DNA from: an uncultured Pelagibacteraceae bacterium
GTDB lineage: Bacteria; Pseudomonadota; Alphaproteobacteria; Pelagibacterales; Pelagibacteraceae
NCBI GenBank assembly: GCA_902634935.1
Contig: CACPMF010000003.1
Coordinates: 1 to 64,000, forward strand
Direction of reading: 5' to 3'
DNA length: 64,000 nt
The notes under the pieces are model-generated. The model saw nothing but the letters and a program-made list of their open reading frames with translations, did no database searches and was not told the origin of the DNA. Shown here one piece after another: positions 1-64,000 of this stretch (its first letter is position 1; each line of letters opens with the position of its first letter). Made by a program: the position numbers and the translations under genes.

Positions 1-1
1 T

Positions 2-484
2 GGGATATCTGTTGCTTGTGATGGAGTTTGTCTCACACTAATTTCATACAAAAATAAAACTTTAGAATTCTATCTTTCTAATGAAACTATTATGAAATCT
101 AAGTTTAAAAATATTAAATTAGGATCAATTATAAATTTAGAACTTCCTCTTAAATATAAACAAAATATATCTGGTCATATTTGCCAAGGTCATGTCGATA
201 CAGTCTCAAAAATAATGTCGATTAGAAAAATTGATAAATCGAAAATTTATGAATTTAAAATTGAGAGTAAATTTAAGAAATTTTTAGTCGAAAAAGCCTC
301 TATATTAATAAATGGTGTTTCTTTAACAATTGCAAAAATAAAAAAAAATTCATTTGAAATTTGGGTTATTCCCCACACATTAAAGTTAACTAATTTATAT
401 TATTTAAAAAAAAACGATTTAGTTAATATTGAGATAGATATTCTATCAAAATATGTAAAAAAATTTTTAAATGAAAAAAAATAA
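2..484 (+). CDS. ribE: Riboflavin synthase, alpha chain (5' end outside window)
   Basis: The reading frame is open from the first bases of the window, so this is the C-terminal part (about 161 residues) of a protein normally near 200 residues. Riboflavin synthase converts two molecules of 6,7-dimethyl-8-ribityllumazine into riboflavin and consists of two similar barrel repeats. The end of the first repeat (DGVCLTL) and most of the second (SGHICQGHVDTV, then GVSLTIAKI) are visible, matching the family's repeated G-V-C/S-L-T motif. The 3' end overlaps ribBA by 14 bp, so the genes are probably translationally coupled in a rib operon. Confidence 0.93.
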   Translation, partial: GISVACDGVCLTLISYKNKTLEFYLSNETIMKSKFKNIKLGSIINLELPLKYKQNISGHICQGHVDTVSKIMSIRKIDKSKIYEFKIESKFKKFLVEKASILINGVSLTIAKIKKNSFEIWVIPHTLKLTNLYYLKKNDLVNIEIDILSKYVKKFLNEKK

Positions 485-1574
485 ATTCAGTAACATTGAA
501 AAAATTATTTCTATCTCAAAAAAGGGAGGAATGTATATATTAGTTGACGATGAAAATAGAGAGAACGAGGGAGATTTAGTTTTCTCTGCATCAGATGTTG
601 ATTACAAAAAAATAAATTTTATGGCTAAGTATGGAAGAGGATTAATCTGCTTAACATTAAATAATACACATGCAAAAAAATTGGGACTTAGTTATATGGC
701 ACCTGTTAATCAATCTAGAAATAAAACTGCTTTTACAGTTTCTATTGAAGCAAAAAAAGGAATAACAACAGGTATATCAGCAAAAGATCGTGCTAAAACA
801 ATAAAAGTTGCTACTAAAAAAAATCCCAATAAAAAAGAAATAGTTTCACCCGGACATGTATTTCCAATTATTGCTCGAGAAGGAGGAGTTCTTGTAAGAG
901 CAGGCCATACAGAGGCATCCGTAGATATAGCTAAATTGTCCAATAAACTTCCAGCTGCAGTTATATGTGAAATTATGAATGAGGATGGAACTATGGCAAA
1001 AGGTGAAGATTTATTTAAATTTGCAAAAAAGCATAAACTTGCAATTGCAAAAATAGATGATTTGATCTCTTTTAGATTAAAAAAAGAAAAGTTAATTAAA
1101 TTAAAAAATACATCGAGTATAATTGTACAAAAACAAAAATATATTATTAAAGTATTTGAAAGTGTTTTAGATGGTTCAGAACATTTTGCATTATTAAAAG
1201 GAAAAATTAATTTAAACACCACACCAAGAGTTAGGGTTATTTCATCCAACGTAGTTCAAAATTATTTAATTAATCAAAAATTACCAAATTCATTTAATAA
1301 AACATTATCTTACTTTAAAAAATATAATAACTGTGTGTTGGTTTTTATAAGAGATCCAAATTTGAAATCTGTCTCACAAACTCTTAAACAATATAAATCT
1401 AAGGAATTTTATAAAAAAGGGTTTGATAAACTCATTAAAAATTATGGTATAGGTGCTCAAATAATTAAAAGTCTTAAAATAAAAAATATGATTTTAGTAA
1501 CAAGATCAACAAAAAAGGTTGTTGGTTTAGAAGGATATGGAATTAGAATACAAAAACAGGAAATAATAAAATGA
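471..1574 (+). CDS. ribBA: RibBA-type protein: DHBP synthase with degenerate GTP cyclohydrolase II domain
   Basis: The N-terminal half (about residues 1-205) is 3,4-dihydroxy-2-butanone-4-phosphate synthase, which makes the four-carbon unit of riboflavin from ribulose 5-phosphate. It carries the acidic motif DDENRENEGD, RAGHTEASVD and EIMNEDGTMA. The C-terminal half aligns in position with GTP cyclohydrolase II but lacks that enzyme's cysteine-rich zinc site: where functional enzymes read RVHSECLTGD this protein reads RVRVISSNVV. That half is therefore probably inactive. The gene lies between ribE and ribH with overlaps at both ends (14 bp and 4 bp). The first domain is secure; loss of cyclohydrolase activity is inferred. 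Confidence 0.93.
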   Translation: MKKNKFSNIEKIISISKKGGMYILVDDENRENEGDLVFSASDVDYKKINFMAKYGRGLICLTLNNTHAKKLGLSYMAPVNQSRNKTAFTVSIEAKKGITTGISAKDRAKTIKVATKKNPNKKEIVSPGHVFPIIAREGGVLVRAGHTEASVDIAKLSNKLPAAVICEIMNEDGTMAKGEDLFKFAKKHKLAIAKIDDLISFRLKKEKLIKLKNTSSIIVQKQKYIIKVFESVLDGSEHFALLKGKINLNTTPRVRVISSNVVQNYLINQKLPNSFNKTLSYFKKYNNCVLVFIRDPNLKSVSQTLKQYKSKEFYKKGFDKLIKNYGIGAQIIKSLKIKNMILVTRSTKKVVGLEGYGIRIQKQEIIK

Positions 1575-1963
1575 AAAAGAAAATATTAGTTATTATCGCA
1601 GATTATTATAAAGATATTTCAAATGATTTGTTGAAAAGCACTTTAAATAATTTAAACAAAAAACATTATTTTATTAAGATTCTTAAAGTGCCTGGAGTAT
1701 TTGAGATACCAGTAACTATTTCAAGAAATATAAATAAATACAATGGTTTCATTGCTTTAGGTTGTGTAATTAAAGGACAAACGCCACACTTTGATTTTAT
1801 TTCTCAATCTGCAACAGATGCGATAATGAAATTATCCATAAGTTCAAAAAAACCAATTGGAAACGGCATTATTACTTGCCTTAATAAAAAGCAAGCTGTT
1901 GCTAGGGGGAAAAAAGGACTAGAAGCTTCTGAGGCGGTAAAAGTCGTGTTAACCAATAAATAA
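1571..1963 (+). CDS. ribH: 6,7-dimethyl-8-ribityllumazine synthase
   Basis: This enzyme condenses 5-amino-6-ribitylaminouracil with dihydroxybutanone phosphate, the step before riboflavin synthase. The 130-residue protein has the family signatures GVFEIPVTI, GCVIKGQTPHFDFI (with the catalytic-site histidine) and a C-terminal GLEASEAVKVVL helix. It is somewhat shorter than the usual 140-160 residues because the N-terminus is trimmed. The start overlaps the ribBA stop in an ATGA arrangement and the next gene begins at the base after its stop, so it sits inside one transcript with ribE, ribBA, nusB and thiL. Confidence 0.95.
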   Translation: MKKKILVIIADYYKDISNDLLKSTLNNLNKKHYFIKILKVPGVFEIPVTISRNINKYNGFIALGCVIKGQTPHFDFISQSATDAIMKLSISSKKPIGNGIITCLNKKQAVARGKKGLEASEAVKVVLTNK

Positions 1964-2368
1964 ATGTCAATAATTTACAGTCCTAAAAATAACCCAAGGG
2001 TAATAATTATTCAAAAATTATATGGTCAATTTTTTAATAAAGAAGAAAAATTAGCTTTTCCAAAACACAGATTTAGAAAATTTATTAAAGACGTAGTAAA
2101 TGGTACATTGGAAAGAGATGAAGTAATTACAGATGAGATTAATAATCATTTAAACACTGATCTTAATATGATTAGATTAGACAAAGTATTCCAAGTAATA
2201 ATAAAAAGTGCAATTTTTGAATTTTTATATAAGCCAAGAACCTCATCTAAAATTATTATTAAGGAATACTTAAACGCTTCAAATTTTTTTATAGATATTT
2301 CTCAAACTAAATATCTTAACGCTTTGCTTGATAAGATTTCTAAAAAAGTGCGATCACCTAATGGATGA
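1964..2368 (+). CDS. nusB: Transcription antitermination factor NusB
   Basis: NusB binds boxA RNA with NusE (S10) during rRNA antitermination. The 134-residue protein is the right size and shows the expected all-helical pattern, with an N-terminal PRVIIIQKLYGQFF helix and the conserved C-terminal region LDKVFQVIIKSAIFEFLY followed by a helix ending in LDKISKKV. Its ATG directly follows the ribH stop, and its 3' end overlaps thiL by 8 bp. The position after ribH and before thiL is the common bacterial arrangement and supports the call. Confidence 0.9.
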   Translation: MSIIYSPKNNPRVIIIQKLYGQFFNKEEKLAFPKHRFRKFIKDVVNGTLERDEVITDEINNHLNTDLNMIRLDKVFQVIIKSAIFEFLYKPRTSSKIIIKEYLNASNFFIDISQTKYLNALLDKISKKVRSPNG

Positions 2369-3320
2369 TGATAAAATAATATCAAAGTATTTAAAATATC
2401 TAGCCGCTAATAATCCTAGTTCTCTTAAGCTAAATGATGATGTTTTTTTTGATAAAAAGAAAAATCTTGTCGTATCAACAGATACATATAATGAAAAAAT
2501 TCACTTTAAAAATACTAAAAAACCAGATTTAATAATAAAAAAAATTATTCGTTCCTCTATATCTGATTTAATTTGCAAAGGTGTTAAACCTCAATATATT
2601 TTTTTATCAGCTTCAATAAATAATAATTTATCTAATCAACCTAATTTTTTATTAATCGTTAAATCTTTAAAAGAAGAATTAAAAAAATATAAACTATTAC
2701 TTAGTGGTGGAGACACAACATATTCTAGTACCACATCATTCACGGTTACTGTAATTGGTTTTGCAACAAAAATTGTAAAAAGAAATAATTCAAATATTGG
2801 TGATGCGATTTTTGTTACTGGTAATATAGGTGATGCCTATGCTGGATTAAAAATTTTAAATAAGAATATTAAATCTACTAAAAGTTTAGAAAATTATTTT
2901 ATAAAAAAATATTATATCCCTGATATTGCTTTTAAAATACACAAATATATGCCTTCAATTGCATCTTCATCCATTGATATATCTGATGGCCTTATTTTAG
3001 ATCTTGAAAGAATGATTAATAATCAAAATTTAGGATATATTTTATCAATTAGAGATATTCCAATATCTAATAATCTTCAAAAATTAATACAGTTAAATAA
3101 TTTTCAAAAGAAAAATTTTGTTTCTAATGGTGATGATTACCAAGTGCTTTTTACATCTCCTTTGAAAAAAGTTGAGCAAATAAAAAAATTATCTAAAAGA
3201 ATCAATATAAAAATTACAAAAATAGGTAGTATTACGAATAAGCCCAATCAAATTATAAATACTAATGGAAATTATCTAAAAAGTATTAAAAATAAAGGTT
3301 ATTTGCATAAGTTTAAATAA
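2361..3320 (+). CDS. thiL: Thiamine-monophosphate kinase
   Basis: ThiL phosphorylates thiamine monophosphate to thiamine pyrophosphate, the active cofactor. Visible family motifs are NDDVFFD and STDTYNEKIHF near the N-terminus (metal and substrate binding), SGGDTT, GNIGDAYAGL, SIDISDGL and the late SNGDDYQVLF. I place the start at 2361 (MDDDKIISKYL), because this matches the family N-terminus; an in-frame ATG at 2328 would add eleven residues lying wholly inside nusB. The resulting 8-bp overlap with nusB suggests coupling. SAR11 is known for lacking full thiamine synthesis, and a kinase would still be needed to use salvaged precursors. Confidence 0.92.
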   Translation: MDDDKIISKYLKYLAANNPSSLKLNDDVFFDKKKNLVVSTDTYNEKIHFKNTKKPDLIIKKIIRSSISDLICKGVKPQYIFLSASINNNLSNQPNFLLIVKSLKEELKKYKLLLSGGDTTYSSTTSFTVTVIGFATKIVKRNNSNIGDAIFVTGNIGDAYAGLKILNKNIKSTKSLENYFIKKYYIPDIAFKIHKYMPSIASSSIDISDGLILDLERMINNQNLGYILSIRDIPISNNLQKLIQLNNFQKKNFVSNGDDYQVLFTSPLKKVEQIKKLSKRINIKITKIGSITNKPNQIINTNGNYLKSIKNKGYLHKFK

Positions 3321-3397
3321 GTTAAATATTGCCTTTTAGCTTTATTTTTGTAATGTCCGCATTTTAAAAAATTAACCAAAAGAATTTTAAGGAAATT

Positions 3398-5509
3398 ATG
3401 AACGCATCTATCGAAACAATATTACTGTATACAATTTTTGCTGGTTTACTCTCTATAGTCTATGGATTTGTAACTGGTTCAAATATTTTAAAATCAAGTG
3501 CAGGTAATAGCAAAATGCAAGAAATTGCCTCTGCTATACAAATTGGAGCAAAAGCATATTTAAATAGACAATATAAAACTATAGCTATAGTTGGAGTAGT
3601 TGTTTTAGTAATAATTAGTTTCGCTTTTTCAATATTAGTGGGGATTGGTTATTTAATTGGTGCAGCTTTATCTGGAATAGCAGGATATGTAGGTATGCTT
3701 GTATCAGTACAAGCTAACGTGAGGACAGCAGAGGCCTCAAGAAAAGGTTTAGCACAAGGTTTGTCAGTAGCGTTTAAGTCAGGAGCAATAACTGGAATGT
3801 TGGTTGCTGGTTTAGCATTATTATCAATTGCAGTTTATTATTACATACTCCTAAAATCTGGTGTTGACGAAAGAGAAATCGTTAATGCTTTAGTTGCATT
3901 AGGATTTGGTGCTTCATTAATTTCTATTTTTGCAAGATTAGGTGGTGGAATTTTTACAAAAGGTGCTGACGTAGGAGCTGATTTAGTTGGTAAAGTTGAA
4001 GCTGGTATTCCAGAAGATGATCCAAGAAATCCAGCAGTGATTGCGGACAATGTCGGTGATAATGTTGGTGATTGCGCTGGTATGGCCGCTGATTTATTTG
4101 AAACTTATGCTGTTACTATTGTAGCTACAATGGTTTTATCATCTATTTTTTTTCAATCAGATATCAATATGATGATATACCCTTTAACAATTGGTGGAGC
4201 ATGTATAATTACCTCAATTATTGGAACTTTTTTTGTTAAGTTAGGAAATTCCAAAAATGTTATGAACGCTCTGTATAAAGGTTTTATTGCAACAGCAATT
4301 TTATCTTTAGTAATATTATATCCTGTTACAGATTATGTAATTGGTTTAAATGTAAATTATAGTTTTGGTGACACTACATTTACAGGAATGAGTTTATATT
4401 ATTGCGGTGTTGTTGGTTTAATTATAACAGGATTACTCATATGGATTACTGAATATTACACAGGAACAGATTATCGTCCCGTTAAAACCGTGGCGGCATC
4501 TTCAACAACTGGACATGGTACGAATGTTATACAGGGATTAGCTATATCAATGGAAGCAACCGCTATACCAGCATTAATTATTGTTGCTGGTATATTAATA
4601 ACAAATGCGATTGCAGGTTTATTTGGAATTGCAATTGCTGTCACAACAATGCTTGCGCTAGCAGGTATGGTTGTAGCACTTGATGCTTATGGACCAGTGA
4701 CAGACAACGCTGGTGGAATTGCAGAAATGTCTAATCTTCCGAAAAATGTTAGAAAAACAACAGATGCTTTAGATGCAGTAGGAAACACAACAAAAGCAGT
4801 TACAAAAGGTTATGCTATAGGATCAGCTGGATTGGGTGCTTTGGTTTTATTTGCAGCATATACTGAAGATATTAAATATTTTTCAAAAGAAGCTGGTTCT
4901 AAACTAGAGGGAATAGTAGTTTCTTTTGATTTATCAAATCCATTTGTAGTTGTTGGCTTATTAATTGGTGGAATGCTTCCATACTTATTTGGTTCAATGG
5001 GAATGCAAGCAGTTGGGAGAGCAGGCGGTGCTGTTGTCGTCGAAGTTAGAAGGCAATTTAAAAAAATTCCTGGAATAATGAAACGTAAAGCAAAACCAGA
5101 TTACGGTAAACTTGTTGATTTATTAACTAAAGCAGCAATTAAAGAAATGGTAATACCTTCATTGTTACCAGTTTTATCTCCAATTGTTTTATATATAATA
5201 ATTCTACCAATAGGTGGTCAGGTAGCTGCTCTATCTTCAGTTGGAGCTATGTTGCTTGGAGTAATTATAACTGGATTATTTGTTGCTGTTTCTATGACAG
5301 CAGGTGGTGGAGCTTGGGACAATGCCAAGAAGTATATTGAGGACGGTAAATTTGGAGGAAAAGGTTCTGAGGCACATAAAGCTGCAGTAACAGGTGATAC
5401 TGTAGGGGATCCATACAAAGATACAGCTGGTCCCGCTGTAAACCCAATGATTAAAATTACAAATATTGTTGCTTTACTTCTTCTTGCGGTAATAGCTGGG
5501 GGACATTAA
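3398..5509 (+). CDS. hppA: K+-independent proton-pumping membrane pyrophosphatase
   Basis: This inner-membrane enzyme couples hydrolysis of pyrophosphate to proton export. The 703-residue protein has many membrane helices and the diagnostic catalytic stretch [19 protein letters not shown], followed by [19 protein letters not shown], and a second acidic site near the C-terminus ([14 protein letters not shown]). The motif GNTTKA places lysine at residue 466; that lysine marks the potassium-independent class, whereas potassium-dependent enzymes have alanine there. The start is preceded by an AAGGA ribosome-binding site. It has its own 77-bp upstream gap after thiL and ends 3 bp inside the stop of the convergent bamE. 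Confidence 0.97.
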
Positions 5510-5967
5510 TCTGTTTTTGATCTATTTCTGGCGGGAGCATTAACTTTCTCCCGCAAACTTGAGAATATATTATATATAGTATTATCTTGTTCAAATTCTT
5601 TTGTGGTAATTTTTTTAACATATTTTAGTTCGTTCATATCATTGAGATTTACCAATTTCTTGTTTTTTACTAAACCCTTGTTATTAAATTCAATGACTAA
5701 AATATTATTTTTACTAATTTTTTTTATGCCCAACTTAAACAATGACTGGTTTGTTTGTTTTCTTTCTATATAAAACCATTTATTTGAATTGAATTTACTT
5801 ATAGAGGAGGGATGTCCAATGAATTTAATTATGTCGTTTTTATTTGATTTATTAATTACTATCTTTTCTAATTTTTTATCTAGAGATATAAAACCGTGGT
5901 TTTTTGATGCTTTATTTGACGAACAAGCGGTGATAAAAAAAACAATTAGTAATAATAAAATACGCAT
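5506..5967 (-). CDS. bamE: Outer-membrane assembly lipoprotein BamE (SmpA/OmlA family)
   Basis: BamE is a small lipoprotein of the BAM complex that inserts beta-barrel proteins into the outer membrane. The 153-residue product starts with a hydrophobic signal peptide and a lipobox (FITAC, lipidated cysteine at residue 15). The SmpA/OmlA fold is recognisable in the segment [14 protein letters not shown] followed by WFYIERK. Its stop overlaps hppA and its ATG directly abuts the ATG of the divergent gene to the right. The gene's last codons form a GC-rich hairpin unusual for this genome. Confidence 0.85.
5531..5554. other. GC-rich inverted repeat at the hppA/bamE convergence
   Basis: A 7-bp arm GCGGGAG (5531-5537) pairs perfectly with CTCCCGC (5548-5554) around a 10-base loop. 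It lies inside the last codons of bamE and 22 bp beyond the hppA stop. An almost all-GC stem is striking in this background. It could act as a transcription stop for hppA, but no T-run follows on either strand, so an ordinary intrinsic terminator is not supported. Confidence 0.45.
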
Positions 5968-6441
5968 ATGAATTCTGAATATTTAAATATTTACAACAAT
6001 TTAATTAAATTAACTAGAAATAAAAATCTATACCTAAACCTTGAGAGAAATGATGAATTTTCTGATCGACTATTGTTTCTTATGTTTCACTTTGCATTAT
6101 TTTTAAAAAAATTCAAATCAGAAATTAATAAAAAAAAATCACAGGAATTATTCGATTTTTTTGTAAGACAAATTGAACTTTCTATAAGAGAAATAGGTTA
6201 TGGTGATGTTTCTGTTAATAAAAAAATGAAAGAATACGTAAATATGTTTTATGCTATACTTGATAAAATTGAAGTCATGGATATGACAATTGACGAAAAT
6301 ATTTCAAATTTTTTCAGAAAAATATTCAATTTAGATAAAAATATTAAGTTTTATGCGAATTATTATAAAAAATATAATGAATACCTTTCAAATAATACTT
6401 TAAATAACTTTACAAAAGATATAATAAACCATAATTTTTAA
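5968..6441 (+). CDS. Ubiquinol-cytochrome c chaperone family protein (CBP3/UQCC1-like)
   Basis: The 157-residue helical protein matches the ubiquinol-cytochrome c chaperone family, whose eukaryotic members (CBP3/UQCC1) help make or assemble cytochrome b of the bc1 complex. The recognisable core runs from [17 protein letters not shown] through [20 protein letters not shown] to [14 protein letters not shown], including the typical G-x-G-D turn. In alphaproteobacteria this gene usually sits between bamE and yceD-rpmF-plsX, and here it keeps that place although yceD is missing. The start codon directly abuts the bamE start on the other strand. Confidence 0.8.
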
Positions 6442-6443
6442 AT

Positions 6444-6623
6444 ATGGCTGTACCTAAACGTAAAACAACGAAATCTAGAGCTGGAATGAGAAGATCTCAT
6501 ATAAAAGTTTCATCTAAGAATATAATTGAGGATAAAAAATCCGGTGAGTACAGATTATCTCACCACTTAGACTTAAAAACTGGGTTTTATAAAGGAAGAC
6601 AAGTTTTAGATCCTAAAGAATAG
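6444..6623 (+). CDS. rpmF: 50S ribosomal protein L32
   Basis: A 59-residue ORF begins [19 protein letters not shown], the classical L32 N-terminus, and ends [14 protein letters not shown]. It has no cysteines, so it is the zinc-free form of L32. It starts two bases after the bc1-chaperone gene and ends six bases before plsX. The L32-plsX order is standard in proteobacteria, and the short spacing indicates co-transcription. Confidence 0.96.
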
Positions 6624-6629
6624 TTTTTT

Positions 6630-7637
6630 ATGACAGATCATATAACCATTGCTATCGATGCAATGGGTGGTGAAAATTCACCTCATAAAACGATTGAAGG
6701 AATTTCTCATCACCTAAAAGGATCAAACAATACATTCTATTTAATCTTTGGAAATGAAAAACAAATACGCCCGCTTATTGAAAAATACAAAATAAACTCG
6801 GATAAATTCAAAATAATTCATACCGAAAAAAATATAGAGGATACAGATACAGCTTTAGGAGCGGCCAAGAAAGGGAAAGATACAAGTCTTTGGCTCGCAA
6901 TGGAAAGTTTAAAAAAAGGGGAGTCTGATTGTGTAGTTTCAGCTGGTAACACTGGAGCGCTTTTTGTTATAGCAAAACTTAATCTTGAAATGATAACAAA
7001 CATTGACAAACCTGCGTTATCAGCTTTATGGCCAAATAAAAATGGAATGAATGTGGTTCTTGATTTAGGTGCAAACATAGAGTGTAACGAAAAAAATTTA
7101 ATTGATTTTAGTGTAATGGGTTCAGCTTTACATAAATCATTATTTGAAAATGAAATTTCCAAAGTTGCGTTACTTAATATTGGCTCAGAAGAAATAAAGG
7201 GAAATACAATTATTAAAAATACATACCAAGCCTTGAACGATAAAAAAAATAATTTATTTGAATTTTGTGGTTATATTGAAGGAAATCATATTATGGATGG
7301 AGATGTAAACGTAATAGTAACAGATGGTTTTACTGGTAATATTGCTTTGAAAACAGCAGAAGGTACAGCGAATTTTATAACATCTGAACTTAAAAAAACC
7401 ATGACCTCAAATTTAATTGGAAAATTTTCATCTTTATTAAATTTAAAAAATTTAAAAAAATTCAAAAATAAACTAGATCCTAGATTATATAATGGTGCTA
7501 TATTACTTGGATTGAACAAGCCAGTAATAAAAAGCCATGGATCAACAGATGCAATTGGATTTGCAAATTCTCTTAAAGTTGGTGAAAAAGTTATAAAAGG
7601 AAAATTGATTGATAAAATTAAAGAAAATATAAATTAA
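6630..7637 (+). CDS. plsX: Phosphate acyltransferase PlsX
   Basis: PlsX makes acyl-phosphate from acyl-ACP and phosphate for the first step of phospholipid synthesis; it is a peripheral inner-membrane enzyme. The 335-residue length is normal. The N-terminus AIDAMGGENSPH, the central VVSAGNTGALF and the later DGFTGNIALKTAEG and GLNKPVIKSHG are family motifs. It follows rpmF with a 6-bp gap. The fabH gene normally found directly downstream is absent; ihfA begins three bases after the stop. Confidence 0.95.
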   Translation: MTDHITIAIDAMGGENSPHKTIEGISHHLKGSNNTFYLIFGNEKQIRPLIEKYKINSDKFKIIHTEKNIEDTDTALGAAKKGKDTSLWLAMESLKKGESDCVVSAGNTGALFVIAKLNLEMITNIDKPALSALWPNKNGMNVVLDLGANIECNEKNLIDFSVMGSALHKSLFENEISKVALLNIGSEEIKGNTIIKNTYQALNDKKNNLFEFCGYIEGNHIMDGDVNVIVTDGFTGNIALKTAEGTANFITSELKKTMTSNLIGKFSSLLNLKNLKKFKNKLDPRLYNGAILLGLNKPVIKSHGSTDAIGFANSLKVGEKVIKGKLIDKIKENIN

Positions 7638-7640
7638 TCA

Positions 7641-7931
7641 ATGAGAATAAACCTTACAAAAAAACAAATTATTAATTCAATTTACATGCAAATTGGGTTT
7701 TCGAAAAAAATTTCAGAAAATTTACTTGAGGATGTTTTTCAAATAATACTAAAAAATATTATTTCTAACAAAAAGGTAAAGATCGCAAAATTTGGTACGT
7801 TTTCATTAAGAAATAAAAATGAACGTATTGGGAGAAATCCAAAAACAAAAGAAGTTAAAATAATTTCATCACGAAAAGTTGTTTTATTTAAACCTTCAAA
7901 AGAATTAAAAAATTTCATAAATAATGACTAA
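7641..7931 (+). CDS. ihfA: Integration host factor, alpha subunit (HU/IHF family)
   Basis: This 96-residue protein is a DNA-bending histone-like protein. It shows the HU/IHF pattern: an N-terminal helical dimerisation region, then KIAKFGTFSLR and the DNA-contacting arm with GRNPKTKE. The G-R-N-P motif and the plsX-ihfA-merR context favour the IHF alpha subunit over HU. It is three bases downstream of plsX and overlaps the MerR-family gene by 8 bp. IHF could assist the tyrosine recombinase elsewhere in this window; that link is speculation. Confidence 0.88.
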   Translation: MRINLTKKQIINSIYMQIGFSKKISENLLEDVFQIILKNIISNKKVKIAKFGTFSLRNKNERIGRNPKTKEVKIISSRKVVLFKPSKELKNFINND

Positions 7932-8292
7932 AAAAACATTGGATGCATATAAAACAATTAGTGAAGTTGCTGAAATTCTGAATTTAGTTAATTCAAAAAA
8001 TGGATCATTATCAACGCATACACTGAGATATTGGGAAAAAGAATTTAAACAAATTAAACCAAAAATTTTAGCAGGCAATAGAAGATACTATGATATTAAA
8101 ACTATAGAAATAATTAAAAATATAAAATTTTTATTAAAAGACAAGGGCATGACCATTGAAGGTGTTAAAAAGCAACTAGATAATGATGAAACAGACCTTG
8201 ACGGAACAATTAATATATCTATAAACACAAAAAATATTTTAAAAACTAAACTAAATAAAATTTCTAAACTAATAAAAGATATTAAAAAATAG
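7924..8292 (+). CDS. MerR-family transcriptional regulator
   Basis: The 122-residue protein has a MerR-type winged-helix domain: a helix with TISEVAEIL, then THTLRYWEKEFKQIKP and GNRRYYDIKTIEIIKNIKFL. The RYWEKEF and RRYY residues are hallmarks of the family. The C-terminal effector domain is reduced to a lysine-rich coil without a recognisable ligand site. Placement immediately after ihfA is conserved in alphaproteobacteria, where this regulator usually has no known target. Confidence 0.88.
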   Translation: MTKKTLDAYKTISEVAEILNLVNSKNGSLSTHTLRYWEKEFKQIKPKILAGNRRYYDIKTIEIIKNIKFLLKDKGMTIEGVKKQLDNDETDLDGTINISINTKNILKTKLNKISKLIKDIKK

Positions 8293-8293
8293 A

Positions 8294-8485
8294 ATGGCTA
8301 AAAAAACACATGTAAAGGTAAGACTTGTTCCAGAAGCTAAACCAGATAGTCCATTTTTCTATTATGTTAAAAAACCTGCAGGTGGTGAAAAAGCGAAGGT
8401 AAAACTAAAGGCAAAGAAATATAATCCTGCTACTAGAAAACATGAAGTTTTTGTTGAAAAAAAACTTCCACCACATAGTAAATAA
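8294..8485 (+). CDS. rpmG: 50S ribosomal protein L33
   Basis: The sequence KVRLVPEAKPDSPFFYYVKK followed by KLKAKKYNPATRKHEVFVEK is a good L33 match. At 63 residues it is longer than the usual 50-55, with an insertion around PAGGEKAKVK. There are no cysteine pairs, so it is a zinc-free form. It starts one base after the MerR-family stop, and its own stop directly abuts the stop of the convergent chorismate mutase gene. Confidence 0.92.
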   Translation: MAKKTHVKVRLVPEAKPDSPFFYYVKKPAGGEKAKVKLKAKKYNPATRKHEVFVEKKLPPHSK

Positions 8486-8776
8486 TTATTTTTTTTTAAA
8501 ATTTCTTCTCTCATAATCGATATATGCGAAAATCATATTTTTCCATATCCGATTAGTTATTTTAGGATCGATCTTTTTTTTTAGTGATTTTTTTTTTATA
8601 TTATTAAGGATTTTTGAAATTCTTTTTTTGTCAACTATTTCACTTTTGTGATTTTTAAGCTTAAGGACATCTTTGACTATATTGCTTCTTATACTTATTA
8701 GACTTAATAATTTATTGTCTAAGATATCTAACCTTTTTCTAAGTGAATTTAATTTTTTTCTATTTTCTGGCGACAT
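8486..8776 (-). CDS. Chorismate mutase, AroQ class
   Basis: Chorismate mutase converts chorismate to prephenate on the way to phenylalanine and tyrosine. The 96-residue all-helical protein starts with the typical LRKRLDILDNKLLSLISIRS, in which the arginine and aspartate positions of AroQ are present. A later KKRISKILNNIKKK and C-terminal RIWKNMIFAYIDYE match the third-helix pattern. It is a stand-alone domain, not fused to prephenate dehydratase. It stands divergently from ctaA with 43 bp between starts. Confidence 0.82.
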   Translation of the reverse strand: MSPENRKKLNSLRKRLDILDNKLLSLISIRSNIVKDVLKLKNHKSEIVDKKRISKILNNIKKKSLKKKIDPKITNRIWKNMIFAYIDYERRNFKKK

Positions 8777-8819
8777 TTCAACAATTGGAATTCTATATAA
8801 ATATTATATTTAAATAAGC

Positions 8820-9854
8820 ATGTACATAGAAATTAATAATAAATATAGACCCTATATTGCTCAATGGTTATTAGTAATGTTTTTTTTAGTTTCTATAATG
8901 ATAATTATTGGTGGCTTAACTAGGTTAACAGATTCAGGTTTATCTATAACAGAATGGGAGTTTTTTAAAGGTTTCTTTCCTCCAGTAAGCAAAAGTACTT
9001 GGATTGAATATTTTGAAGCTTATAAAAAAATTCCTGAATTTCAATTACAGAACTTCAGCATGTCTCTCAGTGAGTTCAAAGTAATATTTTGGTGGGAATG
9101 GTTTCACAGATTTTTTGGAAGATTGATTGGTTTATGTTTTTTAATTCCTTTGATATATTTTTCTTTTAAAATCAAATTAATAAATCTACTTCATTATTAT
9201 TTGATATTCTTATTAATATGTTTTCAAGGTTTTATCGGATGGTATATGGTAAGCAGTGGATTAGTCGATAGAGTGGACGTAAGTCATTACAGGTTATCTG
9301 TACATTTATTGATTGCTTTTTTAATTTTATCATTAATTTTATGGAATTATTTAAAATTAATAAAAATTAAAAGTACATTAAACAAGTTAAATCCTATAAT
9401 TCCTCTTTTATTCATTATTTTAATTTTTACTCAAATAGTTATTGGTGCATTTGTATCAGGGATGGATGCAGGTAAAATTTATAATTCCTGGCCTTTAATG
9501 GGTAATTCATATTTTCCAGATGATAATAATATAATTAATTTATTTAAATTATCTGCATTTAACGATCCATCATTAGTCCAGTTTATTCACAGAAACTTAG
9601 CTTATATTATAGTAATTTTTTATTTATTTATTGTTTATAAAATTTATAAAGCAAAGATGTTTGGTTTATATAAATCGGTAAATGTATTAGGTATTTTACT
9701 TATTTTTCAAATTATTTTAGGAATTGTGACAGTTATATATGGTGCACAGATATATATTGCATCTGTACACCAAATAAGTTCAATTTTTTTAGTAAGTGCT
9801 TGTATATATTTTTATTTTATAAATACAAATTCTAACTTACAGCCTTCAAACTAG
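8820..9854 (+). CDS. ctaA: Heme A synthase (CtaA/COX15 type)
   Basis: This integral membrane protein oxidises heme O to heme A for cytochrome c oxidase. The 344 residues give about eight membrane helices. Family motifs include GGLTRLTDSGLSITEWEF in the first loop, the histidine-bearing WEWFHRFFGRLIG, a mid-protein histidine in HYRLSVHLLIAF, and GAFVSGMDAGKIYNSWPLM and FIHRNLAY in the second half. The cysteine pair of Bacillus-type CtaA is missing, as in the COX15 type. Its last 23 bp overlap the convergent metY. Confidence 0.94.
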   Translation: MYIEINNKYRPYIAQWLLVMFFLVSIMIIIGGLTRLTDSGLSITEWEFFKGFFPPVSKSTWIEYFEAYKKIPEFQLQNFSMSLSEFKVIFWWEWFHRFFGRLIGLCFLIPLIYFSFKIKLINLLHYYLIFLLICFQGFIGWYMVSSGLVDRVDVSHYRLSVHLLIAFLILSLILWNYLKLIKIKSTLNKLNPIIPLLFIILIFTQIVIGAFVSGMDAGKIYNSWPLMGNSYFPDDNNIINLFKLSAFNDPSLVQFIHRNLAYIIVIFYLFIVYKIYKAKMFGLYKSVNVLGILLIFQIILGIVTVIYGAQIYIASVHQISSIFLVSACIYFYFINTNSNLQPSN

Positions 9855-11157
9855 GTTTGCCTGAGGCACCTAATGCCTGATCCAAATCGGCGATAATATC
9901 ATCAGGATGTTCAATTCCTATTGAAAGTCTAACATATCCGGGTGTTACTCCTGCTGCTAGTAATTCTTCCTCTGTTAATTGACTATGTGTCGTTGTTGCG
10001 GGATGAATTGCTAAACTTCTTGCATCACCAATATTTGCTACATGGTAAAACATTTTAAGAGCTTCGATGAATTTTTTACCAGCTTCAACTCCACCTTTTA
10101 CTTCAATACCAACCAATGCTCCATTGCCTCCCTTTAAGTACTTCTTTGATCTCTCAGCAATTTCACCTTTATGAAGAGTAGGGTATATAACTCTTTCAAC
10201 ACTTTTATGTTTTGTCAAAAAATCAACAACCTTCTGAGCATTTGAACAATGCTGTTTCATTCTCAAAGGTGCAGTTTCAAGTCCTTGAATAATTCCCCAA
10301 GCATTATCAGGGGCTAAAGGTGCGCCTAAATCTCTTAACAAACATACTCTTGCCCTTACTGCAAATGATACGTTTGCACCAGTTAATTGAGGTACAACCT
10401 CACCCCATTTAGCTCCCCCATAACTCGCATCAGGTTCATTAAACAACGGCTGTCTTTTTGGATCAGCGGTCCAATCAAAATTACCTCCATCTACCAAAGC
10501 ACCACCAATTACTGTTCCATGACCCCCTATAAATTTAGTAAGAGAGTGAACTACTACAGCTGCACCGTGCTCTAAAGGTTTACAAATAACTGGAGCAGCT
10601 GTGTTATCCATTATTAAGGGTATGTTATGTTTTCTTCCAATATCTGATACTTCTTTGATTGGAAAAACTCTTAAATACGGATTTGGTAATGTTTCAGCAT
10701 AAAAACATCTAGTTTTTTCATCTATAAGTTTTTCAAAATTTTTTGGATCTGAAGGATCAGCGTATCTACACTCAATACCCAATTTTTTAAGAGTATGAGT
10801 AAATAGATTAACAGTTCCTCCATATAAATCAGTTGAACTAATAAAATTGTCTCCTGATTGGCAAACGTTCATTATTGCAAACGTGGAAGCTGCTTGACCA
10901 GATCCAACTGTTACTGAAGCCAAACCTCCCTCTAATGCAGCAACTCTTTTTTCAAGAACATCGTTTGTTGGATTCATTATTCTTGTATAAATGTTACCAA
11001 ATTCTTTCAATGCAAATAAATTTGCCGCGTGATCTGTATTATTAAATTGATATGAAGTAGTTCTGTAAACAGGAACTGCTACTGATGTTGTAGCTGGATC
11101 GCTTCTATAATCTCCTCCATGAAGAGCAATTGTTTCTGGATTTTTTGATTTTGTCAT
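9832..11157 (-). CDS. metY: O-acetylhomoserine (thiol)-lyase, MetY family, copy 1
   Basis: This PLP enzyme joins O-acetylhomoserine with sulfide or methanethiol to give homocysteine or methionine. The 441-residue protein begins TIALHGGDYRSDPATTSVAVP and contains YTRIMNPTNDVLEKRVAALEGG and the PLP-lysine motif VVHSLTKFIGGHG. I start it at 11157, where a strong GGGGG ribosome-binding site precedes the ATG; an in-frame extension to 11247 runs through the leader and is unlikely. A second paralogue lies at 13240-14571. SAR11 depends on reduced sulfur such as DMSP-derived methanethiol, so a direct methionine route is plausible but inferred. Confidence 0.93.
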   Translation of the reverse strand: MTKSKNPETIALHGGDYRSDPATTSVAVPVYRTTSYQFNNTDHAANLFALKEFGNIYTRIMNPTNDVLEKRVAALEGGLASVTVGSGQAASTFAIMNVCQSGDNFISSTDLYGGTVNLFTHTLKKLGIECRYADPSDPKNFEKLIDEKTRCFYAETLPNPYLRVFPIKEVSDIGRKHNIPLIMDNTAAPVICKPLEHGAAVVVHSLTKFIGGHGTVIGGALVDGGNFDWTADPKRQPLFNEPDASYGGAKWGEVVPQLTGANVSFAVRARVCLLRDLGAPLAPDNAWGIIQGLETAPLRMKQHCSNAQKVVDFLTKHKSVERVIYPTLHKGEIAERSKKYLKGGNGALVGIEVKGGVEAGKKFIEALKMFYHVANIGDARSLAIHPATTTHSQLTEEELLAAGVTPGYVRLSIGIEHPDDIIADLDQALGASGKPSLKAVS

Positions 11158-11215
11158 AATTTCCCCCTTAATTATGCTATTTAACTGTAATGAGAATTTA
11201 CATTCAAGAAGAAAT
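11158..11215 (-). promoter_or_regulatory. Possible SAM-II/SAM-V-like pseudoknot leader of metY
   Basis: On the minus strand, a 5-bp stem TGTAA (11202-11198) with TTACA (11190-11186) closes a 7-base loop. Five loop bases (TTCTC, 11196-11192) can pair with GGGAA of the Shine-Dalgarno tract (11165-11161). A hairpin loop pairing with the ribosome-binding site is the layout of SAM-II and SAM-V riboswitches, and SAM riboswitches before metY are known in SAR11. The stem is short and I cannot verify the family consensus, so this is a candidate. Confidence 0.42.
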
Positions 11216-11312
11216 TTATTGTTTACGTCTAGAATATTAAAAAACAATGGTATTTATTAAAAAAAAAAAATTCTAACTTTGAGATTCAATTATTAATAGA
11301 AAATTGTGATAT

Positions 11313-12422
11313 TTATTTTTTCTCAATAACAAATAACTCGTTATTAAAATATATTCCCTGATATTTATTCACAATTTGTTGAACAATTTTTTGATAATTT
11401 TTTTGTCTTTCTGCTCTCATGATTTGTTCATCTGATATTTGATTAACATAAACTGCAGCATTCCAAGCAGAAAATATAAGCGATGTTGCAATACCTCCAG
11501 ATATTTCATTTGGTAGAGCTCTCAAAATGTATTTAATTTTTTGTTTTTTATGAAATTTTAGATCTTTTAAAAATTTTTTATCAGTATTATTTTTAATATA
11601 TTTTACAATAGAATCGTGAAGTGAAGGAAATGGCTTTTCTTTAGGCCATATTTTTTTTACTATTTGGTTTCCAGGATCTCCACCACATGCGTGTACAACA
11701 ACTAATTTTCCATTTTTATCTAAAGATTTTATCATTGGATCGATTACATATTTTACTTTTTTTTCAGCTGAAATTCTGGATCTATAAGGTTGTGAGGCAA
11801 TAATAAAATCATAATATGTTTTTCCATCATTTTTCTTTGGTATAACATTTTTCAATGAAAATTCTTGATCTTTTCTATAAATTACAATTACAGAAGGTTC
11901 TTTGTACGTAGGGTTTCCTGTTTTAGGATTTCTTTCAATTTGCCATTTTTTACTCAAAAATTCCTGATTAAGTTTTCGTAACTGTATATTAAAATCTAAA
12001 GATGAATTGCCTATTAATTTGACAATTTTCCAATTCATTTTTTTTTGTTTCTTTAAATCATTTGATTTAAGAGATGTTGATTCGACATAATTCAAATTTG
12101 AAATTACAAAGACTGTATTTTTATGCTCAACAAATCTATCAGGAAGTTTCTCAAGGCCTAGCCTTACATCTTCCATACTAATTTCTTTTGTGTTTACTAA
12201 AAGAGGTACGTTTGGCATTTTTTGATGACATTGTCTCATAACATTCATCAACAATGATCCATCACCCATGCCTGCATCAAATATTTTAAGAGCAGGAAAT
12301 TTTGGTTTTAGATTTTGAACTATTGGTTTGAGTGCGTCTGAAATTTTATTTTTTTCGTTAGTGGTTGTTACAAATAGTAGATATTTTTGTCTATTATCGA
12401 AAAACCTAAAATTTTTTTTCAT
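11313..12422 (-). CDS. Putative SAM-dependent methyltransferase-like protein
   Basis: I do not recognise a characterised function. The 369-residue protein has FDAGMGDGSLLMNVM at about residues 48-62, which resembles motif I of class I methyltransferases, and a later central region (YYDFIIASQPYRSR, then LDKNGKLVVVHACGGDPG) like motifs IV-VI. An acidic or aromatic catalytic motif is not obvious. It is the last gene of a three-gene set with the metY paralogue and an alpha/beta hydrolase, so it may act on a small sulfur or carboxylate metabolite; that is inference from context. The start overlaps the end of the hydrolase gene by one base. Confidence 0.6.
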   Translation of the reverse strand: MKKNFRFFDNRQKYLLFVTTTNEKNKISDALKPIVQNLKPKFPALKIFDAGMGDGSLLMNVMRQCHQKMPNVPLLVNTKEISMEDVRLGLEKLPDRFVEHKNTVFVISNLNYVESTSLKSNDLKKQKKMNWKIVKLIGNSSLDFNIQLRKLNQEFLSKKWQIERNPKTGNPTYKEPSVIVIYRKDQEFSLKNVIPKKNDGKTYYDFIIASQPYRSRISAEKKVKYVIDPMIKSLDKNGKLVVVHACGGDPGNQIVKKIWPKEKPFPSLHDSIVKYIKNNTDKKFLKDLKFHKKQKIKYILRALPNEISGGIATSLIFSAWNAAVYVNQISDEQIMRAERQKNYQKIVQQIVNKYQGIYFNNELFVIEKK

Positions 12423-13243
12423 TAATTTAATTTTTTTGCAGGGTAATGTTCTAATATGAATTGTTTTAGCACCTTTAATACTCTGTCTGCCTCTTCAAGA
12501 AGCATCATATGACCACAATTATCAATAATTTCGACTCTACTATTGTCTATTAAGTCGGCTAATTTTTTTCCTTCTTTAACAGGGCACATTTTGTCTCCTG
12601 TTGCAAGAATGGATAGAGTTGGTATCTTTATTTTTTTTGCAGCTTCAAAACCATTTTTATAATTATCACATGCTCTAAAATCTACTCCTAGAGTATTTTT
12701 AATAGTTCTTGATTTTGCTAACATCCCTCCTGTATTTATATGGTATAATCCAGGAACAGGATGGCCTCCAAAGTGTCCAGCTGGACCATGAGCCCAATCC
12801 ATCATTAAGTCAACTGCTTTAGGGTTATTATTTTCAGCGAGTGATAACAATTCAGGATTCATTGGTATAGCTCCAGCACCACCCATTAAACTTAATGTCT
12901 TAATCTTTTCAGGATATCTTGAGGCACATTCCATTGTCACTAAACATCCCTGTGAATGACCTACTAAAGATGCCTCTTTGTAACCAACCGCATCTACCAC
13001 ATGGCTCACCCAATCTGCCATCTCCTCAATTGATTTTAAACTTTCCCCACCAGATAAGCCATGGCCTGGCATATCTAGTGCTAAAACACTGTATCCATGA
13101 AAAGCAAAATACCTTGTTTGCAGAACCCATGTCATGTGAGTTAAACCACTACCATGGACAAAAATTATTAGAGGCTTATTTTTGTCAAAAGGTCTTCCAC
13201 CAGTAGATGCAAAAACCTCTGAGCCATTTACCTCAAATTTCAT
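12422..13243 (-). CDS. Alpha/beta hydrolase
   Basis: The 273-residue protein is a cytoplasmic alpha/beta-hydrolase-fold enzyme. The oxyanion region FVHGSGLTHMTW (about residues 28-39), the nucleophile elbow GHSQG with Ser97, an acidic residue in ILATGDKMCPV and the histidine of NCGHMMLLEEAD complete the catalytic triad. There is no signal peptide. The substrate cannot be read from the sequence. It overlaps the metY paralogue upstream by 4 bp and the methyltransferase-like gene downstream by one base, so the three are very probably one operon. Confidence 0.82.
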   Translation of the reverse strand: MKFEVNGSEVFASTGGRPFDKNKPLIIFVHGSGLTHMTWVLQTRYFAFHGYSVLALDMPGHGLSGGESLKSIEEMADWVSHVVDAVGYKEASLVGHSQGCLVTMECASRYPEKIKTLSLMGGAGAIPMNPELLSLAENNNPKAVDLMMDWAHGPAGHFGGHPVPGLYHINTGGMLAKSRTIKNTLGVDFRACDNYKNGFEAAKKIKIPTLSILATGDKMCPVKEGKKLADLIDNSRVEIIDNCGHMMLLEEADRVLKVLKQFILEHYPAKKLN

Positions 13244-14571
13244 TGATTTGAGACTAATCTTGGTTTTCTTGCGGCTCTAAATCCTGCTTCAAAGTCATTT
13301 TTGATATCATCTATATCCTCAATACCTACAGATAGTCTAATCATATCATGAGATAATCCAGCAAATTTTAAAGTAGCTTCATCCATTTGTGAATGTGTTG
13401 CAGACGCAGGATGTATTACTAGTGTTCTTGTATCTCCTACATTTGCTAAATGTGAAGCAAGTTTTACGTTGTTAATAAACGCTTCGCCAGCTTCTTTTCC
13501 TCCTTTTATACCAAATGCAATCATTGATCCTCTCCCATTAGGTAATAATTTTTTTGCTAATTCATGATCAGGATGATCAGGAACGCTTGGATGTGAAACC
13601 CAAGCTACACTTTCATGACCAGATAAATATTCAACCATTTTTTCAGCATTAGAACAATGTTTTTGCATTCTTACAGATAAAGTTTCAATTCCTTGTAAAA
13701 CATTCCATGCATTTTGAGGACTTAAACATGGACCAAAATCTCTCATTCCTTCTGCTCTAGCTTTCATTGTAAATGCAGTAGGTCCAAATTCTTCAGCAAA
13801 TGAAAGTCCATGATATCCTTCGTATGGGGTTGTCATTGTTGGAAATTTATCATTTTGCATCCAATCGAATTTACCACCTTCGACTAAGATACCAGCCATA
13901 GATGATCCATGACCAGCCATCCACTTAGTTAATGAATGAACTACTATATCAGCTCCATGCTCAATTGGTTTACATAGGTAAGGTGTTTGATACGTAGCAT
14001 CAACCATTAAAGGTATTCCAGCCTCATGAGCAATTTTTGCAATCTCAGGCATATTCATTAATTCATTTCCTGGATTACCAACTAATTCGCCGAATATACC
14101 TTTGGTATTTTCTTGAATAGCTTTTTTAAATCCTTCTGTATCTCTTGGTTTTACAAAAGTGCACTTGATTCCAAATTTAGGGAGAGTAAGTCTAAATAAA
14201 TTTACAGTACCTCCATATAATTGAGATGACACTACTAAATGGTCGCCAGCTTGGCATAAAGTCATTATTGTTAAAAATATTGCACTCATTCCAGATGAGG
14301 TTGCTAGTGCAGCAGTACCTCCTTCTAATGCAGCGACTCTCTCCTCAAGAACTGCAACTGTTGGATTTGAAATTCTACTATATATGTGTCCACCTCTTTC
14401 TAAGTTAAAAAGAGCAGCAGCATGATCGACATCATCGAATAAATATGAGGTAGTTTGATAAATTGGCACCTGCCTTGAACCAGAATTTTTATGTGGCTGA
14501 TATCCAGCATGTAAGCTTAAAGTATCAAATTTATATGTTTTAGGTTCAGCACCTTTTTTTTTATCACTCAT
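13240..14571 (-). CDS. O-acetylhomoserine (thiol)-lyase family protein, copy 2
   Basis: This 443-residue PLP enzyme is a paralogue of the product at 9832-11157. It starts TLSLHAGYQPHKNSGSRQVP and has YSRISNPTVAVLEERVAALEGG and the PLP-lysine motif VVHSLTKWMAGHG. Both copies have the long MetY-type length (about 430-440) rather than the shorter MetZ type (about 390). It leads an operon with the hydrolase and methyltransferase-like gene and has an AGGAG ribosome-binding site. The paralogue may use a different thiol or activated homoserine; the sequence alone does not say which. Confidence 0.9.
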   Translation of the reverse strand: MSDKKKGAEPKTYKFDTLSLHAGYQPHKNSGSRQVPIYQTTSYLFDDVDHAAALFNLERGGHIYSRISNPTVAVLEERVAALEGGTAALATSSGMSAIFLTIMTLCQAGDHLVVSSQLYGGTVNLFRLTLPKFGIKCTFVKPRDTEGFKKAIQENTKGIFGELVGNPGNELMNMPEIAKIAHEAGIPLMVDATYQTPYLCKPIEHGADIVVHSLTKWMAGHGSSMAGILVEGGKFDWMQNDKFPTMTTPYEGYHGLSFAEEFGPTAFTMKARAEGMRDFGPCLSPQNAWNVLQGIETLSVRMQKHCSNAEKMVEYLSGHESVAWVSHPSVPDHPDHELAKKLLPNGRGSMIAFGIKGGKEAGEAFINNVKLASHLANVGDTRTLVIHPASATHSQMDEATLKFAGLSHDMIRLSVGIEDIDDIKNDFEAGFRAARKPRLVSNQ

Positions 14572-14661
14572 TTATTCTCCTATAATTTTTAAATTAGACT
14601 TTGAAACTCGGAAACTAGCATAAAATATCAATTATAATAGACTTTTTTGTATTCTAATAAA

Positions 14662-14690
14662 TTGACAATAAACGTTTTTGTAAGTATTAA
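14662..14690 (+). promoter_or_regulatory. Sigma-70-type promoter for rplM-rpsI
   Basis: A perfect -35 hexamer TTGACA (14662-14667) is followed after 17 bases by TATTAA (14685-14690). The expected transcription start near 14697 is only about five bases before the rplM ATG at 14702, so the message would be nearly leaderless with no room for a Shine-Dalgarno site. Confidence 0.65.
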
Positions 14691-14701
14691 TCCCGCACAT
14701 C

Positions 14702-15160
14702 ATGACAAAATTTGTTAAAAAAGCTGATATTCAATCAAAATGGTTTGAGATAGATGCGACAGATGCAGTCGTCGGAAGAATTGCTACTGTTGTATCAAAG
14801 ATAATTAGAGGCAAAAATAAAACTACTTTCACACCACATATGGATCATGGTGACTTTGTAGTAGTAAAAAACGTAGATTTGATTAAATTTACTGGTAATA
14901 AATTTCAAAATAAAAAATACTTTAGACATACAGGGCATCCTGGTGGCATCAAAGAAACTACCCCTGAAAAATTACACAATACGAAACCTGGTGAAGTTTT
15001 AAAATTAGCTGTGAAAAGAATGTTACCAGGTGGAGCGCTAGCAAAAAAACAATTAAGTAAATTAAAAATCTATACAGGATCAAATCATCCTCATGAAGCT
15101 CAAAATCCTGTTAAAATTGAGTTATTGAAATTAAATAGTAAAAATATAGTTAGAAATTAA
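14702..15160 (+). CDS. rplM: 50S ribosomal protein L13
   Basis: L13 is an early-assembly protein of the large subunit. The 152-residue sequence has the expected KWFEIDATDAVVGRIAT near the N-terminus, then GKNKTTFTPHMDHGDFVVV and RHTGHPGGIKETTPEKL. The start at 14702 matches the family N-terminus. The rplM-rpsI pair is universal, with one base between the genes here. A near-consensus promoter sits almost on top of the start codon. Confidence 0.97.
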   Translation: MTKFVKKADIQSKWFEIDATDAVVGRIATVVSKIIRGKNKTTFTPHMDHGDFVVVKNVDLIKFTGNKFQNKKYFRHTGHPGGIKETTPEKLHNTKPGEVLKLAVKRMLPGGALAKKQLSKLKIYTGSNHPHEAQNPVKIELLKLNSKNIVRN

Positions 15161-15161
15161 A

Positions 15162-15590
15162 ATGGAAAATTCTAATCAATCACTAAAAATAAAATTAGAT
15201 TTTAAAGATAGTAAATATGCTACAGGTAGAAGAAAAACTTCTATTGCGAAAGTTTGGTTGAAAAAAGGTACCGGTAAAATTTATGTTAACGGGAAAACTT
15301 TAGACGATTATTTCACAAGCTCATCACATAAAATGCAAATCATGAGACCCTTTGATATAATTAATCAATCTACAGAATATGATGTTAAATCTAAAGTTGT
15401 TGGTGGTGGTCATACAGGTCAAGCTGGAGCACTAGTTCATGGTATATCTAGAGCGCTTCTTCAATTTGATGAAAATCTTAAACCTACATTAAGAAAAGAA
15501 AAACTTACAACAAGAGACTCTAGATCTGTTGAGAGAAAAAAGCCTGGTAGAGCAAAAGCTAGAAGAAGTTTTCAATTTTCTAAAAGATAA
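15162..15590 (+). CDS. rpsI: 30S ribosomal protein S9
   Basis: S9 contacts P-site tRNA with its C-terminal tail. The 142-residue protein has ATGRRKTSIAKVWLKKGTGK and GGGHTGQAGALVHGISRAL, and ends with the invariant basic tail (KKPGRAKARRSFQFSKR). An N-terminal extension of about 15 residues precedes the core, as in other alphaproteobacteria. A short AT-rich hairpin spans its stop codon. Confidence 0.97.
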   Translation: MENSNQSLKIKLDFKDSKYATGRRKTSIAKVWLKKGTGKIYVNGKTLDDYFTSSSHKMQIMRPFDIINQSTEYDVKSKVVGGGHTGQAGALVHGISRALLQFDENLKPTLRKEKLTTRDSRSVERKKPGRAKARRSFQFSKR

Positions 15591-15599
15591 TATCTTTTT
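15582..15599 (+). terminator. Weak terminator-like hairpin after rpsI
   Basis: AAAAGAT (15582-15588) pairs with ATCTTTT (15592-15598) around a three-base loop and spans the rpsI stop codon. The right arm itself supplies the T-run. The stem is almost all A-T, so its strength as a terminator is doubtful. Confidence 0.35.
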
Positions 15600-15623
15600 A
15601 CATTACAACTGTTATATTGTTTT

Positions 15624-16649
15624 ATGTCTAAGCTAAATGTTTTGGTATGTGGATCTACAGGATATATTGGAATTGAGTTAGTTAAAATTTTAGCAAGACA
15701 TAAAAAAATCCATATTAAATATCTTTGTGGAAATAGTTCTGTAGGTAAAAAAATTTCATTTTATGATAAATCCTTATCAAAAAATAAATTACCAATCATA
15801 AGAAAATTTCAAAGAAAATTATTGAAAGAGGTTGATGTTATTTTTTCAGCACTACCAAATGGTGAAGCTCAAAAAATGTCTAAATTTTTATTAGACAAAA
15901 ACCTACTCATTGATTTATCAGCAGATTTTAGATTAAAAAATAAAAATGAATATTTAAAATGGTATAAAATTAAACATAGCGCCCAAAAGTTAATTAAAAA
16001 TTCAATTTATTCATTGCCAGAATTAAAAAAAAATCAGTTCAAAAATCAAAAAGTAATATCTTCACCTGGATGTTATCCTACTTCCATTTTATTACCTTTG
16101 GCACCCCTAATTCAAAAAAATTTTATTTCAAATAAAAACATAGTGATAGATTCTAAATCTGGATATTCAGGAGCTGGACGTAATGTTCATAAAAAATATA
16201 AAAATAAAAATCTTTATGAGTCTATTAGCGCCTATGGAATTGCAAATCATAGACACAATTCGGAAATTCAACAAGAATTAGATTTATATACAAAAAAAAA
16301 AAATTATTTTGATTTTACCCCTCATCTATCACCAATGTTTAGAGGAATTATTACAACTATTAATGTTGATTTAAAAAAAAATATAGATGCAAAAAAAATA
16401 CATCGATACCTAAGTAAATTTTACAAAAAAAGTAAATTTGTTCAAATAAAAAAAATTAATTCTTTGTTAAGCACAAATGAGGTTATAAATACTAATAATT
16501 GTTTGATATCTATTTGTAATAGTAAGAATAGAAATAAATTAATAATTTTATCTGCAATAGATAATCTTATAAAAGGGGGTGGAGGTCAGGCTGTGCAAAG
16601 TATGAACATGTATTATGGATTTAAAGAAGATGAGGCTTTAAATGTTTAG
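15624..16649 (+). CDS. argC: N-acetyl-gamma-glutamyl-phosphate reductase
   Basis: ArgC reduces N-acetylglutamyl phosphate to the semialdehyde in arginine synthesis. The 341-residue protein starts with an NADP-binding VCGSTGYIGIELVKIL and carries the catalytic cysteine in SSPGCYPTSILLPLAPL. The later SGYSGAGRN, the histidine-bearing ANHRHNSEI and the C-terminal NLIKGGGGQAVQSMN are family motifs. This is the longer type of ArgC. Its 3' end overlaps a small lipoprotein gene by 8 bp. Confidence 0.94.
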   Translation: MSKLNVLVCGSTGYIGIELVKILARHKKIHIKYLCGNSSVGKKISFYDKSLSKNKLPIIRKFQRKLLKEVDVIFSALPNGEAQKMSKFLLDKNLLIDLSADFRLKNKNEYLKWYKIKHSAQKLIKNSIYSLPELKKNQFKNQKVISSPGCYPTSILLPLAPLIQKNFISNKNIVIDSKSGYSGAGRNVHKKYKNKNLYESISAYGIANHRHNSEIQQELDLYTKKKNYFDFTPHLSPMFRGIITTINVDLKKNIDAKKIHRYLSKFYKKSKFVQIKKINSLLSTNEVINTNNCLISICNSKNRNKLIILSAIDNLIKGGGGQAVQSMNMYYGFKEDEALNV

Positions 16650-16854
16650 ACTATTAAAATTAATGATTATTTTAATTTTTGTTACTAACTGTTCTATTGA
16701 TACAAAAACAGGTATTTGGGAGAATAAAAAAGAGATATCAACTGACAAAGAGCTATCTTCATTAAATTTTGATGAAAATTTAACATTTGACGAATTTAAA
16801 AATAATGTAATTATTTATGGTAAAAAAAGTGAATATCCAAAATTAATGGAATAA
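16642..16854 (+). CDS. Small predicted lipoprotein between argC and hom
   Basis: I do not recognise this 70-residue protein. It has a hydrophobic signal segment (LLKLMIILIFVTNC) with a lipobox cysteine at residue 17, followed by about 53 mature residues rich in acidic and asparagine residues and no recognised domain. It overlaps argC by 8 bp and ends four bases before homoserine dehydrogenase, so it is translated within that operon. The mature N-terminus DTKTGIWENKK vaguely recalls the start of SAR11 outer-membrane PQQ-repeat lipoproteins; it might be a truncated relative, but that is an impression only. Confidence 0.6.
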   Translation: MFRLLKLMIILIFVTNCSIDTKTGIWENKKEISTDKELSSLNFDENLTFDEFKNNVIIYGKKSEYPKLME

Positions 16855-16858
16855 ATTT

Positions 16859-18148
16859 ATGAGGCAAATTAATATTGCAATTGTTGGTTTAGGGCAAATT
16901 GGTAATTATTTATACAATGAACTTATAACAAAGAAAAAAGATATAGAGATTAAAACAGGAAAAAAAATACAAATAGTTGCTATATCTGCTAAAAATAAAA
17001 ATAAGAAACGAAAGTTCAAAATAAATAAAAAAATTTTTTATAAAAATCCTTTAGATATAATTAAACATAAAAAAGTAGATGTTTTAATAGAAGCAATAGG
17101 TTTTGCTGATGGATTGTCAAAAAAAATTGTAGAAAATGCTCTAAAAAATAAAATACATGTCATAACACCTAATAAGGCATTAATTTCCAAACATGGTGAT
17201 TATTTATCATTTTTAGCTGAAAAAAATAAAGTCAATCTCGAATTTGAAGCTGCAGTTGCTGGCGGCATACCGATTGTCAGAACTATTAAAGAAGGTTTGG
17301 CAACAAATAAAATTACCAAGGTTTATGGAATATTAAATGGTACATGTAATTACATACTTTCTCAAATGGAGAAAACAAAAGATAGTTTTAAAAATGTTTT
17401 AAAAAATGCTCAAAAATTAGGTTATGCTGAACCTGGAAATCCAAAACTTGACCTTAATGGTTACGATGCATTGGCTAAAGTTAAAATCTTATCTGCCTTA
17501 GCTTTTAACTGTAAAATTTCAAAATCACAATGTTTGATGGAAGGAATTGAAAAAATTGAAGCTAGTGATTTTGATATTGTTGAAAAATTAAATCTAAGAA
17601 TTAAACTATTAGGCATTACAGAGATAATAAACAATAAAATTTTTGAGCGTGTTCACCCATGTTTAGTTTCAAGAGACTCTTATATTGGAAATGTCTCTGA
17701 CGTAATGAATGCTGTTATTCTAGAGGGAAAGCCTGTTGGTGAAAGTGTGATGCAAGGTGAGGGTGCAGGTCCTGGACCAACCACATCAGCATTAATGTCT
17801 GATCTATTATCAATTTTAAGAGGTAATATTAAGTTTCCATTTGGTATATCAAATAATAAACGAAATATTTCAAATAGTTATAATTATAATTCTTATGAAA
17901 ATTCTTTATATCTAAGAGTTGAGGTAAAAGATAAACCAGGTGTGCTCTCATCAATTACAAATATATTAGCTAAAAATAATATTTCTGTTCAAAGATTAAT
18001 ACAAGTTCCAGATAATAAAAAAAAAACTGCTTCAATCATTATTATAACTCACAAATGTAAAGAGATAAATTCTAGCAAATGTATAAAAATTTTAAAAAGG
18101 AACTCAAATATAATTAAAGAACCTAATTTAATAAGGCTTTTTAATTAA
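16859..18148 (+). CDS. hom: Homoserine dehydrogenase with ACT domain
   Basis: This enzyme reduces aspartate semialdehyde to homoserine, the precursor of threonine and methionine. The 429-residue protein opens with the NAD(P)-binding GLGQIGNYLYNEL, then AAVAGGIPIVRTIKEGL, NGTCNYILSQM, LDLNGYDALAKVKILSALAF and GEGAGPGPTTSALMSDL. The C-terminal 90 residues form an ACT domain (DKPGVLSSITNILAKNNIS), which usually gives feedback control by threonine. Its product feeds the MetY enzymes in this window after acetylation. It overlaps the convergent peroxidase gene by 8 bp. Confidence 0.95.
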   Translation: MRQINIAIVGLGQIGNYLYNELITKKKDIEIKTGKKIQIVAISAKNKNKKRKFKINKKIFYKNPLDIIKHKKVDVLIEAIGFADGLSKKIVENALKNKIHVITPNKALISKHGDYLSFLAEKNKVNLEFEAAVAGGIPIVRTIKEGLATNKITKVYGILNGTCNYILSQMEKTKDSFKNVLKNAQKLGYAEPGNPKLDLNGYDALAKVKILSALAFNCKISKSQCLMEGIEKIEASDFDIVEKLNLRIKLLGITEIINNKIFERVHPCLVSRDSYIGNVSDVMNAVILEGKPVGESVMQGEGAGPGPTTSALMSDLLSILRGNIKFPFGISNNKRNISNSYNYNSYENSLYLRVEVKDKPGVLSSITNILAKNNISVQRLIQVPDNKKKTASIIIITHKCKEINSSKCIKILKRNSNIIKEPNLIRLFN

Positions 18149-18704
18149 TTAAATTCTCAATACTCTTTATTATTTTTTTTGAGGTTGGTCTTGTAAAAGA
18201 CATAAATGTATCTTCGATTTTACCATTTGGATTTATAAGTATTTTATGAAAATTCCATTTTGGAATAGTTGATTTTCCATGATTTTTAAATGCCCATTTA
18301 TAAATTTCATGCGCATTATCTCCTTTAACATCAGTTTTTGCAGTCATTGGAAAAGTTATATTAAAATTAACTTCACAAAAATCTTTAATCTCTTTATTTG
18401 TACCTGGCTCTTGAGAACCAAATTGATTTGAGGGCATTCCTATAACAACAAAATCTTTATTTTTATAAGTATCCCAAATTTTTTGTAAATCTTCATATTG
18501 TTTTGTAAAACCACATCTGCTGGCTACATTTACAAGAAGAACAGTTTTGCCTTTATAATCAGATAAATTTATTTCATCTCCTGAAATCGACTTAAGTTTA
18601 AAGTCAAAAAATACTTTATCATAATTTGCAAACAAACTTTTTAAATTAAACATGCTTATTAATATTATAAAAAAAATTAACTTAAAATTTACTTTTTTTT
18701 TCAT
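18141..18704 (-). CDS. Glutathione peroxidase family thiol peroxidase, exported
   Basis: The 187-residue protein carries an N-terminal hydrophobic signal segment (residues 8-26) followed by a glutathione peroxidase domain. Cys64 sits in VASRCGFTKQYEDL, where animal enzymes have selenocysteine. The SNQFGSQEPG motif and PKWNFHKILI supply the glutamine, tryptophan and asparagine of the active site. Bacterial homologues usually use thioredoxin-type reductants. The predicted location is periplasmic. The start overlaps the end of nhaA by 4 bp, so both are likely co-transcribed. Confidence 0.88.
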   Translation of the reverse strand: MKKKVNFKLIFFIILISMFNLKSLFANYDKVFFDFKLKSISGDEINLSDYKGKTVLLVNVASRCGFTKQYEDLQKIWDTYKNKDFVVIGMPSNQFGSQEPGTNKEIKDFCEVNFNITFPMTAKTDVKGDNAHEIYKWAFKNHGKSTIPKWNFHKILINPNGKIEDTFMSFTRPTSKKIIKSIENLIN

Positions 18705-19876
18705 TTATTTTTTGAAAAAATAAGTAATAACAAATATCCAAAAACGGTTGACAACAAAGAACCCGCAAGAACGCCAATTTTAACACCGTCCATATATTGC
18801 ATACTATCTATAAAAGCTAAATTTCCAACAAATAAGCTCATAGTAAATCCTATTCCAGTTAATACCCCAACTGCATAAAAATTAATCCAATTAGAATTAG
18901 TGGGCATTTGTGCAAATTTTAGTTTTATTGATACATAAGAAAATACAAAAACACCCAATTGTTTTCCTACGAACAAACCTAATAAGATACCAAGAGGAAC
19001 TTTATTTAAAAGTGAAGAAAATGTTAAACCTTCAAGTGACACACCTGCATTTGCGAATGCAAAAAGTGGCATAATACCAAATGCAACATATGGACTGATC
19101 GCATGTTCTAATTTAATTAAAAGAGAGAAATCTTTCTCTTTTTTTCTATGTGGTATTGTGCAAGCTAACAAAACGCCAGCTATAGTAGCATGAATTCCAG
19201 ATTGATGAGTAAACTCCCAAAGAAACAAACCTACAATTAAGTATGGTAAAAATTTTTTAACATTAAATTTGTTTAAAATAAGTAATATAATGAATGCAAT
19301 AAGCATTAATGATAAATATTTAATACTTAAATCACCAGAATAAAACAGTGCAATAATTACTATTGCACCTAAGTCATCAATTATTGCAAGAGCTGTTAAA
19401 AATACTTTTAAAGAAATTGGTACTCTAGAGCCTAATAAAGATAAAACTCCAAGAGAAAATGCAATATCTGTTGCGGATGGTATTGCCCACCCAACAATTG
19501 TTTCCGAATTTCCATAATTTATAAATATATAAAAAAGTGCAGGCACCAACATTCCACCGACAGCTCCAATTATAGGAAGCATAGCTTGCTTAATATTTGA
19601 TAGTTCACCTTGTAAAAATTCTCTTTTAATTTCTAAAGTTACAAAAAAGAAAAATATTGCCATCAAAGCATCATTTATCCAATGTAAGACAGATAACTTA
19701 ATGCCAAAGTTATTTATACCTATAAACAAATACTTTTCTAAAGTATTAAAATATAAGTTTGATAATTCGGAATTGCTAATTACCAAAGCAATTATAGCGC
19801 TAAATAATAATACTAAGCCACTCGCTGCTTCTAATTTAAAAAACCATCTAAATGGTTTGGTTATATTATTTATCAT
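18701..19876 (-). CDS. nhaA: Na+/H+ antiporter NhaA
   Basis: NhaA exchanges sodium for protons at the inner membrane, fitting a marine cell. The 391-residue protein has about twelve membrane helices. Family motifs include MAIFFFFVTLEIKREFLQGEL near residue 75, the ion-binding region GWAIPSATDIAFSLGVL, the double aspartate in ALAIIDDLGAIVIIALFY and the late GIGFTMSLFVGNLAF. It overlaps the zinc-ribbon gene upstream by one base and the peroxidase gene downstream by four. Confidence 0.95.
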   Translation of the reverse strand: MINNITKPFRWFFKLEAASGLVLLFSAIIALVISNSELSNLYFNTLEKYLFIGINNFGIKLSVLHWINDALMAIFFFFVTLEIKREFLQGELSNIKQAMLPIIGAVGGMLVPALFYIFINYGNSETIVGWAIPSATDIAFSLGVLSLLGSRVPISLKVFLTALAIIDDLGAIVIIALFYSGDLSIKYLSLMLIAFIILLILNKFNVKKFLPYLIVGLFLWEFTHQSGIHATIAGVLLACTIPHRKKEKDFSLLIKLEHAISPYVAFGIMPLFAFANAGVSLEGLTFSSLLNKVPLGILLGLFVGKQLGVFVFSYVSIKLKFAQMPTNSNWINFYAVGVLTGIGFTMSLFVGNLAFIDSMQYMDGVKIGVLAGSLLSTVFGYLLLLIFSKNK

Positions 19877-20370
19877 TATCTTATTAAATCTCTAATAAAT
19901 GAATTTATGTCAGCTATAGTTGCATAAAAGCTATTAAGCATTGGATCTAAAAAAGGTATATATTTTGATAATTCAACTCTAAAAGTATCTATAATAATTA
20001 TTAATGCTGCTACGGATATAATTATAACAATTATCATATTTAATAATTTTAATGGTTTGTCTTTTTTTTTTCGTTTTTGATTGTTTTTTTTTACTTTATT
20101 TATAACTTTTTGCTCTTTTTTTAGCTCTTTTTCAAGAGTTTCGCCTTCATTAGGTATAAACTCTTGTAGTGGATTAACTTTTTTTTCTTGATTTTTGTCT
20201 TCAATAATTGCTTCCTCTGATTTAAGTGGTTCTTCAATTTTATTCTCATTTTTAATTATGAAATGCCATTTGTGCATGCAATTACTACATTGTAATAATC
20301 TTCCATTTTCAGGAATAAGATTTTGATCAATGTTAAATCTCTTATTGCATTCAGGGCAGCTTATAATCAT
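19876..20370 (-). CDS. Zinc-ribbon (MJ0042-type) membrane protein
   Basis: The 164-residue protein starts with an MJ0042-type zinc ribbon, CPECNKRF then LLQCSNCMHKW, giving four cysteines. A charged, lysine/glutamate-rich linker (about residues 45-105) and a single membrane helix (LLNMIIVIIISVAALIIIID) follow, with a short C-terminal tail outside. This architecture is widespread in alphaproteobacteria but has no assigned role. It is the first gene of a leftward set with nhaA and the peroxidase. Confidence 0.8.
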   Translation of the reverse strand: MIISCPECNKRFNIDQNLIPENGRLLQCSNCMHKWHFIIKNENKIEEPLKSEEAIIEDKNQEKKVNPLQEFIPNEGETLEKELKKEQKVINKVKKNNQKRKKKDKPLKLLNMIIVIIISVAALIIIIDTFRVELSKYIPFLDPMLNSFYATIADINSFIRDLIR

Positions 20371-20429
20371 AAAAGTTAAAATATATAATAAATAAATAGT
20401 TTTTTACTAATAATCGACATTAATATACT

Positions 20430-20457
20430 TTGAAATTTATTTATTCTACTGTATTAG
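20430..20457 (+). promoter_or_regulatory. Likely promoter of tRNA-Pro
   Basis: TTGAAA (20430-20435) and TATTAG (20452-20457) are separated by 16 bases. The implied start lies a few bases before the mature tRNA at 20467. Confidence 0.5.
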
Positions 20458-20466
20458 TACTGCATT

Positions 20467-20543
<77 letters not shown>

Positions 20544-20548
20544 TCTTT

Positions 20549-20830
20549 ATGAAAAAAGCTAAAATATATAAGCCCTCAAAAACAGCCATGCAATCAGGTG
20601 TCAAAAAATTCGATAAATGGATCATTGAGTTTATAACAGAAAAGCCCGGCATTAATCCACTTATGGGTTGGGAAAGTTCAACAGATACAAACTCAGAGCT
20701 AAAGTTAGAATTTTCCTCAAAAGAGCTTGCCATTGAATATGCTAAAAAAAATAAGATAAACTTCGAACTTATAGAACCAAAGATAAGAAAAATAATTAAA
20801 AAATCTTATGCTGATAATTTTACTAAATAA
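20549..20830 (+). CDS. NADH-ubiquinone oxidoreductase accessory subunit, NDUFS4 family
   Basis: This 93-residue protein matches the ETC complex I subunit family, the alphaproteobacterial relatives of the mitochondrial 18-kDa subunit NDUFS4. Diagnostic parts are KIYKPSKTAMQSG at the N-terminus, then WIIEFI, INPLMGWESSTDTNSELKLEF and the following helix ELAIEYAKK. It probably stabilises complex I. It starts five bases after tRNA-Pro and ends four bases before the transporter gene. Confidence 0.88.
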   Translation: MKKAKIYKPSKTAMQSGVKKFDKWIIEFITEKPGINPLMGWESSTDTNSELKLEFSSKELAIEYAKKNKINFELIEPKIRKIIKKSYADNFTK

Positions 20831-20834
20831 TTAA

Positions 20835-21827
20835 ATGTTTAGATTCTTCACACAGAAAAATTGGTTTATTTGGTCATGGATAGGTTCAGCTATTATTTTG
20901 TCCTCTCTTTGGGTTCAGGTAAAACTTGATGTGAAAATTAATGAGTGGTTCGGTGAATTTTATGACATGATACAAAAGGCCTTGGCTGCTCCAAATTCAA
21001 TTACAATGAGTGAATATTGGATGAGTTTATTGTCATTTATAAAGTTGGCAGCAATGGCTGTATCTCTTGGTGTAATAATAAGTTTCTTTACAGCTCACTA
21101 TTTATTTAGATGGAGAACAGCTATGGTTGAATGGTATCACAGTGTTTATGAAAAAGCACGATTGATAGAAGGAGCATCCCAACGTGTACAAGAGGATACT
21201 ATTAAGTTCACAAGAATTATGGAATCTTTAGGTACTAGTCTCATTGAGGCAATTATGGTGTTGGTTCAATTCACACCCATATTGTTTGGATTAAGTATAG
21301 GCATACCAATATTTTTTTTTGGAGACTGGGATTATGGTTTAATTGTAGGTGCATTCATTTGGTCTGTTGGAGGAACAATTTTTCTAATTTTACTTGGATT
21401 GATCTTAAGATTAGTTGGAGTTGAATATGATCTTCAAAAGAAGGAGGCAGCTTATAGAAAAATACTTGTTATTGCAGAAGACGATGGAACAGTAAGACCA
21501 AAAACAATTGAAGAATTATTTGATGATGTTAGAAACATTCATTTTTTAAGCTATATTAGATATTTATATTTTAATATCGGAAGAATAGCATATCTACAAG
21601 CAAACGTTTTGTCAGCATATGTTTTTTTAGCACCCGCCATAGTAGCTGGTGTGGTTACCCTTGGAGTAATGCAACAAATAATAAGAGCCTTCGGTAGAGT
21701 AGAAGGTTCAATGCAATACATATTAAAAGCTTGGCCAACAATTATTGAACTTGCAAGTGTTTATAAACGATTAAGAGAATTTGAAAGAAAAATAGAAAGT
21801 GATGAGAAAGTTTTTATAAAATCCTGA
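20835..21827 (+). CDS. SbmA/BacA-like peptide transporter
   Basis: The 330-residue inner-membrane protein belongs to the SbmA/BacA family, proton-driven importers of peptides that resemble the membrane half of ABC transporters. It has about seven membrane helices, the characteristic FRWRTAMVEWYHSVYEKAR loop, and QRVQEDTIKFTRIMESLG after it. The C-terminal part ends with WPTIIELASVYKRLREFE. No ATPase domain is attached, which separates it from the longer fused relatives. The stop overlaps the glpX start by one base. Confidence 0.87.
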   Translation: MFRFFTQKNWFIWSWIGSAIILSSLWVQVKLDVKINEWFGEFYDMIQKALAAPNSITMSEYWMSLLSFIKLAAMAVSLGVIISFFTAHYLFRWRTAMVEWYHSVYEKARLIEGASQRVQEDTIKFTRIMESLGTSLIEAIMVLVQFTPILFGLSIGIPIFFFGDWDYGLIVGAFIWSVGGTIFLILLGLILRLVGVEYDLQKKEAAYRKILVIAEDDGTVRPKTIEELFDDVRNIHFLSYIRYLYFNIGRIAYLQANVLSAYVFLAPAIVAGVVTLGVMQQIIRAFGRVEGSMQYILKAWPTIIELASVYKRLREFERKIESDEKVFIKS

Positions 21828-22780
21828 TGGCTTTAAAAAAATCACTGATGCAAAAAATGAGAAGAGTTACTACAAAAGCTGCTATAGCTGCATCAAAATT
21901 TAAAGGTCTGAATGATAAAATTGGTGCTGACAAGGCTGCTGTCGATGTTATGAGGAATGAGCTCAACAATATAGATATGAATGGACGAGTAGTAATTGGA
22001 GAAGGAGAAATGGATGAGGCTCCAATGCTGTTTATAGGAGAAAAATTAGGAACAAAAAAAGGTTTAGAAATAGATATAGCAGTAGATCCTGTTGAAGGTA
22101 CAAATTTTGTAGCTAAAAATCTCCCTGGAGGAATTTCTGTTTTAGCTATTGCAGAAAAAAATAATCTATTTAGCGCTCCAGAAACATATATGGAAAAAAT
22201 AGCAATTGGTAAAAATATTGAGAAAGGAACTGTAGATTTAGATTATTCATTAGAAAAAAACTTAAAAAATTTAGCTGATGCCAAAAATAAACAATTGGAT
22301 AATTTAAATGTTTGTTTATTAAACAGAGACAGACACAAGAAGATTATTGATACATTAGATAAACTTAAGGTAAATAAAAAATTAATTTCTGATGGAGATG
22401 TGGCAGGAGCTTTATATGTAACAGATGAAAAGTTTAATGTAGATATGTTTATCGGTGTTGGCGGAGGTCCTGAAGGCGTACTAGCGGCATCTGCACTAGA
22501 CTCGGCTAAATGTTTTTTTCAAGGAAGATTTATTTTCGCTGATGAAAATGAAATAAAAAGGGCCAAAGCTATGGGAATTCATGACTTAAATAAAAAATAC
22601 GAACTTAATGAAATAGTTTCTGGTGACACAATTTTTTCAGCAACTGGTATTACTGATGGTGATATATTGAAAGGAATAGTTAGTCATGAGGAAACTTATT
22701 CCTCAGAAACCTTAATAACACACAAAAGTAGCAATACATTTGAAATAATAAAAAAAAATATGGAAACATTATCAACTTGA
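21827..22780 (+). CDS. glpX: Class II fructose-1,6-bisphosphatase
   Basis: GlpX dephosphorylates fructose 1,6-bisphosphate in gluconeogenesis. The 317-residue protein has the family's GRVVIGEGEMDEAPML (metal-binding acidic residues), DIAVDPVEGTNFVAK and the GVGGGPEGVLAASAL loop, then GDTIFSATGITDGDILKG near the C-terminus. The start overlaps the transporter stop by one base. In alphaproteobacteria glpX often follows homoserine dehydrogenase; here the two are about 4 kb apart. Confidence 0.95.
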   Translation: MALKKSLMQKMRRVTTKAAIAASKFKGLNDKIGADKAAVDVMRNELNNIDMNGRVVIGEGEMDEAPMLFIGEKLGTKKGLEIDIAVDPVEGTNFVAKNLPGGISVLAIAEKNNLFSAPETYMEKIAIGKNIEKGTVDLDYSLEKNLKNLADAKNKQLDNLNVCLLNRDRHKKIIDTLDKLKVNKKLISDGDVAGALYVTDEKFNVDMFIGVGGGPEGVLAASALDSAKCFFQGRFIFADENEIKRAKAMGIHDLNKKYELNEIVSGDTIFSATGITDGDILKGIVSHEETYSSETLITHKSSNTFEIIKKNMETLST

Positions 22781-22815
22781 TTATAAATGTGAATTCAACT
22801 AAAAAACTTTTTTTT

Positions 22816-22890
22816 GGTCCCTTCGTCTATCGGTTAGGACACATGGTTTTCATCCATGAAAGAGGGGTTCGATTCCCCTAGGGACCGCCA
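22816..22890 (+). tRNA. tRNA-Glu (anticodon TTC)
   Basis: Acceptor GGTCCCT/AGGGACC, anticodon stem CATGG/CCATG with loop TTTTCAT and T arm GGGTTCGATTCCC are intact, with an encoded CCA (22888-22890). The anticodon TTC reads glutamate codons. It borders the accessory region to its right, a common position for integration events. Confidence 0.97.
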
Positions 22891-23169
22891 TTGTCTAGTC
22901 ATTTTGTATATCTAATAGGATCTAAATCTAATTTTAAATTCACTACATATGTAGGATATACAAATAATCTAGAAAAAAGATTAAACTTACATAATAACTC
23001 AAAAGGTGCAAAATTTACTAGAGGTAGAACATGGTTTTTAATTTGCAAAAAAAGTTATAAATCAAAATCAACTGCATTAAAAGAGGAGTATAAACTAAAA
23101 AAAAATTATAATTTAAGAAATAAATTTTTAAAAAAATATCTTGTGAATGAAAAGGTTTTTAATTTTTAG
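22891..23169 (+). CDS. GIY-YIG domain protein (UPF0213-like)
   Basis: The 92-residue single-domain protein has the GIY-YIG nuclease pattern: VYLIGS and YVGYTN stand for the GIY and YIG elements, followed by NLEKRLNLHN with the catalytic arginine, KGAKFTRGRTW, and a late glutamate in LKEEYKLKK. Stand-alone members are usually of unknown function and are often called UPF0213. The likely start is a TTG at the base after the tRNA-Glu CCA; no upstream ATG exists outside the tRNA. Its end overlaps the glycosyltransferase reading frame by 23 bp. Confidence 0.8.
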   Translation: MSSHFVYLIGSKSNFKFTTYVGYTNNLEKRLNLHNNSKGAKFTRGRTWFLICKKSYKSKSTALKEEYKLKKNYNLRNKFLKKYLVNEKVFNF

Positions 23170-24129
23170 AACTGATAGAATAGGTGATTTTATTGCATCA
23201 AAAATAATAATCGAATCAATAAAAAGTGAAAATAGATTTAATAAAATAGACATTGTTTGTTCTAAATATAATAAAAAATATATTAGTCACTATAATTCGA
23301 CAAATAAATTATATATTTTAGAAAAAGGAAATTTTTTTAATTATCTTAAAAATATTAAATTATGTAGGAATTTTAATTATGATTATCTTATAATTTTAGA
23401 TGGTAAAAGAAGATCTTTAATTTTTTCTTTTTTTATAAAATCTAACTTTAAAATATTATTATTCAAAAGACAAAGTTTGTCTCTTTTAATTGCAAAATTA
23501 TTTTCTTATAATACTTTTTTTAATTCAGAAAAAACTTTTCAATTTGATAATTTCAAGAAATTATTAAAATTTCACCAATAACAAAATTCAATTACTATAA
23601 AGATTATAAATTCAAAAATAAAAAATCTTTTAATTTCAAAAATTTTTTACATTTACATTTAGATGAAAAATGGTTTGAAGGATATCACTATAACGATTAC
23701 GATTATATGGGCTTAAACTCCAAAAATGTAAATAGTTTTCTGTCTTTTTTATTACAAAAATATAAAAAGCAAATTATCATTACTTCTGGCTTCAAAAAAA
23801 TATCTATTCTAGAAGAAATTATAAAGTCAAATTTTATAAAAAAAACAAACAATTTTCATCACAAATTGTATAAATCCAAAGTTATATTTTTTAAAAATTT
23901 AGACTTTAGAGATCTGGAGCAATTTGTAAAAAAATGCAAAATATTAATTGCATGTGAAGGTGCTATCAGTCACGTATCGAATTCTCTTAATGTTCCATCA
24001 GTAATATTAATACAAAAAAATAGAAAGCAAACCGCACTTTTTTGGACTGGACATATGAATCTTATAAATCGTATTTATCGTTCTCCAATTAAAAATGTTA
24101 TAAAACAAATAAATAAAATTAAACTTTAA
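23147..24129 (+). pseudogene. Glycosyltransferase family 9 (heptosyltransferase-like), frameshifted
   Basis: Two fragments form one gene. The first (23147-23581) starts FLIFRTDRIGDFIASKIII, the typical nucleotide-sugar heptosyltransferase N-terminus. It stops early. From about 23551 a different frame is open and runs through LHLDEKWFEG (before 23707) into the second fragment, which has CEGAISHVSNSLNVPSVIL, the family's donor-binding region. A one-base slip in the AT-rich stretch near 23551-23575 would join them. It is either a broken gene or a sequencing error. The product would act on lipopolysaccharide or another surface glycan. It overlaps the convergent recombinase by 11 bp. Confidence 0.8.
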
Positions 24130-25072
24130 TTTTACTTAATGCGTTATTTTTGAAAACATTTGCTTCTCTAATATATCTTCTTACCATTTGAGTGGTTTTA
24201 TGACCTGTCATTGCCATTATGCTTCTTTCGTCAGCTCCTGACGCTGCTGCAACAGTTGCAAAACCTGACCTTAAACTATGGCCTGCAAAGTTTTTATTTT
24301 CGATACCAGCTAAATTTAAATACTTTTTCATTAATAAAACAACAGATTGGTCTGTTAGTCTTTTATCTGTTAGTGATAAGCCTTTGGCAAATCTTCTAAA
24401 AATAGGTCCAGACTTTATCTTAGATATCTCAAGCCATTTATTTAAGTTTTTAACAGGGCAATAATTTTCATTAGTGAAGTAGGGTAGCCCCTTGATCATT
24501 CCTTCACCAAATTGATCAGTTTTTGATCTTTTAATTGTAATTTTTAGACCCTCAGGCACAAATTCTAAATCCTCATAATCTATTGAAATTAGCTCTGTTC
24601 TTCTAAAACCCCCTCCAAAACCAATTAAGATTATTGACTTGTCTCTAAGTTTTTTTATTTCATCAGTTTTTTGTTCATTAATTGTATTAATTATTAATTT
24701 TAAATGATTGATTAATATAGGTTTTTTTCCTTTTTGTATGCTTCCTTTTAATCTTCTTATTCCCATTAAATTTTCAATTATGATTGGATGTTTAGTATCT
24801 AAGTAATGCCCTTTCATCTTATGAACTATGCTTATTGATACTAATCTTCGTCTTAGAGTGCTTATTTTTGAGTTTTTTGAAAGATGGGTTAGGTATAAGG
24901 AAACTATTTTTGGCTCTGTTGGTAATGGATTTAATCCATGCTTTGCACAAAAAGTCCCAAAGTCTTTAAAGTCAGATTTATAAGCTCTCAAAGTATTATT
25001 AGCTTTTGAGTTTTTAAGGTTATTTAATGTTGCTTCATGAAGCAATTTTAAGTTTGTAGTTAGTTCATTCAT
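24119..25072 (-). CDS. Tyrosine recombinase (phage/Xer-type integrase)
   Basis: The 317-residue protein has an N-terminal SAM-like core-binding domain (about residues 15-105, with NTLRAYKSDFKDF) and a C-terminal catalytic domain. All catalytic residues can be seen: Arg157 in GGGFRRTEL, Lys184 in RSKTDQFG, His265 and Arg268 in GHSLRSGF, His291 in MTGHKT and the nucleophile Tyr300 in VRRYIREA. It is therefore probably active. It resembles single-chain integrases of mobile elements more than housekeeping XerC/XerD. A 14-bp inverted repeat lies four bases upstream of its start codon, in a position to be its recombination site or operator. Confidence 0.93.
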   Translation of the reverse strand: MNELTTNLKLLHEATLNNLKNSKANNTLRAYKSDFKDFGTFCAKHGLNPLPTEPKIVSLYLTHLSKNSKISTLRRRLVSISIVHKMKGHYLDTKHPIIIENLMGIRRLKGSIQKGKKPILINHLKLIINTINEQKTDEIKKLRDKSIILIGFGGGFRRTELISIDYEDLEFVPEGLKITIKRSKTDQFGEGMIKGLPYFTNENYCPVKNLNKWLEISKIKSGPIFRRFAKGLSLTDKRLTDQSVVLLMKKYLNLAGIENKNFAGHSLRSGFATVAAASGADERSIMAMTGHKTTQMVRRYIREANVFKNNALSKIKV

Positions 25073-25075
25073 ATA

Positions 25076-25110
25076 ATTACTATTGATAACAATTAATTAT
25101 CACTAGTAAT
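25076..25110. repeat. 14-bp inverted repeat with 7-bp spacer, crossover-site-like
   Basis: ATTACTATTGATAA (25076-25089) and TTATCACTAGTAAT (25097-25110) are inverted copies with 13 of 14 positions paired, separated by the 7-base spacer CAATTAA. Two inverted recombinase arms around a 6-8 bp centre is the layout of dif and of phage attachment cores, including inner ends of the GATAA/TTATC type. It lies between the recombinase start (25072) and a small rightward ORF. It may also bind a repressor. Confidence 0.65.
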
Positions 25111-25153
25111 ATATTAAGTGATTTTAAATGTCAATAGTTTAAAATCTAGTATT

Positions 25154-25336
25154 ATGGTGTCTATGGATGGCTCAATTGAGCCTATATATTTTTTGATAAT
25201 TTCTTTTGGATTAACATTGCTTACTTATTTGGTGTTTAAGAAAAATGGCAAATCTATAGAGGTTTATTTCTTGGGTATTATGACTGTTCTGTTTTATGTT
25301 TCATATTTTATATTAATAATTGTTAAGCCAAGTTAG
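25154..25336 (+). CDS. Small two-helix membrane protein, unknown
   Basis: I do not recognise this ORF. From the ATG at 25154 it encodes 60 residues with two probable membrane helices (IYFLIISFGLTLLTYLVF and VYFLGIMTVLFYVSYFILII) joined by a short basic loop, KKNGKSIE. A GTG at 25118 or an ATG at 25163 are alternative starts; none has a clear ribosome-binding site. It lies between the recombinase-side inverted repeat and the structured RNA. It could be a real accessory gene or a chance hydrophobic ORF. Confidence 0.4.
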   Translation: MVSMDGSIEPIYFLIISFGLTLLTYLVFKKNGKSIEVYFLGIMTVLFYVSYFILIIVKPS

Positions 25337-25381
25337 TTATTAACGCTATTCACAGGTGTTAAAAAACCATTAAATTCAACG

Positions 25382-25613
25382 ATAAAGTGATACCTTTAAA
25401 ATTGCACTTGTGTTACTTTATAAATGAATTAAGAGGCAACTCTTAACTGACCATCTAGGGAAAAATCGAGAGATTCAAGCCTAGAGGGCAGAAAACTTCG
25501 CTGAGTAGCGCTAAAATAGCGAGGTGGAAGGCATGGCGGTAGCGCATACAACGACGTGCCAAAAACTACTGTTCTTTGTGCCTGAAAAGGTACAAGGTAA
25601 CAGGGTTTTCCTT
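25382..25613 (+). ncRNA. Unidentified structured RNA upstream of the alkyltransferase gene
   Basis: Six helices can be drawn: 25382-25390/25413-25421 (9 bp); 25429-25435/25440-25446 with GCAA loop; 25454-25459/25480-25485 enclosing 25464-25467/25472-25475 with GAGA loop; 25496-25502/25518-25524; 25530-25535/25555-25560; and a long hairpin 25562-25566/25605-25609 continuing through 25569-25603. Several helices use G.U pairs that would be A-C mismatches on the other strand, so the plus strand is the RNA. GC is about 50% over 25441-25560. TATAAA at 25419 could be a -10 box giving a start near 25431, in which case the first helix is not part of the RNA. The last hairpin followed by TTTTCCTTT looks like a terminator. 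I see no match to tmRNA, RNase P, SRP or 6S RNA. Confidence 0.65.
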
Positions 25614-25617
25614 TAAA

Positions 25618-25893
25618 ATGATCCTAAAAGGTACTAAATTTCAGTTGAAAGTGTGGAATTATCTAAAAACAATTCCAAAAGGACAAGTTAGAACCTATTT
25701 AGATGTCGCAAAAGCTATAAATAAGCCAAAAGCTGCTCGAGCTGTAGCAAATGCGGTTGGAAAAAACCCAAATGCACCTAAAATACCTTGTCATAGAGTT
25801 ATCAGATCTGACGGGTCCCTAGGTGGATATTCGGGTCCTGGAGGCATTAAAACCAAGAAAAAACTCTTGAAAAAAGAGGGAATTTTCGTTTAA
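25618..25893 (+). CDS. Methylated-DNA-protein cysteine methyltransferase family protein
   Basis: The 91-residue protein is the C-terminal catalytic domain of O6-alkylguanine-DNA alkyltransferases, which repair alkylated guanine by moving the alkyl group to a cysteine. It has FQLKVWNYLKTIPKGQVRTY, the helix-turn-helix with AARAVANAVGKNPNAP, and the active-site PCHRVIRSDGSLGGYSGG-like segment with cysteine present (so it is not the cysteine-less ATL type). I start at ATG 25618; an in-frame TTG at 25576 lies inside the RNA hairpin. The N-terminal Ogt domain is missing, as in many short family members. Confidence 0.88.
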   Translation: MILKGTKFQLKVWNYLKTIPKGQVRTYLDVAKAINKPKAARAVANAVGKNPNAPKIPCHRVIRSDGSLGGYSGPGGIKTKKKLLKKEGIFV

Positions 25894-26358
25894 AAGTAAG
25901 CAAAATCAACATTTTTTTAATTTTTACCCATATATAGTTGTTATATTTATATTACACCTATAGATTGCACTATATATCAATAAATCATTAAAAATGACCC
26001 CTCTATGGCTCATTAAATGCTATATTCGATAAATGCAATACTAATAGAAATTACCAGTTTTCATCTATTATTTATTTAATTTTTTCGATTTGTGTACTCT
26101 CACCTTTCTAAAATTAATACCATTAATTTATTAGATTGTTGGATTACTTTGTTTAATTTATCTTTATTCTTAAGGATTTTAATTAAGTTTTGTGATTTAT
26201 TCAGATGAAATCTCCAAATATAAATTAAAATTTTATTGATTAGATGATAGGTTAGATATATTACTATATTATATTTTACTTTAAGTAATATAAAAAAAAT
26301 AATAATTACAGTAGTTTAACATTATGTATTAATAATTTACTTTATATAAAGGTATACT
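25894..26358. other. 465-bp region with no gene seen
   Basis: This AT-rich stretch separates the convergent alkyltransferase and EamA transporter genes. I see no ORF with codon structure, tRNA or rRNA, and no copy of the tRNA-Glu 3' end or of the recombinase-side inverted repeat. There are short AT palindromes, for example TTACTTTAAGTAA near 26275-26287, without a T-run. It is the longest non-genic gap in the window and may be decayed DNA. Confidence 0.6.
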
Positions 26359-27204
26359 TTACATTTTATTAGATTGTTCTCTTCTAAAAACATAAACACC
26401 TGAAAGAATGATAATTAAAAGTCCGATAAAAGTGTACTTATCTGGAATATCAGAGAACCAAATATAGCCAATTAAAATGTTAGTAATTATCTCAAAATAA
26501 CCCAAAGGTGCCAGTTTGCTTGCATCTGAATAATTGTAAGAAAAGATAATCATGCCATGAGCAAAGGCAGCTATTAATCCCATATTTATAGCAAATAAAT
26601 ACTCAGAAAAAGTTGGTTTAACCCAAATAAAGGGTAAATATAAACTTAAAATTAGGGTTCCAACAGTGCTTGTGATTAGTAATGTTAATAAACCATTATC
26701 TGTGTTTTTTAATTTTCTAGTTACAATTAAATATAAAGCGTAACAAAAACCAGTACCTAACGCTGCAAAACTAGCCCAATTAAATTCTACAATTCCTGGT
26801 CTAATAACAATCAAAACTCCTATAAAACCTATTATAACAGCTGTCCATCTTCTTGGCCCTACCCTCTCCTTTAGAAAATAAGGTGATAAAGCAGTGACCA
26901 TTAATGGACAAATAAAAGCTATTGTTAATGCTTTAGCTAAAGAGATTATCGATATTGAATAAAAAAATAATACACTTGAAGCTAATAGTAACAATCCTCT
27001 TATAATTTGAGACTTCGAATTTTTAGAAGAAACTAAAGAATTTCTAGAAAAAATAAAAATAAATAACAAAGTGATTAGAGTACTAAAAAAAAATCTAAAC
27101 CACGTTACTTGCAATACAGGTAAAGAATAAGAAAGGTATTTTGCAATGGCATCCATAAACGGCAGAATTAGCCAAGCTGAAAGATTTATTATTGCTCCCC
27201 TCAT
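26359..27204 (-). CDS. EamA/DMT-family transporter
   Basis: The 281-residue protein has about ten membrane helices in two similar halves, the EamA arrangement of drug/metabolite transporters. The first half contains VTWFRFFFSTLITLLFIF and a mid-protein PYFLKERVGPRRWTAVIIGFIGV, a typical EamA boundary; the second half ends with GYIWFSDIPDKYTFIGLLIII. Substrate cannot be read from sequence. It overlaps the AEC transporter upstream by 4 bp and is the last gene of the long leftward operon. Confidence 0.86.
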   Translation of the reverse strand: MRGAIINLSAWLILPFMDAIAKYLSYSLPVLQVTWFRFFFSTLITLLFIFIFSRNSLVSSKNSKSQIIRGLLLLASSVLFFYSISIISLAKALTIAFICPLMVTALSPYFLKERVGPRRWTAVIIGFIGVLIVIRPGIVEFNWASFAALGTGFCYALYLIVTRKLKNTDNGLLTLLITSTVGTLILSLYLPFIWVKPTFSEYLFAINMGLIAAFAHGMIIFSYNYSDASKLAPLGYFEIITNILIGYIWFSDIPDKYTFIGLLIIILSGVYVFRREQSNKM

Positions 27205-28106
27205 AGAGGAAAATATTTTAATGATATAAAAATAACAATAGGTAAGGTTATAAATGACATTATTGTTGAGACAACTATTGTACTTGCAACACTATCCGTT
27301 ATGGTTTTTGGAGAATAAATAGCAGCTATAAGATAATTTAAAACAGCACTAGGCATTGATGCTTGAATTAAAAGTACTCCAGCTGCAAAACCAGATAAAT
27401 CAAAATAAATAATAATTAAAAAACCTATTAATGGACCTAAGATAACCCTTCCTATTGATGCAAATATTGCATTTTTTAAAGAAAAAACTTTTAATTTCGT
27501 TAAAGCAATTCCTAAGGACATAAGAATTAAAAAAATAGTTGCAAATGTTAATAACTCAGTCAAATTAATTACTACTTGTGGCATATTAATTTCAAAATAC
27601 AAAAATAGCACTGATATAACAATTGCATAAAATGGTGGACTTTTAATCAAAACTGTAAAGTTAAATTTTCTATCAGCTAAGAAAATTCCAAGTGTAAAAT
27701 GGAGTAATACAATTAAAGATGATATTGCAGCTGCAACCCCAAGTCCTTGTGCACCATAAGCAAATAAACATATAGGTATACCCATATTGCCAGTGTTAGG
27801 TAGAATTAGAGGAGGAAGTTCTCTTATTATATCCTTAGTATTCAGCATAAATAAGATGATAATTCCAAGTATAATAAAACCTAAAATTGCAAGAAGATAA
27901 AAGAAAAAATAGTCTTTAAAAATCTGAAAATTTATTCCAGTTGAGGTAATAGCGTATATTACCATCGCAGGTGTACCTATGTTAGATGCAAAATTTGTAA
28001 TAAAAGTAGTATCAAATTTCTTGTCTTTTTTACCTAAATAGTAGCCAATACCTACAATAAAAAAGACGGGAAATACTACTTCAAAAAGTTTTAAGTATAT
28101 TTCCAT
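27201..28106 (-). CDS. AEC-family (auxin efflux carrier-like) transporter
   Basis: The 301-residue membrane protein has about ten helices. It resembles bacterial AEC permeases, which move organic acids such as malate or malonate. Supporting segments are FPVFFIVGIGYYLGKK at the N-terminus, LPNTGNMGIPICLFAYG in the first half and ASMPSAVLNYLIAAIY in the second, where the paired broken helices lie. It begins at the base where the upstream metallo-hydrolase gene ends and overlaps the EamA gene by 4 bp. Confidence 0.82.
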   Translation of the reverse strand: MEIYLKLFEVVFPVFFIVGIGYYLGKKDKKFDTTFITNFASNIGTPAMVIYAITSTGINFQIFKDYFFFYLLAILGFIILGIIILFMLNTKDIIRELPPLILPNTGNMGIPICLFAYGAQGLGVAAAISSLIVLLHFTLGIFLADRKFNFTVLIKSPPFYAIVISVLFLYFEINMPQVVINLTELLTFATIFLILMSLGIALTKLKVFSLKNAIFASIGRVILGPLIGFLIIIYFDLSGFAAGVLLIQASMPSAVLNYLIAAIYSPKTITDSVASTIVVSTIMSFITLPIVIFISLKYFPL

Positions 28107-28879
28107 TATATTAAAAAGCTCATACCATCATAGGCAGGTACAACAGATTTAGGCAGATGCTTCTGTATCTTAACATAATCAATTTCGTTATTCATATTAG
28201 TTAAAATCGTTTTTTTTGGTTTGATAATTTTAACTAAATTTAAAACTTGATCTAAATTAAAATGGGATGGATGTGGATCGTATCTTAAACAATCGACTAT
28301 AAAGTAATTTAATTTTTTAAGTCTAGAGTAGTCTTTTTCACTGATTTTGCTTACATCACTTGCATAAGCGCACGAGTTATTAATTTTATATAATATACTG
28401 TTAATTTTTCCATGTTTGACAGGAAAAGACTCGATTTGAACCTTCGATTTTTTTACCTTGAAAGTATGTTTTTTTTTTAACTTGTTAAGATTGAAAATTG
28501 CGGGATAACCATGATTATTTTTGAAACAGTAACTAAAAGATTTTAATAAATAATCAGAAGTCATTTTATCGGCAAAGACATCTAATTTTTTTCTATTTTT
28601 TAGGAAAAAAACCCTTAATTCATTAACACCATGAGTTTGATCGCCATGTAGATGTGTGTAAAAAACTTTATCTATATTTTTAATTTTATTTTTTAATAAT
28701 TGGGTTTTTAAATCAGGAGATGTATCAATTAATATATTGAATTTATCATGAGTTACTAAAGCAGAACATCTTGATCTAAAATTTTGCTTTATTTTTGGAT
28801 TACATTTGCCAAAATATCCATCAATTCTTGGTATACCTAGAGAACTACCTGACCCTAATATTGTAAATCTAGTTTTCAT
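28106..28879 (-). CDS. Metallo-beta-lactamase-fold hydrolase (PhnP-like)
   Basis: The 257-residue protein starts TRFTILGSGSSLGIPRI, the typical start of PhnP-like phosphodiesterases of the MBL fold. The metal site is THLHGDQTHG with His76, His78, Asp80 and His83; further ligands are expected at VKHGKIN and later ILTNMN. I choose the ATG at 28879; the frame extends upstream to 28939 within tatD, but the extra 20 residues do not fit the family. In alphaproteobacteria this gene usually follows tatD, as here (11-bp overlap). Confidence 0.87.
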   Translation of the reverse strand: MKTRFTILGSGSSLGIPRIDGYFGKCNPKIKQNFRSRCSALVTHDKFNILIDTSPDLKTQLLKNKIKNIDKVFYTHLHGDQTHGVNELRVFFLKNRKKLDVFADKMTSDYLLKSFSYCFKNNHGYPAIFNLNKLKKKHTFKVKKSKVQIESFPVKHGKINSILYKINNSCAYASDVSKISEKDYSRLKKLNYFIVDCLRYDPHPSHFNLDQVLNLVKIIKPKKTILTNMNNEIDYVKIQKHLPKSVVPAYDGMSFLI

Positions 28880-29639
28880 TATTGAAAAATAGTGTTTCAA
28901 AATTCTGGGTAGTAATATGATCCATGCTAGATTTATCAATTTCCTTTAGTTTAGATAAGTGTTGAAGAGTATATTGAATAAAACTTGGCTCATTTTTTTT
29001 TCCTCTCATAGGAATAGGTGCTAAAAAAGGACTATCGGTTTCTATTAATATTTTATCATTTGGTAAAAACTTAAATGTATCTTGTAATTCAACACTATTT
29101 TTAAAGGTAATAATCCCACTTGCTGAAAAATATGCATTAAGATCAAGAAGTTTTTTTGCAAACTCTTTTGAACCAGTAAAACAATGCATAAGTATTTTAG
29201 GATTGTTATTTTTATAGTCATTTAAAATTGAAAAAGTTTCATTTTCTGCATCTCTAGAATGAACTATTAGTGGACAATTGCATTCAATTGAAGCCTCTAT
29301 ATGAATTTTAAAACTTTCTATTTGAGTTTCTTTTGGACTATTTTCATAATAATAATCTAATCCCGTCTCCCCTACGCCAATTATTTTTTGATATTTTTTA
29401 AACTCCTGAACAATATAGTTTTTTTCAAAATTTGAAGTTTGAACTTCGTGTGGATGAATTCCTATTGATCCATAAATCATAGGATCTTGGTTTATTAAAT
29501 TTAAAATATTTTTATAACTGTTAATGTTAGTTGAAATAGTTAAAAGTTTATCTATACCAACCTTTTTGGATCTTTCTAAAACATCGTTTAGATTATTTAT
29601 TAAAGGCTCGTGATCTAAGTGACAATGTGAATCAATCAT
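28869..29639 (-). CDS. tatD: TatD-family metal-dependent deoxyribonuclease
   Basis: The 256-residue TIM-barrel hydrolase begins IDSHCHLDHEPL, giving the H-x-H metal site. It also has GIHPHEV, the metal-bridging glutamate in GVGETGLDYYY, LIVHSRDAENET, MHCFTGS and the final ETDSPFLAP aspartate. TatD enzymes act as 3'-5' exonucleases or D-aminoacyl-tRNA-related hydrolases; the exact substrate is not certain. It overlaps metG by 8 bp in the conserved holB-metG-tatD order. Confidence 0.92.
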   Translation of the reverse strand: MIDSHCHLDHEPLINNLNDVLERSKKVGIDKLLTISTNINSYKNILNLINQDPMIYGSIGIHPHEVQTSNFEKNYIVQEFKKYQKIIGVGETGLDYYYENSPKETQIESFKIHIEASIECNCPLIVHSRDAENETFSILNDYKNNNPKILMHCFTGSKEFAKKLLDLNAYFSASGIITFKNSVELQDTFKFLPNDKILIETDSPFLAPIPMRGKKNEPSFIQYTLQHLSKLKEIDKSSMDHITTQNFETLFFNNEN

Positions 29640-31161
29640 TTTCTATCTTTTTAAATAGTATGTTTAATTTTCCAATATTTTTTCCACTCTCCAGAAATTT
29701 ATGATTATTAATATCTTCAAATTTTAGTTTGTCATTATTAATGTCAAATATTTTTAAAACCTTTAAAGTTGTATCAGGTATAACTGGATTTAATAGTATA
29801 GAAATTTTTCTAATTAGATCTAAAGCAGTATAAACAATTGTATTCAATCTATTTTTATCATTTTTTTTCTTCCAAGGTTCTTGATCATTAAAATATTTAT
29901 TTGATGAAAAAAGCATATCTACAATAAATTTCATATAATCATTGATGTTTTGATTGTCTATTAAATCTCTCAAATATTCTAAATTTTCGAAATTTTTCAA
30001 AATCTCCAAATCATCATTTACAAAATCACTAGTTGGGATTTTTGAGCCACAATTTTTTTCGCAAAAAGTCAAAACTCTTTGACATAAATTTCCATAATTA
30101 TTTGCTAAATCACTATTTATACAACTTTCAAGTTTTTCTTGAGAAATATTTCCATCATTGCCAAAGGAAACTTCTTTTAAAAGATAATATCTAAGTGTAT
30201 CTAGCCCATATACATCTATAATCTCTAATGGATCGAGTATGTTCCCCTTTGACTTAGACATTTTTTCATCACCAGATAATATCCAACCATGGCCATAAAC
30301 TCTTTTAGGCAAAGGTAATTTAGCTGCCATTAAAAAAGCTGGCCAATAAATAGCATGAAATCTTAATATATCTTTTCCAATTATATGAACATCAGCAGGC
30401 CAAAAATTTTTATATAATTCGTCTTTAGTATTTGGATAATTTAAAGCACTTAAATAATTAGTAAGTGCATCTAACCATACATAAATAATATGTTCATTAT
30501 TAGAAGGAATTTTAATACCCCAAGAAAATGTTTTTCTACTAACAGACAAATCCTTTAAACCATTTTTAACAAAACTAATGACCTCATTTCTTCTTCCTTC
30601 TGGTAAAATAAATTTTGGATTTTCATCATAAAACTTTAATAATGGTTTTTCCCATTCAGATAATTTAAAAAAAAAGGACTCCTCTTCTACCCACTCTACT
30701 GGGGAACCAGAACTTTTTACAAAATGTTTATTTTCTTTATTTTCTATTTCATCAGGTTGATAAAATGCTTCATCAGAAACTGAATACCAGCCCTCATATT
30801 TAGACATGTAAATTTGATTTTGATCCTCTAGAATTTTCCATAAATGTTGAACAGATTTAATATGCCTTTGTTCAGTGGTTCTAATAAAATCGGTATTTGA
30901 TAAATTTAGCGTCCTAGACAAATTTTCAAAAGTTTTAGATATTTGATCGCAAAAATCTTTTGGCTTCATATTGTTTTTTTCTGCGGATCTTTGAATTTTT
31001 AAACCGTGTTCGTCTGTACCAGTTAAAAATTGAACTGAATAACCATCATTTTTTTTAAATCTTGAAAAAAAATCAGAAACAATACTAGAATAAGCATGAC
31101 CCATATGTGGTTTTGCTGAAGGATAATAAATAGGTGTAGTTATATAAAAATTTTTACTCAT
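29632..31161 (-). CDS. metG: Methionyl-tRNA synthetase
   Basis: The 509-residue class I synthetase charges tRNA-Met. The HIGH motif is HMGH (residues 19-22, in YYPSAKPHMGHAYS) and the KMSKS loop is GDEKMSKSKGN near residue 300. The connective region (YSVSDEAFYQ then VEWVEEESFFF) lacks zinc-knuckle cysteines, as in the shorter alphaproteobacterial form. There is no C-terminal tRNA-binding (EMAP-like) domain. It overlaps holB upstream by 4 bp and tatD downstream by 8 bp. Confidence 0.96.
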   Translation of the reverse strand: MSKNFYITTPIYYPSAKPHMGHAYSSIVSDFFSRFKKNDGYSVQFLTGTDEHGLKIQRSAEKNNMKPKDFCDQISKTFENLSRTLNLSNTDFIRTTEQRHIKSVQHLWKILEDQNQIYMSKYEGWYSVSDEAFYQPDEIENKENKHFVKSSGSPVEWVEEESFFFKLSEWEKPLLKFYDENPKFILPEGRRNEVISFVKNGLKDLSVSRKTFSWGIKIPSNNEHIIYVWLDALTNYLSALNYPNTKDELYKNFWPADVHIIGKDILRFHAIYWPAFLMAAKLPLPKRVYGHGWILSGDEKMSKSKGNILDPLEIIDVYGLDTLRYYLLKEVSFGNDGNISQEKLESCINSDLANNYGNLCQRVLTFCEKNCGSKIPTSDFVNDDLEILKNFENLEYLRDLIDNQNINDYMKFIVDMLFSSNKYFNDQEPWKKKNDKNRLNTIVYTALDLIRKISILLNPVIPDTTLKVLKIFDINNDKLKFEDINNHKFLESGKNIGKLNILFKKIEND

Positions 31162-32066
31162 TTTAATAAATCTTTAAATTCTAAAAAAAAGGTCTCGATA
31201 TCAAGATTGTATTTTTTTACGTTTGATAATTTTTTTAGAAAATATTCTTTTGCTTTAAAAATATTTTTTTTATGAGCATTTATATTTTTATAAAAGTATA
31301 ATTCAATAAAAAGATTTAGATTTAATAATATAAATTCATCTTTTAAGTGTGATGGATTTGTTGCAATCTCATATAATAAATCTTCAATACTAAAATTTTG
31401 AATATCTAAGTTATTTTCATTAAAATAATTTGACAAATTAATTATAAAAACTGGGTTATGATAATAATTTTTAAAATCTAAAGAAATTTGATCATATACA
31501 TTTTCTGTAAAGTAAGAGTTAACAATATTTTCTACGAATTCATTTTTTAAATTTACTTTAAATTCTATGCATCTTGATTTTAATGTTTCTAAGATAGTTT
31601 TATTTGAATTATGTGTTAAAATAAAAGAAAATTTATTATTTGGCTCTTCAAGAGATTTTAATAATGCATTTATAGAATTTACATTAAGCAGATCTGCATC
31701 CTCAATTAATACAAATCGTGTTTTATTATTAAATGATGAACTATTTTGAAATTTAATCATTTCTCTTATCTGACCTATATCAATATTTTTTTTATCCTTT
31801 TTTTTATGAATTTTAAAAACATTGGGATGTGCATTACTTTCAAATAATTTATAAGATTTATTACTAGGATTGATTTGGAACTTTTTTAGATCATATTCAA
31901 ATGGCTCGTTTTTAGACAGAATATAATTTAGAAGATGTTTGGATAATACGCCTTTCCCTATTCCTTGAGGCCCACTTAATAATAATTTATTTGGAAGTCT
32001 ATTTGAATTATATAAGTTAATTAAATCAGTTAATACAACACTTAAGCCTATTAGCGTATTTGACAT
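31158..32066 (-). CDS. holB: DNA polymerase III, delta prime subunit
   Basis: This is the clamp-loader subunit that helps place the beta clamp on DNA. The 302-residue protein has a Walker A-like GPQGIGKG (residues 32-39), followed by the DEAD-like box in FVLIEDADLLNVNSINALLKSLEEP and the sensor-1 region SFILTHNSNKTILETLKSRC with the conserved S-R-C. The N-terminal zinc-binding cysteines of the E. coli protein are absent. It lies between tmk and metG, the usual alphaproteobacterial place. Confidence 0.9.
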   Translation of the reverse strand: MSNTLIGLSVVLTDLINLYNSNRLPNKLLLSGPQGIGKGVLSKHLLNYILSKNEPFEYDLKKFQINPSNKSYKLFESNAHPNVFKIHKKKDKKNIDIGQIREMIKFQNSSSFNNKTRFVLIEDADLLNVNSINALLKSLEEPNNKFSFILTHNSNKTILETLKSRCIEFKVNLKNEFVENIVNSYFTENVYDQISLDFKNYYHNPVFIINLSNYFNENNLDIQNFSIEDLLYEIATNPSHLKDEFILLNLNLFIELYFYKNINAHKKNIFKAKEYFLKKLSNVKKYNLDIETFFLEFKDLLK

Positions 32067-32070
32067 TCAA

Positions 32071-32694
32071 TTAGTTTGCTATTTTTTTAAATTCTTTGAT
32101 AATTCTATTTAAATTTTCAGCAGGTGTCGAATTATTCGAATCTAATAAAACATATTTTTTTTTATTTTTTGATAATTTAAGAAAGCCATTTTGAACTTTA
32201 TTATAAAAGCTAATTTTAAAATTATCATATCTATTGTTATTTGATCTTTTTTTTAATCTGTTATTCATATTCTCACTATTTACTGTACATAAGAAGGTAA
32301 GATCAGGTTTAAATTTACCAATAATATAAGAATTTAAATTTTTTATTGTATTTAAATTTAAACCCATACCATAATGTTGGTAAGCTACTGTAGAGTCTGA
32401 AAATCTATCAATTAAGATTATTTTTTTTTGGTAATTTTTGTTAATAATTTTTGAAATGTTTTCAGATCTAGAAGCTAATATTAATAATAAATCAGTTTTT
32501 TTATCTAATTTATTGCTCTTTGATAACATTATTTTTCTTAATTTCTCTGAAAATTTTGTGCCCCCAGGCTCTCTTATCTTTATAAATTGATATTTATTTT
32601 TTTTTAAAAATTTTGAAAAATTATTAATATTTGTTGATTTTCCAGAAGCTTCAATTCCTTCAAAAATAATTACAGGGTATTTTTTTTTATACAT
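32071..32694 (-). CDS. tmk: Thymidylate kinase
   Basis: Tmk phosphorylates dTMP to dTDP. The 207-residue protein has the P-loop FEGIEASGKSTN (around residues 11-22), the REPGGTKFSEKLR motif, and the DRFSDSTVAYQHYG substrate region. The LID segment NRLKKRSNNNRYD carries the arginines. The 5' end overlaps the carboxypeptidase gene by 8 bp and holB follows after a 4-bp gap. Confidence 0.94.
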   Translation of the reverse strand: MYKKKYPVIIFEGIEASGKSTNINNFSKFLKKNKYQFIKIREPGGTKFSEKLRKIMLSKSNKLDKKTDLLLILASRSENISKIINKNYQKKIILIDRFSDSTVAYQHYGMGLNLNTIKNLNSYIIGKFKPDLTFLCTVNSENMNNRLKKRSNNNRYDNFKISFYNKVQNGFLKLSKNKKKYVLLDSNNSTPAENLNRIIKEFKKIAN

Positions 32695-33844
32695 CGCCCC
32701 ATATTAAAAAATTTATTGAGCTTAGGATACGGGAAATTATATTTTGTTTTTGAACACTTTCTGATGCAAATAAATCATAGTTACCAACTACCTCATCTTT
32801 ATAAGTAATCTTCATTTTTCCAATTACTTCATTTTTTTCTATCGGTGCCTCCAGGGGTCCTTCATAATTAACTGTTACTTTTAGATATTTTTTTTTTGCC
32901 TTGGGAATTGTTTTATAGATATCTGATGAAATATATGCTTTAACTTTTTTCTGTTTACCTTGCCAAACATCTAACTCTGATATTACATCGTTTTTTTTAC
33001 CAATTAATATTGTATCAAATTTTGTTAATCCCCAAGTCAACAACTTTGCAGATTGCCTAGATCTATCATTTTTTGAATTAAAACCACTACCAACAGCAAT
33101 TAATCTTCTGTTCTTTTTTTTTATTGAGGATGCTAATGAATATTTTTCAACTGCAAGATAACCAGTTTTAATTCCATCAGCTCCCATATTTTTATACAAT
33201 AAAGGATTTCTATTTCCTTGAGTAATAGGATCACCACCGGTTCTATCCCATGTAAATTCTTTTTCTTTGTAGTAATGATAATATTCTGGATAATTTTTAA
33301 TTAAGTAGTTAGACATTATTAAAATATCTCGAACTGTAGAATAATTATTTGGGTCATTGATACCTGATGAATTTGAAAAATTAGTATTTTCCATCCCTAT
33401 CTCAAGCGCTTTTTCAGTCATTAATACAGCAAATTCCTCCTCTGTGCCTGCTATACCCTCTGCCAATGCAATGCAGGCATCATTACCTGATGCAACTATT
33501 ATACCTCTTAAAAGATTTTCAACGGACACCTCATCTCCAACCATTATAAACATAGAAGAATATCCTGCTGTAGATAGTCTCCATGCGTTCTCGGATATTA
33601 TAAATTTTTCATCAAGTGTAAGTTCTCCTTTTTTAATTAAATCAAAAGCAATAATTGAAGTCATAATTTTTGTCATAGATGCAGGATATATAGAAAGGTC
33701 TGCATCCTTTTCATAAAGAATTTCACCAGATAAATAATCTTGAAGTATTGCAGTTTTAGCATTTACGCTAATTATTGCATTTGATTTTGATGAAAATAAA
33801 ATGAAAGAAAATAAAATTAAAAAAAGTTTTATAGAATTATGCAT
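32687..33844 (-). CDS. D-alanyl-D-alanine carboxypeptidase (penicillin-binding protein 5/6 type)
   Basis: The 385-residue periplasmic enzyme trims pentapeptides in peptidoglycan. An N-terminal signal peptide (residues 1-23) is followed by the three serine-peptidase S11 motifs: SMTK at residues 56-59, SGN at 119-121 and KTG at 226-228. A C-terminal beta domain and an amphipathic tail (IISRILSSINFLIWG) for membrane anchoring match PBP5/6. It precedes tmk and follows an RlpA-like lipoprotein gene by one base, within the envelope portion of the operon. Confidence 0.94.
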   Translation of the reverse strand: MHNSIKLFLILFSFILFSSKSNAIISVNAKTAILQDYLSGEILYEKDADLSIYPASMTKIMTSIIAFDLIKKGELTLDEKFIISENAWRLSTAGYSSMFIMVGDEVSVENLLRGIIVASGNDACIALAEGIAGTEEEFAVLMTEKALEIGMENTNFSNSSGINDPNNYSTVRDILIMSNYLIKNYPEYYHYYKEKEFTWDRTGGDPITQGNRNPLLYKNMGADGIKTGYLAVEKYSLASSIKKKNRRLIAVGSGFNSKNDRSRQSAKLLTWGLTKFDTILIGKKNDVISELDVWQGKQKKVKAYISSDIYKTIPKAKKKYLKVTVNYEGPLEAPIEKNEVIGKMKITYKDEVVGNYDLFASESVQKQNIISRILSSINFLIWGDV

Positions 33845-33845
33845 T

Positions 33846-34607
33846 TTATAATTTGATTATATCTATATTATCAAAGTCCATTAGATTTATTTTATCGAAC
33901 TCAATTTTAATAGACTTTATATTATTAAAGGGTCCTTTATAAACCCTATAAACATTATTATTTATCTTATCTATTGAAATATTACTTAAGTTGTACTCAT
34001 CAATTAATCTTTTTTTAAGAATTAAAGCCGAATCTTCAAAATATAAGTCTGCAAATTTAATAATATAATTAAACTCCTTCTTTTTTAATTTTAATTTATT
34101 GGTTTTTATTATTTTATTTGTTTCATCACCCAAATTTTCAATAGTAATTCCATCTACAGGAGCTTTATCTGCTACATTTTTTTCTTCTTTAAATGTTTTA
34201 GCTTTCTTAGCAACAAATGCGCCACTGGTATTTATTGTTTGAATTGCAATATAAGGTTCTAAAAGATCAATTTCTAATTCTTTTGCTATTCTTTTAGAAA
34301 TAACAGCATTATAAAAAAGGGGATATTTAGATTTTTTACCTATTTTAGCTAAAATATATTTTCCATTTAATAAATTTGTTACTTTTACTGGAGTATCATA
34401 TTTCAATTTATTATTAAAAATTATAAGCGATCTTTCATCTATTTTTTTATTAACAATTTTATTTTTATAAAGTTGCTCATCATAAATTAAGGCAAACCCT
34501 TTGTTTGAAAAATTTTCAAAATTACTGTTATATTCTAAATTAGTATACCTTTGTTCGCATGCAAATAAAAAAGTTAAAAGAAGTATAAGAGGAATTTTAT
34601 AATTCAT
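33846..34607 (-). CDS. RlpA-like lipoprotein with SPOR domain
   Basis: The 253-residue lipoprotein has a signal peptide and lipobox (LLTFLFAC, cysteine 17). The middle part (about residues 35-120) resembles the RlpA double-psi barrel, with GFALIYDEQLY, SLIIFNNKLKYDTPVKVTNL and the PLFYNAVISKRIAKEL segment. The last 70 residues fit a SPOR domain that binds denuded glycan strands (YIIKFADLYFEDSALILKKR to NVYRVYKGPF). RlpA proteins cut such strands during division; whether this divergent barrel is catalytic is unclear. It overlaps the mltB 3' end by 11 bp. Confidence 0.75.
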   Translation of the reverse strand: MNYKIPLILLLTFLFACEQRYTNLEYNSNFENFSNKGFALIYDEQLYKNKIVNKKIDERSLIIFNNKLKYDTPVKVTNLLNGKYILAKIGKKSKYPLFYNAVISKRIAKELEIDLLEPYIAIQTINTSGAFVAKKAKTFKEEKNVADKAPVDGITIENLGDETNKIIKTNKLKLKKKEFNYIIKFADLYFEDSALILKKRLIDEYNLSNISIDKINNNVYRVYKGPFNNIKSIKIEFDKINLMDFDNIDIIKL

Positions 34608-35595
34608 CTTTGAATTTATTTCTTAAGGTACAAACAGCTAATGCAAATCTTAATGACCGGTTCCATTTTAATATTAAATCATAATTATCAAAGACTATAT
34701 AAGCGGGTGAAAACTTTTTTGCATTTTCAACAATGTCAACATCAGGTGTAATAATAGCTGAATTAAGATTGTTAAATTTTTTTAAATAATCACTATTTTC
34801 TATGTACTTTGAAAAATATTTTACTTTTCTTTTATTGTTTAGTTTTTTTGCCGAAGTATTTAAAAATTCTAATGGAATATCATCTTTTAGATTTATTTTA
34901 TAAAAACATGGAATATTATTATTCCATCCCAAATTTTTTATATAATTAGCAGCTGATGCAAAGGAGTCTTCCATATTTTTTAAATCGATTTTTTTATCGT
35001 TGTTATAATCAATTGCATGATTAGTAATTGTTGATGGCATAAATTGAAAATTACCAAAAGCTCCAGCCCAAGACCCAAATAAAGTGTCTGGATCAATTAT
35101 ATTTGCATCTACTAATTTTAATAAAGTTATGAGTTCAGATGTAAAAAATTTGCTACGTCTTTTATCAAAACTTAGTGTAGCTAATGATGAAACAATGTCC
35201 ATTTTTCCAAGATAGGTACCAAAATTAGTTTCTATACCCATCAAAGCTAATAAGAGATTTTTATCAACTAGAAACTCTTTAGATACAATTTCAATTAATT
35301 TTTGATTTGAATTATAGAGATTTCTGCCCTGAGTAACTTTCTTTTGAGATGTTCGCTTTGATATGTAAGTATAAGTATCCTCGTAAAATTCTGGTTGATA
35401 TCTATCATATTTAATTACATCAGGAAGAAATCTAGAATTATCTATTACACTATTTATTGTTTCTATACTGATTCCTTCATCTAGAGCAATTTTTTTAAAG
35501 TGTATTTTCCAATTTTCAAAATCTGAGGCAGACAAAAATTTAAAGCTTAATAAAAAAAATATTATATTTATTACAAATATTTTAGTTATTTTCAT
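34597..35595 (-). CDS. Lytic murein transglycosylase, MltB family
   Basis: The 332-residue protein cleaves peptidoglycan glycan strands with formation of anhydro-muramic ends. A signal peptide (residues 1-22) is followed by the family's LLALMGIETNFGTYLGKMD, in which the glutamate is the catalytic acid, FDKRRSKFFTSELI, and GSWAGAFGNFQFMPST. I start at 35595 (MKITKIFV), because the ten extra residues up to 35625 lie inside rarD and spoil the signal peptide. The C-terminal peptidoglycan-binding domain seen in some relatives is absent. Confidence 0.9.
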   Translation of the reverse strand: MKITKIFVINIIFFLLSFKFLSASDFENWKIHFKKIALDEGISIETINSVIDNSRFLPDVIKYDRYQPEFYEDTYTYISKRTSQKKVTQGRNLYNSNQKLIEIVSKEFLVDKNLLLALMGIETNFGTYLGKMDIVSSLATLSFDKRRSKFFTSELITLLKLVDANIIDPDTLFGSWAGAFGNFQFMPSTITNHAIDYNNDKKIDLKNMEDSFASAANYIKNLGWNNNIPCFYKINLKDDIPLEFLNTSAKKLNNKRKVKYFSKYIENSDYLKKFNNLNSAIITPDVDIVENAKKFSPAYIVFDNYDLILKWNRSLRFALAVCTLRNKFKDEL

Positions 35596-36463
35596 ATAAA
35601 TCTCTAAGATAAATAAATACAGCAATCCATATTAAAATAAAACTAACTAACTGGTTAATATTGAAAGGCTCATTGAACATAAAATACCCTAAAATAAATT
35701 GTAAAGTGGGTGTAATATAAAAAATCATACCCGTTGGTCCAAGACCACACAATTCAACACCTCTTACATATAAAAATAATGGAATCACTGTCATTGGACC
35801 TGCCATCATAAGAATTAACATCAAAATAGGATTTGATAGTGAGAAGTCATTAACGTTATTTTGAGTAATAAAATAAAAAACTATTAGTATAAAAGGCAAG
35901 ATAAATAAACTTTCTATAAATAAACCAATATCTGTTGACACTGATAATTTTTTTCTGAGTAAATTGTAAAAACCCCAACTTAAGGCAACTGATATTCCAA
36001 CCCATGGTATTGATTTAAAGTCAATCAGAAAGATGTAAACTATAGAAACTAAAACTAAAGAAATAGAAACAAATCTTTTCTTATTTAATTTTTCTTTAAA
36101 AAAGAAATATCCTAAAAAAACGCTTAATATCGGCATGATAAAATATCCAAAACTTGCGTTTATAACTTGATTGGATGAAACTGCATAAATCCAAACTGCC
36201 CAATTTAAAAATATTAATACCCCAGATAAAAATAGAATAAATAATTGTTTTTTATTAAATATAATTTCCTTAAAAATCTTCCATTTTGAAAAAATGATTG
36301 TTGTTACTAAAAGTGTAACTGCAGTCCATAAACTTCTATGCACAACAACTTCTATATGACCTGCAAAAGAAATATATTTAAAATATAAAACACCAAAAAA
36401 ACCCCACCAGAAAGATCCAGCTGCACTTAAAATCAGACCTTGGTTAAAACTTTTTTTATTCAT
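35582..36463 (-). CDS. rarD: RarD-type EamA transporter
   Basis: The 293-residue protein has about ten membrane helices and matches RarD permeases of the drug/metabolite superfamily. Typical segments are GFFGVLYFKYIS, VVVHRSLWTAVTLLV in the first half, the central NWAVWIYAVSSNQVINASFGYFI, and GLGPTGMIFYITPTLQFIL near the end. Substrate is not established for the family. It is the first gene of the leftward operon, facing tRNA-Ser across an 88-bp gap, and overlaps mltB by 14 bp. Confidence 0.88.
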   Translation of the reverse strand: MNKKSFNQGLILSAAGSFWWGFFGVLYFKYISFAGHIEVVVHRSLWTAVTLLVTTIIFSKWKIFKEIIFNKKQLFILFLSGVLIFLNWAVWIYAVSSNQVINASFGYFIMPILSVFLGYFFFKEKLNKKRFVSISLVLVSIVYIFLIDFKSIPWVGISVALSWGFYNLLRKKLSVSTDIGLFIESLFILPFILIVFYFITQNNVNDFSLSNPILMLILMMAGPMTVIPLFLYVRGVELCGLGPTGMIFYITPTLQFILGYFMFNEPFNINQLVSFILIWIAVFIYLRDLYENN

Positions 36464-36511
36464 AATGAAATTATTATTAAAAAGATTTTGATTAATATCT
36501 AATCTATTTTA

Positions 36512-36540
36512 TTGTTGAAATATATATCAATACTTATAAA
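36512..36540 (+). promoter_or_regulatory. Likely promoter of tRNA-Ser
   Basis: TTGTTG (36512-36517) and TATAAA (36535-36540) are separated by 17 bases. The implied start lies about five bases before the mature tRNA at 36552. Confidence 0.5.
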
Positions 36541-36551
36541 ACCTAGCTCAC

Positions 36552-36641
36552 GGAGAGATGGCTGAGCGGTTGAAAGCACCGGTCTTGAAAACCGGCAAAG
36601 GGGCAACTCTTTCCTGGGTTCGAATCCCAGTCTCTCCGCCA
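36552..36641 (+). tRNA. tRNA-Ser (anticodon TGA)
   Basis: Acceptor GGAGAGA/TCTCTCC with G discriminator, anticodon stem CCGGT/ACCGG with loop CTTGAAA, a long variable arm typical of class II tRNAs, and the T arm GGGTTCGAATCCC are present with encoded CCA. The anticodon TGA reads UCN serine codons. Confidence 0.97.
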
Positions 36642-36896
36642 TTAATATTTTTTTTTAAATTCCCGCAATTTTATTATGACTTTGGATAAATTTTTGTTTT
36701 TTTTTGATTCAGAAATTTTGATTAACTCTTCATCACCAAGATTAATTAATTTATTCAAATCTTCTAATTCTTCTAAATTTAAATTTTCAACAATTTCGTT
36801 TACAAACTTATAAACAAATAAGTCCATTTCTTTAGTACCTCTATATTGAGCTCTATATTTTATTTTATTAATAAGATTTTGCTTGTTTGAATCCAT
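36642..36896 (-). CDS. sdhE: Succinate dehydrogenase assembly factor SdhE (DUF339 family)
   Basis: SdhE helps attach FAD to succinate dehydrogenase. The 84-residue helical protein has the family motif RGTKEMD (residues 19-25; consensus RGxxEMD) and the following FVNEIVENLNLEELEDLNKL. The stop codon begins at the base after the tRNA-Ser CCA on the other strand. It is divergent from recG with 24 bp between starts, the normal alphaproteobacterial arrangement. Confidence 0.9.
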   Translation of the reverse strand: MDSNKQNLINKIKYRAQYRGTKEMDLFVYKFVNEIVENLNLEELEDLNKLINLGDEELIKISESKKNKNLSKVIIKLREFKKKY

Positions 36897-36920
36897 ATAA
36901 TATAGATTTATATATACTTT

Positions 36921-38963
36921 ATGCAGGATTATGAATATTTTTTATCAAAAATTAGTAGCATTAAAGGAATAGGTAAAAAAACTACACAATTATTTTTAAA
37001 AAAAAAAATATTAAATATCTTTGATTTATTATGGCACGCACCTATTTCAAAAATAGAAACTTCAAAGACAGTAAATATTGATCAATTACAAATAGGCAAA
37101 ACTCAATCAATACAACTAGTCCCAAAAAAGTATAATTTTCCTAGAATTAGAAATTTGCCTAATAGGGTTAACTGTTTATCTTCTGAAAAGAAAATTGATT
37201 GTGTATTCTTTAATAGTTATGAAGGTTATATAAAAAAAATACTTCCTCTAGATCAAGAAATAATTATTTATGGAAAAGTAGGTTTTTATAAAAATAAATA
37301 TCAAATAACTAATCCAAAATTAGTGTCAGAGACGGAAGATGGAAATATAAAAGATATAAATACTTATAGTCTGACAGAAGGACTTACAGCTTCAAAATAT
37401 AATAAAACTATTGAAATTATATTTAAAAATATGCCTGTACTTAAAGAATGGCATAACGCAGAAATTTTAAAATATTTCAATAATGTAAGTTGGGATCAAT
37501 CTATTAGAAAGATTCATAGTGAAGAAATAGAAACTCTTCAGAACTCAGATTACCTAAGAAGATTAATTTTTGATGAAATTATCTCAAACTTTTTAATCTC
37601 ATCTGAAATAAGAAAAAAAATTAAGGTGATTAAAAAAAAAGAGAAGATTTTTGATCCAAATATTTATCACAAATATTTAAAAAAATTTAAATTTATACTT
37701 ACAAATGATCAAATAAAGGCAATGAAAGAAATAAATAATGACCTCAAATCAAAACAGAGAATGTTTAGGTTGCTTCAAGGTGATGTGGGATCAGGAAAAA
37801 CAATAATTGCATTAATTGCTGCATTAAATGTTATAAAATCAGGTTTTCAAGTAGCTTTAATGGTTCCTACTGAAATACTAGCTAAACAACACTATAATTT
37901 TGCATCAGATTTATTTGGAAAAGATATATCAATAGAACTATTAACAGGAAAAACTGAATACAAACAAAAAAAAAGTACATTAGAAAATATAAAGCAAAAT
38001 AAAATAAAATTGATCATTGGAACACATGCCCTTTTTCAAAAAAAAGTAGATTATAAAAATCTTGGTTTAATTATTATCGATGAACAACATAAATTTGGTG
38101 TAAGACAACGAAAAGAATTATCTGACAAAGGTGGTAATAATTGTGATGTACTTGTTATGTCTGCAACTCCAATACCTCGTACTATGATGATGACAATCTA
38201 TGGAGATATGGATGTTACTTTAATTAAACAAAAACCAAAAAATAGAAAAGCAATAACCACTTATAGTAAATTAGAAACAAAAATAGAAGAAATTATAAAA
38301 TTTTGTAAAAAAGAAATTTCCTCTGGTAATCAGATATTTTGGGTTTGCCCACTTATTGAAAAATCACAGAAACTTGATCATCAGTCTGCAGTAGAAAAGA
38401 GTAAATTTTTAGAAGAATATTTTAAAAACAAAATTGGCCTAATTCATGGATCAATGGAAAAAGATGAAAAAAATAAAGTACTTGATAATTTTCTAAATAA
38501 AAAAATTGATGTGTTGGTGTCAACAACTGTCATTGAAGTAGGAATTGATTTCCCAAATGCAAATGTAATCATCATTGAAAATGCAAATAAATATGGGTTA
38601 TCACAATTGCATCAACTCAGAGGCAGAGTTGGAAGAGGTAACAAACAAAGTACATGTATCTTAATGTTTAAGTCAAATTTAAGTGAAAATGCAAAAAAAA
38701 GAATAAATATTTTAAAAAGCTCAAATGATGGTTTTGAAATTTCAGAACAAGATATGGTTTTAAGAGGTTATGGAGATGTCTTGGGGTTTAAACAAAGTGG
38801 TTTAAAAAAATTTAAATTAGCTGATCCTATTTTACATAAAGATCTTTTTATATTAGCTGAAAAAGAGGTTAAAAAAATTGAGTTAAAAGACAAACAGATT
38901 GATCAGTATTATAAATTACTTAAACTTTATGACCGTGCCTCAATCTTAAATGATATTATTTAG
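36921..38963 (+). CDS. recG: ATP-dependent DNA helicase RecG
   Basis: RecG remodels stalled replication forks and Holliday junctions. The 680-residue length is right. The N-terminal wedge domain begins with a helix-hairpin-helix-like SSIKGIGKKTTQLF. Helicase motifs are GDVGSGKT (from about residue 287), a DEQH box in LIIIDEQHKFGVRQR, SATPIPRTM, and the C-terminal TTVIEVGIDFPNA and LRGRVGRG. Its 3' end overlaps the convergent DUF502 gene by 8 bp. Confidence 0.96.
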   Translation: MQDYEYFLSKISSIKGIGKKTTQLFLKKKILNIFDLLWHAPISKIETSKTVNIDQLQIGKTQSIQLVPKKYNFPRIRNLPNRVNCLSSEKKIDCVFFNSYEGYIKKILPLDQEIIIYGKVGFYKNKYQITNPKLVSETEDGNIKDINTYSLTEGLTASKYNKTIEIIFKNMPVLKEWHNAEILKYFNNVSWDQSIRKIHSEEIETLQNSDYLRRLIFDEIISNFLISSEIRKKIKVIKKKEKIFDPNIYHKYLKKFKFILTNDQIKAMKEINNDLKSKQRMFRLLQGDVGSGKTIIALIAALNVIKSGFQVALMVPTEILAKQHYNFASDLFGKDISIELLTGKTEYKQKKSTLENIKQNKIKLIIGTHALFQKKVDYKNLGLIIIDEQHKFGVRQRKELSDKGGNNCDVLVMSATPIPRTMMMTIYGDMDVTLIKQKPKNRKAITTYSKLETKIEEIIKFCKKEISSGNQIFWVCPLIEKSQKLDHQSAVEKSKFLEEYFKNKIGLIHGSMEKDEKNKVLDNFLNKKIDVLVSTTVIEVGIDFPNANVIIIENANKYGLSQLHQLRGRVGRGNKQSTCILMFKSNLSENAKKRINILKSSNDGFEISEQDMVLRGYGDVLGFKQSGLKKFKLADPILHKDLFILAEKEVKKIELKDKQIDQYYKLLKLYDRASILNDII

Positions 38964-39579
38964 ATTGAGGGTTTGAAGTCCCTGCAGATACAATAAACTT
39001 AGACGCCTCTTCAAAACTCATATCTAAATACAAAACTTCCTCTTTTGGAAACATTAGTAAAAATCCACTGGTTGGATTTGGTGTGGTTGGAACAAATACA
39101 TTAACAAGATTTTTGTTTGTTTTTTTTGAGATTTCTCCTTCATTGTCTTTAGTTGCAAATCCTACTGCCCAGCTTCCTTTTCGTGGATACTCAATTAAAA
39201 CTACACTTTTTCTGTCTCCCTTTTTAGGAGCCAATGATTCGGTCATCTGTCCTATTGCTGAATAAATAGTTCGAAGAATAGGAATTCTTTTAAATAAATC
39301 ATTTACGAATTGTAAAATTTTTTTTCCTATAAATGATAAAGATAAACTTCCAACTAATGTTATAAATATAATTGCAAGAACTATCTCTAGACCTGGGATA
39401 GCATATGGCAAATACGTATTTGGATTAAGCTCATAAGGTATTAGTTTAGAAGAAACTGAAATAAAAAATTTGGTTAAATAAAGTGTAATGCCAATTGGAA
39501 TTAATACAACTATCCCTGTGATAAAATAATTTCTTAATCTAGCAAATAAAGATATGCTTTTTCTTTTAAATTTTGCCAT
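38956..39579 (-). CDS. DUF502-family membrane protein
   Basis: The 207-residue protein has two membrane helices (ITGIVVLIPIGITLYLTKF and LEIVLAIIFITLVGSLSLSF) followed by a soluble C-terminal domain. The conserved RIPILRTIYSAIGQM and FVPTTPNPTSGFLLMFP segments identify DUF502, a family without established function that is widespread in bacteria and plants. In alphaproteobacteria it commonly neighbours recG, as here. Confidence 0.88.
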   Translation of the reverse strand: MAKFKRKSISLFARLRNYFITGIVVLIPIGITLYLTKFFISVSSKLIPYELNPNTYLPYAIPGLEIVLAIIFITLVGSLSLSFIGKKILQFVNDLFKRIPILRTIYSAIGQMTESLAPKKGDRKSVVLIEYPRKGSWAVGFATKDNEGEISKKTNKNLVNVFVPTTPNPTSGFLLMFPKEEVLYLDMSFEEASKFIVSAGTSNPQSK

Positions 39580-39582
39580 ATT

Positions 39583-39660
39583 TTAATTATAACTAGAGTA
39601 AATTACAAATGAAACTGCAAGAACAAATAAGAAAACTAAAATCTTGTTATTTAATATCAT
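39583..39660 (-). CDS. Possible 25-residue membrane miniprotein
   Basis: An ATG at 39660 opens a 25-codon ORF ending three bases before the DUF502 start. The product is essentially one membrane helix (ILVFLFVLAVSFVIYSS). There is no visible ribosome-binding site, so expression is uncertain. It could be a small leader ORF of DUF502 or coincidence in AT-rich DNA. Confidence 0.22.
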   Translation of the reverse strand: MILNNKILVFLFVLAVSFVIYSSYN

Positions 39661-39702
39661 ATAATTGTTTGTTAGTTACATGTAATATAATTATGAGTAA
39701 AA

Positions 39703-40524
39703 GTGAATAGAAGAAATTTCATATATTTAATGGGCTGTGGATGTGCCTCTTTTGGTCTTCATGCCTGCACAAGTGTTCCGATAACAGATCGAAAACAGCT
39801 CAGACTTATTCCTGAGTCTAAACTTAATGCTCAAGCAGAAAAATTGTATGAAAAAGTCAAAGAAAAAGAAAAGCTTAGCAAAGATATTGCATCTTTAAAT
39901 AAAATAAAAAATATTGGCGCAAAAATTGAAAATTCAATAACTGAATATTTTGCAAGAAGTAATCAACCAGATCCAACAGCTAATTTTAGATGGGAGTATA
40001 TTTTAATAGAAAATAAAAAAGTTAAAAATGCATGGTGTATGCCTGGTGGAAAAATTGCTGTTTACACAGGCATGCTTGATATTACAAAAAATGATAATGG
40101 ATTAGCTGCTGTAATGGGTCATGAAATAGCTCATGCTGTAGCAAAACACTCAGTTGAAAGAGCAAGTAGAGGAACGTTATTAAATGTGGGTACAAAAATT
40201 CTAGATATTGCAACTAAAGGTGCTGTATCTAATGTAAATAGAACAACTGGGATGGATACAGTTGGTTTGTTATCTCAAATTGGAATTATGAATCCTTTTA
40301 ATAGAAAACAAGAGAGTGAAGCTGATTACTTAGGTTTAATATTTGCGTCATTATCTGGCTATGACATAAGAGAGACAGTAAAAATTTGGGAGAGAATGCG
40401 AGAAGCTAACAAAGGTAAGGAACCACCGGAATTCATGAGTACGCATCCTTCCTCAACCAATAGAATAAATAACATCACCTCTTGGATAAATGAGGTAACT
40501 TTAGAATATCCACCAATTTCTTAA
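39703..40524 (+). CDS. M48-family metalloprotease, predicted Tat-exported lipoprotein
   Basis: The 273-residue zinc protease has HEIAH (His140, Glu141, His144) in VMGHEIAHAVAKHSVERAS and the third ligand in RKQESEADYLGLIFA. Together with a C-terminal FMSTHPSSTNRI segment this is the LoiP/YcaL-like M48 group, acting on periplasmic substrates. The start is GTG at 39703; an in-frame TGA lies just upstream. The N-terminus NRRNFIYLMG resembles a twin-arginine signal and ends with a lipobox, LHAC (cysteine 22). A Tat system is encoded in this window. Confidence 0.88.
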   Translation: MNRRNFIYLMGCGCASFGLHACTSVPITDRKQLRLIPESKLNAQAEKLYEKVKEKEKLSKDIASLNKIKNIGAKIENSITEYFARSNQPDPTANFRWEYILIENKKVKNAWCMPGGKIAVYTGMLDITKNDNGLAAVMGHEIAHAVAKHSVERASRGTLLNVGTKILDIATKGAVSNVNRTTGMDTVGLLSQIGIMNPFNRKQESEADYLGLIFASLSGYDIRETVKIWERMREANKGKEPPEFMSTHPSSTNRINNITSWINEVTLEYPPIS

Positions 40525-40527
40525 AAT

Positions 40528-40532
<5 letters not shown>
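40511..40532. other. 9-bp inverted repeat joining the M48 gene end and tRNA-Lys 3' end
   Basis: CACCAATTT (40511-40519) pairs perfectly with AAATTGGTG (40524-40532) around a 4-base loop. On the minus strand the repeat includes the encoded CCA of tRNA-Lys and its 3' trailer. No T-run follows on either strand. Confidence 0.5.
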
Positions 40533-40603
<71 letters not shown>

Positions 40604-40627
40604 AACGGGGGTCCTTATATTGATTTT

Positions 40628-40653
40628 TATCCATTTATCAATGGATAATTTTT
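40628..40653 (+). terminator. Possible terminator for the M48 gene
   Basis: TATCCAT (40628-40634) pairs with ATGGATA (40641-40647) around a 6-base loop, followed by AATTTTT on the plus strand. It would end rightward transcription after reading antisense through tRNA-Lys. On the minus strand it is followed by A residues, so it does not fit tgt. Confidence 0.4.
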
Positions 40654-41764
40654 ACAGAATGTTAATATACTTATCGTGAAATTCTTTAAAAGTTCCATTT
40701 TTAATATTTTTTCTAATCTCACTCATCAACTCCTGATAAAAGTTAATATTATTTAAAGTTAACAGCATAGATGCTAACATTTCATTAGTATTAAATAAGT
40801 GATTCAAATAATTTTTTGAGTATTTATTTAAGTCAAATTTAGAAACATTTAAATCTAGAGGCGAATTATCGTTTTGATATTTTGCATTTCTTATTTGTAC
40901 TCTTCCATTCCATGTGAATGCCAAACCAGTTCTGCCAGATCGTGTTGGTAATACACAATCAAACATATCAATACCTCTTTTAACTGCGCCAATAATGTCT
41001 GAGGGAGTACCAACGCCCATAAGATATCTAGGTTTATCTTTTGGTAAATAATCTTTAACTCCATCCAATACATCAAACATTTCTTTCTGAGTTTCTCCAA
41101 CCGCCAAACCACCCATCGCATAACCATCAAAATCAATATCTATAAGTTGCTCTAGTGATTTTAATCTTAAGTCATTAAACAGACCGCCTTGAACTATTCC
41201 AAATAAACCTTTGTGAGGATTGTCTCCAAATGCATTTTTTGATCTTTTTGCCCAATACATTGATAAATCCATTGATTTTTTAATTTTCTCAAAATCATCA
41301 GTTTTTTTTGGACATTCATCCATTACCATTACTATGTCTGAGTTGAGGCCCTTTTGAACTCTAATACTCTCCTCAGGACTTAAAATAAACTTATTACCAT
41401 CAATATGAGATTGAAAAATAGCACCCTTCTCTCTGTCGATTTTATTAAATTTTGATAATGACATTACTTGAAATCCACCAGAGTCAGTTAATATAGGCAA
41501 GTTGCAATTCATAAATTCATGCAAACCTCCAACACTTGAAATTCTATCAACACCTGGTCTTAACATTAGGTGATAGGTGTTTCCCAATATAATTTCGCTT
41601 CCAGTTTGAACTACATCTTTTATGAATGCGCCTTTTACAGTCGCCTGTGTACCAACAGGCATAAAAGCAGGTGTATTAATATCACCTCTATGGGTTTCAA
41701 TAACTCCTACTCGTGAATGGTTTTCAGTATGATTAACATTAAAATTAAATTTTTTTAATGCCAT
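40652..41764 (-). CDS. tgt: Queuine/7-deazaguanine tRNA-guanine transglycosylase lacking the zinc motif
   Basis: Tgt swaps guanine 34 for a queuosine precursor in tRNAs with GUN anticodons. The 370-residue protein keeps LTDSGGFQVMSL (catalytic aspartate), MVMDECPKK, GIVQGGLF, MGGLAVGE, and the nucleophile region FDCVLPTRSGRTG. However, the C-terminal zinc site is gone: where other Tgts read CxCxxC and later IHN, this one reads DLNVSKFDLNKYS and LNN, with no cysteine after the VLPTR loop. The gene ends the gyrA-coaD-ppi-tgt series; queA, often between ppi and tgt, is missing. Confidence 0.93.
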   Translation of the reverse strand: MALKKFNFNVNHTENHSRVGVIETHRGDINTPAFMPVGTQATVKGAFIKDVVQTGSEIILGNTYHLMLRPGVDRISSVGGLHEFMNCNLPILTDSGGFQVMSLSKFNKIDREKGAIFQSHIDGNKFILSPEESIRVQKGLNSDIVMVMDECPKKTDDFEKIKKSMDLSMYWAKRSKNAFGDNPHKGLFGIVQGGLFNDLRLKSLEQLIDIDFDGYAMGGLAVGETQKEMFDVLDGVKDYLPKDKPRYLMGVGTPSDIIGAVKRGIDMFDCVLPTRSGRTGLAFTWNGRVQIRNAKYQNDNSPLDLNVSKFDLNKYSKNYLNHLFNTNEMLASMLLTLNNINFYQELMSEIRKNIKNGTFKEFHDKYINIL

Positions 41765-41770
41765 TCATTT

Positions 41771-42328
41771 TTATTCAGACTTAAAACTAATTATTTTATC
41801 TGGTTCAGAAACTGATCCATTAGGACCATCACCTTTTTTAATTTTATCAACAAACTCCATTCCTTCAATAACTTTACCAAAGACTGTATAGTTTCTATCT
41901 AAATAAGAGGCTGACTCAAAACAAATAAAAAATTGACTATTAGCACTGTTTGGATCAGAAGATCTTGCCATAGATACAGTGCCACGTTCATGGGGCAAAT
42001 CATTAAATTCTTGTTTTAAATCAGGTAAGTCAGATCCGCCCATTCCTGCTCTTTGCAGATTAAAATCGGATGATGAGGAATTTCCAAATTTTACATCTCC
42101 TGTTTGAGCCATAAAGCCATCAATAACTCTATGAAATACTACATTATCATATTTACCACTGTTAGCTAACTCAGTAATTCTTTTTACATGATTAGGGGCA
42201 ACATCTGGAAACATTTCTATTTTAACATCTCCATCTTTTAATTTTAAAATCATTATATTCTCCTTTGCATTTAGTTTTGAAGTTAAAGTTAATAAAATAA
42301 AAAATAAAATATTTATATATTTAAGCAT
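41771..42328 (-). CDS. Peptidyl-prolyl cis-trans isomerase, cyclophilin type, exported
   Basis: The 185-residue protein has an N-terminal signal peptide (residues 1-21, ending LNAKE) and a compact cyclophilin domain. The active-site residues lie in FHRVIDGFMAQTGD (arginine, phenylalanine, glutamine) and in SQFFICF, with ARSSDPNSANSQFF typical of bacterial cyclophilins. It probably folds periplasmic proteins. It overlaps coaD by 8 bp and is 6 bp from tgt. Confidence 0.93.
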   Translation of the reverse strand: MLKYINILFFILLTLTSKLNAKENIMILKLKDGDVKIEMFPDVAPNHVKRITELANSGKYDNVVFHRVIDGFMAQTGDVKFGNSSSSDFNLQRAGMGGSDLPDLKQEFNDLPHERGTVSMARSSDPNSANSQFFICFESASYLDRNYTVFGKVIEGMEFVDKIKKGDGPNGSVSEPDKIISFKSE

Positions 42329-42815
42329 ATCTCTCCTTTAAAGATTTGATTGTACTCTTAGTTGTAAATTTTTTTAAATCTCCATTATGTTGAGCAATTT
42401 CTTTTACAAATCTTGAGGAAATAATTTGATTTTCAACATCAGACATTAAAAATATTGTTTCTATTTTATTGTAAAGTTTTCTATTCATTCCAGCTAATTG
42501 AAACTCATATTCAAAATCTGAAACAGCTCTAAGACCTCTTAGAATAATATTTGATTTATATTTTTTGCACAAATCTGTTGTTAGTGAATTAAATGTAATA
42601 ACATCGATATTTTTTTTGGTAAATTTAAGATCAGAGAACAAAGCTTTCTTAACAATATCTACTCTCTCATCGATTGGAAATAAAAAATTTTTTTGGTTTC
42701 CATCTGAAATTGCTACAACTACTTTGTCTACAAATTTTAGAGCTTTTTTAATTACATCTATATGACCAAAGGTTATAGGATCAAAAGTACCGGGATATAT
42801 TGCAATATTTTTCAT
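42321..42815 (-). CDS. coaD: Phosphopantetheine adenylyltransferase
   Basis: CoaD makes dephospho-CoA from phosphopantetheine and ATP. The 164-residue protein begins AIYPGTFDPITFGHIDVI, with the nucleotidyltransferase T/HxGH motif, and has LRGLRAVSDFEYEFQLAGMN and the C-terminal ISSRFVKEIAQHNGD. The start codon shares one base with the gyrA stop, and the stop overlaps the cyclophilin gene by 8 bp. The gyrA-coaD-ppi order is conserved in alphaproteobacteria. Confidence 0.95.
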   Translation of the reverse strand: MKNIAIYPGTFDPITFGHIDVIKKALKFVDKVVVAISDGNQKNFLFPIDERVDIVKKALFSDLKFTKKNIDVITFNSLTTDLCKKYKSNIILRGLRAVSDFEYEFQLAGMNRKLYNKIETIFLMSDVENQIISSRFVKEIAQHNGDLKKFTTKSTIKSLKERYA

Positions 42816-45391
42816 TAAATTAAATTATCATCTAATTTAATAGCCGAAACTACTTTTTCATCACCAGAAAGTTTAATAATTCTAACTCCTTGAGTGTTTC
42901 TTCCTGCCACTCTTATCTCTTTAACAGTAGTTCTGATAACTCTACCTTTGTCAGTTGATATTAATATTTGATCACCCTCAAAAACTGGGAAAGATGATGA
43001 TACATTTCCATTTCTTGATGAGTTGACAATACCAATTATACCTTTTCCACCTCTATTAGTTACTCGAAAATCATAATGGGAAGTTCTTTTTCCATAACCA
43101 TTCTCTGTAATTGAGAGTATAAATTTTTCTTTAGCCTTTACCTCTGATAATCCATCTTTTGAAGATTTTTTTGGAATTTTTTGATCATGATCAATTATAG
43201 ATAATGATACGATTGCATCTTTGTCAGATAAATTTATACCTTTAATGCCTTTAGACGATCTACCTTTAAATACTCTCAATTTTTTAGATTCAAATCTGAT
43301 GCATTTTCCAAACTTTGTACTTAAAATAATGTCTTGATCATCTTTGCAAATTTTTACACCAATAATTTTGTCATCACTATCTAATTTCATAGCAATTTTA
43401 CCTGATTGATTAATAGAACTAAAATCCTCTAAATTATTTTTTCTAATTTTTCCTTTGGCTGTAGCAAAAATAATATGCATTCCTTTTGTATCAACATTTT
43501 CATCTGGAAAAGGCATAATTGAGCTAATCGATTGGTGATTTTTAAGTGGTAGAATGTTGAATAAGGATTTACCTTTTGATGATGCAGATCCTTCAGGTAT
43601 CTTCCAAGCTTTAATTTTGTATGCCAATCCCTCTGTAGAGAAAAAAAGAACAGAGGTATGTGTATTGACTGACAAGGTTTGAACTACTGAGTCTTCATCT
43701 CTAGTTTTAATACCTGTTTTTCCTTTTCCACCTCTTTTTTGTTGTTTTACATTACTTAGTGCACCACGTTTAATATATCCTTGTAACGTAATTGTAATGA
43801 TTACAGCCTCTTTTTGAATAGTTTCTTCAATATCATAATTTAATACAGCATCAATTATTTGTGTTCTTCTTGGTTCAGAAAATTTATCTTTGATTTGTTG
43901 CAAGTCAGCACTTATAACTTTTAGTAATTCTGCTTTAGAATTAATAATTTTTTTATATTGAGTTATTAATTCAGCTAATTTTTTTATTTCTACTTCAATT
44001 TCGTTTATTCCTAAAGCAGTAAGTTTCTGTAATCTTAACTCAAGAATAGATACAACTTGCTCATTAGATAAACTATAAGTTCCTTTATAATTTTTATTAT
44101 CAACTAATTTAATCAATTTTGCTGACTTGTTTATCTTCCACTTTGTTTTTAATAGAGAATTCTTAGCCTCTTCAGGATTTTTGGATTGTCTTATTATTTT
44201 TATTACTTTATCTATATTTTCAACACTGACCGATAATCCGATTAAAATATGAACACGATCTTCTGCTTTTTTTAGATCATATTTAGTTTTTTTTATTACT
44301 ACATCTTCTCTAAATTTTAAAAAATTTTCTAAAAAATCTTTTAAATTACAAGTCTTTGGTTTGTTATCTACAATAGCTAAAGTATTGAAACCAAATGAAC
44401 TTTCAATGGATGTATATTTATATAATTGTCTTTTAATTGTTTCAGGTTCAACACTTGATCTTAAATCAATTGCAACTCTAATTCCTTCTCTATTAGACTC
44501 ATCTCTTATATCTCTAATTCCTTCAATTTTTTTTTCTCTTACTAATTCAGCTATTCTCTCATTTAAAACAGATTTGTTTACTTGATAAGGTATGGAGGTT
44601 ATTACTAATCTTTCTCTACCCCCTTTAGCTTGCTCAATTTTAATATCGCCTCTGATTTTAAAAGAACCTCGGCCAGATTTATAACCTTGTTTAATAATAT
44701 CTTTGCCAATAATAATACCACCAGTTGGAAAATCTGGACCAGGGACATGTTTCATCAATTCACCTAATTTTATGTCCTTATTTTTGATTAAAGCTAAAGT
44801 AGCATCTACAACTTCACCTAAATTATGAGGAGGTATACTTGTTGCCATACCGACAGCAATTCCTCCTGCTCCATTAACTAATAAATTTGGATACTGTGCG
44901 GGAAGGACATCTGGTTCTTGTTCTGTTTCATCATAATTACTTTTGAATGAAACTGTATCTTTTTCAATATCGTCTAATAAAAATTGAGCTATTTTTGCTA
45001 ATCTTGTTTCTGTATATCTCATAGCAGCTGGTGGATCACCATCAATTGAACCAAAATTTCCTTGACCATCAATTAATGGAAGACTCATTGAAAAATCTTG
45101 AACCATTCTAACTAAAGCGTCATATACGGCTTGATCACCATGTGGATGATATTTACCAATTACATCTCCGACTATTCTTGCAGATTTTCTAAATTGTTTT
45201 GACCAATCAAAACCTCCCTTATGCATTGCATACAAAATTCTTCTATGTACTGGTTTTAAACCATCTCTTACATCAGGTAGAGCTCTACTTATTATAACGC
45301 TCATTGCGTAAGACAAGTATGACGAACTCATTTCATCATACATTGAAATTGGTTTGATATTTAAATCTTTAGGTGCCTCGTTTTTTTGCAT
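42815..45391 (-). CDS. gyrA: DNA gyrase subunit A
   Basis: GyrA cuts and rejoins DNA during negative supercoiling. The 858-residue protein has the winged-helix region with the catalytic tyrosine (AAMRYTE, Tyr126), coiled-coil and tower segments, and the C-terminal beta-pinwheel with a GyrA box (QKRGGKG). The presence of the box identifies gyrase rather than ParC. In the quinolone region the residue equivalent to E. coli Ser83 is Gln87 ([10 protein letters not shown]). It is five bases downstream of ssb. Confidence 0.96.
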
Positions 45392-45396
45392 AAAAA

Positions 45397-45843
45397 CTAG
45401 AATGGAATATCATCGTCCATATCATTTTGAGCAATGCTATTTTCATCAAAATTTTGTTTATTATCTTGAGAAGGAATTGAATTTTGATTTCCACCACCTA
45501 ACATTGTCAAAGAAGAATTATAACCTTGTATTAAAATTTCTGTCGAATACTTATCTTGACCAGACTGTTCATCTTTCCATTTTCTTGTTGAAAGTTGTCC
45601 TTCAACGTATACTTGTGCGCCTTTTTTGAGATACTGCTGAACGACATTAACTAGTCCCTCGTTAAATACAACCACTCTATGCCATTCTGTTTTCTCTTTT
45701 TTTTCTCCTGTATTTTTATCTTTCCAGGATTGACTAGTTGCAAGGCTTAATCTTGCAACACTTTTGCCATTTACCATTTGTTTCACTTCTGGATCTGCGC
45801 CTAATCGACCGATTAAAAGTACTTTATTTAAACTACCTGCCAT
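45397..45843 (-). CDS. ssb: Single-stranded DNA-binding protein
   Basis: SSB coats single-stranded DNA in replication and repair. The 148-residue protein has an OB fold with [35 protein letters not shown] and [15 protein letters not shown], then a flexible linker and the acidic tail NDMDDDIPF that binds partner proteins. It is divergent from uvrA across an 80-bp gap and upstream of gyrA, the common alphaproteobacterial arrangement. I did not find a recognisable LexA box in the gap. Confidence 0.96.
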
Positions 45844-45923
45844 AATATTTTATATCTGATATGTTTATTTATATCACTTATTAAGTTGAATATTAATTTT
45901 ATTAATCTAAAGCAACAAAAATT

Positions 45924-48800
45924 ATGCTTAAAAAGATAGTTATTAAGGGTGCAAAAGAGCACAATTTAAAGAACATCTCACTAGAGATTCCAAAAGATAA
46001 ATTTGTTGTTATTACTGGTCTGTCTGGTTCTGGAAAATCATCTCTAGCATTCGATACCATATATGCTGAGGGGCAAAGAAGGTATGTAGAAAGTTTATCT
46101 GCATATGCAAGACAGTTTTTAGATAAAATGAAAAAACCAAATGTCGACTTGATAGAAGGATTAAGTCCAGCAATTTCAATTGAACAAAAAAATACATCAA
46201 AAAATCCACGATCAACCGTTGCAACTGTAACTGAGATTTATGATTATATGAGAGTGCTTTATGCAAGAGCTGGCGTGCCATATTCACCATTTACTGGTAA
46301 ACCAATTACATCTCAAACTATAAGCCAAATTGTTGATAAAATTAAAGAGCTGCCAAAAAAATCTACAATCTTCTTATATGCTCCAGTAGTTAGAGGTCGT
46401 AAGGGTGAGTATAAAAAAGATATTTTAAATTATAAAAAAAGAGGTTTTAGAAAAATTAAAATAGACGATCAGCTTTATGAAATTGACAATGTACCAGAAT
46501 TAAATAAAAAAGTTAAACATGATATATCTATACTAGTAGATAGAATTGTTATTAATTCATCACTTGGAAATCGATTAGCTGAGAGTGTAGAAACTGCAGT
46601 TAATTTAGCAAATGGTTTATTGTTTGTTGAATATGAAAACGAAACTTTACCAAAAAAATACCGAAAAGTAGAAAAACTAATTTTTTCTACAAAATTCGCT
46701 TGTCCAGAAAGTGGATTTACCATTGAAGAAATTGAGCCTAGACTTTTTTCATTTAATAGTCCCTACGGTGCTTGTGAAGAGTGTGAAGGTATTGGTGTAA
46801 AACTTAATGTAGATCCAAAATTAGTGGTTCCTAATGAAAAAAAAAGTATTGCAGATGGAGCAATTGAACCTTGGTCAAAATCTTCATCTATGTATTACGC
46901 GCAAACTTTAGCATCTTTAGCAAAACATTATGGATTTTCACTTGATGAAAAATGGTCAAAACTTTCAAAAAAAATAAAAGATGTAATACTTTTTGGATCT
47001 GATGATGAGGAGATAAAATTTACTTATGATGATGGTTATGAAAAATATTCTCACAAGAAAACTTTTGAAGGTGTTGTTAATAATTTAGAAAGAAGATATT
47101 TAGAGACTGATAGTGATTGGAAAAGAGAGGAAATAGCTCAATATCAATCTGATACAAAATGTGAAAGATGCAATGGCCAGCGGTTAAAAGATGAGGCTTT
47201 ATGTGTCAAAATTAACGAACTTAACATTAGCGAAGTAACAGAAAAATCAATTTACGATGCAAAAGATTGGTTTAGATCTTTAAATAACAATCTAGATAAA
47301 AGACAATTAAAAATTGCACAACACATATTAAAAGAAATAAATGAAAGGTTAGATTTTTTATTAAACGTTGGTCTTGATTATTTAACACTTTCAAGAGAGT
47401 CTGGAACTCTATCAGGTGGTGAAGCTCAAAGAATTAGACTAGCATCTCAAATTGGTTCAGGACTTACAGGAGTTTTATATGTTTTAGATGAACCATCAAT
47501 TGGATTGCACCAAAAAGACAATGTTAAATTAATTGATGCTTTAAAAAGATTAAGAGATCTTGGTAACACTGTGATTGTTGTTGAACACGATACTGAAACA
47601 ATGGAAAACGCAGACCATATAATTGATCTTGGGCCAGAAGCTGGGAATAAAGGTGGTCAAGTAGTTGCACAAGGTTGTTATGAAGAAATTTTAAAAAATA
47701 ACGATAGTATTACTGGAAGATATTTATCAAATAAAAGCTTTATACCAATTCCAAAAAATAGAAGACTTGCAAAAAATGGAAGATTTTTAGAAATCAATGG
47801 TGCAAGTGGTAATAACTTAAATAATGTTAATCTTAAAATTCCATTAGGTAGTTTTACTTGTGTTACAGGGGTATCAGGAAGTGGTAAATCAACTTTAGTT
47901 CTTCAAACTCTTTACAACGCTTTAAACCTTACTCTAAATAATAATAAGTCTAGAAAAATTCCTCAACCTTTTAGAGGTTTTAAAGGTATTGAGTTAATTG
48001 ATAAAGTTATCGATATTGATCAATCTCCAATTGGACGAACACCAAGGTCAAATCCTGCAACATATACTGGTGCATTTGGGCCAATAAGAGACTGGTTCAC
48101 AAACTTACCAGAGTCTAAAAGTCGTGGTTACAAACCAGGTCGTTTCTCTTTTAACGTTAAAGGTGGAAGGTGTGAGGCTTGTGAAGGTGATGGAGTAATC
48201 ACATATGAGATGCATTTTTTACCTGACGTATATATTACTTGTGATGATTGTAAGGGAACAAGATATAATAGAGAAACCTTAGAAATTAAATTTAAGGATA
48301 AGAGTATTGCTGATGTGTTGAATATGACAGTTGATGAAGGTTGTGAGTATTTTGAGAATATATCAAATATTAAAACAAAACTTCTAACACTTAAGAAAGT
48401 TGGACTTGGGTATATAAAAATTGGACAACAAGCAACTACTCTATCAGGTGGTGAAGCACAAAGAATTAAATTAGCAAAAGAATTATCAAAGAGGTCAACT
48501 GGAAGAACAATGTATATTCTAGATGAACCTACAACTGGTTTGCATCAACATGATATTAAGAAATTATTAGAAATTCTACATACATTTGTTGCTACAGGAA
48601 ATAGTGTAGTTGTTATTGAGCATAATCTAGATGTAATTAAAACTGCCGATTATATTATTGATATGGGTCCAGAGGGAGGTGTTAAGGGAGGAAATATTAT
48701 AGCTGAAGGAAAACCTGAAGATGTGGCAAAAGTTGACGGTAGTTACACTGGAAAATTCCTAAAACCTCTTTTAAATACAAAATTTAAAAAAACTGCTTAA
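45924..48800 (+). CDS. uvrA: Excinuclease ABC subunit A
   Basis: UvrA detects DNA lesions in nucleotide excision repair. The 958-residue protein has two ABC ATPase modules: Walker [15 protein letters not shown] near residue 31 with signature [12 protein letters not shown], and [14 protein letters not shown] near residue 650 with a second [12 protein letters not shown]. Zinc modules are intact: CEECEG with CERCNG in the first half and CEACEG with CDDCKG in the second. It is divergent from ssb. Confidence 0.97.
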
Positions 48801-48833
48801 TATTGTAAAAAAAACATTGTATAACTAATTTTT

Positions 48834-49436
48834 ATGACTTCGATTCTACAATCATTATCAAAAACAGTTCATTTATCTTTAGGAATATCTGTAATTCTTT
48901 TTTTAGGTTTGTACTTTGCGAATGGAGGATTTGATATTGATGTTTTATTCTGGAGCTGGGTATTCAGATATATTCATGTGATTGTAGCAACTATGTGGAT
49001 TGGATTACTGTGGTATTTCAATTTCGTTCAAATACCTAATATGCCAAAAATACCAGATGAACAGAAACCTGCTATAGGAAAAGTAATAGCTCCATCCGCC
49101 CTATTCTGGTTTAGATGGGCAGCTTTAGTTACAGTAGTTTCAGGTTTAATTCTTGCATATTTAAATGGATATGTTCATCAAGCAATGACTTTAGGTATTG
49201 GTTCTGGTGGTGGTAAAAATACTGCAATAGGTATTGGTATGTGGTTAGGATTGATAATGGCATTTAATGTTTGGTTTGTTATTTGGCCTAATCAAAAAAG
49301 AGCCTTAGGCATAGTTGAGTGTGAACCTGAGATAAAAGCAAAGTCCGCAAAAACTGCAATGTTATTTTCTAGAACAAATACTCTTCTTTCATTGCCAATG
49401 CTACTTTCAATGGTGGCTGCTCAAAATTTATATTAA
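48834..49436 (+). CDS. PuuD/urate hydroxylase N-terminal-like membrane protein
   Basis: The 200-residue protein has about five membrane helices and resembles the membrane domain of PuuD-type urate hydroxylases (urate oxidase N-terminal family). Matching features are RYIHVIVATMWIGLLWYFN with a likely heme-ligand histidine, the ALFWFRWAALVTVVSGLIL segment, and FNVWFVIWPNQKRAL near the end. The C-terminal cytochrome c domain of true PuuD is missing, and no purine-degradation gene lies nearby, so urate as substrate is doubtful. It overlaps the convergent secF by 4 bp. Confidence 0.75.
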   Translation: MTSILQSLSKTVHLSLGISVILFLGLYFANGGFDIDVLFWSWVFRYIHVIVATMWIGLLWYFNFVQIPNMPKIPDEQKPAIGKVIAPSALFWFRWAALVTVVSGLILAYLNGYVHQAMTLGIGSGGGKNTAIGIGMWLGLIMAFNVWFVIWPNQKRALGIVECEPEIKAKSAKTAMLFSRTNTLLSLPMLLSMVAAQNLY

Positions 49437-50326
49437 TCTTTATCTTCTTTTACTATAGTTCGTTGCGATACTTTTAGGACAACTAAAATTGGGTTTGCAA
49501 TATAAATTGAAGAATAAGTTCCAAATATAACACCCAAGATCATTGCTAATGAAAATCCTTTTAGAATTTCACCTCCAAAAATAAAAATTGATAAAAGTGC
49601 TAATAGTGTAGTGGCAGATGTAATAATTGTTCTTGATAGTGTTTGGTTGATTGAAATATTTGTTAATTCAAAAATTTTAATATCAGAAAATTTTCTTAGA
49701 TTTTCTCTAACCCTATCAAATATTACAACCGTATCATTCATTGAGTATCCAACTATGGTAAGCACTGCTGCAACAATTGATAAATTTATTTCTAATGAAA
49801 AAAGGGAGAAAACTCCAAGTGTAATTATTACATCATGAAAAAGTGCAACGATTGCACCCAAACTAAATTGCCACTCAAATCTTATCCAAATATATAAAAG
49901 CATAGCTGCTAAAGATAAAGCAATAGCTATAATGCCTGATTGTAAAAGTTCAGCACTTACCTTTGGACCAACATTTTCAACTCTTCTAAAATCTACCGTT
50001 CCAATTGAGCCTGAAAGTTTAGTTTTAATATTATCTATAAATTTTGGATCATTTGAATTTTGTTTTTCAAATTTAATAATAAAGTCAGTGTCATTTCCAA
50101 AGTTTTTAACAGACACATCTCCAAGATTTAATTGATTAAAACTGTCTCTAATTTTTTTAATATTTGCAGAATTTAAGTCGGTTCTTAATTCAATTAATGT
50201 ACCTCCTTTAAAATCAACACCATAATTTAACCCTTTAAACGCCAATAGAATTAGCGATGTAACAATAAGAACAATTGAGAGAATATTGAATGATTTGTAA
50301 AACTTATTAAACGATATTTCTCTCAT
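49433..50326 (-). CDS. secF: Protein translocase subunit SecF
   Basis: SecF works with SecD and YajC to complete export through SecYEG using the proton gradient. The 297-residue protein has six membrane helices, the GVDFKGGTLIELR start of the periplasmic domain, and the C-terminal helices with VGYSMNDTVVIFDRVREN and SRTIITSATTLLALLSI. Its start codon shares one base with the secD stop. Confidence 0.95.
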   Translation of the reverse strand: MREISFNKFYKSFNILSIVLIVTSLILLAFKGLNYGVDFKGGTLIELRTDLNSANIKKIRDSFNQLNLGDVSVKNFGNDTDFIIKFEKQNSNDPKFIDNIKTKLSGSIGTVDFRRVENVGPKVSAELLQSGIIAIALSLAAMLLYIWIRFEWQFSLGAIVALFHDVIITLGVFSLFSLEINLSIVAAVLTIVGYSMNDTVVIFDRVRENLRKFSDIKIFELTNISINQTLSRTIITSATTLLALLSIFIFGGEILKGFSLAMILGVIFGTYSSIYIANPILVVLKVSQRTIVKEDKD

Positions 50327-51879
50327 TATATTAAACTCTCTTTTTCCTTATTTTTAATCACATAAAATGCAGTAAATAGTCTTGCTATGAAGTATACAGA
50401 GAATAGCGTAGTTAGAATTCCAACACCTAATGTTATTGAAAATCCTTTGATTGGACCAGATCCCATGAAAAATAATATTACAGCTGCTATTAATGTAGTA
50501 ATATTTGCATCTAAAATTGTAGTTCTTGATTTTGTATAACCAGAATCGAAAGCAATAATTGGATTTCGCTCAGATTTAATTTCTTCTTTTATTCTCTCAA
50601 AAATTAAAACATTTGCATCAACTGCCATTCCAACAGTCAAGATTATTCCTGCTATTCCAGGCAATGTTAGAGTAGCTTCGAATATCGTTAATACACCAAC
50701 AAGTAAAAATAAATTTGAAATTAATGCTAAATTCGCAATTACACCAAAAACTCTATATTTATAAATCATGAATAGTACTACTAATATAAAACCAATTATT
50801 AATGACATTATCCCAGCATCAATTGAATCTTGTCCAAGATCGGGTCCTACTGTTCTCTCCTCAATAATGTTAAGAGGTGCGGGTAAAGCTCCAGATCTTA
50901 ATAATAAAGCTAAATCTGTTGCTGATTGAAATGTAAAATCTCCTGATATTTGACCAGATCCACCAATTATAGGCTCTCTAACTGATGGAGCGCTAATAAT
51001 TTTACCATCAAGTATAATTGCTAGTCTTTTTCCAACTCCTGTACTAGTAGCTCTTCCAAATTTTTTTGCACCTACTCTATCCAAAGTAAAAGATACAACT
51101 GTTTCATTGGTTTGAGAGTTCATAGATGGTTTTGCATCTACTAAGTTGTCACCACTTAAGATAATACGCTTACTAACAATTGCGTTCTCAGAGCCATCTT
51201 CAAATTCTAATTTTTCAGTTCCAAAAGACTCCTCAGTATTTTGAGTAATAAATTGAAAAGTCAAATTAGCAGTTTTTCCTAATAAAGATTTTATTCTGCC
51301 AGGATCATCTAAACCTGGTAATTCTACTAAAATTCTATCATTGCCTCTTTTTAAAATGTTTGGTTCATTGGTTCCAACCTCATCAACTCTTCTTCTTACA
51401 ATTTCAATTGCTTGATCTAAAGAAGCATTCTTTAATAGAACAAGTCCGTATTTAGAAAGCGTTAATTTAAAAGAGTCTTGATTTTTTACAAAATCAAATT
51501 CATGTGACTTATATTGTTGATAGTAAGGATTTATTTCACTTTCATCATCATCTAAAATATTGTTTAATTCATCAGATTTGTCTGGGGTAGTATCAAAAAT
51601 AATTGAATTATCATCTACTGCATAATTTCTTGTAATAATATTCTTATCCTTAAAAAAATTTTTTAACTCCATAACTTTGTTTTGGAGTTTTTGAGTAATT
51701 ACAGGCTTATTATCAATTTCGAGCAATAAGTATGAACCACCTTGTAAATCTAATCCAAGTTTTATATTTTTTGAAAAAAAATTATCATCTATCTTAAAAA
51801 AGTTTGAGATGGAAAAATAAGATAAAATTAAGGTAAATATAATTACACTAAATATTCTTAATTTTGAAAAGTATAACAT
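50326..51879 (-). CDS. secD: Protein translocase subunit SecD
   Basis: The 517-residue protein has an N-terminal membrane helix, the LGLDLQGGSYLLLEID motif, the large periplasmic P1 domain with VRRRVDEVGTNEPNI and GQISGDFTFQSATDLALLLRSGALPAP-type region, and five C-terminal helices including GMAVDANVLIFERIKEE. The length is shorter than in E. coli (615) but normal for alphaproteobacteria. It follows yajC with an 11-bp gap and leads directly into secF. Confidence 0.95.
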   Translation of the reverse strand: MLYFSKLRIFSVIIFTLILSYFSISNFFKIDDNFFSKNIKLGLDLQGGSYLLLEIDNKPVITQKLQNKVMELKNFFKDKNIITRNYAVDDNSIIFDTTPDKSDELNNILDDDESEINPYYQQYKSHEFDFVKNQDSFKLTLSKYGLVLLKNASLDQAIEIVRRRVDEVGTNEPNILKRGNDRILVELPGLDDPGRIKSLLGKTANLTFQFITQNTEESFGTEKLEFEDGSENAIVSKRIILSGDNLVDAKPSMNSQTNETVVSFTLDRVGAKKFGRATSTGVGKRLAIILDGKIISAPSVREPIIGGSGQISGDFTFQSATDLALLLRSGALPAPLNIIEERTVGPDLGQDSIDAGIMSLIIGFILVVLFMIYKYRVFGVIANLALISNLFLLVGVLTIFEATLTLPGIAGIILTVGMAVDANVLIFERIKEEIKSERNPIIAFDSGYTKSRTTILDANITTLIAAVILFFMGSGPIKGFSITLGVGILTTLFSVYFIARLFTAFYVIKNKEKESLI

Positions 51880-51890
51880 TTAAATTAATG

Positions 51891-52175
51891 TTATTTTTTT
51901 GGCTCTACAGTATTTATTAAACCTTGAATTCCAGTAGCTCTAACTACCTCAACATTAATATTTTCGGCGATTTGTACTTCAACTTTGTCATTATCAATTA
52001 TTCTTTCAACAGTACCAACAATACCACCTGAAGTTACAACTTTGTCCCCTCTTTTTAAATTTTCAACCATTGCCTTATGTTCTTTAACTTTCTTTTGCTG
52101 TGGTCTAATTAAAAAGAAATAAAAAATAACAAAAATTAAAATTAACGGTATAAATTGTCCAATTCCACTGTCCAT
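51891..52175 (-). CDS. yajC: Preprotein translocase subunit YajC
   Basis: The 94-residue protein has a single N-terminal membrane helix (FIPLILIFVIFYFFLIRPQQKK) and the family core HKAMVENLKRGDKVVTSGGIVGTV. YajC associates with SecDF. It lies between serS and secD, with 54 bp separating it from serS and 11 bp from secD. Confidence 0.95.
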   Translation of the reverse strand: MDSGIGQFIPLILIFVIFYFFLIRPQQKKVKEHKAMVENLKRGDKVVTSGGIVGTVERIIDNDKVEVQIAENINVEVVRATGIQGLINTVEPKK

Positions 52176-52229
52176 ATGATCCTCTAAAGTTTAAGATTAT
52201 TTATACTATCTAATTTTTAATGACAACTC

Positions 52230-53486
52230 CTAATTGTTCGAAATCTTATCAATATTTCCCATATAGGGTTTCAAGACTTCAGGAATTGAAATTGAGCCGT
52301 CCTCTAATTGATAGTTTTCAAGAATGGCAATAAGGGTTCTACCTACTGCTAAACCACTACCATTAAGAGTACCTACAAATTCGATATTATTATTATTTTT
52401 ATATCTAGCTTTCATTCGTCTGGCTTGGAAAGATCCACATGAAGAACAGCTTGAAATTTCTCTGTATTTGTTTTCTGAAGGAAGCCAAACTTCTAAATCA
52501 TATGTTTTTTCTGCTCCAAAACCCATGTCACCAGTACATAAAATAATTTTTCTATAAGGTAATTTTAGATCATCTAATATTTTAGTTGCACATTCCGTCA
52601 TTCTCTCAAGTTCCTGCATGCATTGATTATTTTCGACAATACTTACAAGTTCAACTTTATAAAATTGATGTTGTCTAATCATTCCTTTTGTATCTTTTCC
52701 ATAACTGCCAGCTTCTTTTCTAAAACAAGGTGTTGATGCAACTAACCTCATAGGAAGTTTTTTTTTATCAATAATTTGGTTTTTAACCATATTTGTTAAT
52801 ATTACTTCGGCTGTAGGTATCAAAAATTTTCTATCATTTTTATCATCAAATTTAATTTCAAATTGGTCATTTTCAAATTTTGGTAATTGTCCTGTTCCAA
52901 ACATAGTTTCATCGGTTGCCATCAAAGGAGGTGATATCTCTGTATATCCATTTTTTTGAATATGTGTATCGATCATAAAATTAGAAATTGCTCTTTCAAG
53001 AGCAGCTAATTTATCTTTAACAAACACAAATCTAGAACCAGTAGTTTTTGAAGCTAAATCAAAATCTAACATATTTAGTTTTTCACCTAACTCATAATGA
53101 CTTAATGGTTTAAATTTGAAATCTTTGATTTCACCAGATTTAGTAATTTCAACATTATCATTTTCATCTTTGCCAACGGGAACTTCATCCAAAGGTAAAT
53201 TAGGTATTGAACTTAGTAAATTATCAAGTTCATTTTTAATAATTTTTTGTTCTTTTGATAAATTTTCAATTTGCTTGGATATTTCTTTAGATTTTTCAAA
53301 TAAAGATTCATCTTTTGATTTAGAGATATTTTTTTTCTCCATCTCAAATTTTTCTTTTTCTTGAATTAACTGTCGATTTTTTTTATCGAGATCTAAAATT
53401 TGATCATAATCGACTTCAGAATTTCTATGACTAAGCGATGTTTTAAAATGTTCTAAATTTTCTCTTATTTCTTTTAAATTATGCAT
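52230..53486 (-). CDS. serS: Seryl-tRNA synthetase
   Basis: The 418-residue class II synthetase charges tRNA-Ser. It has an N-terminal coiled-coil arm (about residues 1-100), motif 2 in [22 protein letters not shown] and motif 3 in [18 protein letters not shown] start at 53486 ([14 protein letters not shown]), which matches family N-termini; the frame extends eight residues further into tatC. It overlaps tatC by 8 bp. In other alphaproteobacteria surE and pcm usually separate serS from yajC; they are absent here. Confidence 0.95.
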
Positions 53487-54237
53487 TTTTTTCTTCTGCT
53501 TTTTTCTCAATTATATTTACAGAAAAAATTGATAATTCATATAAAATAAGCAGCGGAACAGCTAAACCAATTTGTGTAATTGGATCTGGTGGAGTTAAAA
53601 TTGCTGCAGCTCCAAATATCATAACTACAACGTATTTTCTTCTCTCTTTTAAAAAAGTTGAATTAATAACTCCAATTCTTGCTAATAAACTTAAAACTAC
53701 AGGTAGTTGAAAACTCAAACCAAAAGCAAATATCAATTTCATTACTAATGATAGATATTCATTAACTTTTGCTTCAAGTTGAATAGGTAAATTTGTACTT
53801 GCTCCTAAACTTTCAAATGATAAAAAAAACTTTATCGCAAGTGGCATTATTAAATAATAAACAAGCATTCCTCCTAATAGAAATAAAATTGGTGTAATAA
53901 TTAGATAAGGCATAATTGCTTTCTTTTCATGAGTATAAAGTCCAGGTGCAATAAACTTCCAAATCTGTATCAAAATAAATGGACTAGTGATAAAAAAAGC
54001 TGCAAAAAAAGATACTTTTAAATAAGTTAAAAAAGTTTCCTGAAGAGCTGTAAATATTAATCTTCTTTCAATACCGTCATCTCTTACCGCTTCAGCATAT
54101 GGGTTAACTAAAAATCCATAAATATACTCTGAAAAAAAATAACAAATTACAAACAATACAGATAAAAATATTAATGAATGTATTAATCTTTTTCTAAGTT
54201 CAACTAAGTGGCTTATAAATCCCGTTTCTTTATCCAT
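53479..54237 (-). CDS. tatC: Twin-arginine translocase subunit TatC
   Basis: TatC is the six-helix receptor for twin-arginine signal peptides. The 252-residue protein starts [18 protein letters not shown], the family signature with the conserved glutamate, and contains [21 protein letters not shown] and [18 protein letters not shown], then [20 protein letters not shown]. It overlaps tatB by 8 bp and serS by 8 bp. The exported M48 lipoprotein in this window is a possible client. Confidence 0.96.
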
Positions 54238-54469
54238 TTATATCTTTTATGTTTTCATTTTTTTCAGATGATTTTTTAATATTTTTTTCGTCTTCTATTG
54301 AGTTGTCTGTAATTTCGGATACTTGAGTTTGTACATCACTTACATATCTTTTAATTGATCCAATCCAAGATCCCATTTTTTTTAACATTAAAGGAAAATC
54401 TTTAGGACCTACTACAATGATTGCTATAGAAACTATTATTAAAATTTCTAACCAGCCAATTTGTGGCAT
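54230..54469 (-). CDS. tatB: Twin-arginine translocase subunit TatB
   Basis: The 79-residue protein has the TatA/B layout: a short N-terminal membrane helix in GWLEILIIVSIAIIVVGP, the hinge K-D-F-P, then an amphipathic helix and a charged tail. The N-terminal glutamate and the KDFPLMLKKMGSW segment favour TatB. It starts three bases after tatA and overlaps tatC by 8 bp. Confidence 0.88.
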   Translation of the reverse strand: MPQIGWLEILIIVSIAIIVVGPKDFPLMLKKMGSWIGSIKRYVSDVQTQVSEITDNSIEDEKNIKKSSEKNENIKDING

Positions 54470-54472
54470 GTA

Positions 54473-54685
54473 TTACTCTTTGTTATTGGAGTCTTGATTA
54501 TTTGAGTCTTCGTTTTCTGTGATATTTTTCGGTTGTGTATCTTCCGTAGGGTCAGTTGCCATACCTTTTTTAAAACTTTTTATCCCTTTAGCGACATCGC
54601 CCATCAAACTAGAGATTTTACCTCTCCCAAACAGTAAAACTACCAGTATAACTACAATTGCTATTTGCCAAAATCCTATACTCAT
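54473..54685 (-). CDS. tatA: Twin-arginine translocase subunit TatA
   Basis: TatA forms the protein-conducting assembly of the Tat pathway. The 70-residue protein has [21 protein letters not shown], the invariant F-G-R-G hinge and the amphipathic [10 protein letters not shown] helix, then an acidic/asparagine tail. The order tatA-tatB-tatC follows scpB as in other alphaproteobacteria. Confidence 0.95.
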
Positions 54686-54729
54686 ACTTTATATATACCC
54701 TTAATAGTTGTTTTTTTAAAGAAACTTTT

Positions 54730-55422
54730 TCACTCCTCACTTTCAGGTTTGAGAGTGCTATTTAACATTTCATCGATATCAGAATATATGTTTTCCTTTT
54801 TGTCTTCTTGCTTTTCCTTATAAAACTTTCCGGTACCAAAGATCGATGCATCAACAGAAGATGTATCAATAAGTCCAGCAGTCCCTAGTTCGTCAACTGT
54901 TGGAAGATCAGATAATTTTTGAAGATTAAAATGGCTTAAAAAGTCGTCTGTAGTTCCATACTGGATAGGTTTCCCTGGAATATCTTTTCTGCCTTGTGGC
55001 TTAACCCAATTTAATTCCATTAGGATTTCTAAAGTATTAGTGCCAAAGGCAACACCCCGTATCTCCTCTATCTCCGCTCGTGTAACCGGCTGGTGATAGA
55101 CGATGATTGCCAATGTTTCTATAGCAGCTTTTGATAGCTTTTTCTCAACAGTTTTTTGTTGAGACATTAATGATGATAAATTTTGTGCCGTTCTAAAAGA
55201 CCACTTATTTGAAATACAAACTAAATTAATGCCTCTGTTTGTATAGAATGTTTGTAATTTTTGTAATATTTTTAAAACATCAGTATTTTTTGAAATTTTA
55301 GTTTCTATTGTTTCTATACTTAGTGGTTCTGCAGCTGCAAAAACAACAGCTTCAACTTCTCTTTCTATTTCGGTCATTTTTGAAGGAAAATTTAAAACGT
55401 TATCTTTTTTTAATTTATTCAT
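54730..55422 (-). CDS. scpB: Segregation and condensation protein B
   Basis: ScpB forms the kleisin-associated complex with ScpA and SMC that condenses the chromosome. The 230-residue protein has two winged-helix domains; EREVEAVVFAAAEPLS is the usual start, followed by LSKAAIETLAIIVYHQPVTRAEIEEIRG and the FGTNTLEILMELNWVKPQGRKDIPGKP region. The C-terminus is a charged tail. It overlaps scpA by 4 bp. Confidence 0.94.
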   Translation of the reverse strand: MNKLKKDNVLNFPSKMTEIEREVEAVVFAAAEPLSIETIETKISKNTDVLKILQKLQTFYTNRGINLVCISNKWSFRTAQNLSSLMSQQKTVEKKLSKAAIETLAIIVYHQPVTRAEIEEIRGVAFGTNTLEILMELNWVKPQGRKDIPGKPIQYGTTDDFLSHFNLQKLSDLPTVDELGTAGLIDTSSVDASIFGTGKFYKEKQEDKKENIYSDIDEMLNSTLKPESEE

Positions 55423-56153
55423 ATTTTCTCTTTAATGTAGATATTATCAAATAAGTCTTTTTGCTTTATAGAAATATTACCCTCTTTAGCTAACTCTAAA
55501 CAGCCAGCAAAAATTCCTGCTTTTCCAGTTCGTTTTAAATTTTTTGTTGATTTAAAATTATTTGGAATTAATTCAGATATATCTTTCCAATCAGATAATT
55601 TGCCAAAAAATTCTTTTATTCTTTTAATGCCCTCTTCTGTTGTAAGAACCGGCAGTTTTGGAATATTCATTCTTTGAAAATCTTTGGTCATAACTATATT
55701 TGCATAAGTTTTTAAAACCTCAAATAATGTTAAAGTATATTTAGAGTCGTAAATAGGTTTAATACCACTTTTTGAACCACGCATAAAAACATCTCTTCCA
55801 AGTCTTTTTCTACTTAACATCTGTGAAGAGAGAAGTCTTATTAACTCCAGTTTTTTTAATTGTAATTTTAATTTTTCAGCAACTTCTAAAGCTTTAAATT
55901 CTTCCTCTTCACTTTCAGGTAACAGTAACTTTGATTTTAAATATGTGAGCCAAGTTGCCATCAATAAATATTCAGAAGCAATTTCAAGATTAAGATCCTT
56001 TGAGTTGGTAATGAACTCATGAAATTGATCAGCAAGTTTAGTAATAGATATTTGTTCTAAATCAACTTTTTGAGATTTGGCTAGATCTAACAATACTTCT
56101 AGAGAACCATTGTAAGCATTTAACTCAACATTAAATTCTAAAGAATCATTCAT
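55419..56153 (-). CDS. scpA: Segregation and condensation protein A (kleisin)
   Basis: ScpA is the kleisin that bridges SMC heads. The 244-residue protein begins with the family's YNGSLEVLLDLAKSQKVDLEQISI, continues with YLLMATWLTYLKSKLLLPE and ends with a winged helix in FAGCLELAKEGNISIKQ. It is nine bases downstream of nagZ and overlaps scpB by 4 bp, the conserved nagZ-scpA-scpB order. Confidence 0.94.
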   Translation of the reverse strand: MNDSLEFNVELNAYNGSLEVLLDLAKSQKVDLEQISITKLADQFHEFITNSKDLNLEIASEYLLMATWLTYLKSKLLLPESEEEEFKALEVAEKLKLQLKKLELIRLLSSQMLSRKRLGRDVFMRGSKSGIKPIYDSKYTLTLFEVLKTYANIVMTKDFQRMNIPKLPVLTTEEGIKRIKEFFGKLSDWKDISELIPNNFKSTKNLKRTGKAGIFAGCLELAKEGNISIKQKDLFDNIYIKEKI

Positions 56154-56162
56154 TAAATAAAT

Positions 56163-57116
56163 TTAGCTTATAATATTAGTTATTTGTGATGTTTTTTTAA
56201 TTATAAAGTTATTAATTTTAGGTGAATTTTTGGCTACCTTAAGCATTTCACTCATTTTTCCATTACAATGTAAAACTAAATTACAACCTGCACTGAATGA
56301 TTTTATAACATTATCTTCAACATTGTTGTTTAATGCTTTCATCGAAATGTCGTCAGTTATAATTAATTCATTAAATTTTATTTTGTTTCTGATTATCTTA
56401 ATTATCTTTTTGGAGTGTGTTACTGGATATTGGCTGTCCAATTTTTTAAACATTAAATGACCCGTAATAGTTATTTTAGATTTCTTCTTAGAAAAAACAC
56501 TAAAGTCATTTTTAAGCAAATAAGCTTGATTTTTATCAATAATTGGCAGCTTCAAATGACTATCTACCTTGGCTAGACCGTGTCCAGGTATATGCTTTGT
56601 TATTGTTGCAATTTTGTTTTTATGAAATTTATCAATACAAATATCACCAATTTTTGAAACAATTTTTTTATTTGAAGAAAAAGATCTATCACCTACAATT
56701 TGATGTAAATTTTTTCTTAAAATATCTAAAACTGGAACTGTATTAACATTAATACCAAGAAGTCTTAATAAATATGAAATTTGTTTAACGTAGACATCAA
56801 AATACAAATTAAATTTTTTTTTATCTTTTTTATAAAGATCTCCAAAATATTTATTTGTAAATACAGAATTATCTATAAATTTTCTTAATCGTGAAACTCT
56901 GCCACCCTCTTCATCAATTAAAATTGGGAGTGTAGGATTTTGTAAAATATTTTTTAATGACTTTGTTAATAATTGGGTTTGTTTTATAGTTTTTATATTT
57001 CTTGAAAAAAGAATTATACCCCAGGGTTTATATTTACGTAAAAATTTAGTTTCAGATTTAGATAGCTTGTAACCTTTAATGCCACATATAAATGATCTAG
57101 TATTCTTATTAATCAT
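56163..57116 (-). CDS. nagZ: Beta-N-acetylhexosaminidase NagZ (glycoside hydrolase family 3)
   Basis: NagZ removes N-acetylglucosamine from peptidoglycan fragments in the cytoplasm. The 317-residue protein has FICGIKGYKLSKSE at the start, the substrate-binding DEEGGRVSRLR, the catalytic loop KHIPGHGLAKVDSH with the NagZ-type histidine/aspartate dyad, and the nucleophile region ELIITDDISMKAL. It overlaps the small membrane protein gene upstream by 8 bp. Confidence 0.92.
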   Translation of the reverse strand: MINKNTRSFICGIKGYKLSKSETKFLRKYKPWGIILFSRNIKTIKQTQLLTKSLKNILQNPTLPILIDEEGGRVSRLRKFIDNSVFTNKYFGDLYKKDKKKFNLYFDVYVKQISYLLRLLGINVNTVPVLDILRKNLHQIVGDRSFSSNKKIVSKIGDICIDKFHKNKIATITKHIPGHGLAKVDSHLKLPIIDKNQAYLLKNDFSVFSKKKSKITITGHLMFKKLDSQYPVTHSKKIIKIIRNKIKFNELIITDDISMKALNNNVEDNVIKSFSAGCNLVLHCNGKMSEMLKVAKNSPKINNFIIKKTSQITNIIS

Positions 57117-57372
57117 TATAGAGAAGTTCCCAAAATGAATATTTTTCTGTTTTTTTATTGTTTTTATATTCTACAAAATCGATGATATTCTCAGTATCGC
57201 TATTTAATATAATTAAATCTTTTGTAGAAATTTCTAATTTTTTATCAATTTGATTGAACGATCTATATGACTTTTTTTTATTTTCATCTGAAAAGTAATA
57301 TCTCACAGTAAAAAAAATAAAGAAAAAAATAACAATTAGAAAAAAAAGATACTTAAATTCCTTAAACATCAC
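57109..57372 (-). CDS. Short membrane-anchored protein in the SPOR-gene slot
   Basis: The 87-residue protein has one N-terminal membrane helix (YLFFLIVIFFFIFFTVRYY) and about 60 outer residues without a recognisable domain. In related alphaproteobacteria a much longer SPOR-domain protein occupies this place between argS and nagZ. Here only an anchor and a short tail are left, so it may be a reduced relic or a different small protein. It overlaps argS by 4 bp and nagZ by 8 bp, which implies it is still translated. Confidence 0.65.
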   Translation of the reverse strand: MMFKEFKYLFFLIVIFFFIFFTVRYYFSDENKKKSYRSFNQIDKKLEISTKDLIILNSDTENIIDFVEYKNNKKTEKYSFWELLYND

Positions 57373-59093
57373 ATTTTTTGTGGAGTATCAACTCCTAGAA
57401 TATTCATTCCAGTTTTGATTACATTTGCAATAGATTTTAAAAACACTAATTTTTCAATTTTTATAGTACCATCTTCTTCAATAAATCTTTTATCTTTATC
57501 ATCTCTTCCCATATTCCAATATGAGTGAAATTCAGATGATAATTCATAAAGATAGACTGGTAGTCTATGTGGTTCTAATTTATTGCTTGCAATTTCTATA
57601 CATTTTGGCCACTCAGATATTTTTCTAAAAATCTTAATTTCATCTTTAGAATATTTTAGTTCATTTTTAATTAAAATTTCATCTTCTAAATTTTTACTTA
57701 TATTTCTAAATACTGATGAAATCCGAGCATAACAATATTGAACATAATAAAGTGGATTGTCTTTTGATTTTTCTTTTACTTTGGTAAAATCGAAATCTAG
57801 CTCTGCATCACTACTTCTATTAAGCATAATAAATCTAGTAGCATCTTTTCCAACTTCGCTGATCAAATCATCAACAGTTATATAATCACCTTTACGTTTT
57901 GACATTTTAAAAGGTTTGCCATCTTTTATTAATTTTACTAATTGGCTGACTTTGCAAGTTAATTTATTTTTATCTCCTGATAATGCCTCCACAACTGAGG
58001 TAATTCTTTTTATATAACCTGCATGATCAGCTCCTAGAATATTTACTAAAATATCATAATTTCTGTTTAGCTTGTTATTGTGGTATGCAACATCACCTGC
58101 AAAGTACGTCCATGTATTGTCAGATTTTTGTAAAGCACGGTCTTTGTCATCACCAAATTCTGTTGATTTAAATAATAATTGATCCCTTTCTACCCAATTT
58201 TTCGTATCTTCCCCTTCTGGCGCTTTAATTTTTCCAGTATAAACAAATTTTTTTGATTTAAGCTTTTCAATAACTTTTTCTACTTCTTTTTCTTGAACTA
58301 AATTTCTTTCACTAGCAAAATTATCATGGTTAATTCCGAGTTTTTTAAGATTTTGCTTAATTAACTTTAAAGACTCATCGACAGATAAAATTGTTAATTC
58401 GCTTTTTATATTTTCATAATTTTCAAAATTAATATCTTTTTTTTGGTTTAAAATATTTGTTGCTATATCTATTAGATATTCCCCTGGATAAAGATCAGGA
58501 TTATCAGATGGGAAATTTTCTTTAAATAAAATTTCACGAATTCTAAAATAAACAGACTTTGTAAAATATAATATTTGGTTTCCATGATCATTTACGTAAT
58601 ATTCCTTTGTAACAGTGTTATTATTAAATATTAATAAATTTGAGATAACATCACCTAGTATTGCTCCTCTGCAGTGACCTACATGTAAAGGCCCAGTTGG
58701 GTTGGCAGAAACAAATTCAATTAAATATTTTTTATTTTCTCCGCTAGTAGATCCATAATTTTTTTGATTAATTATATTATTTAAAAACTCACCCCAAAAG
58801 TTGTGATTAAATTTTATATTTATAAATCCTGGTTTAATTATTTCTATAGAGTCGATATTATCGTCATTTTCTTTAAGTAGCTTGCTAATTGTTTTGGCAA
58901 TTTCCATGGGAGGAGCATTGTTGGGTTTTGATAACACCATGGCTACATTTGTTGATAAATCTCCATCAAATTTATTTGGTGGTATATCAACATTTATACT
59001 AGATAATTTTTCTGGAAGTTTAAGTTGAATATCGTTAGATGCTTTTTGAATTAATTTTAATATTTTTATAAGATAATCTGAAAAAATGTTCAT
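57369..59093 (-). CDS. argS: Arginyl-tRNA synthetase
   Basis: The 574-residue class I synthetase charges tRNA-Arg. It has the N-terminal Add-1 domain, the HIGH motif in SANPTGPLHVGHCRGAILGD-like form (HVGH), a KMSK-type loop in PFKMSKRKGDYITVDDL, and the C-terminal anticodon-binding domain with VQYCYARISSVFRN and LPVYLYELSSEFHSYWN. It overlaps dgt by 4 bp and the small membrane protein by 4 bp. Confidence 0.95.
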   Translation of the reverse strand: MNIFSDYLIKILKLIQKASNDIQLKLPEKLSSINVDIPPNKFDGDLSTNVAMVLSKPNNAPPMEIAKTISKLLKENDDNIDSIEIIKPGFINIKFNHNFWGEFLNNIINQKNYGSTSGENKKYLIEFVSANPTGPLHVGHCRGAILGDVISNLLIFNNNTVTKEYYVNDHGNQILYFTKSVYFRIREILFKENFPSDNPDLYPGEYLIDIATNILNQKKDINFENYENIKSELTILSVDESLKLIKQNLKKLGINHDNFASERNLVQEKEVEKVIEKLKSKKFVYTGKIKAPEGEDTKNWVERDQLLFKSTEFGDDKDRALQKSDNTWTYFAGDVAYHNNKLNRNYDILVNILGADHAGYIKRITSVVEALSGDKNKLTCKVSQLVKLIKDGKPFKMSKRKGDYITVDDLISEVGKDATRFIMLNRSSDAELDFDFTKVKEKSKDNPLYYVQYCYARISSVFRNISKNLEDEILIKNELKYSKDEIKIFRKISEWPKCIEIASNKLEPHRLPVYLYELSSEFHSYWNMGRDDKDKRFIEEDGTIKIEKLVFLKSIANVIKTGMNILGVDTPQKM

Positions 59094-60205
59094 TTTAATG
59101 ATTTATGAAGTTGAATAGCATATCGATCAGTCATTCCTGATATATAGTCAGAAATAGATCTAAATTGATCTTTATTTTGATAATTATTTATATATTTTTT
59201 TGGTTTATTTGAAATTTCTGAAAATAATTTCGTAATTATTTTTTTTCCATTATTATTTTTGTTTAATACACTTCTATTGTTATACATTTTTAACCTTAAA
59301 AATAATTTAATTTCTTGCTCAATTGATTTAAATTTATTTGAAAATGATACTATTTGTTTTTTATTATTAATAATATCACTATACTTTTTAATTTTATTAT
59401 CTTTTATATTTAATAAAGTATTATTGATTACATCCTCAACCATAAGATTAATAGAATCTCTAATAATTTGATAAATTATTATGTTTTTCTCCTTTTTTTT
59501 TATATTTGATTTATAGGATTTGTAAATTTCATTAAAAAATTCGATTTCAATTAAATCTTCTAATTTAAATAAGTTAGCTTTAATTCCATCTTGTATATCA
59601 TGATTATTATAAGCTATATCATCTGATATTGCTGATATCTGTGCTTCTAAAGACGTATTTTTGTTAAAATTAAGTTTTCCTTTAAAATTTTTTTTACCAA
59701 TAATTTTATTAAGTTTGGAAATTTCACTATAAGGTCCATTATGTTTAATTAATCCATCCAGTGTCTCAATAGATAAATTTAATCCTTTAAACTTTAAGTA
59801 CTTATGCTCTAAAAACATAACAATTCTCAAAGTTTGTAAATTATGATCAAATCCACCGTATTTTGACATACATTCGTTTAATGCGATTTCGCCAGCATGT
59901 CCAAATGGCGTATGCCCCAAATCATGAGCAAGACTTAATGTTTCTGCTAAATCATCATTTACATTTAGGTACTTAGCAATAGATCGTGCAATTTGTGCAA
60001 CTTCTATAGAATGTGTAATTCTTGTTCTATAATGATCCCCTTCTGTATTAACAAATACCTGGGTCTTGTGCTTTAACCTTCTAAATGAAGCTGAATGAAT
60101 AATTCTATCTCTATCTCTTTGAAATGGTGATCTGTACTTATTCTTAGGCTCAAAAATCAATCTACCTTTTGATTTAAACAGTCCTAAATTTGAATAATTT
60201 TTCAT
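59090..60205 (-). CDS. dgt: Deoxyguanosinetriphosphate triphosphohydrolase-like protein
   Basis: This HD-domain enzyme hydrolyses dNTPs to nucleosides and triphosphate. The 371-residue protein has the family start with RDRDRIIHSASFRRLKHKTQVF, the HD metal residues in RTRITHSIEVAQIARSIA and LAHDLGHTPFGHAGE, and the later ISDDIAYNNHDIQDG. It is the short alphaproteobacterial form. It leads the leftward block that includes argS and nagZ and is divergent from the HesB-family gene with 50 bp between. Confidence 0.92.
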   Translation of the reverse strand: MKNYSNLGLFKSKGRLIFEPKNKYRSPFQRDRDRIIHSASFRRLKHKTQVFVNTEGDHYRTRITHSIEVAQIARSIAKYLNVNDDLAETLSLAHDLGHTPFGHAGEIALNECMSKYGGFDHNLQTLRIVMFLEHKYLKFKGLNLSIETLDGLIKHNGPYSEISKLNKIIGKKNFKGKLNFNKNTSLEAQISAISDDIAYNNHDIQDGIKANLFKLEDLIEIEFFNEIYKSYKSNIKKKEKNIIIYQIIRDSINLMVEDVINNTLLNIKDNKIKKYSDIINNKKQIVSFSNKFKSIEQEIKLFLRLKMYNNRSVLNKNNNGKKIITKLFSEISNKPKKYINNYQNKDQFRSISDYISGMTDRYAIQLHKSLK

Positions 60206-60255
60206 TCTTTAAATTTGGTAAAATGACATTATATTAGTATTATCAGTGTTAAATC

Positions 60256-60573
60256 ATGATTAAAGAAATTAAATTTACAGAAAATGCTTTAAAACAAATA
60301 AAGCACCTTCTATCCTCAAAAGATAGTGGTTCTTTTTTTAGAATCGCAATTAAAGGTGGTGGTTGCTCAGGTTTTCAGTACGATTTTTCTTTTGATAAAT
60401 CACAAAATGAAGATGATTTAAGACATGAAAATATACTCATAGATAAAACTTCAGCTGACCTACTAAAAGGTTCTGAGGTAGATTTTGTTAAAGAATTAAT
60501 CGGAGATTCATTTAAAATTAACAACCCACAAAGCAAATCCTCGTGTGGTTGTGGCGTCTCATTCTCACTTTAA
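60256..60573 (+). CDS. erpA: Iron-sulfur A-type carrier protein (HesB/IscA/ErpA family)
   Basis: A-type carriers deliver Fe-S clusters to apoproteins. The 105-residue protein has the three conserved cysteines: GGGCSGFQYDFSF in the middle and SSCGCGVSFSL at the C-terminus. ErpA is the best guess from the dgt-erpA-xthA context found in alphaproteobacteria; IscA or SufA cannot be excluded from sequence. Its stop shares one base with the xthA start. Confidence 0.88.
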   Translation: MIKEIKFTENALKQIKHLLSSKDSGSFFRIAIKGGGCSGFQYDFSFDKSQNEDDLRHENILIDKTSADLLKGSEVDFVKELIGDSFKINNPQSKSSCGCGVSFSL

Positions 60574-61349
60574 TGATAATTAGCTCATGGAATGTAAATT
60601 CTGTAAGAGCACGTATTATTAATATTCAAGAATACCTGAAGAAATTCTCACCTGATATATTAATGATGCAAGAAATAAAGACTCAAGAGGAAACATATCC
60701 TTTTGATGATATAACAAAGCTAAAATATGAAAGTCATGTATTCGGTCAAAAAAGTTATAATGGAGTTGCAATTATTTCAAAAAAAAAGATTGAAAAAATA
60801 GAGAAGGATATTTTTAAAGATAAAAATAACCAATCAAGAATAATTACTGCAAATATAAAACATAAATCTAAAACTATAAAGCTGATAAATATTTACACTC
60901 CAAATGGTAATCCAGTTGATACAGATAAATATTCTTATAAGATTTATTGGTTAGATAGTTTAATCAAAAAACTTAAATCATATTTAAATAAAAACGAAAA
61001 TATAATTATTGGTGGAGATTTTAATATAATACCAGCAGCAGAAGATGTTCATAATCCAAAAAGTTATGAAAACGACGCCTTATTCAGATTAGAAATTAGA
61101 AAAAGATTAAGAGAAATGATTAATTTAGGCTTCCATGATGCATATAGATACAAATATCCTGATAAAGAAGGTTATACATTTTGGGATTATACAAGTGGTG
61201 CTTGGCAAAAAAATAATGGAATGAGAATTGATCATTTCTTAGTTTCTAATTCAATTATCAATTTAGTTAAAAACGTAAAAATTAATAAATATCCTCGTGG
61301 AAGAGAAAAGCCTTCCGATCACACTCCTATAGAAATTGAATTAGCTTAA
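60573..61349 (+). CDS. xthA: Exodeoxyribonuclease III family AP endonuclease
   Basis: The enzyme cuts DNA at abasic sites in base-excision repair. The 259-residue protein has SSWNVNSVRAR, MMQEIKTQEE (metal-binding glutamate), SYNGVAIISKK, the IIGGDFNIIP motif, and the C-terminal RIDHFLVS and PSDHTPIEIEL with the catalytic histidine. I start at 60573 (MIISSWNVN), overlapping the erpA stop by one base; a frame-compatible ATG at 60543 lies inside erpA. The end overlaps the convergent dehydrogenase gene by 9 bp. Confidence 0.94.
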   Translation: MIISSWNVNSVRARIINIQEYLKKFSPDILMMQEIKTQEETYPFDDITKLKYESHVFGQKSYNGVAIISKKKIEKIEKDIFKDKNNQSRIITANIKHKSKTIKLINIYTPNGNPVDTDKYSYKIYWLDSLIKKLKSYLNKNENIIIGGDFNIIPAAEDVHNPKSYENDALFRLEIRKRLREMINLGFHDAYRYKYPDKEGYTFWDYTSGAWQKNNGMRIDHFLVSNSIINLVKNVKINKYPRGREKPSDHTPIEIELA

Positions 61350-62339
61350 AGATCTAATTTTATTAACAAGTTCCTCGTTTATATTTCTTGGTCCTTTATC
61401 CAATCTATTTTTGTGTCTTCTCTCACCAGGTAATCTGACCTCACCCATTGATTTCATTTTTTCAAAAAATTCATTTGCATGCTTATCCCAATCCTTATCT
61501 GAGAGTTTATCTGGAAATATTGCTAATATGAATTCTCCACCACTTGGAGGTCCGCCATCATTATTATCTTTAGCTGCTGTTTCGTAACTAAAATTATCTC
61601 CAACCAAAGCTCCTGCTAATAACTCAACCATCATTGCAATTCCTGAACCCTTATAACCTCCAAAAGGTAATAAAACTCCGCCATCAGCAATTTCTGCTGG
61701 ATCAGTTGTATCTTTGCCATCTTTTGTAAGTCCAGTACCTAATGGAACTTTGTGTCCCTCTCGCTTTGCAACTTGTACTTCTCCCATAGCCATTGAAGCT
61801 GTGGCCATATCATAAACAACTGGTGTATTATTTTTTCTTGGCCAAGCGAAAGAAATTGGGTTTGTGCCAAATAATGGTTTTATAGCCCCTGCAGGAGCAA
61901 CTGCGGGTTTATACGATGTGCATGCAAATGCCACCAAACCTTCTTCAGCTATTTTTTCAGTTTCAGGCCACATAGCGGCCATGTGGTGAGAATTAATTAT
62001 AGCAAGAACTGCTACACCATTTTCTTTAGCAGCTTTTACTAACTCTGGTATCGATTTATTTAACACAACTGGTGCTAAGCAATTTTTGCCATCAGCTTTA
62101 ATTACTGAGGGTGTTAATTTTTTTATATCTGGTTTTTGTTTCCCATTAATTTTTCCACTTTTTAAGCCTGAAACATATGCAGGTAAACGAAATAAGCCAT
62201 GTGAGAGTGAACCATCCCTTTCAGCATTGGTAATTAGTTCTGATAAAATATCAGCTGTTTCTTGATCACATCCATTAGCTAACAGAGTCTTATTTGCTAA
62301 TTTATAAATTTCATCAAGTGAAAGAGATACAGTTGCCAT
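61341..62339 (-). CDS. Malate/L-lactate dehydrogenase-like oxidoreductase (COG2055 family)
   Basis: The 332-residue protein belongs to the NAD(P)H-dependent LDH2/MDH2 family, which is unrelated to Rossmann-fold dehydrogenases and includes ureidoglycolate, sulfolactate and delta-1-piperideine-2-carboxylate enzymes. Visible motifs are SHGLFRLPAYVSGL (catalytic histidine and arginine), INSHHMAAMWPETE, GTNPISFAWPRK and LPFGGYKGSGIAMMVELLAG. Base composition and codon use look less AT-rich than the neighbours. The precise substrate cannot be assigned; sulfolactate or a proline-related imine would be possible. It is not overlapped by znuA (43 bp between). Confidence 0.86.
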   Translation of the reverse strand: MATVSLSLDEIYKLANKTLLANGCDQETADILSELITNAERDGSLSHGLFRLPAYVSGLKSGKINGKQKPDIKKLTPSVIKADGKNCLAPVVLNKSIPELVKAAKENGVAVLAIINSHHMAAMWPETEKIAEEGLVAFACTSYKPAVAPAGAIKPLFGTNPISFAWPRKNNTPVVYDMATASMAMGEVQVAKREGHKVPLGTGLTKDGKDTTDPAEIADGGVLLPFGGYKGSGIAMMVELLAGALVGDNFSYETAAKDNNDGGPPSGGEFILAIFPDKLSDKDWDKHANEFFEKMKSMGEVRLPGERRHKNRLDKGPRNINEELVNKIRSLS

Positions 62340-62382
62340 AAATAATAGTAGATATTATTTATGGCAAAAATTCAATTTTTAT

Positions 62383-63483
62383 CTAACAACCTTTGAATGA
62401 GCTGGACATATTCTTGATTAAATCAAAATATAAGCCTTTTCCTGGATTTAATGTTGCTCCTAAAGGATCTAGAACACCGGTTTTAATATTCATATCCTTA
62501 GCTACTGCATTTATAATATCAGGATTGAACTGAGGTTCTGAGAATACACAGCTTACATTATCATGCTCAATAATTTCTCTTATTTCTTTTAATTGCTCAG
62601 CACCAGGCATCACATCTGTATTTACAGTAAAAGCTCCTAATACATTAACATTAAATCTTTCCTCAAAATATTGATATGCATCATGAAATACAATTGATGC
62701 TGTGCTTTTATTTAAATCAGTCATTACATTCATTGTAAGCTTATCTAATTCATTTAAAGCTTTATCTAAATTTTTCTTATAAATTGAAGCATTTGCTGCA
62801 TCATTTTCAATTAGATGCTCAACCATTTCATTTAAAATAGCTTTTGCATTTATAGGATCTAGCCATATGTGAGGATCGAATTCTCCATGATTGTGTCCAT
62901 CATGATCATCGTGATCATCATGTCCATCTTCCTTTTTTGCATGGCTATCATGATCGTGATCGTGGTCATCTTTTTTCTTAGTCGTTTCATGATCGTGGTC
63001 ATGATCATCATCTTTTTTTGCTTTTTTATCATGATCATGATCATCGTGATCATCATGATCATCTTTTTTCTTTGCATGATCGTCGTGACCATGATCATCG
63101 TGATCATGTTCGTCAAAAATATTTCTTTCTCTAAATTTTAATACATTTAAATTTTTAGTTGCCATTAATTCAATTTTTTCAGCTTTTTTTGCAATAGATT
63201 TTAAAGGCTTTTCAAGAAACGCTTCTAAGTCTTCACCGACCCAAAAAATTAAATCAGCTTCTTGTAGCATTTTTGCGTGAGAAGGTTTCATAGCAAATCC
63301 ATGTGGAGATGCATATCCATCTACAATTAAATCGGGTTTTCCTACTCCATCCATTAAATAACTAGCTAGAGAGTGTATAGGCTTTATAGATGCAACTACT
63401 TTAACATCCGCATTAACTGATGTTATAAATGTAATAAATGATAAAAAAGATATTATTAAAGGTGTTTTTTTAAGATATTTCAT
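62383..63483 (-). CDS. znuA: Zinc ABC transporter substrate-binding protein
   Basis: ZnuA captures zinc in the periplasm. The 366-residue protein has a signal peptide (about residues 1-25), VVASIKPIHSLASYLMDGVG, the first zinc ligand in SPHGFAMKPSHAKML (His61), a second ligand in DPHIWLDPINAK, and a third in VFHDAYQYFEERF. Between residues about 125 and 200 lies a His/Asp/Lys-rich loop made of short imperfect repeats, longer than in many ZnuA proteins. The gene is divergent from znuC with tandem Zur-like boxes in between. Confidence 0.95.
   Translation of the reverse strand: MKYLKKTPLIISFLSFITFITSVNADVKVVASIKPIHSLASYLMDGVGKPDLIVDGYASPHGFAMKPSHAKMLQEADLIFWVGEDLEAFLEKPLKSIAKKAEKIELMATKNLNVLKFRERNIFDEHDHDDHGHDDHAKKKDDHDDHDDHDHDKKAKKDDDHDHDHETTKKKDDHDHDHDSHAKKEDGHDDHDDHDGHNHGEFDPHIWLDPINAKAILNEMVEHLIENDAANASIYKKNLDKALNELDKLTMNVMTDLNKSTASIVFHDAYQYFEERFNVNVLGAFTVNTDVMPGAEQLKEIREIIEHDNVSCVFSEPQFNPDIINAVAKDMNIKTGVLDPLGATLNPGKGLYFDLIKNMSSSFKGC
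62884..63111 (-). repeat. His/Asp-rich repeat tract inside znuA
   Basis: The DNA is an imperfect tandem of GATCATGATCATCG-like units encoding runs such as HDDHDDHDHDK separated by lysine-rich breaks (KKAKK, TTKKK, HAKKE). The nearly perfect repetition at DNA level suggests expansion by slippage. It encodes the zinc-scavenging loop. Confidence 0.85.
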
Positions 63484-63503
63484 GTTTTATGGTTTTTAAT
63501 TAT

Positions 63504-63539
63504 TGTTATATTATAACATTATGTAATAATATAACATTA
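63504..63539. promoter_or_regulatory. Tandem Zur-like operators in the znuA/znuC gap
   Basis: TGTTATATTATAACA (63504-63518) is a perfect 7+1+7 inverted repeat. An 18-bp spaced second copy, TGTAATAATATAACA (63522-63536), has one mismatch. Both resemble the Zur consensus with TGTTATAATATAACA core. They lie between the divergent zinc-uptake genes, where they could repress both when zinc is sufficient. Confidence 0.75.
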
Positions 63540-63558
63540 TGAAGTCAAGTGAAAATAT

Positions 63559-64000
63559 ATGAACGATAATATTTTAGTTAAATTAAAAAATGCAGGTTTT
63601 CGAATAAAGAATAAGTGGCTTGTACAAAGTGTGTCCTTTCAAGTTGAAAAAGGTAAAATTGTTACACTTATAGGTCCTAATGGATCTGGAAAGAGCACAA
63701 CCGCTAAAATAGCATTGGGAATTTTCAAAAAAATTGAAGGTGAAGTTGAAAAATATACTAATAAAGTTGGCTATGTACCGCAAAAAATCTCAATTGATTG
63801 GACCCTACCTCTAAGAGTAAGTGATTTTATGGTGTTAACTGAAAATATTAAAAATGAAGATATAGATGAAGCATTGTCATTAACTGGTGTTATCCATCTC
63901 AAAAATAAAAATTTAGGAAGTCTATCAGGAGGAGAATTTCAAAGAGTTTTACTTGCAAGAGCTATCTCAAAAAAACCCGAATTGTTGGTTTTAGATGAAC
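63559..64000 (+). CDS. znuC: Zinc ABC transporter ATP-binding protein (3' end outside window)
   Basis: The first 147 codons are present. Walker A is GPNGSGKSTTAKIALG, the Q-loop is VGYVPQKISIDW, and the signature is SLSGGEFQRVLLARAIS, followed by the start of Walker B (LLVLDE) at the window edge. The Q-loop and the zinc-type PLRVSDFMVL segment fit ZnuC. The start at 63559 is 75 bp from the divergent znuA start, with Zur-like boxes between. A znuB permease and zur regulator are expected just outside. Confidence 0.93.
   Translation, partial: MNDNILVKLKNAGFRIKNKWLVQSVSFQVEKGKIVTLIGPNGSGKSTTAKIALGIFKKIEGEVEKYTNKVGYVPQKISIDWTLPLRVSDFMVLTENIKNEDIDEALSLTGVIHLKNKNLGSLSGGEFQRVLLARAISKKPELLVLDE

Follow-up and report, generated by a model that had tools for sequence, protein, structure and literature searches.

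The structured RNA encoded in the window, by which we mean the whole 64,000-nt stretch of DNA analysed here, is almost certainly IMES-2, a family already in Rfam whose RNAs come from ocean SAR11 bacteria; the feature is thus already known and not a new class. Our comparison of sequence copies makes it very probable that IMES-2 is a stand-alone gene. SAR11 cells, which possess few regulators, count among the most numerous in the ocean. Beyond the Rfam model, the present analysis contributes the gene anatomy, a loop-loop pairing, the different chromosomal sites of the gene and a possible link to DnaA.

Identity and fold of the RNA

A covariance-model search of Rfam matched positions 25422-25562 on the plus strand to RF02035 (IMES-2) at 164.3 bits (E 1.1e-45), above the gathering cut-off of 54.7 bits. 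The match covered model positions 1-141 of 141 without truncation, and the full four-hairpin consensus structure was present. It is the sole copy in the host genome, which is 79% complete. The initial annotation, made from the letters alone, had called the RNA one of unknown class that matched no abundant class known to it, and had stated that an Infernal hit to a known family would make it known rather than new; on that reasoning, the match to RF02035 makes it a known RNA. Other parts of the annotation held up well. The GC content is 0.50 over 25440-25559 versus 0.20-0.30 in the flanks, the Rfam alignment confirms the GCAA and GAGA tetraloops as the loops of hairpins 1 and 2, and the plus strand that it had favoured is the strand of the RF02035 match. 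The plus strand from 25422 to 25615 folds at -69.6 kcal/mol (z = -5.98), a stability reached by 0 of 200 dinucleotide shuffles, whereas the minus strand folds less stably (z = -3.36).

The covariation test that had been proposed for the RNA gave a strong result, which supports a structured RNA. Among 29 divergent copies, standard pairs made up 93.8% of the pair cells, double changes occurred at 32 of the 45 pairs, and the covariation score was 0.490, compared with 0.206 for shuffled versions and no more than 0.102 for slid ones. The same picture was repeated in 85 distinct rows, an alignment that is model-fitted and many of whose members were found via a pattern fixing part of loop 3.

Covariation also suggests with good confidence that the loop of hairpin 3 pairs with that of hairpin 4. 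The register 87-92/119-124 was the best by fraction paired among all offsets tested, and this pairing is absent both from the Rfam model and from the model used to align A3. The compensatory types were GC/UA, CG/UA and GC/AU, as in GUGCUA/UAGCAC (L045), GUACUA/UAGUAC (L054), GCACU/AGUGC (L031 and L058) and UCGCUG/UAGCGA (L057); at the outer pair, a U-C mismatch was kept in one group of 18 copies. The sequences fit pairing in cis or between two molecules alike. Homodimerization via the palindrome of the hairpin-3 loop was rejected, as the palindrome is gone in g2 and g8 while the complementarity of loops 3 and 4 is kept.

Features of the IMES-2 locus in the window, with the basis of each assignment
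Feature	Position	Strand	Basis or remark
Two abutting DnaA-box-like 9-mers (TTATTAACG CTATTCACA)	25337..25354	+	Comparison of copies
Promoter-proximal box TCAACGATAAAGTGATA, holding the -35-like GTGATA at 25387-25392	25376..25392	+	Conservation
Putative -10 hexamer TGTGTT (TnTGWT in relatives), 16 nt after the -35	25409..25414	+	Inferred from conservation
IMES-2 RNA core (RF02035 model 1-141)	25422..25562	+	Rfam match; expected 5' end ~25421-25423
Hairpin 1, GCAA (GNRA) loop	25429..25446	+	Rfam alignment, fold, pair counts
Hairpin 2, internal loops and GAGA loop	25447..25491	+	Rfam alignment, fold, pair counts
Hairpin 3; loop 25508-25513 (GCGCUA) pairable with the hairpin 4 loop	25495..25525	+	Covariation
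Hairpin 4; loop 25540-25545 (UAGCGC) pairable with the hairpin 3 loop	25530..25560	+	Covariation
Terminal hairpin and U-tract, probable intrinsic terminator	25562..25613	+	Fold, alignment
Downstream gene, MGMT-type DNA-binding domain protein (PF01035), ogt/alkyltransferase	25618..25893	+	Neighbour in this genus only; outside the RNA gene

Promoter, terminator and predicted transcript

The anatomy of the gene was derived from an alignment of 38 distinct copies together with statistics on 159 loci. The putative promoter was consistent over 149 of the 159 loci, 139 of those 149 carrying the -35-like GTGATA, and its layout, with a 16-nt spacer and a -10 element (TnTGWT) approximately 7 nt ahead of the RNA start, resembles that of sigma-70 promoters. 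A TATAAA at 25419 had been suggested as the -10 box; the conserved -10 position lies at about 25409-25414, and a -10 box at TATAAA would run into the 5' start of the RNA. A terminal hairpin with a U-tract was found in 142 of the 159 loci (median -21 kcal/mol), mostly starting approximately 184-187 nt after the RNA start; the hairpins of g2 and g8 have a wholly different sequence and retain the form. In the window, the hairpin at 25562-25609 runs into a U-rich tract, in agreement with the final hairpin and T-rich tract described previously.

Given the promoter start and the position of the terminator, the mature transcript should be approximately 190 nt long, from 25422 to about 25613, where it probably ends. 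Of the extent first assigned to the RNA (25382-25613), 25382-25421 represents promoter rather than RNA and the family core occupies 25422-25562. An ATG frame within IMES-2 is open into ogt in the window (25533-25613) and in L002 and L055; its start codon is unconserved elsewhere, and the frame is probably due to chance. A coding RNA was rejected because the ATG frame that runs into ogt in some g1 copies does not persist in other genera.

Genomic neighbourhoods and distribution

We found IMES-2 in three contexts. In g1 it lies between a TM72 or DUF2938 gene and ogt; in g5, g6 and g9, between mnmA and the convergent gene c12; and in g2, between an SNase-type nuclease gene and a convergent SRAP gene. 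The downstream gene is thus opposed to IMES-2 in two of the three contexts. Empty sites were found in relatives: ogt starts a few bases past the end of TM72 in six g1 genomes that lack the RNA (G030, G066, G072, G064, G003 and G044), ogt is present without IMES-2 in the g5 genome G038, and mnmA and c12 are adjacent in G026 and G003. The comparison indicates that IMES-2 changed position at least twice or was lost and gained several times independently.

A search of 397 Pelagibacterales genomes identified IMES-2 in 200, belonging to genera g1, g2, g5, g6, g8 and g9, with one copy per genome among the positives listed. IMES-2 was not found in the sampled Alphaproteobacteria outside the family and, within the searches made, occurred in SAR11 only. 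A broader model, R1, built from the 29 divergent copies, detected none in the complete genomes where the first search had found nothing, three matches at E 0.26-0.57 being dismissed. The patchy presence therefore looks real, although a very divergent copy may have been missed. Since approximately half of the genomes lack IMES-2, the clade can do without it.

These neighbourhoods bear on the two roles first considered for the RNA, an independent small RNA or a leader controlling the downstream gene. The former is supported by the presence of its own promoter and terminator and by its independence of neighbouring genes. A cis-acting leader or attenuator of ogt would explain why the start codon of ogt directly follows the terminator U-tract in g1; however, the three contexts and the empty sites are hard to reconcile with it, because the g5/g6/g9 and g2 copies stand beside unrelated genes with a convergent neighbour downstream, ogt occurs without IMES-2 in G038, and the g1 relatives without the RNA keep the gene order, with ogt directly behind TM72. 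No consistent association with a downstream gene was found across the contexts, and we give a leader function hardly any credence. As ogt starts directly behind the terminator in g1, read-through may affect ogt there, which would be a local consequence of this arrangement. The three sites and the empty sites in relatives would also fit an RNA borne by a phage or mobile element and moved by the tyrosine recombinase whose gene adjoins IMES-2 in g1, but the recombinase remains in genomes without IMES-2 and in g5, where the RNA sits elsewhere, and every listed genome has a single copy. Moreover, no IMES-2 was found in phage records and the pattern matches in viral contigs were not IMES-2, on which grounds a phage origin was rejected; mobilization of this kind is very improbable.

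An inverted repeat, ATTACTATTGATAA-CAATTAA-TTATCACTAGTAAT, was observed at 25076-25110, immediately upstream of the gene for the tyrosine recombinase (24119-25072, minus strand). A similar sequence lies upstream of the recombinase gene in g1 genomes without IMES-2 and in the g5 genome G038, and it could be the recombinase's own (dif-like) site. Over about 24000-28000 of the window, the GC skew and the orientation of genes both change from plus to minus near 24-26 kb. This switch adjoins the recombinase gene and resembles that at a replication terminus, an observation on the scale of the window only.

Upstream box pair, possible mode of action and known systems

Approximately 75-88 nt upstream of the IMES-2 RNA start are two 9-mers that both resemble the DnaA box TTATNCACA; the pair is absent from the Rfam model. 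All 21 representative copies show an offset of 9, most of them below the shuffle expectation, and sites resembling the consensus abut at this offset, at a conserved position, in 146 of the 159 distinct loci. Most pairs lie at one of two distances, -84 to -89 or -74 to -79, which differ by one helical turn. In the window the first box (TTATTAACG) is weak; it is stronger in relatives (TTATCCACA or TTATCCCCA with CTATTCACA), the best pairs being near the consensus, for example in L047 (TTATCCACA CTATTCACA). Some lineages fit TTATNCACA loosely only, and this consensus may not be the clade's own DnaA site. SAR11 DnaA retains the DNA-contact motif RDHTTVIHA. The upstream box was rejected as the mark of a regulon, as the other sites read lay within coding-like sequence and had no structured RNA in common.

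DnaA boxes do not readily reveal where the SAR11 replication origin lies. In the closed genomes, TTATCCACA was not clustered at an identifiable origin, and the parts of G001, G007 and G015 that were sampled showed no DnaA-box cluster. TTATCCACA was rarer than the same word reversed in the closed genomes G015, G003 and G007. IMES-2 lies approximately 140 kb from the apparent GC-skew minimum in G001 and G007, as judged from sparse sampling of a skew that follows gene orientation, and in G015, where gene orientation dominates the skew, there was no clear minimum. A location of IMES-2 at the replication origin is unsupported by the skew sampling and by the positions of TTATCCACA, both of which are weak tests.

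The abutting, conserved box pair and the retained DnaA motif lead us to propose, tentatively, that DnaA may control IMES-2 transcription. Alternatively, the same stand-alone RNA could be of a constitutive housekeeping type with no DnaA link, the 9-mer pair being part of the promoter itself or a site for a different regulator. In many lineages the boxes match imperfectly, no DnaA-box cluster was recognised elsewhere to calibrate the clade consensus, and the promoter-proximal TCAAC box near the -35 is likewise conserved, all in keeping with this alternative; yet each 9-mer independently resembles TTATNCACA, the spacing of exactly 9 nt is accompanied by a kept helical phase, and the DNA contacts of DnaA are conserved, so that we regard it as possible but doubtful. 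A further candidate is a stand-in for 6S RNA, which would bind RNA polymerase and regulate transcription in stationary or starved cells. RF00013 (6S RNA) had no match in a permissive scan of the window or in 58 Pelagibacterales genomes, closed ones included, versus 5 of 14 control genomes, Caulobacter among them; the size near 190 nt and the predicted independent transcription also suit such a role. 6S RNA is defined by a single long duplex with a central bubble, however, and IMES-2 consists of four separate short hairpins, with paired loops, and a terminator, lacking a long duplex with a large central bubble. Because of this fold, and because genomes without IMES-2 are also without detected 6S RNA, a 6S stand-in is a minor and improbable rival.

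No partner or target of IMES-2 was found. As we envisage it, the gene would be self-contained, with its own promoter, a structured RNA that acts in trans and an intrinsic terminator. Pairing of loops 3 and 4 would commit the most conserved loop bases to a compact fold rather than to a free antisense seed. With these loops paired, the conserved single strands left are short A-rich linkers and the GNRA loops, which makes a compact macromolecule-binding RNA likelier than an antisense RNA that simply base-pairs to mRNAs; binding to protein is accordingly plausible, although we advance it with reserve. The abutting DnaA-box-like sites appear to travel with the gene, and through them DnaA might tune transcription and link RNA dosage to the replication or growth state. 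Overall, a single-copy, trans-acting, stand-alone IMES-2 gene, with DnaA control and protein binding as its provisional elements, is a reasonably probable explanation. The most far-reaching version, in which a DnaA-controlled, loop-kissed RNA couples the replication state to gene expression and the gene has retained its DnaA-box promoter through two or more moves, is unlikely.

The neighbouring gene is thereby removed as a functional clue for IMES-2, and a promoter, ends and a tertiary contact are now defined at the level of prediction. Natural pairs of genomes with and without the gene are available for a partner search, and the link to the replication initiator DnaA is testable. In the accessible literature, IMES-2 was named in no paper except one on an unrelated squid genome; the original IMES-2 paper reportedly discussed abundant expression.

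Compared with RF02035, the window copy matches in full length, in sequence and secondary structure, on the plus strand, with no departure; added here are the loop 3/loop 4 pairing, promoter, terminator, upstream box pair, three contexts with empty sites, and patchy presence. Loop-loop kissing in structured RNAs is exemplified by L2-L3 of the purine riboswitch, where, as proposed for IMES-2, a short helix closes two hairpin loops and fixes a compact fold; however, IMES-2 is not a ligand-binding leader, and its hairpins are adjacent, with no three-way junction joining them. With 6S RNA, which is undetected in this order, IMES-2 shares a free-standing gene and a similar length, but it differs in its fold and gives no score match to RF00013.
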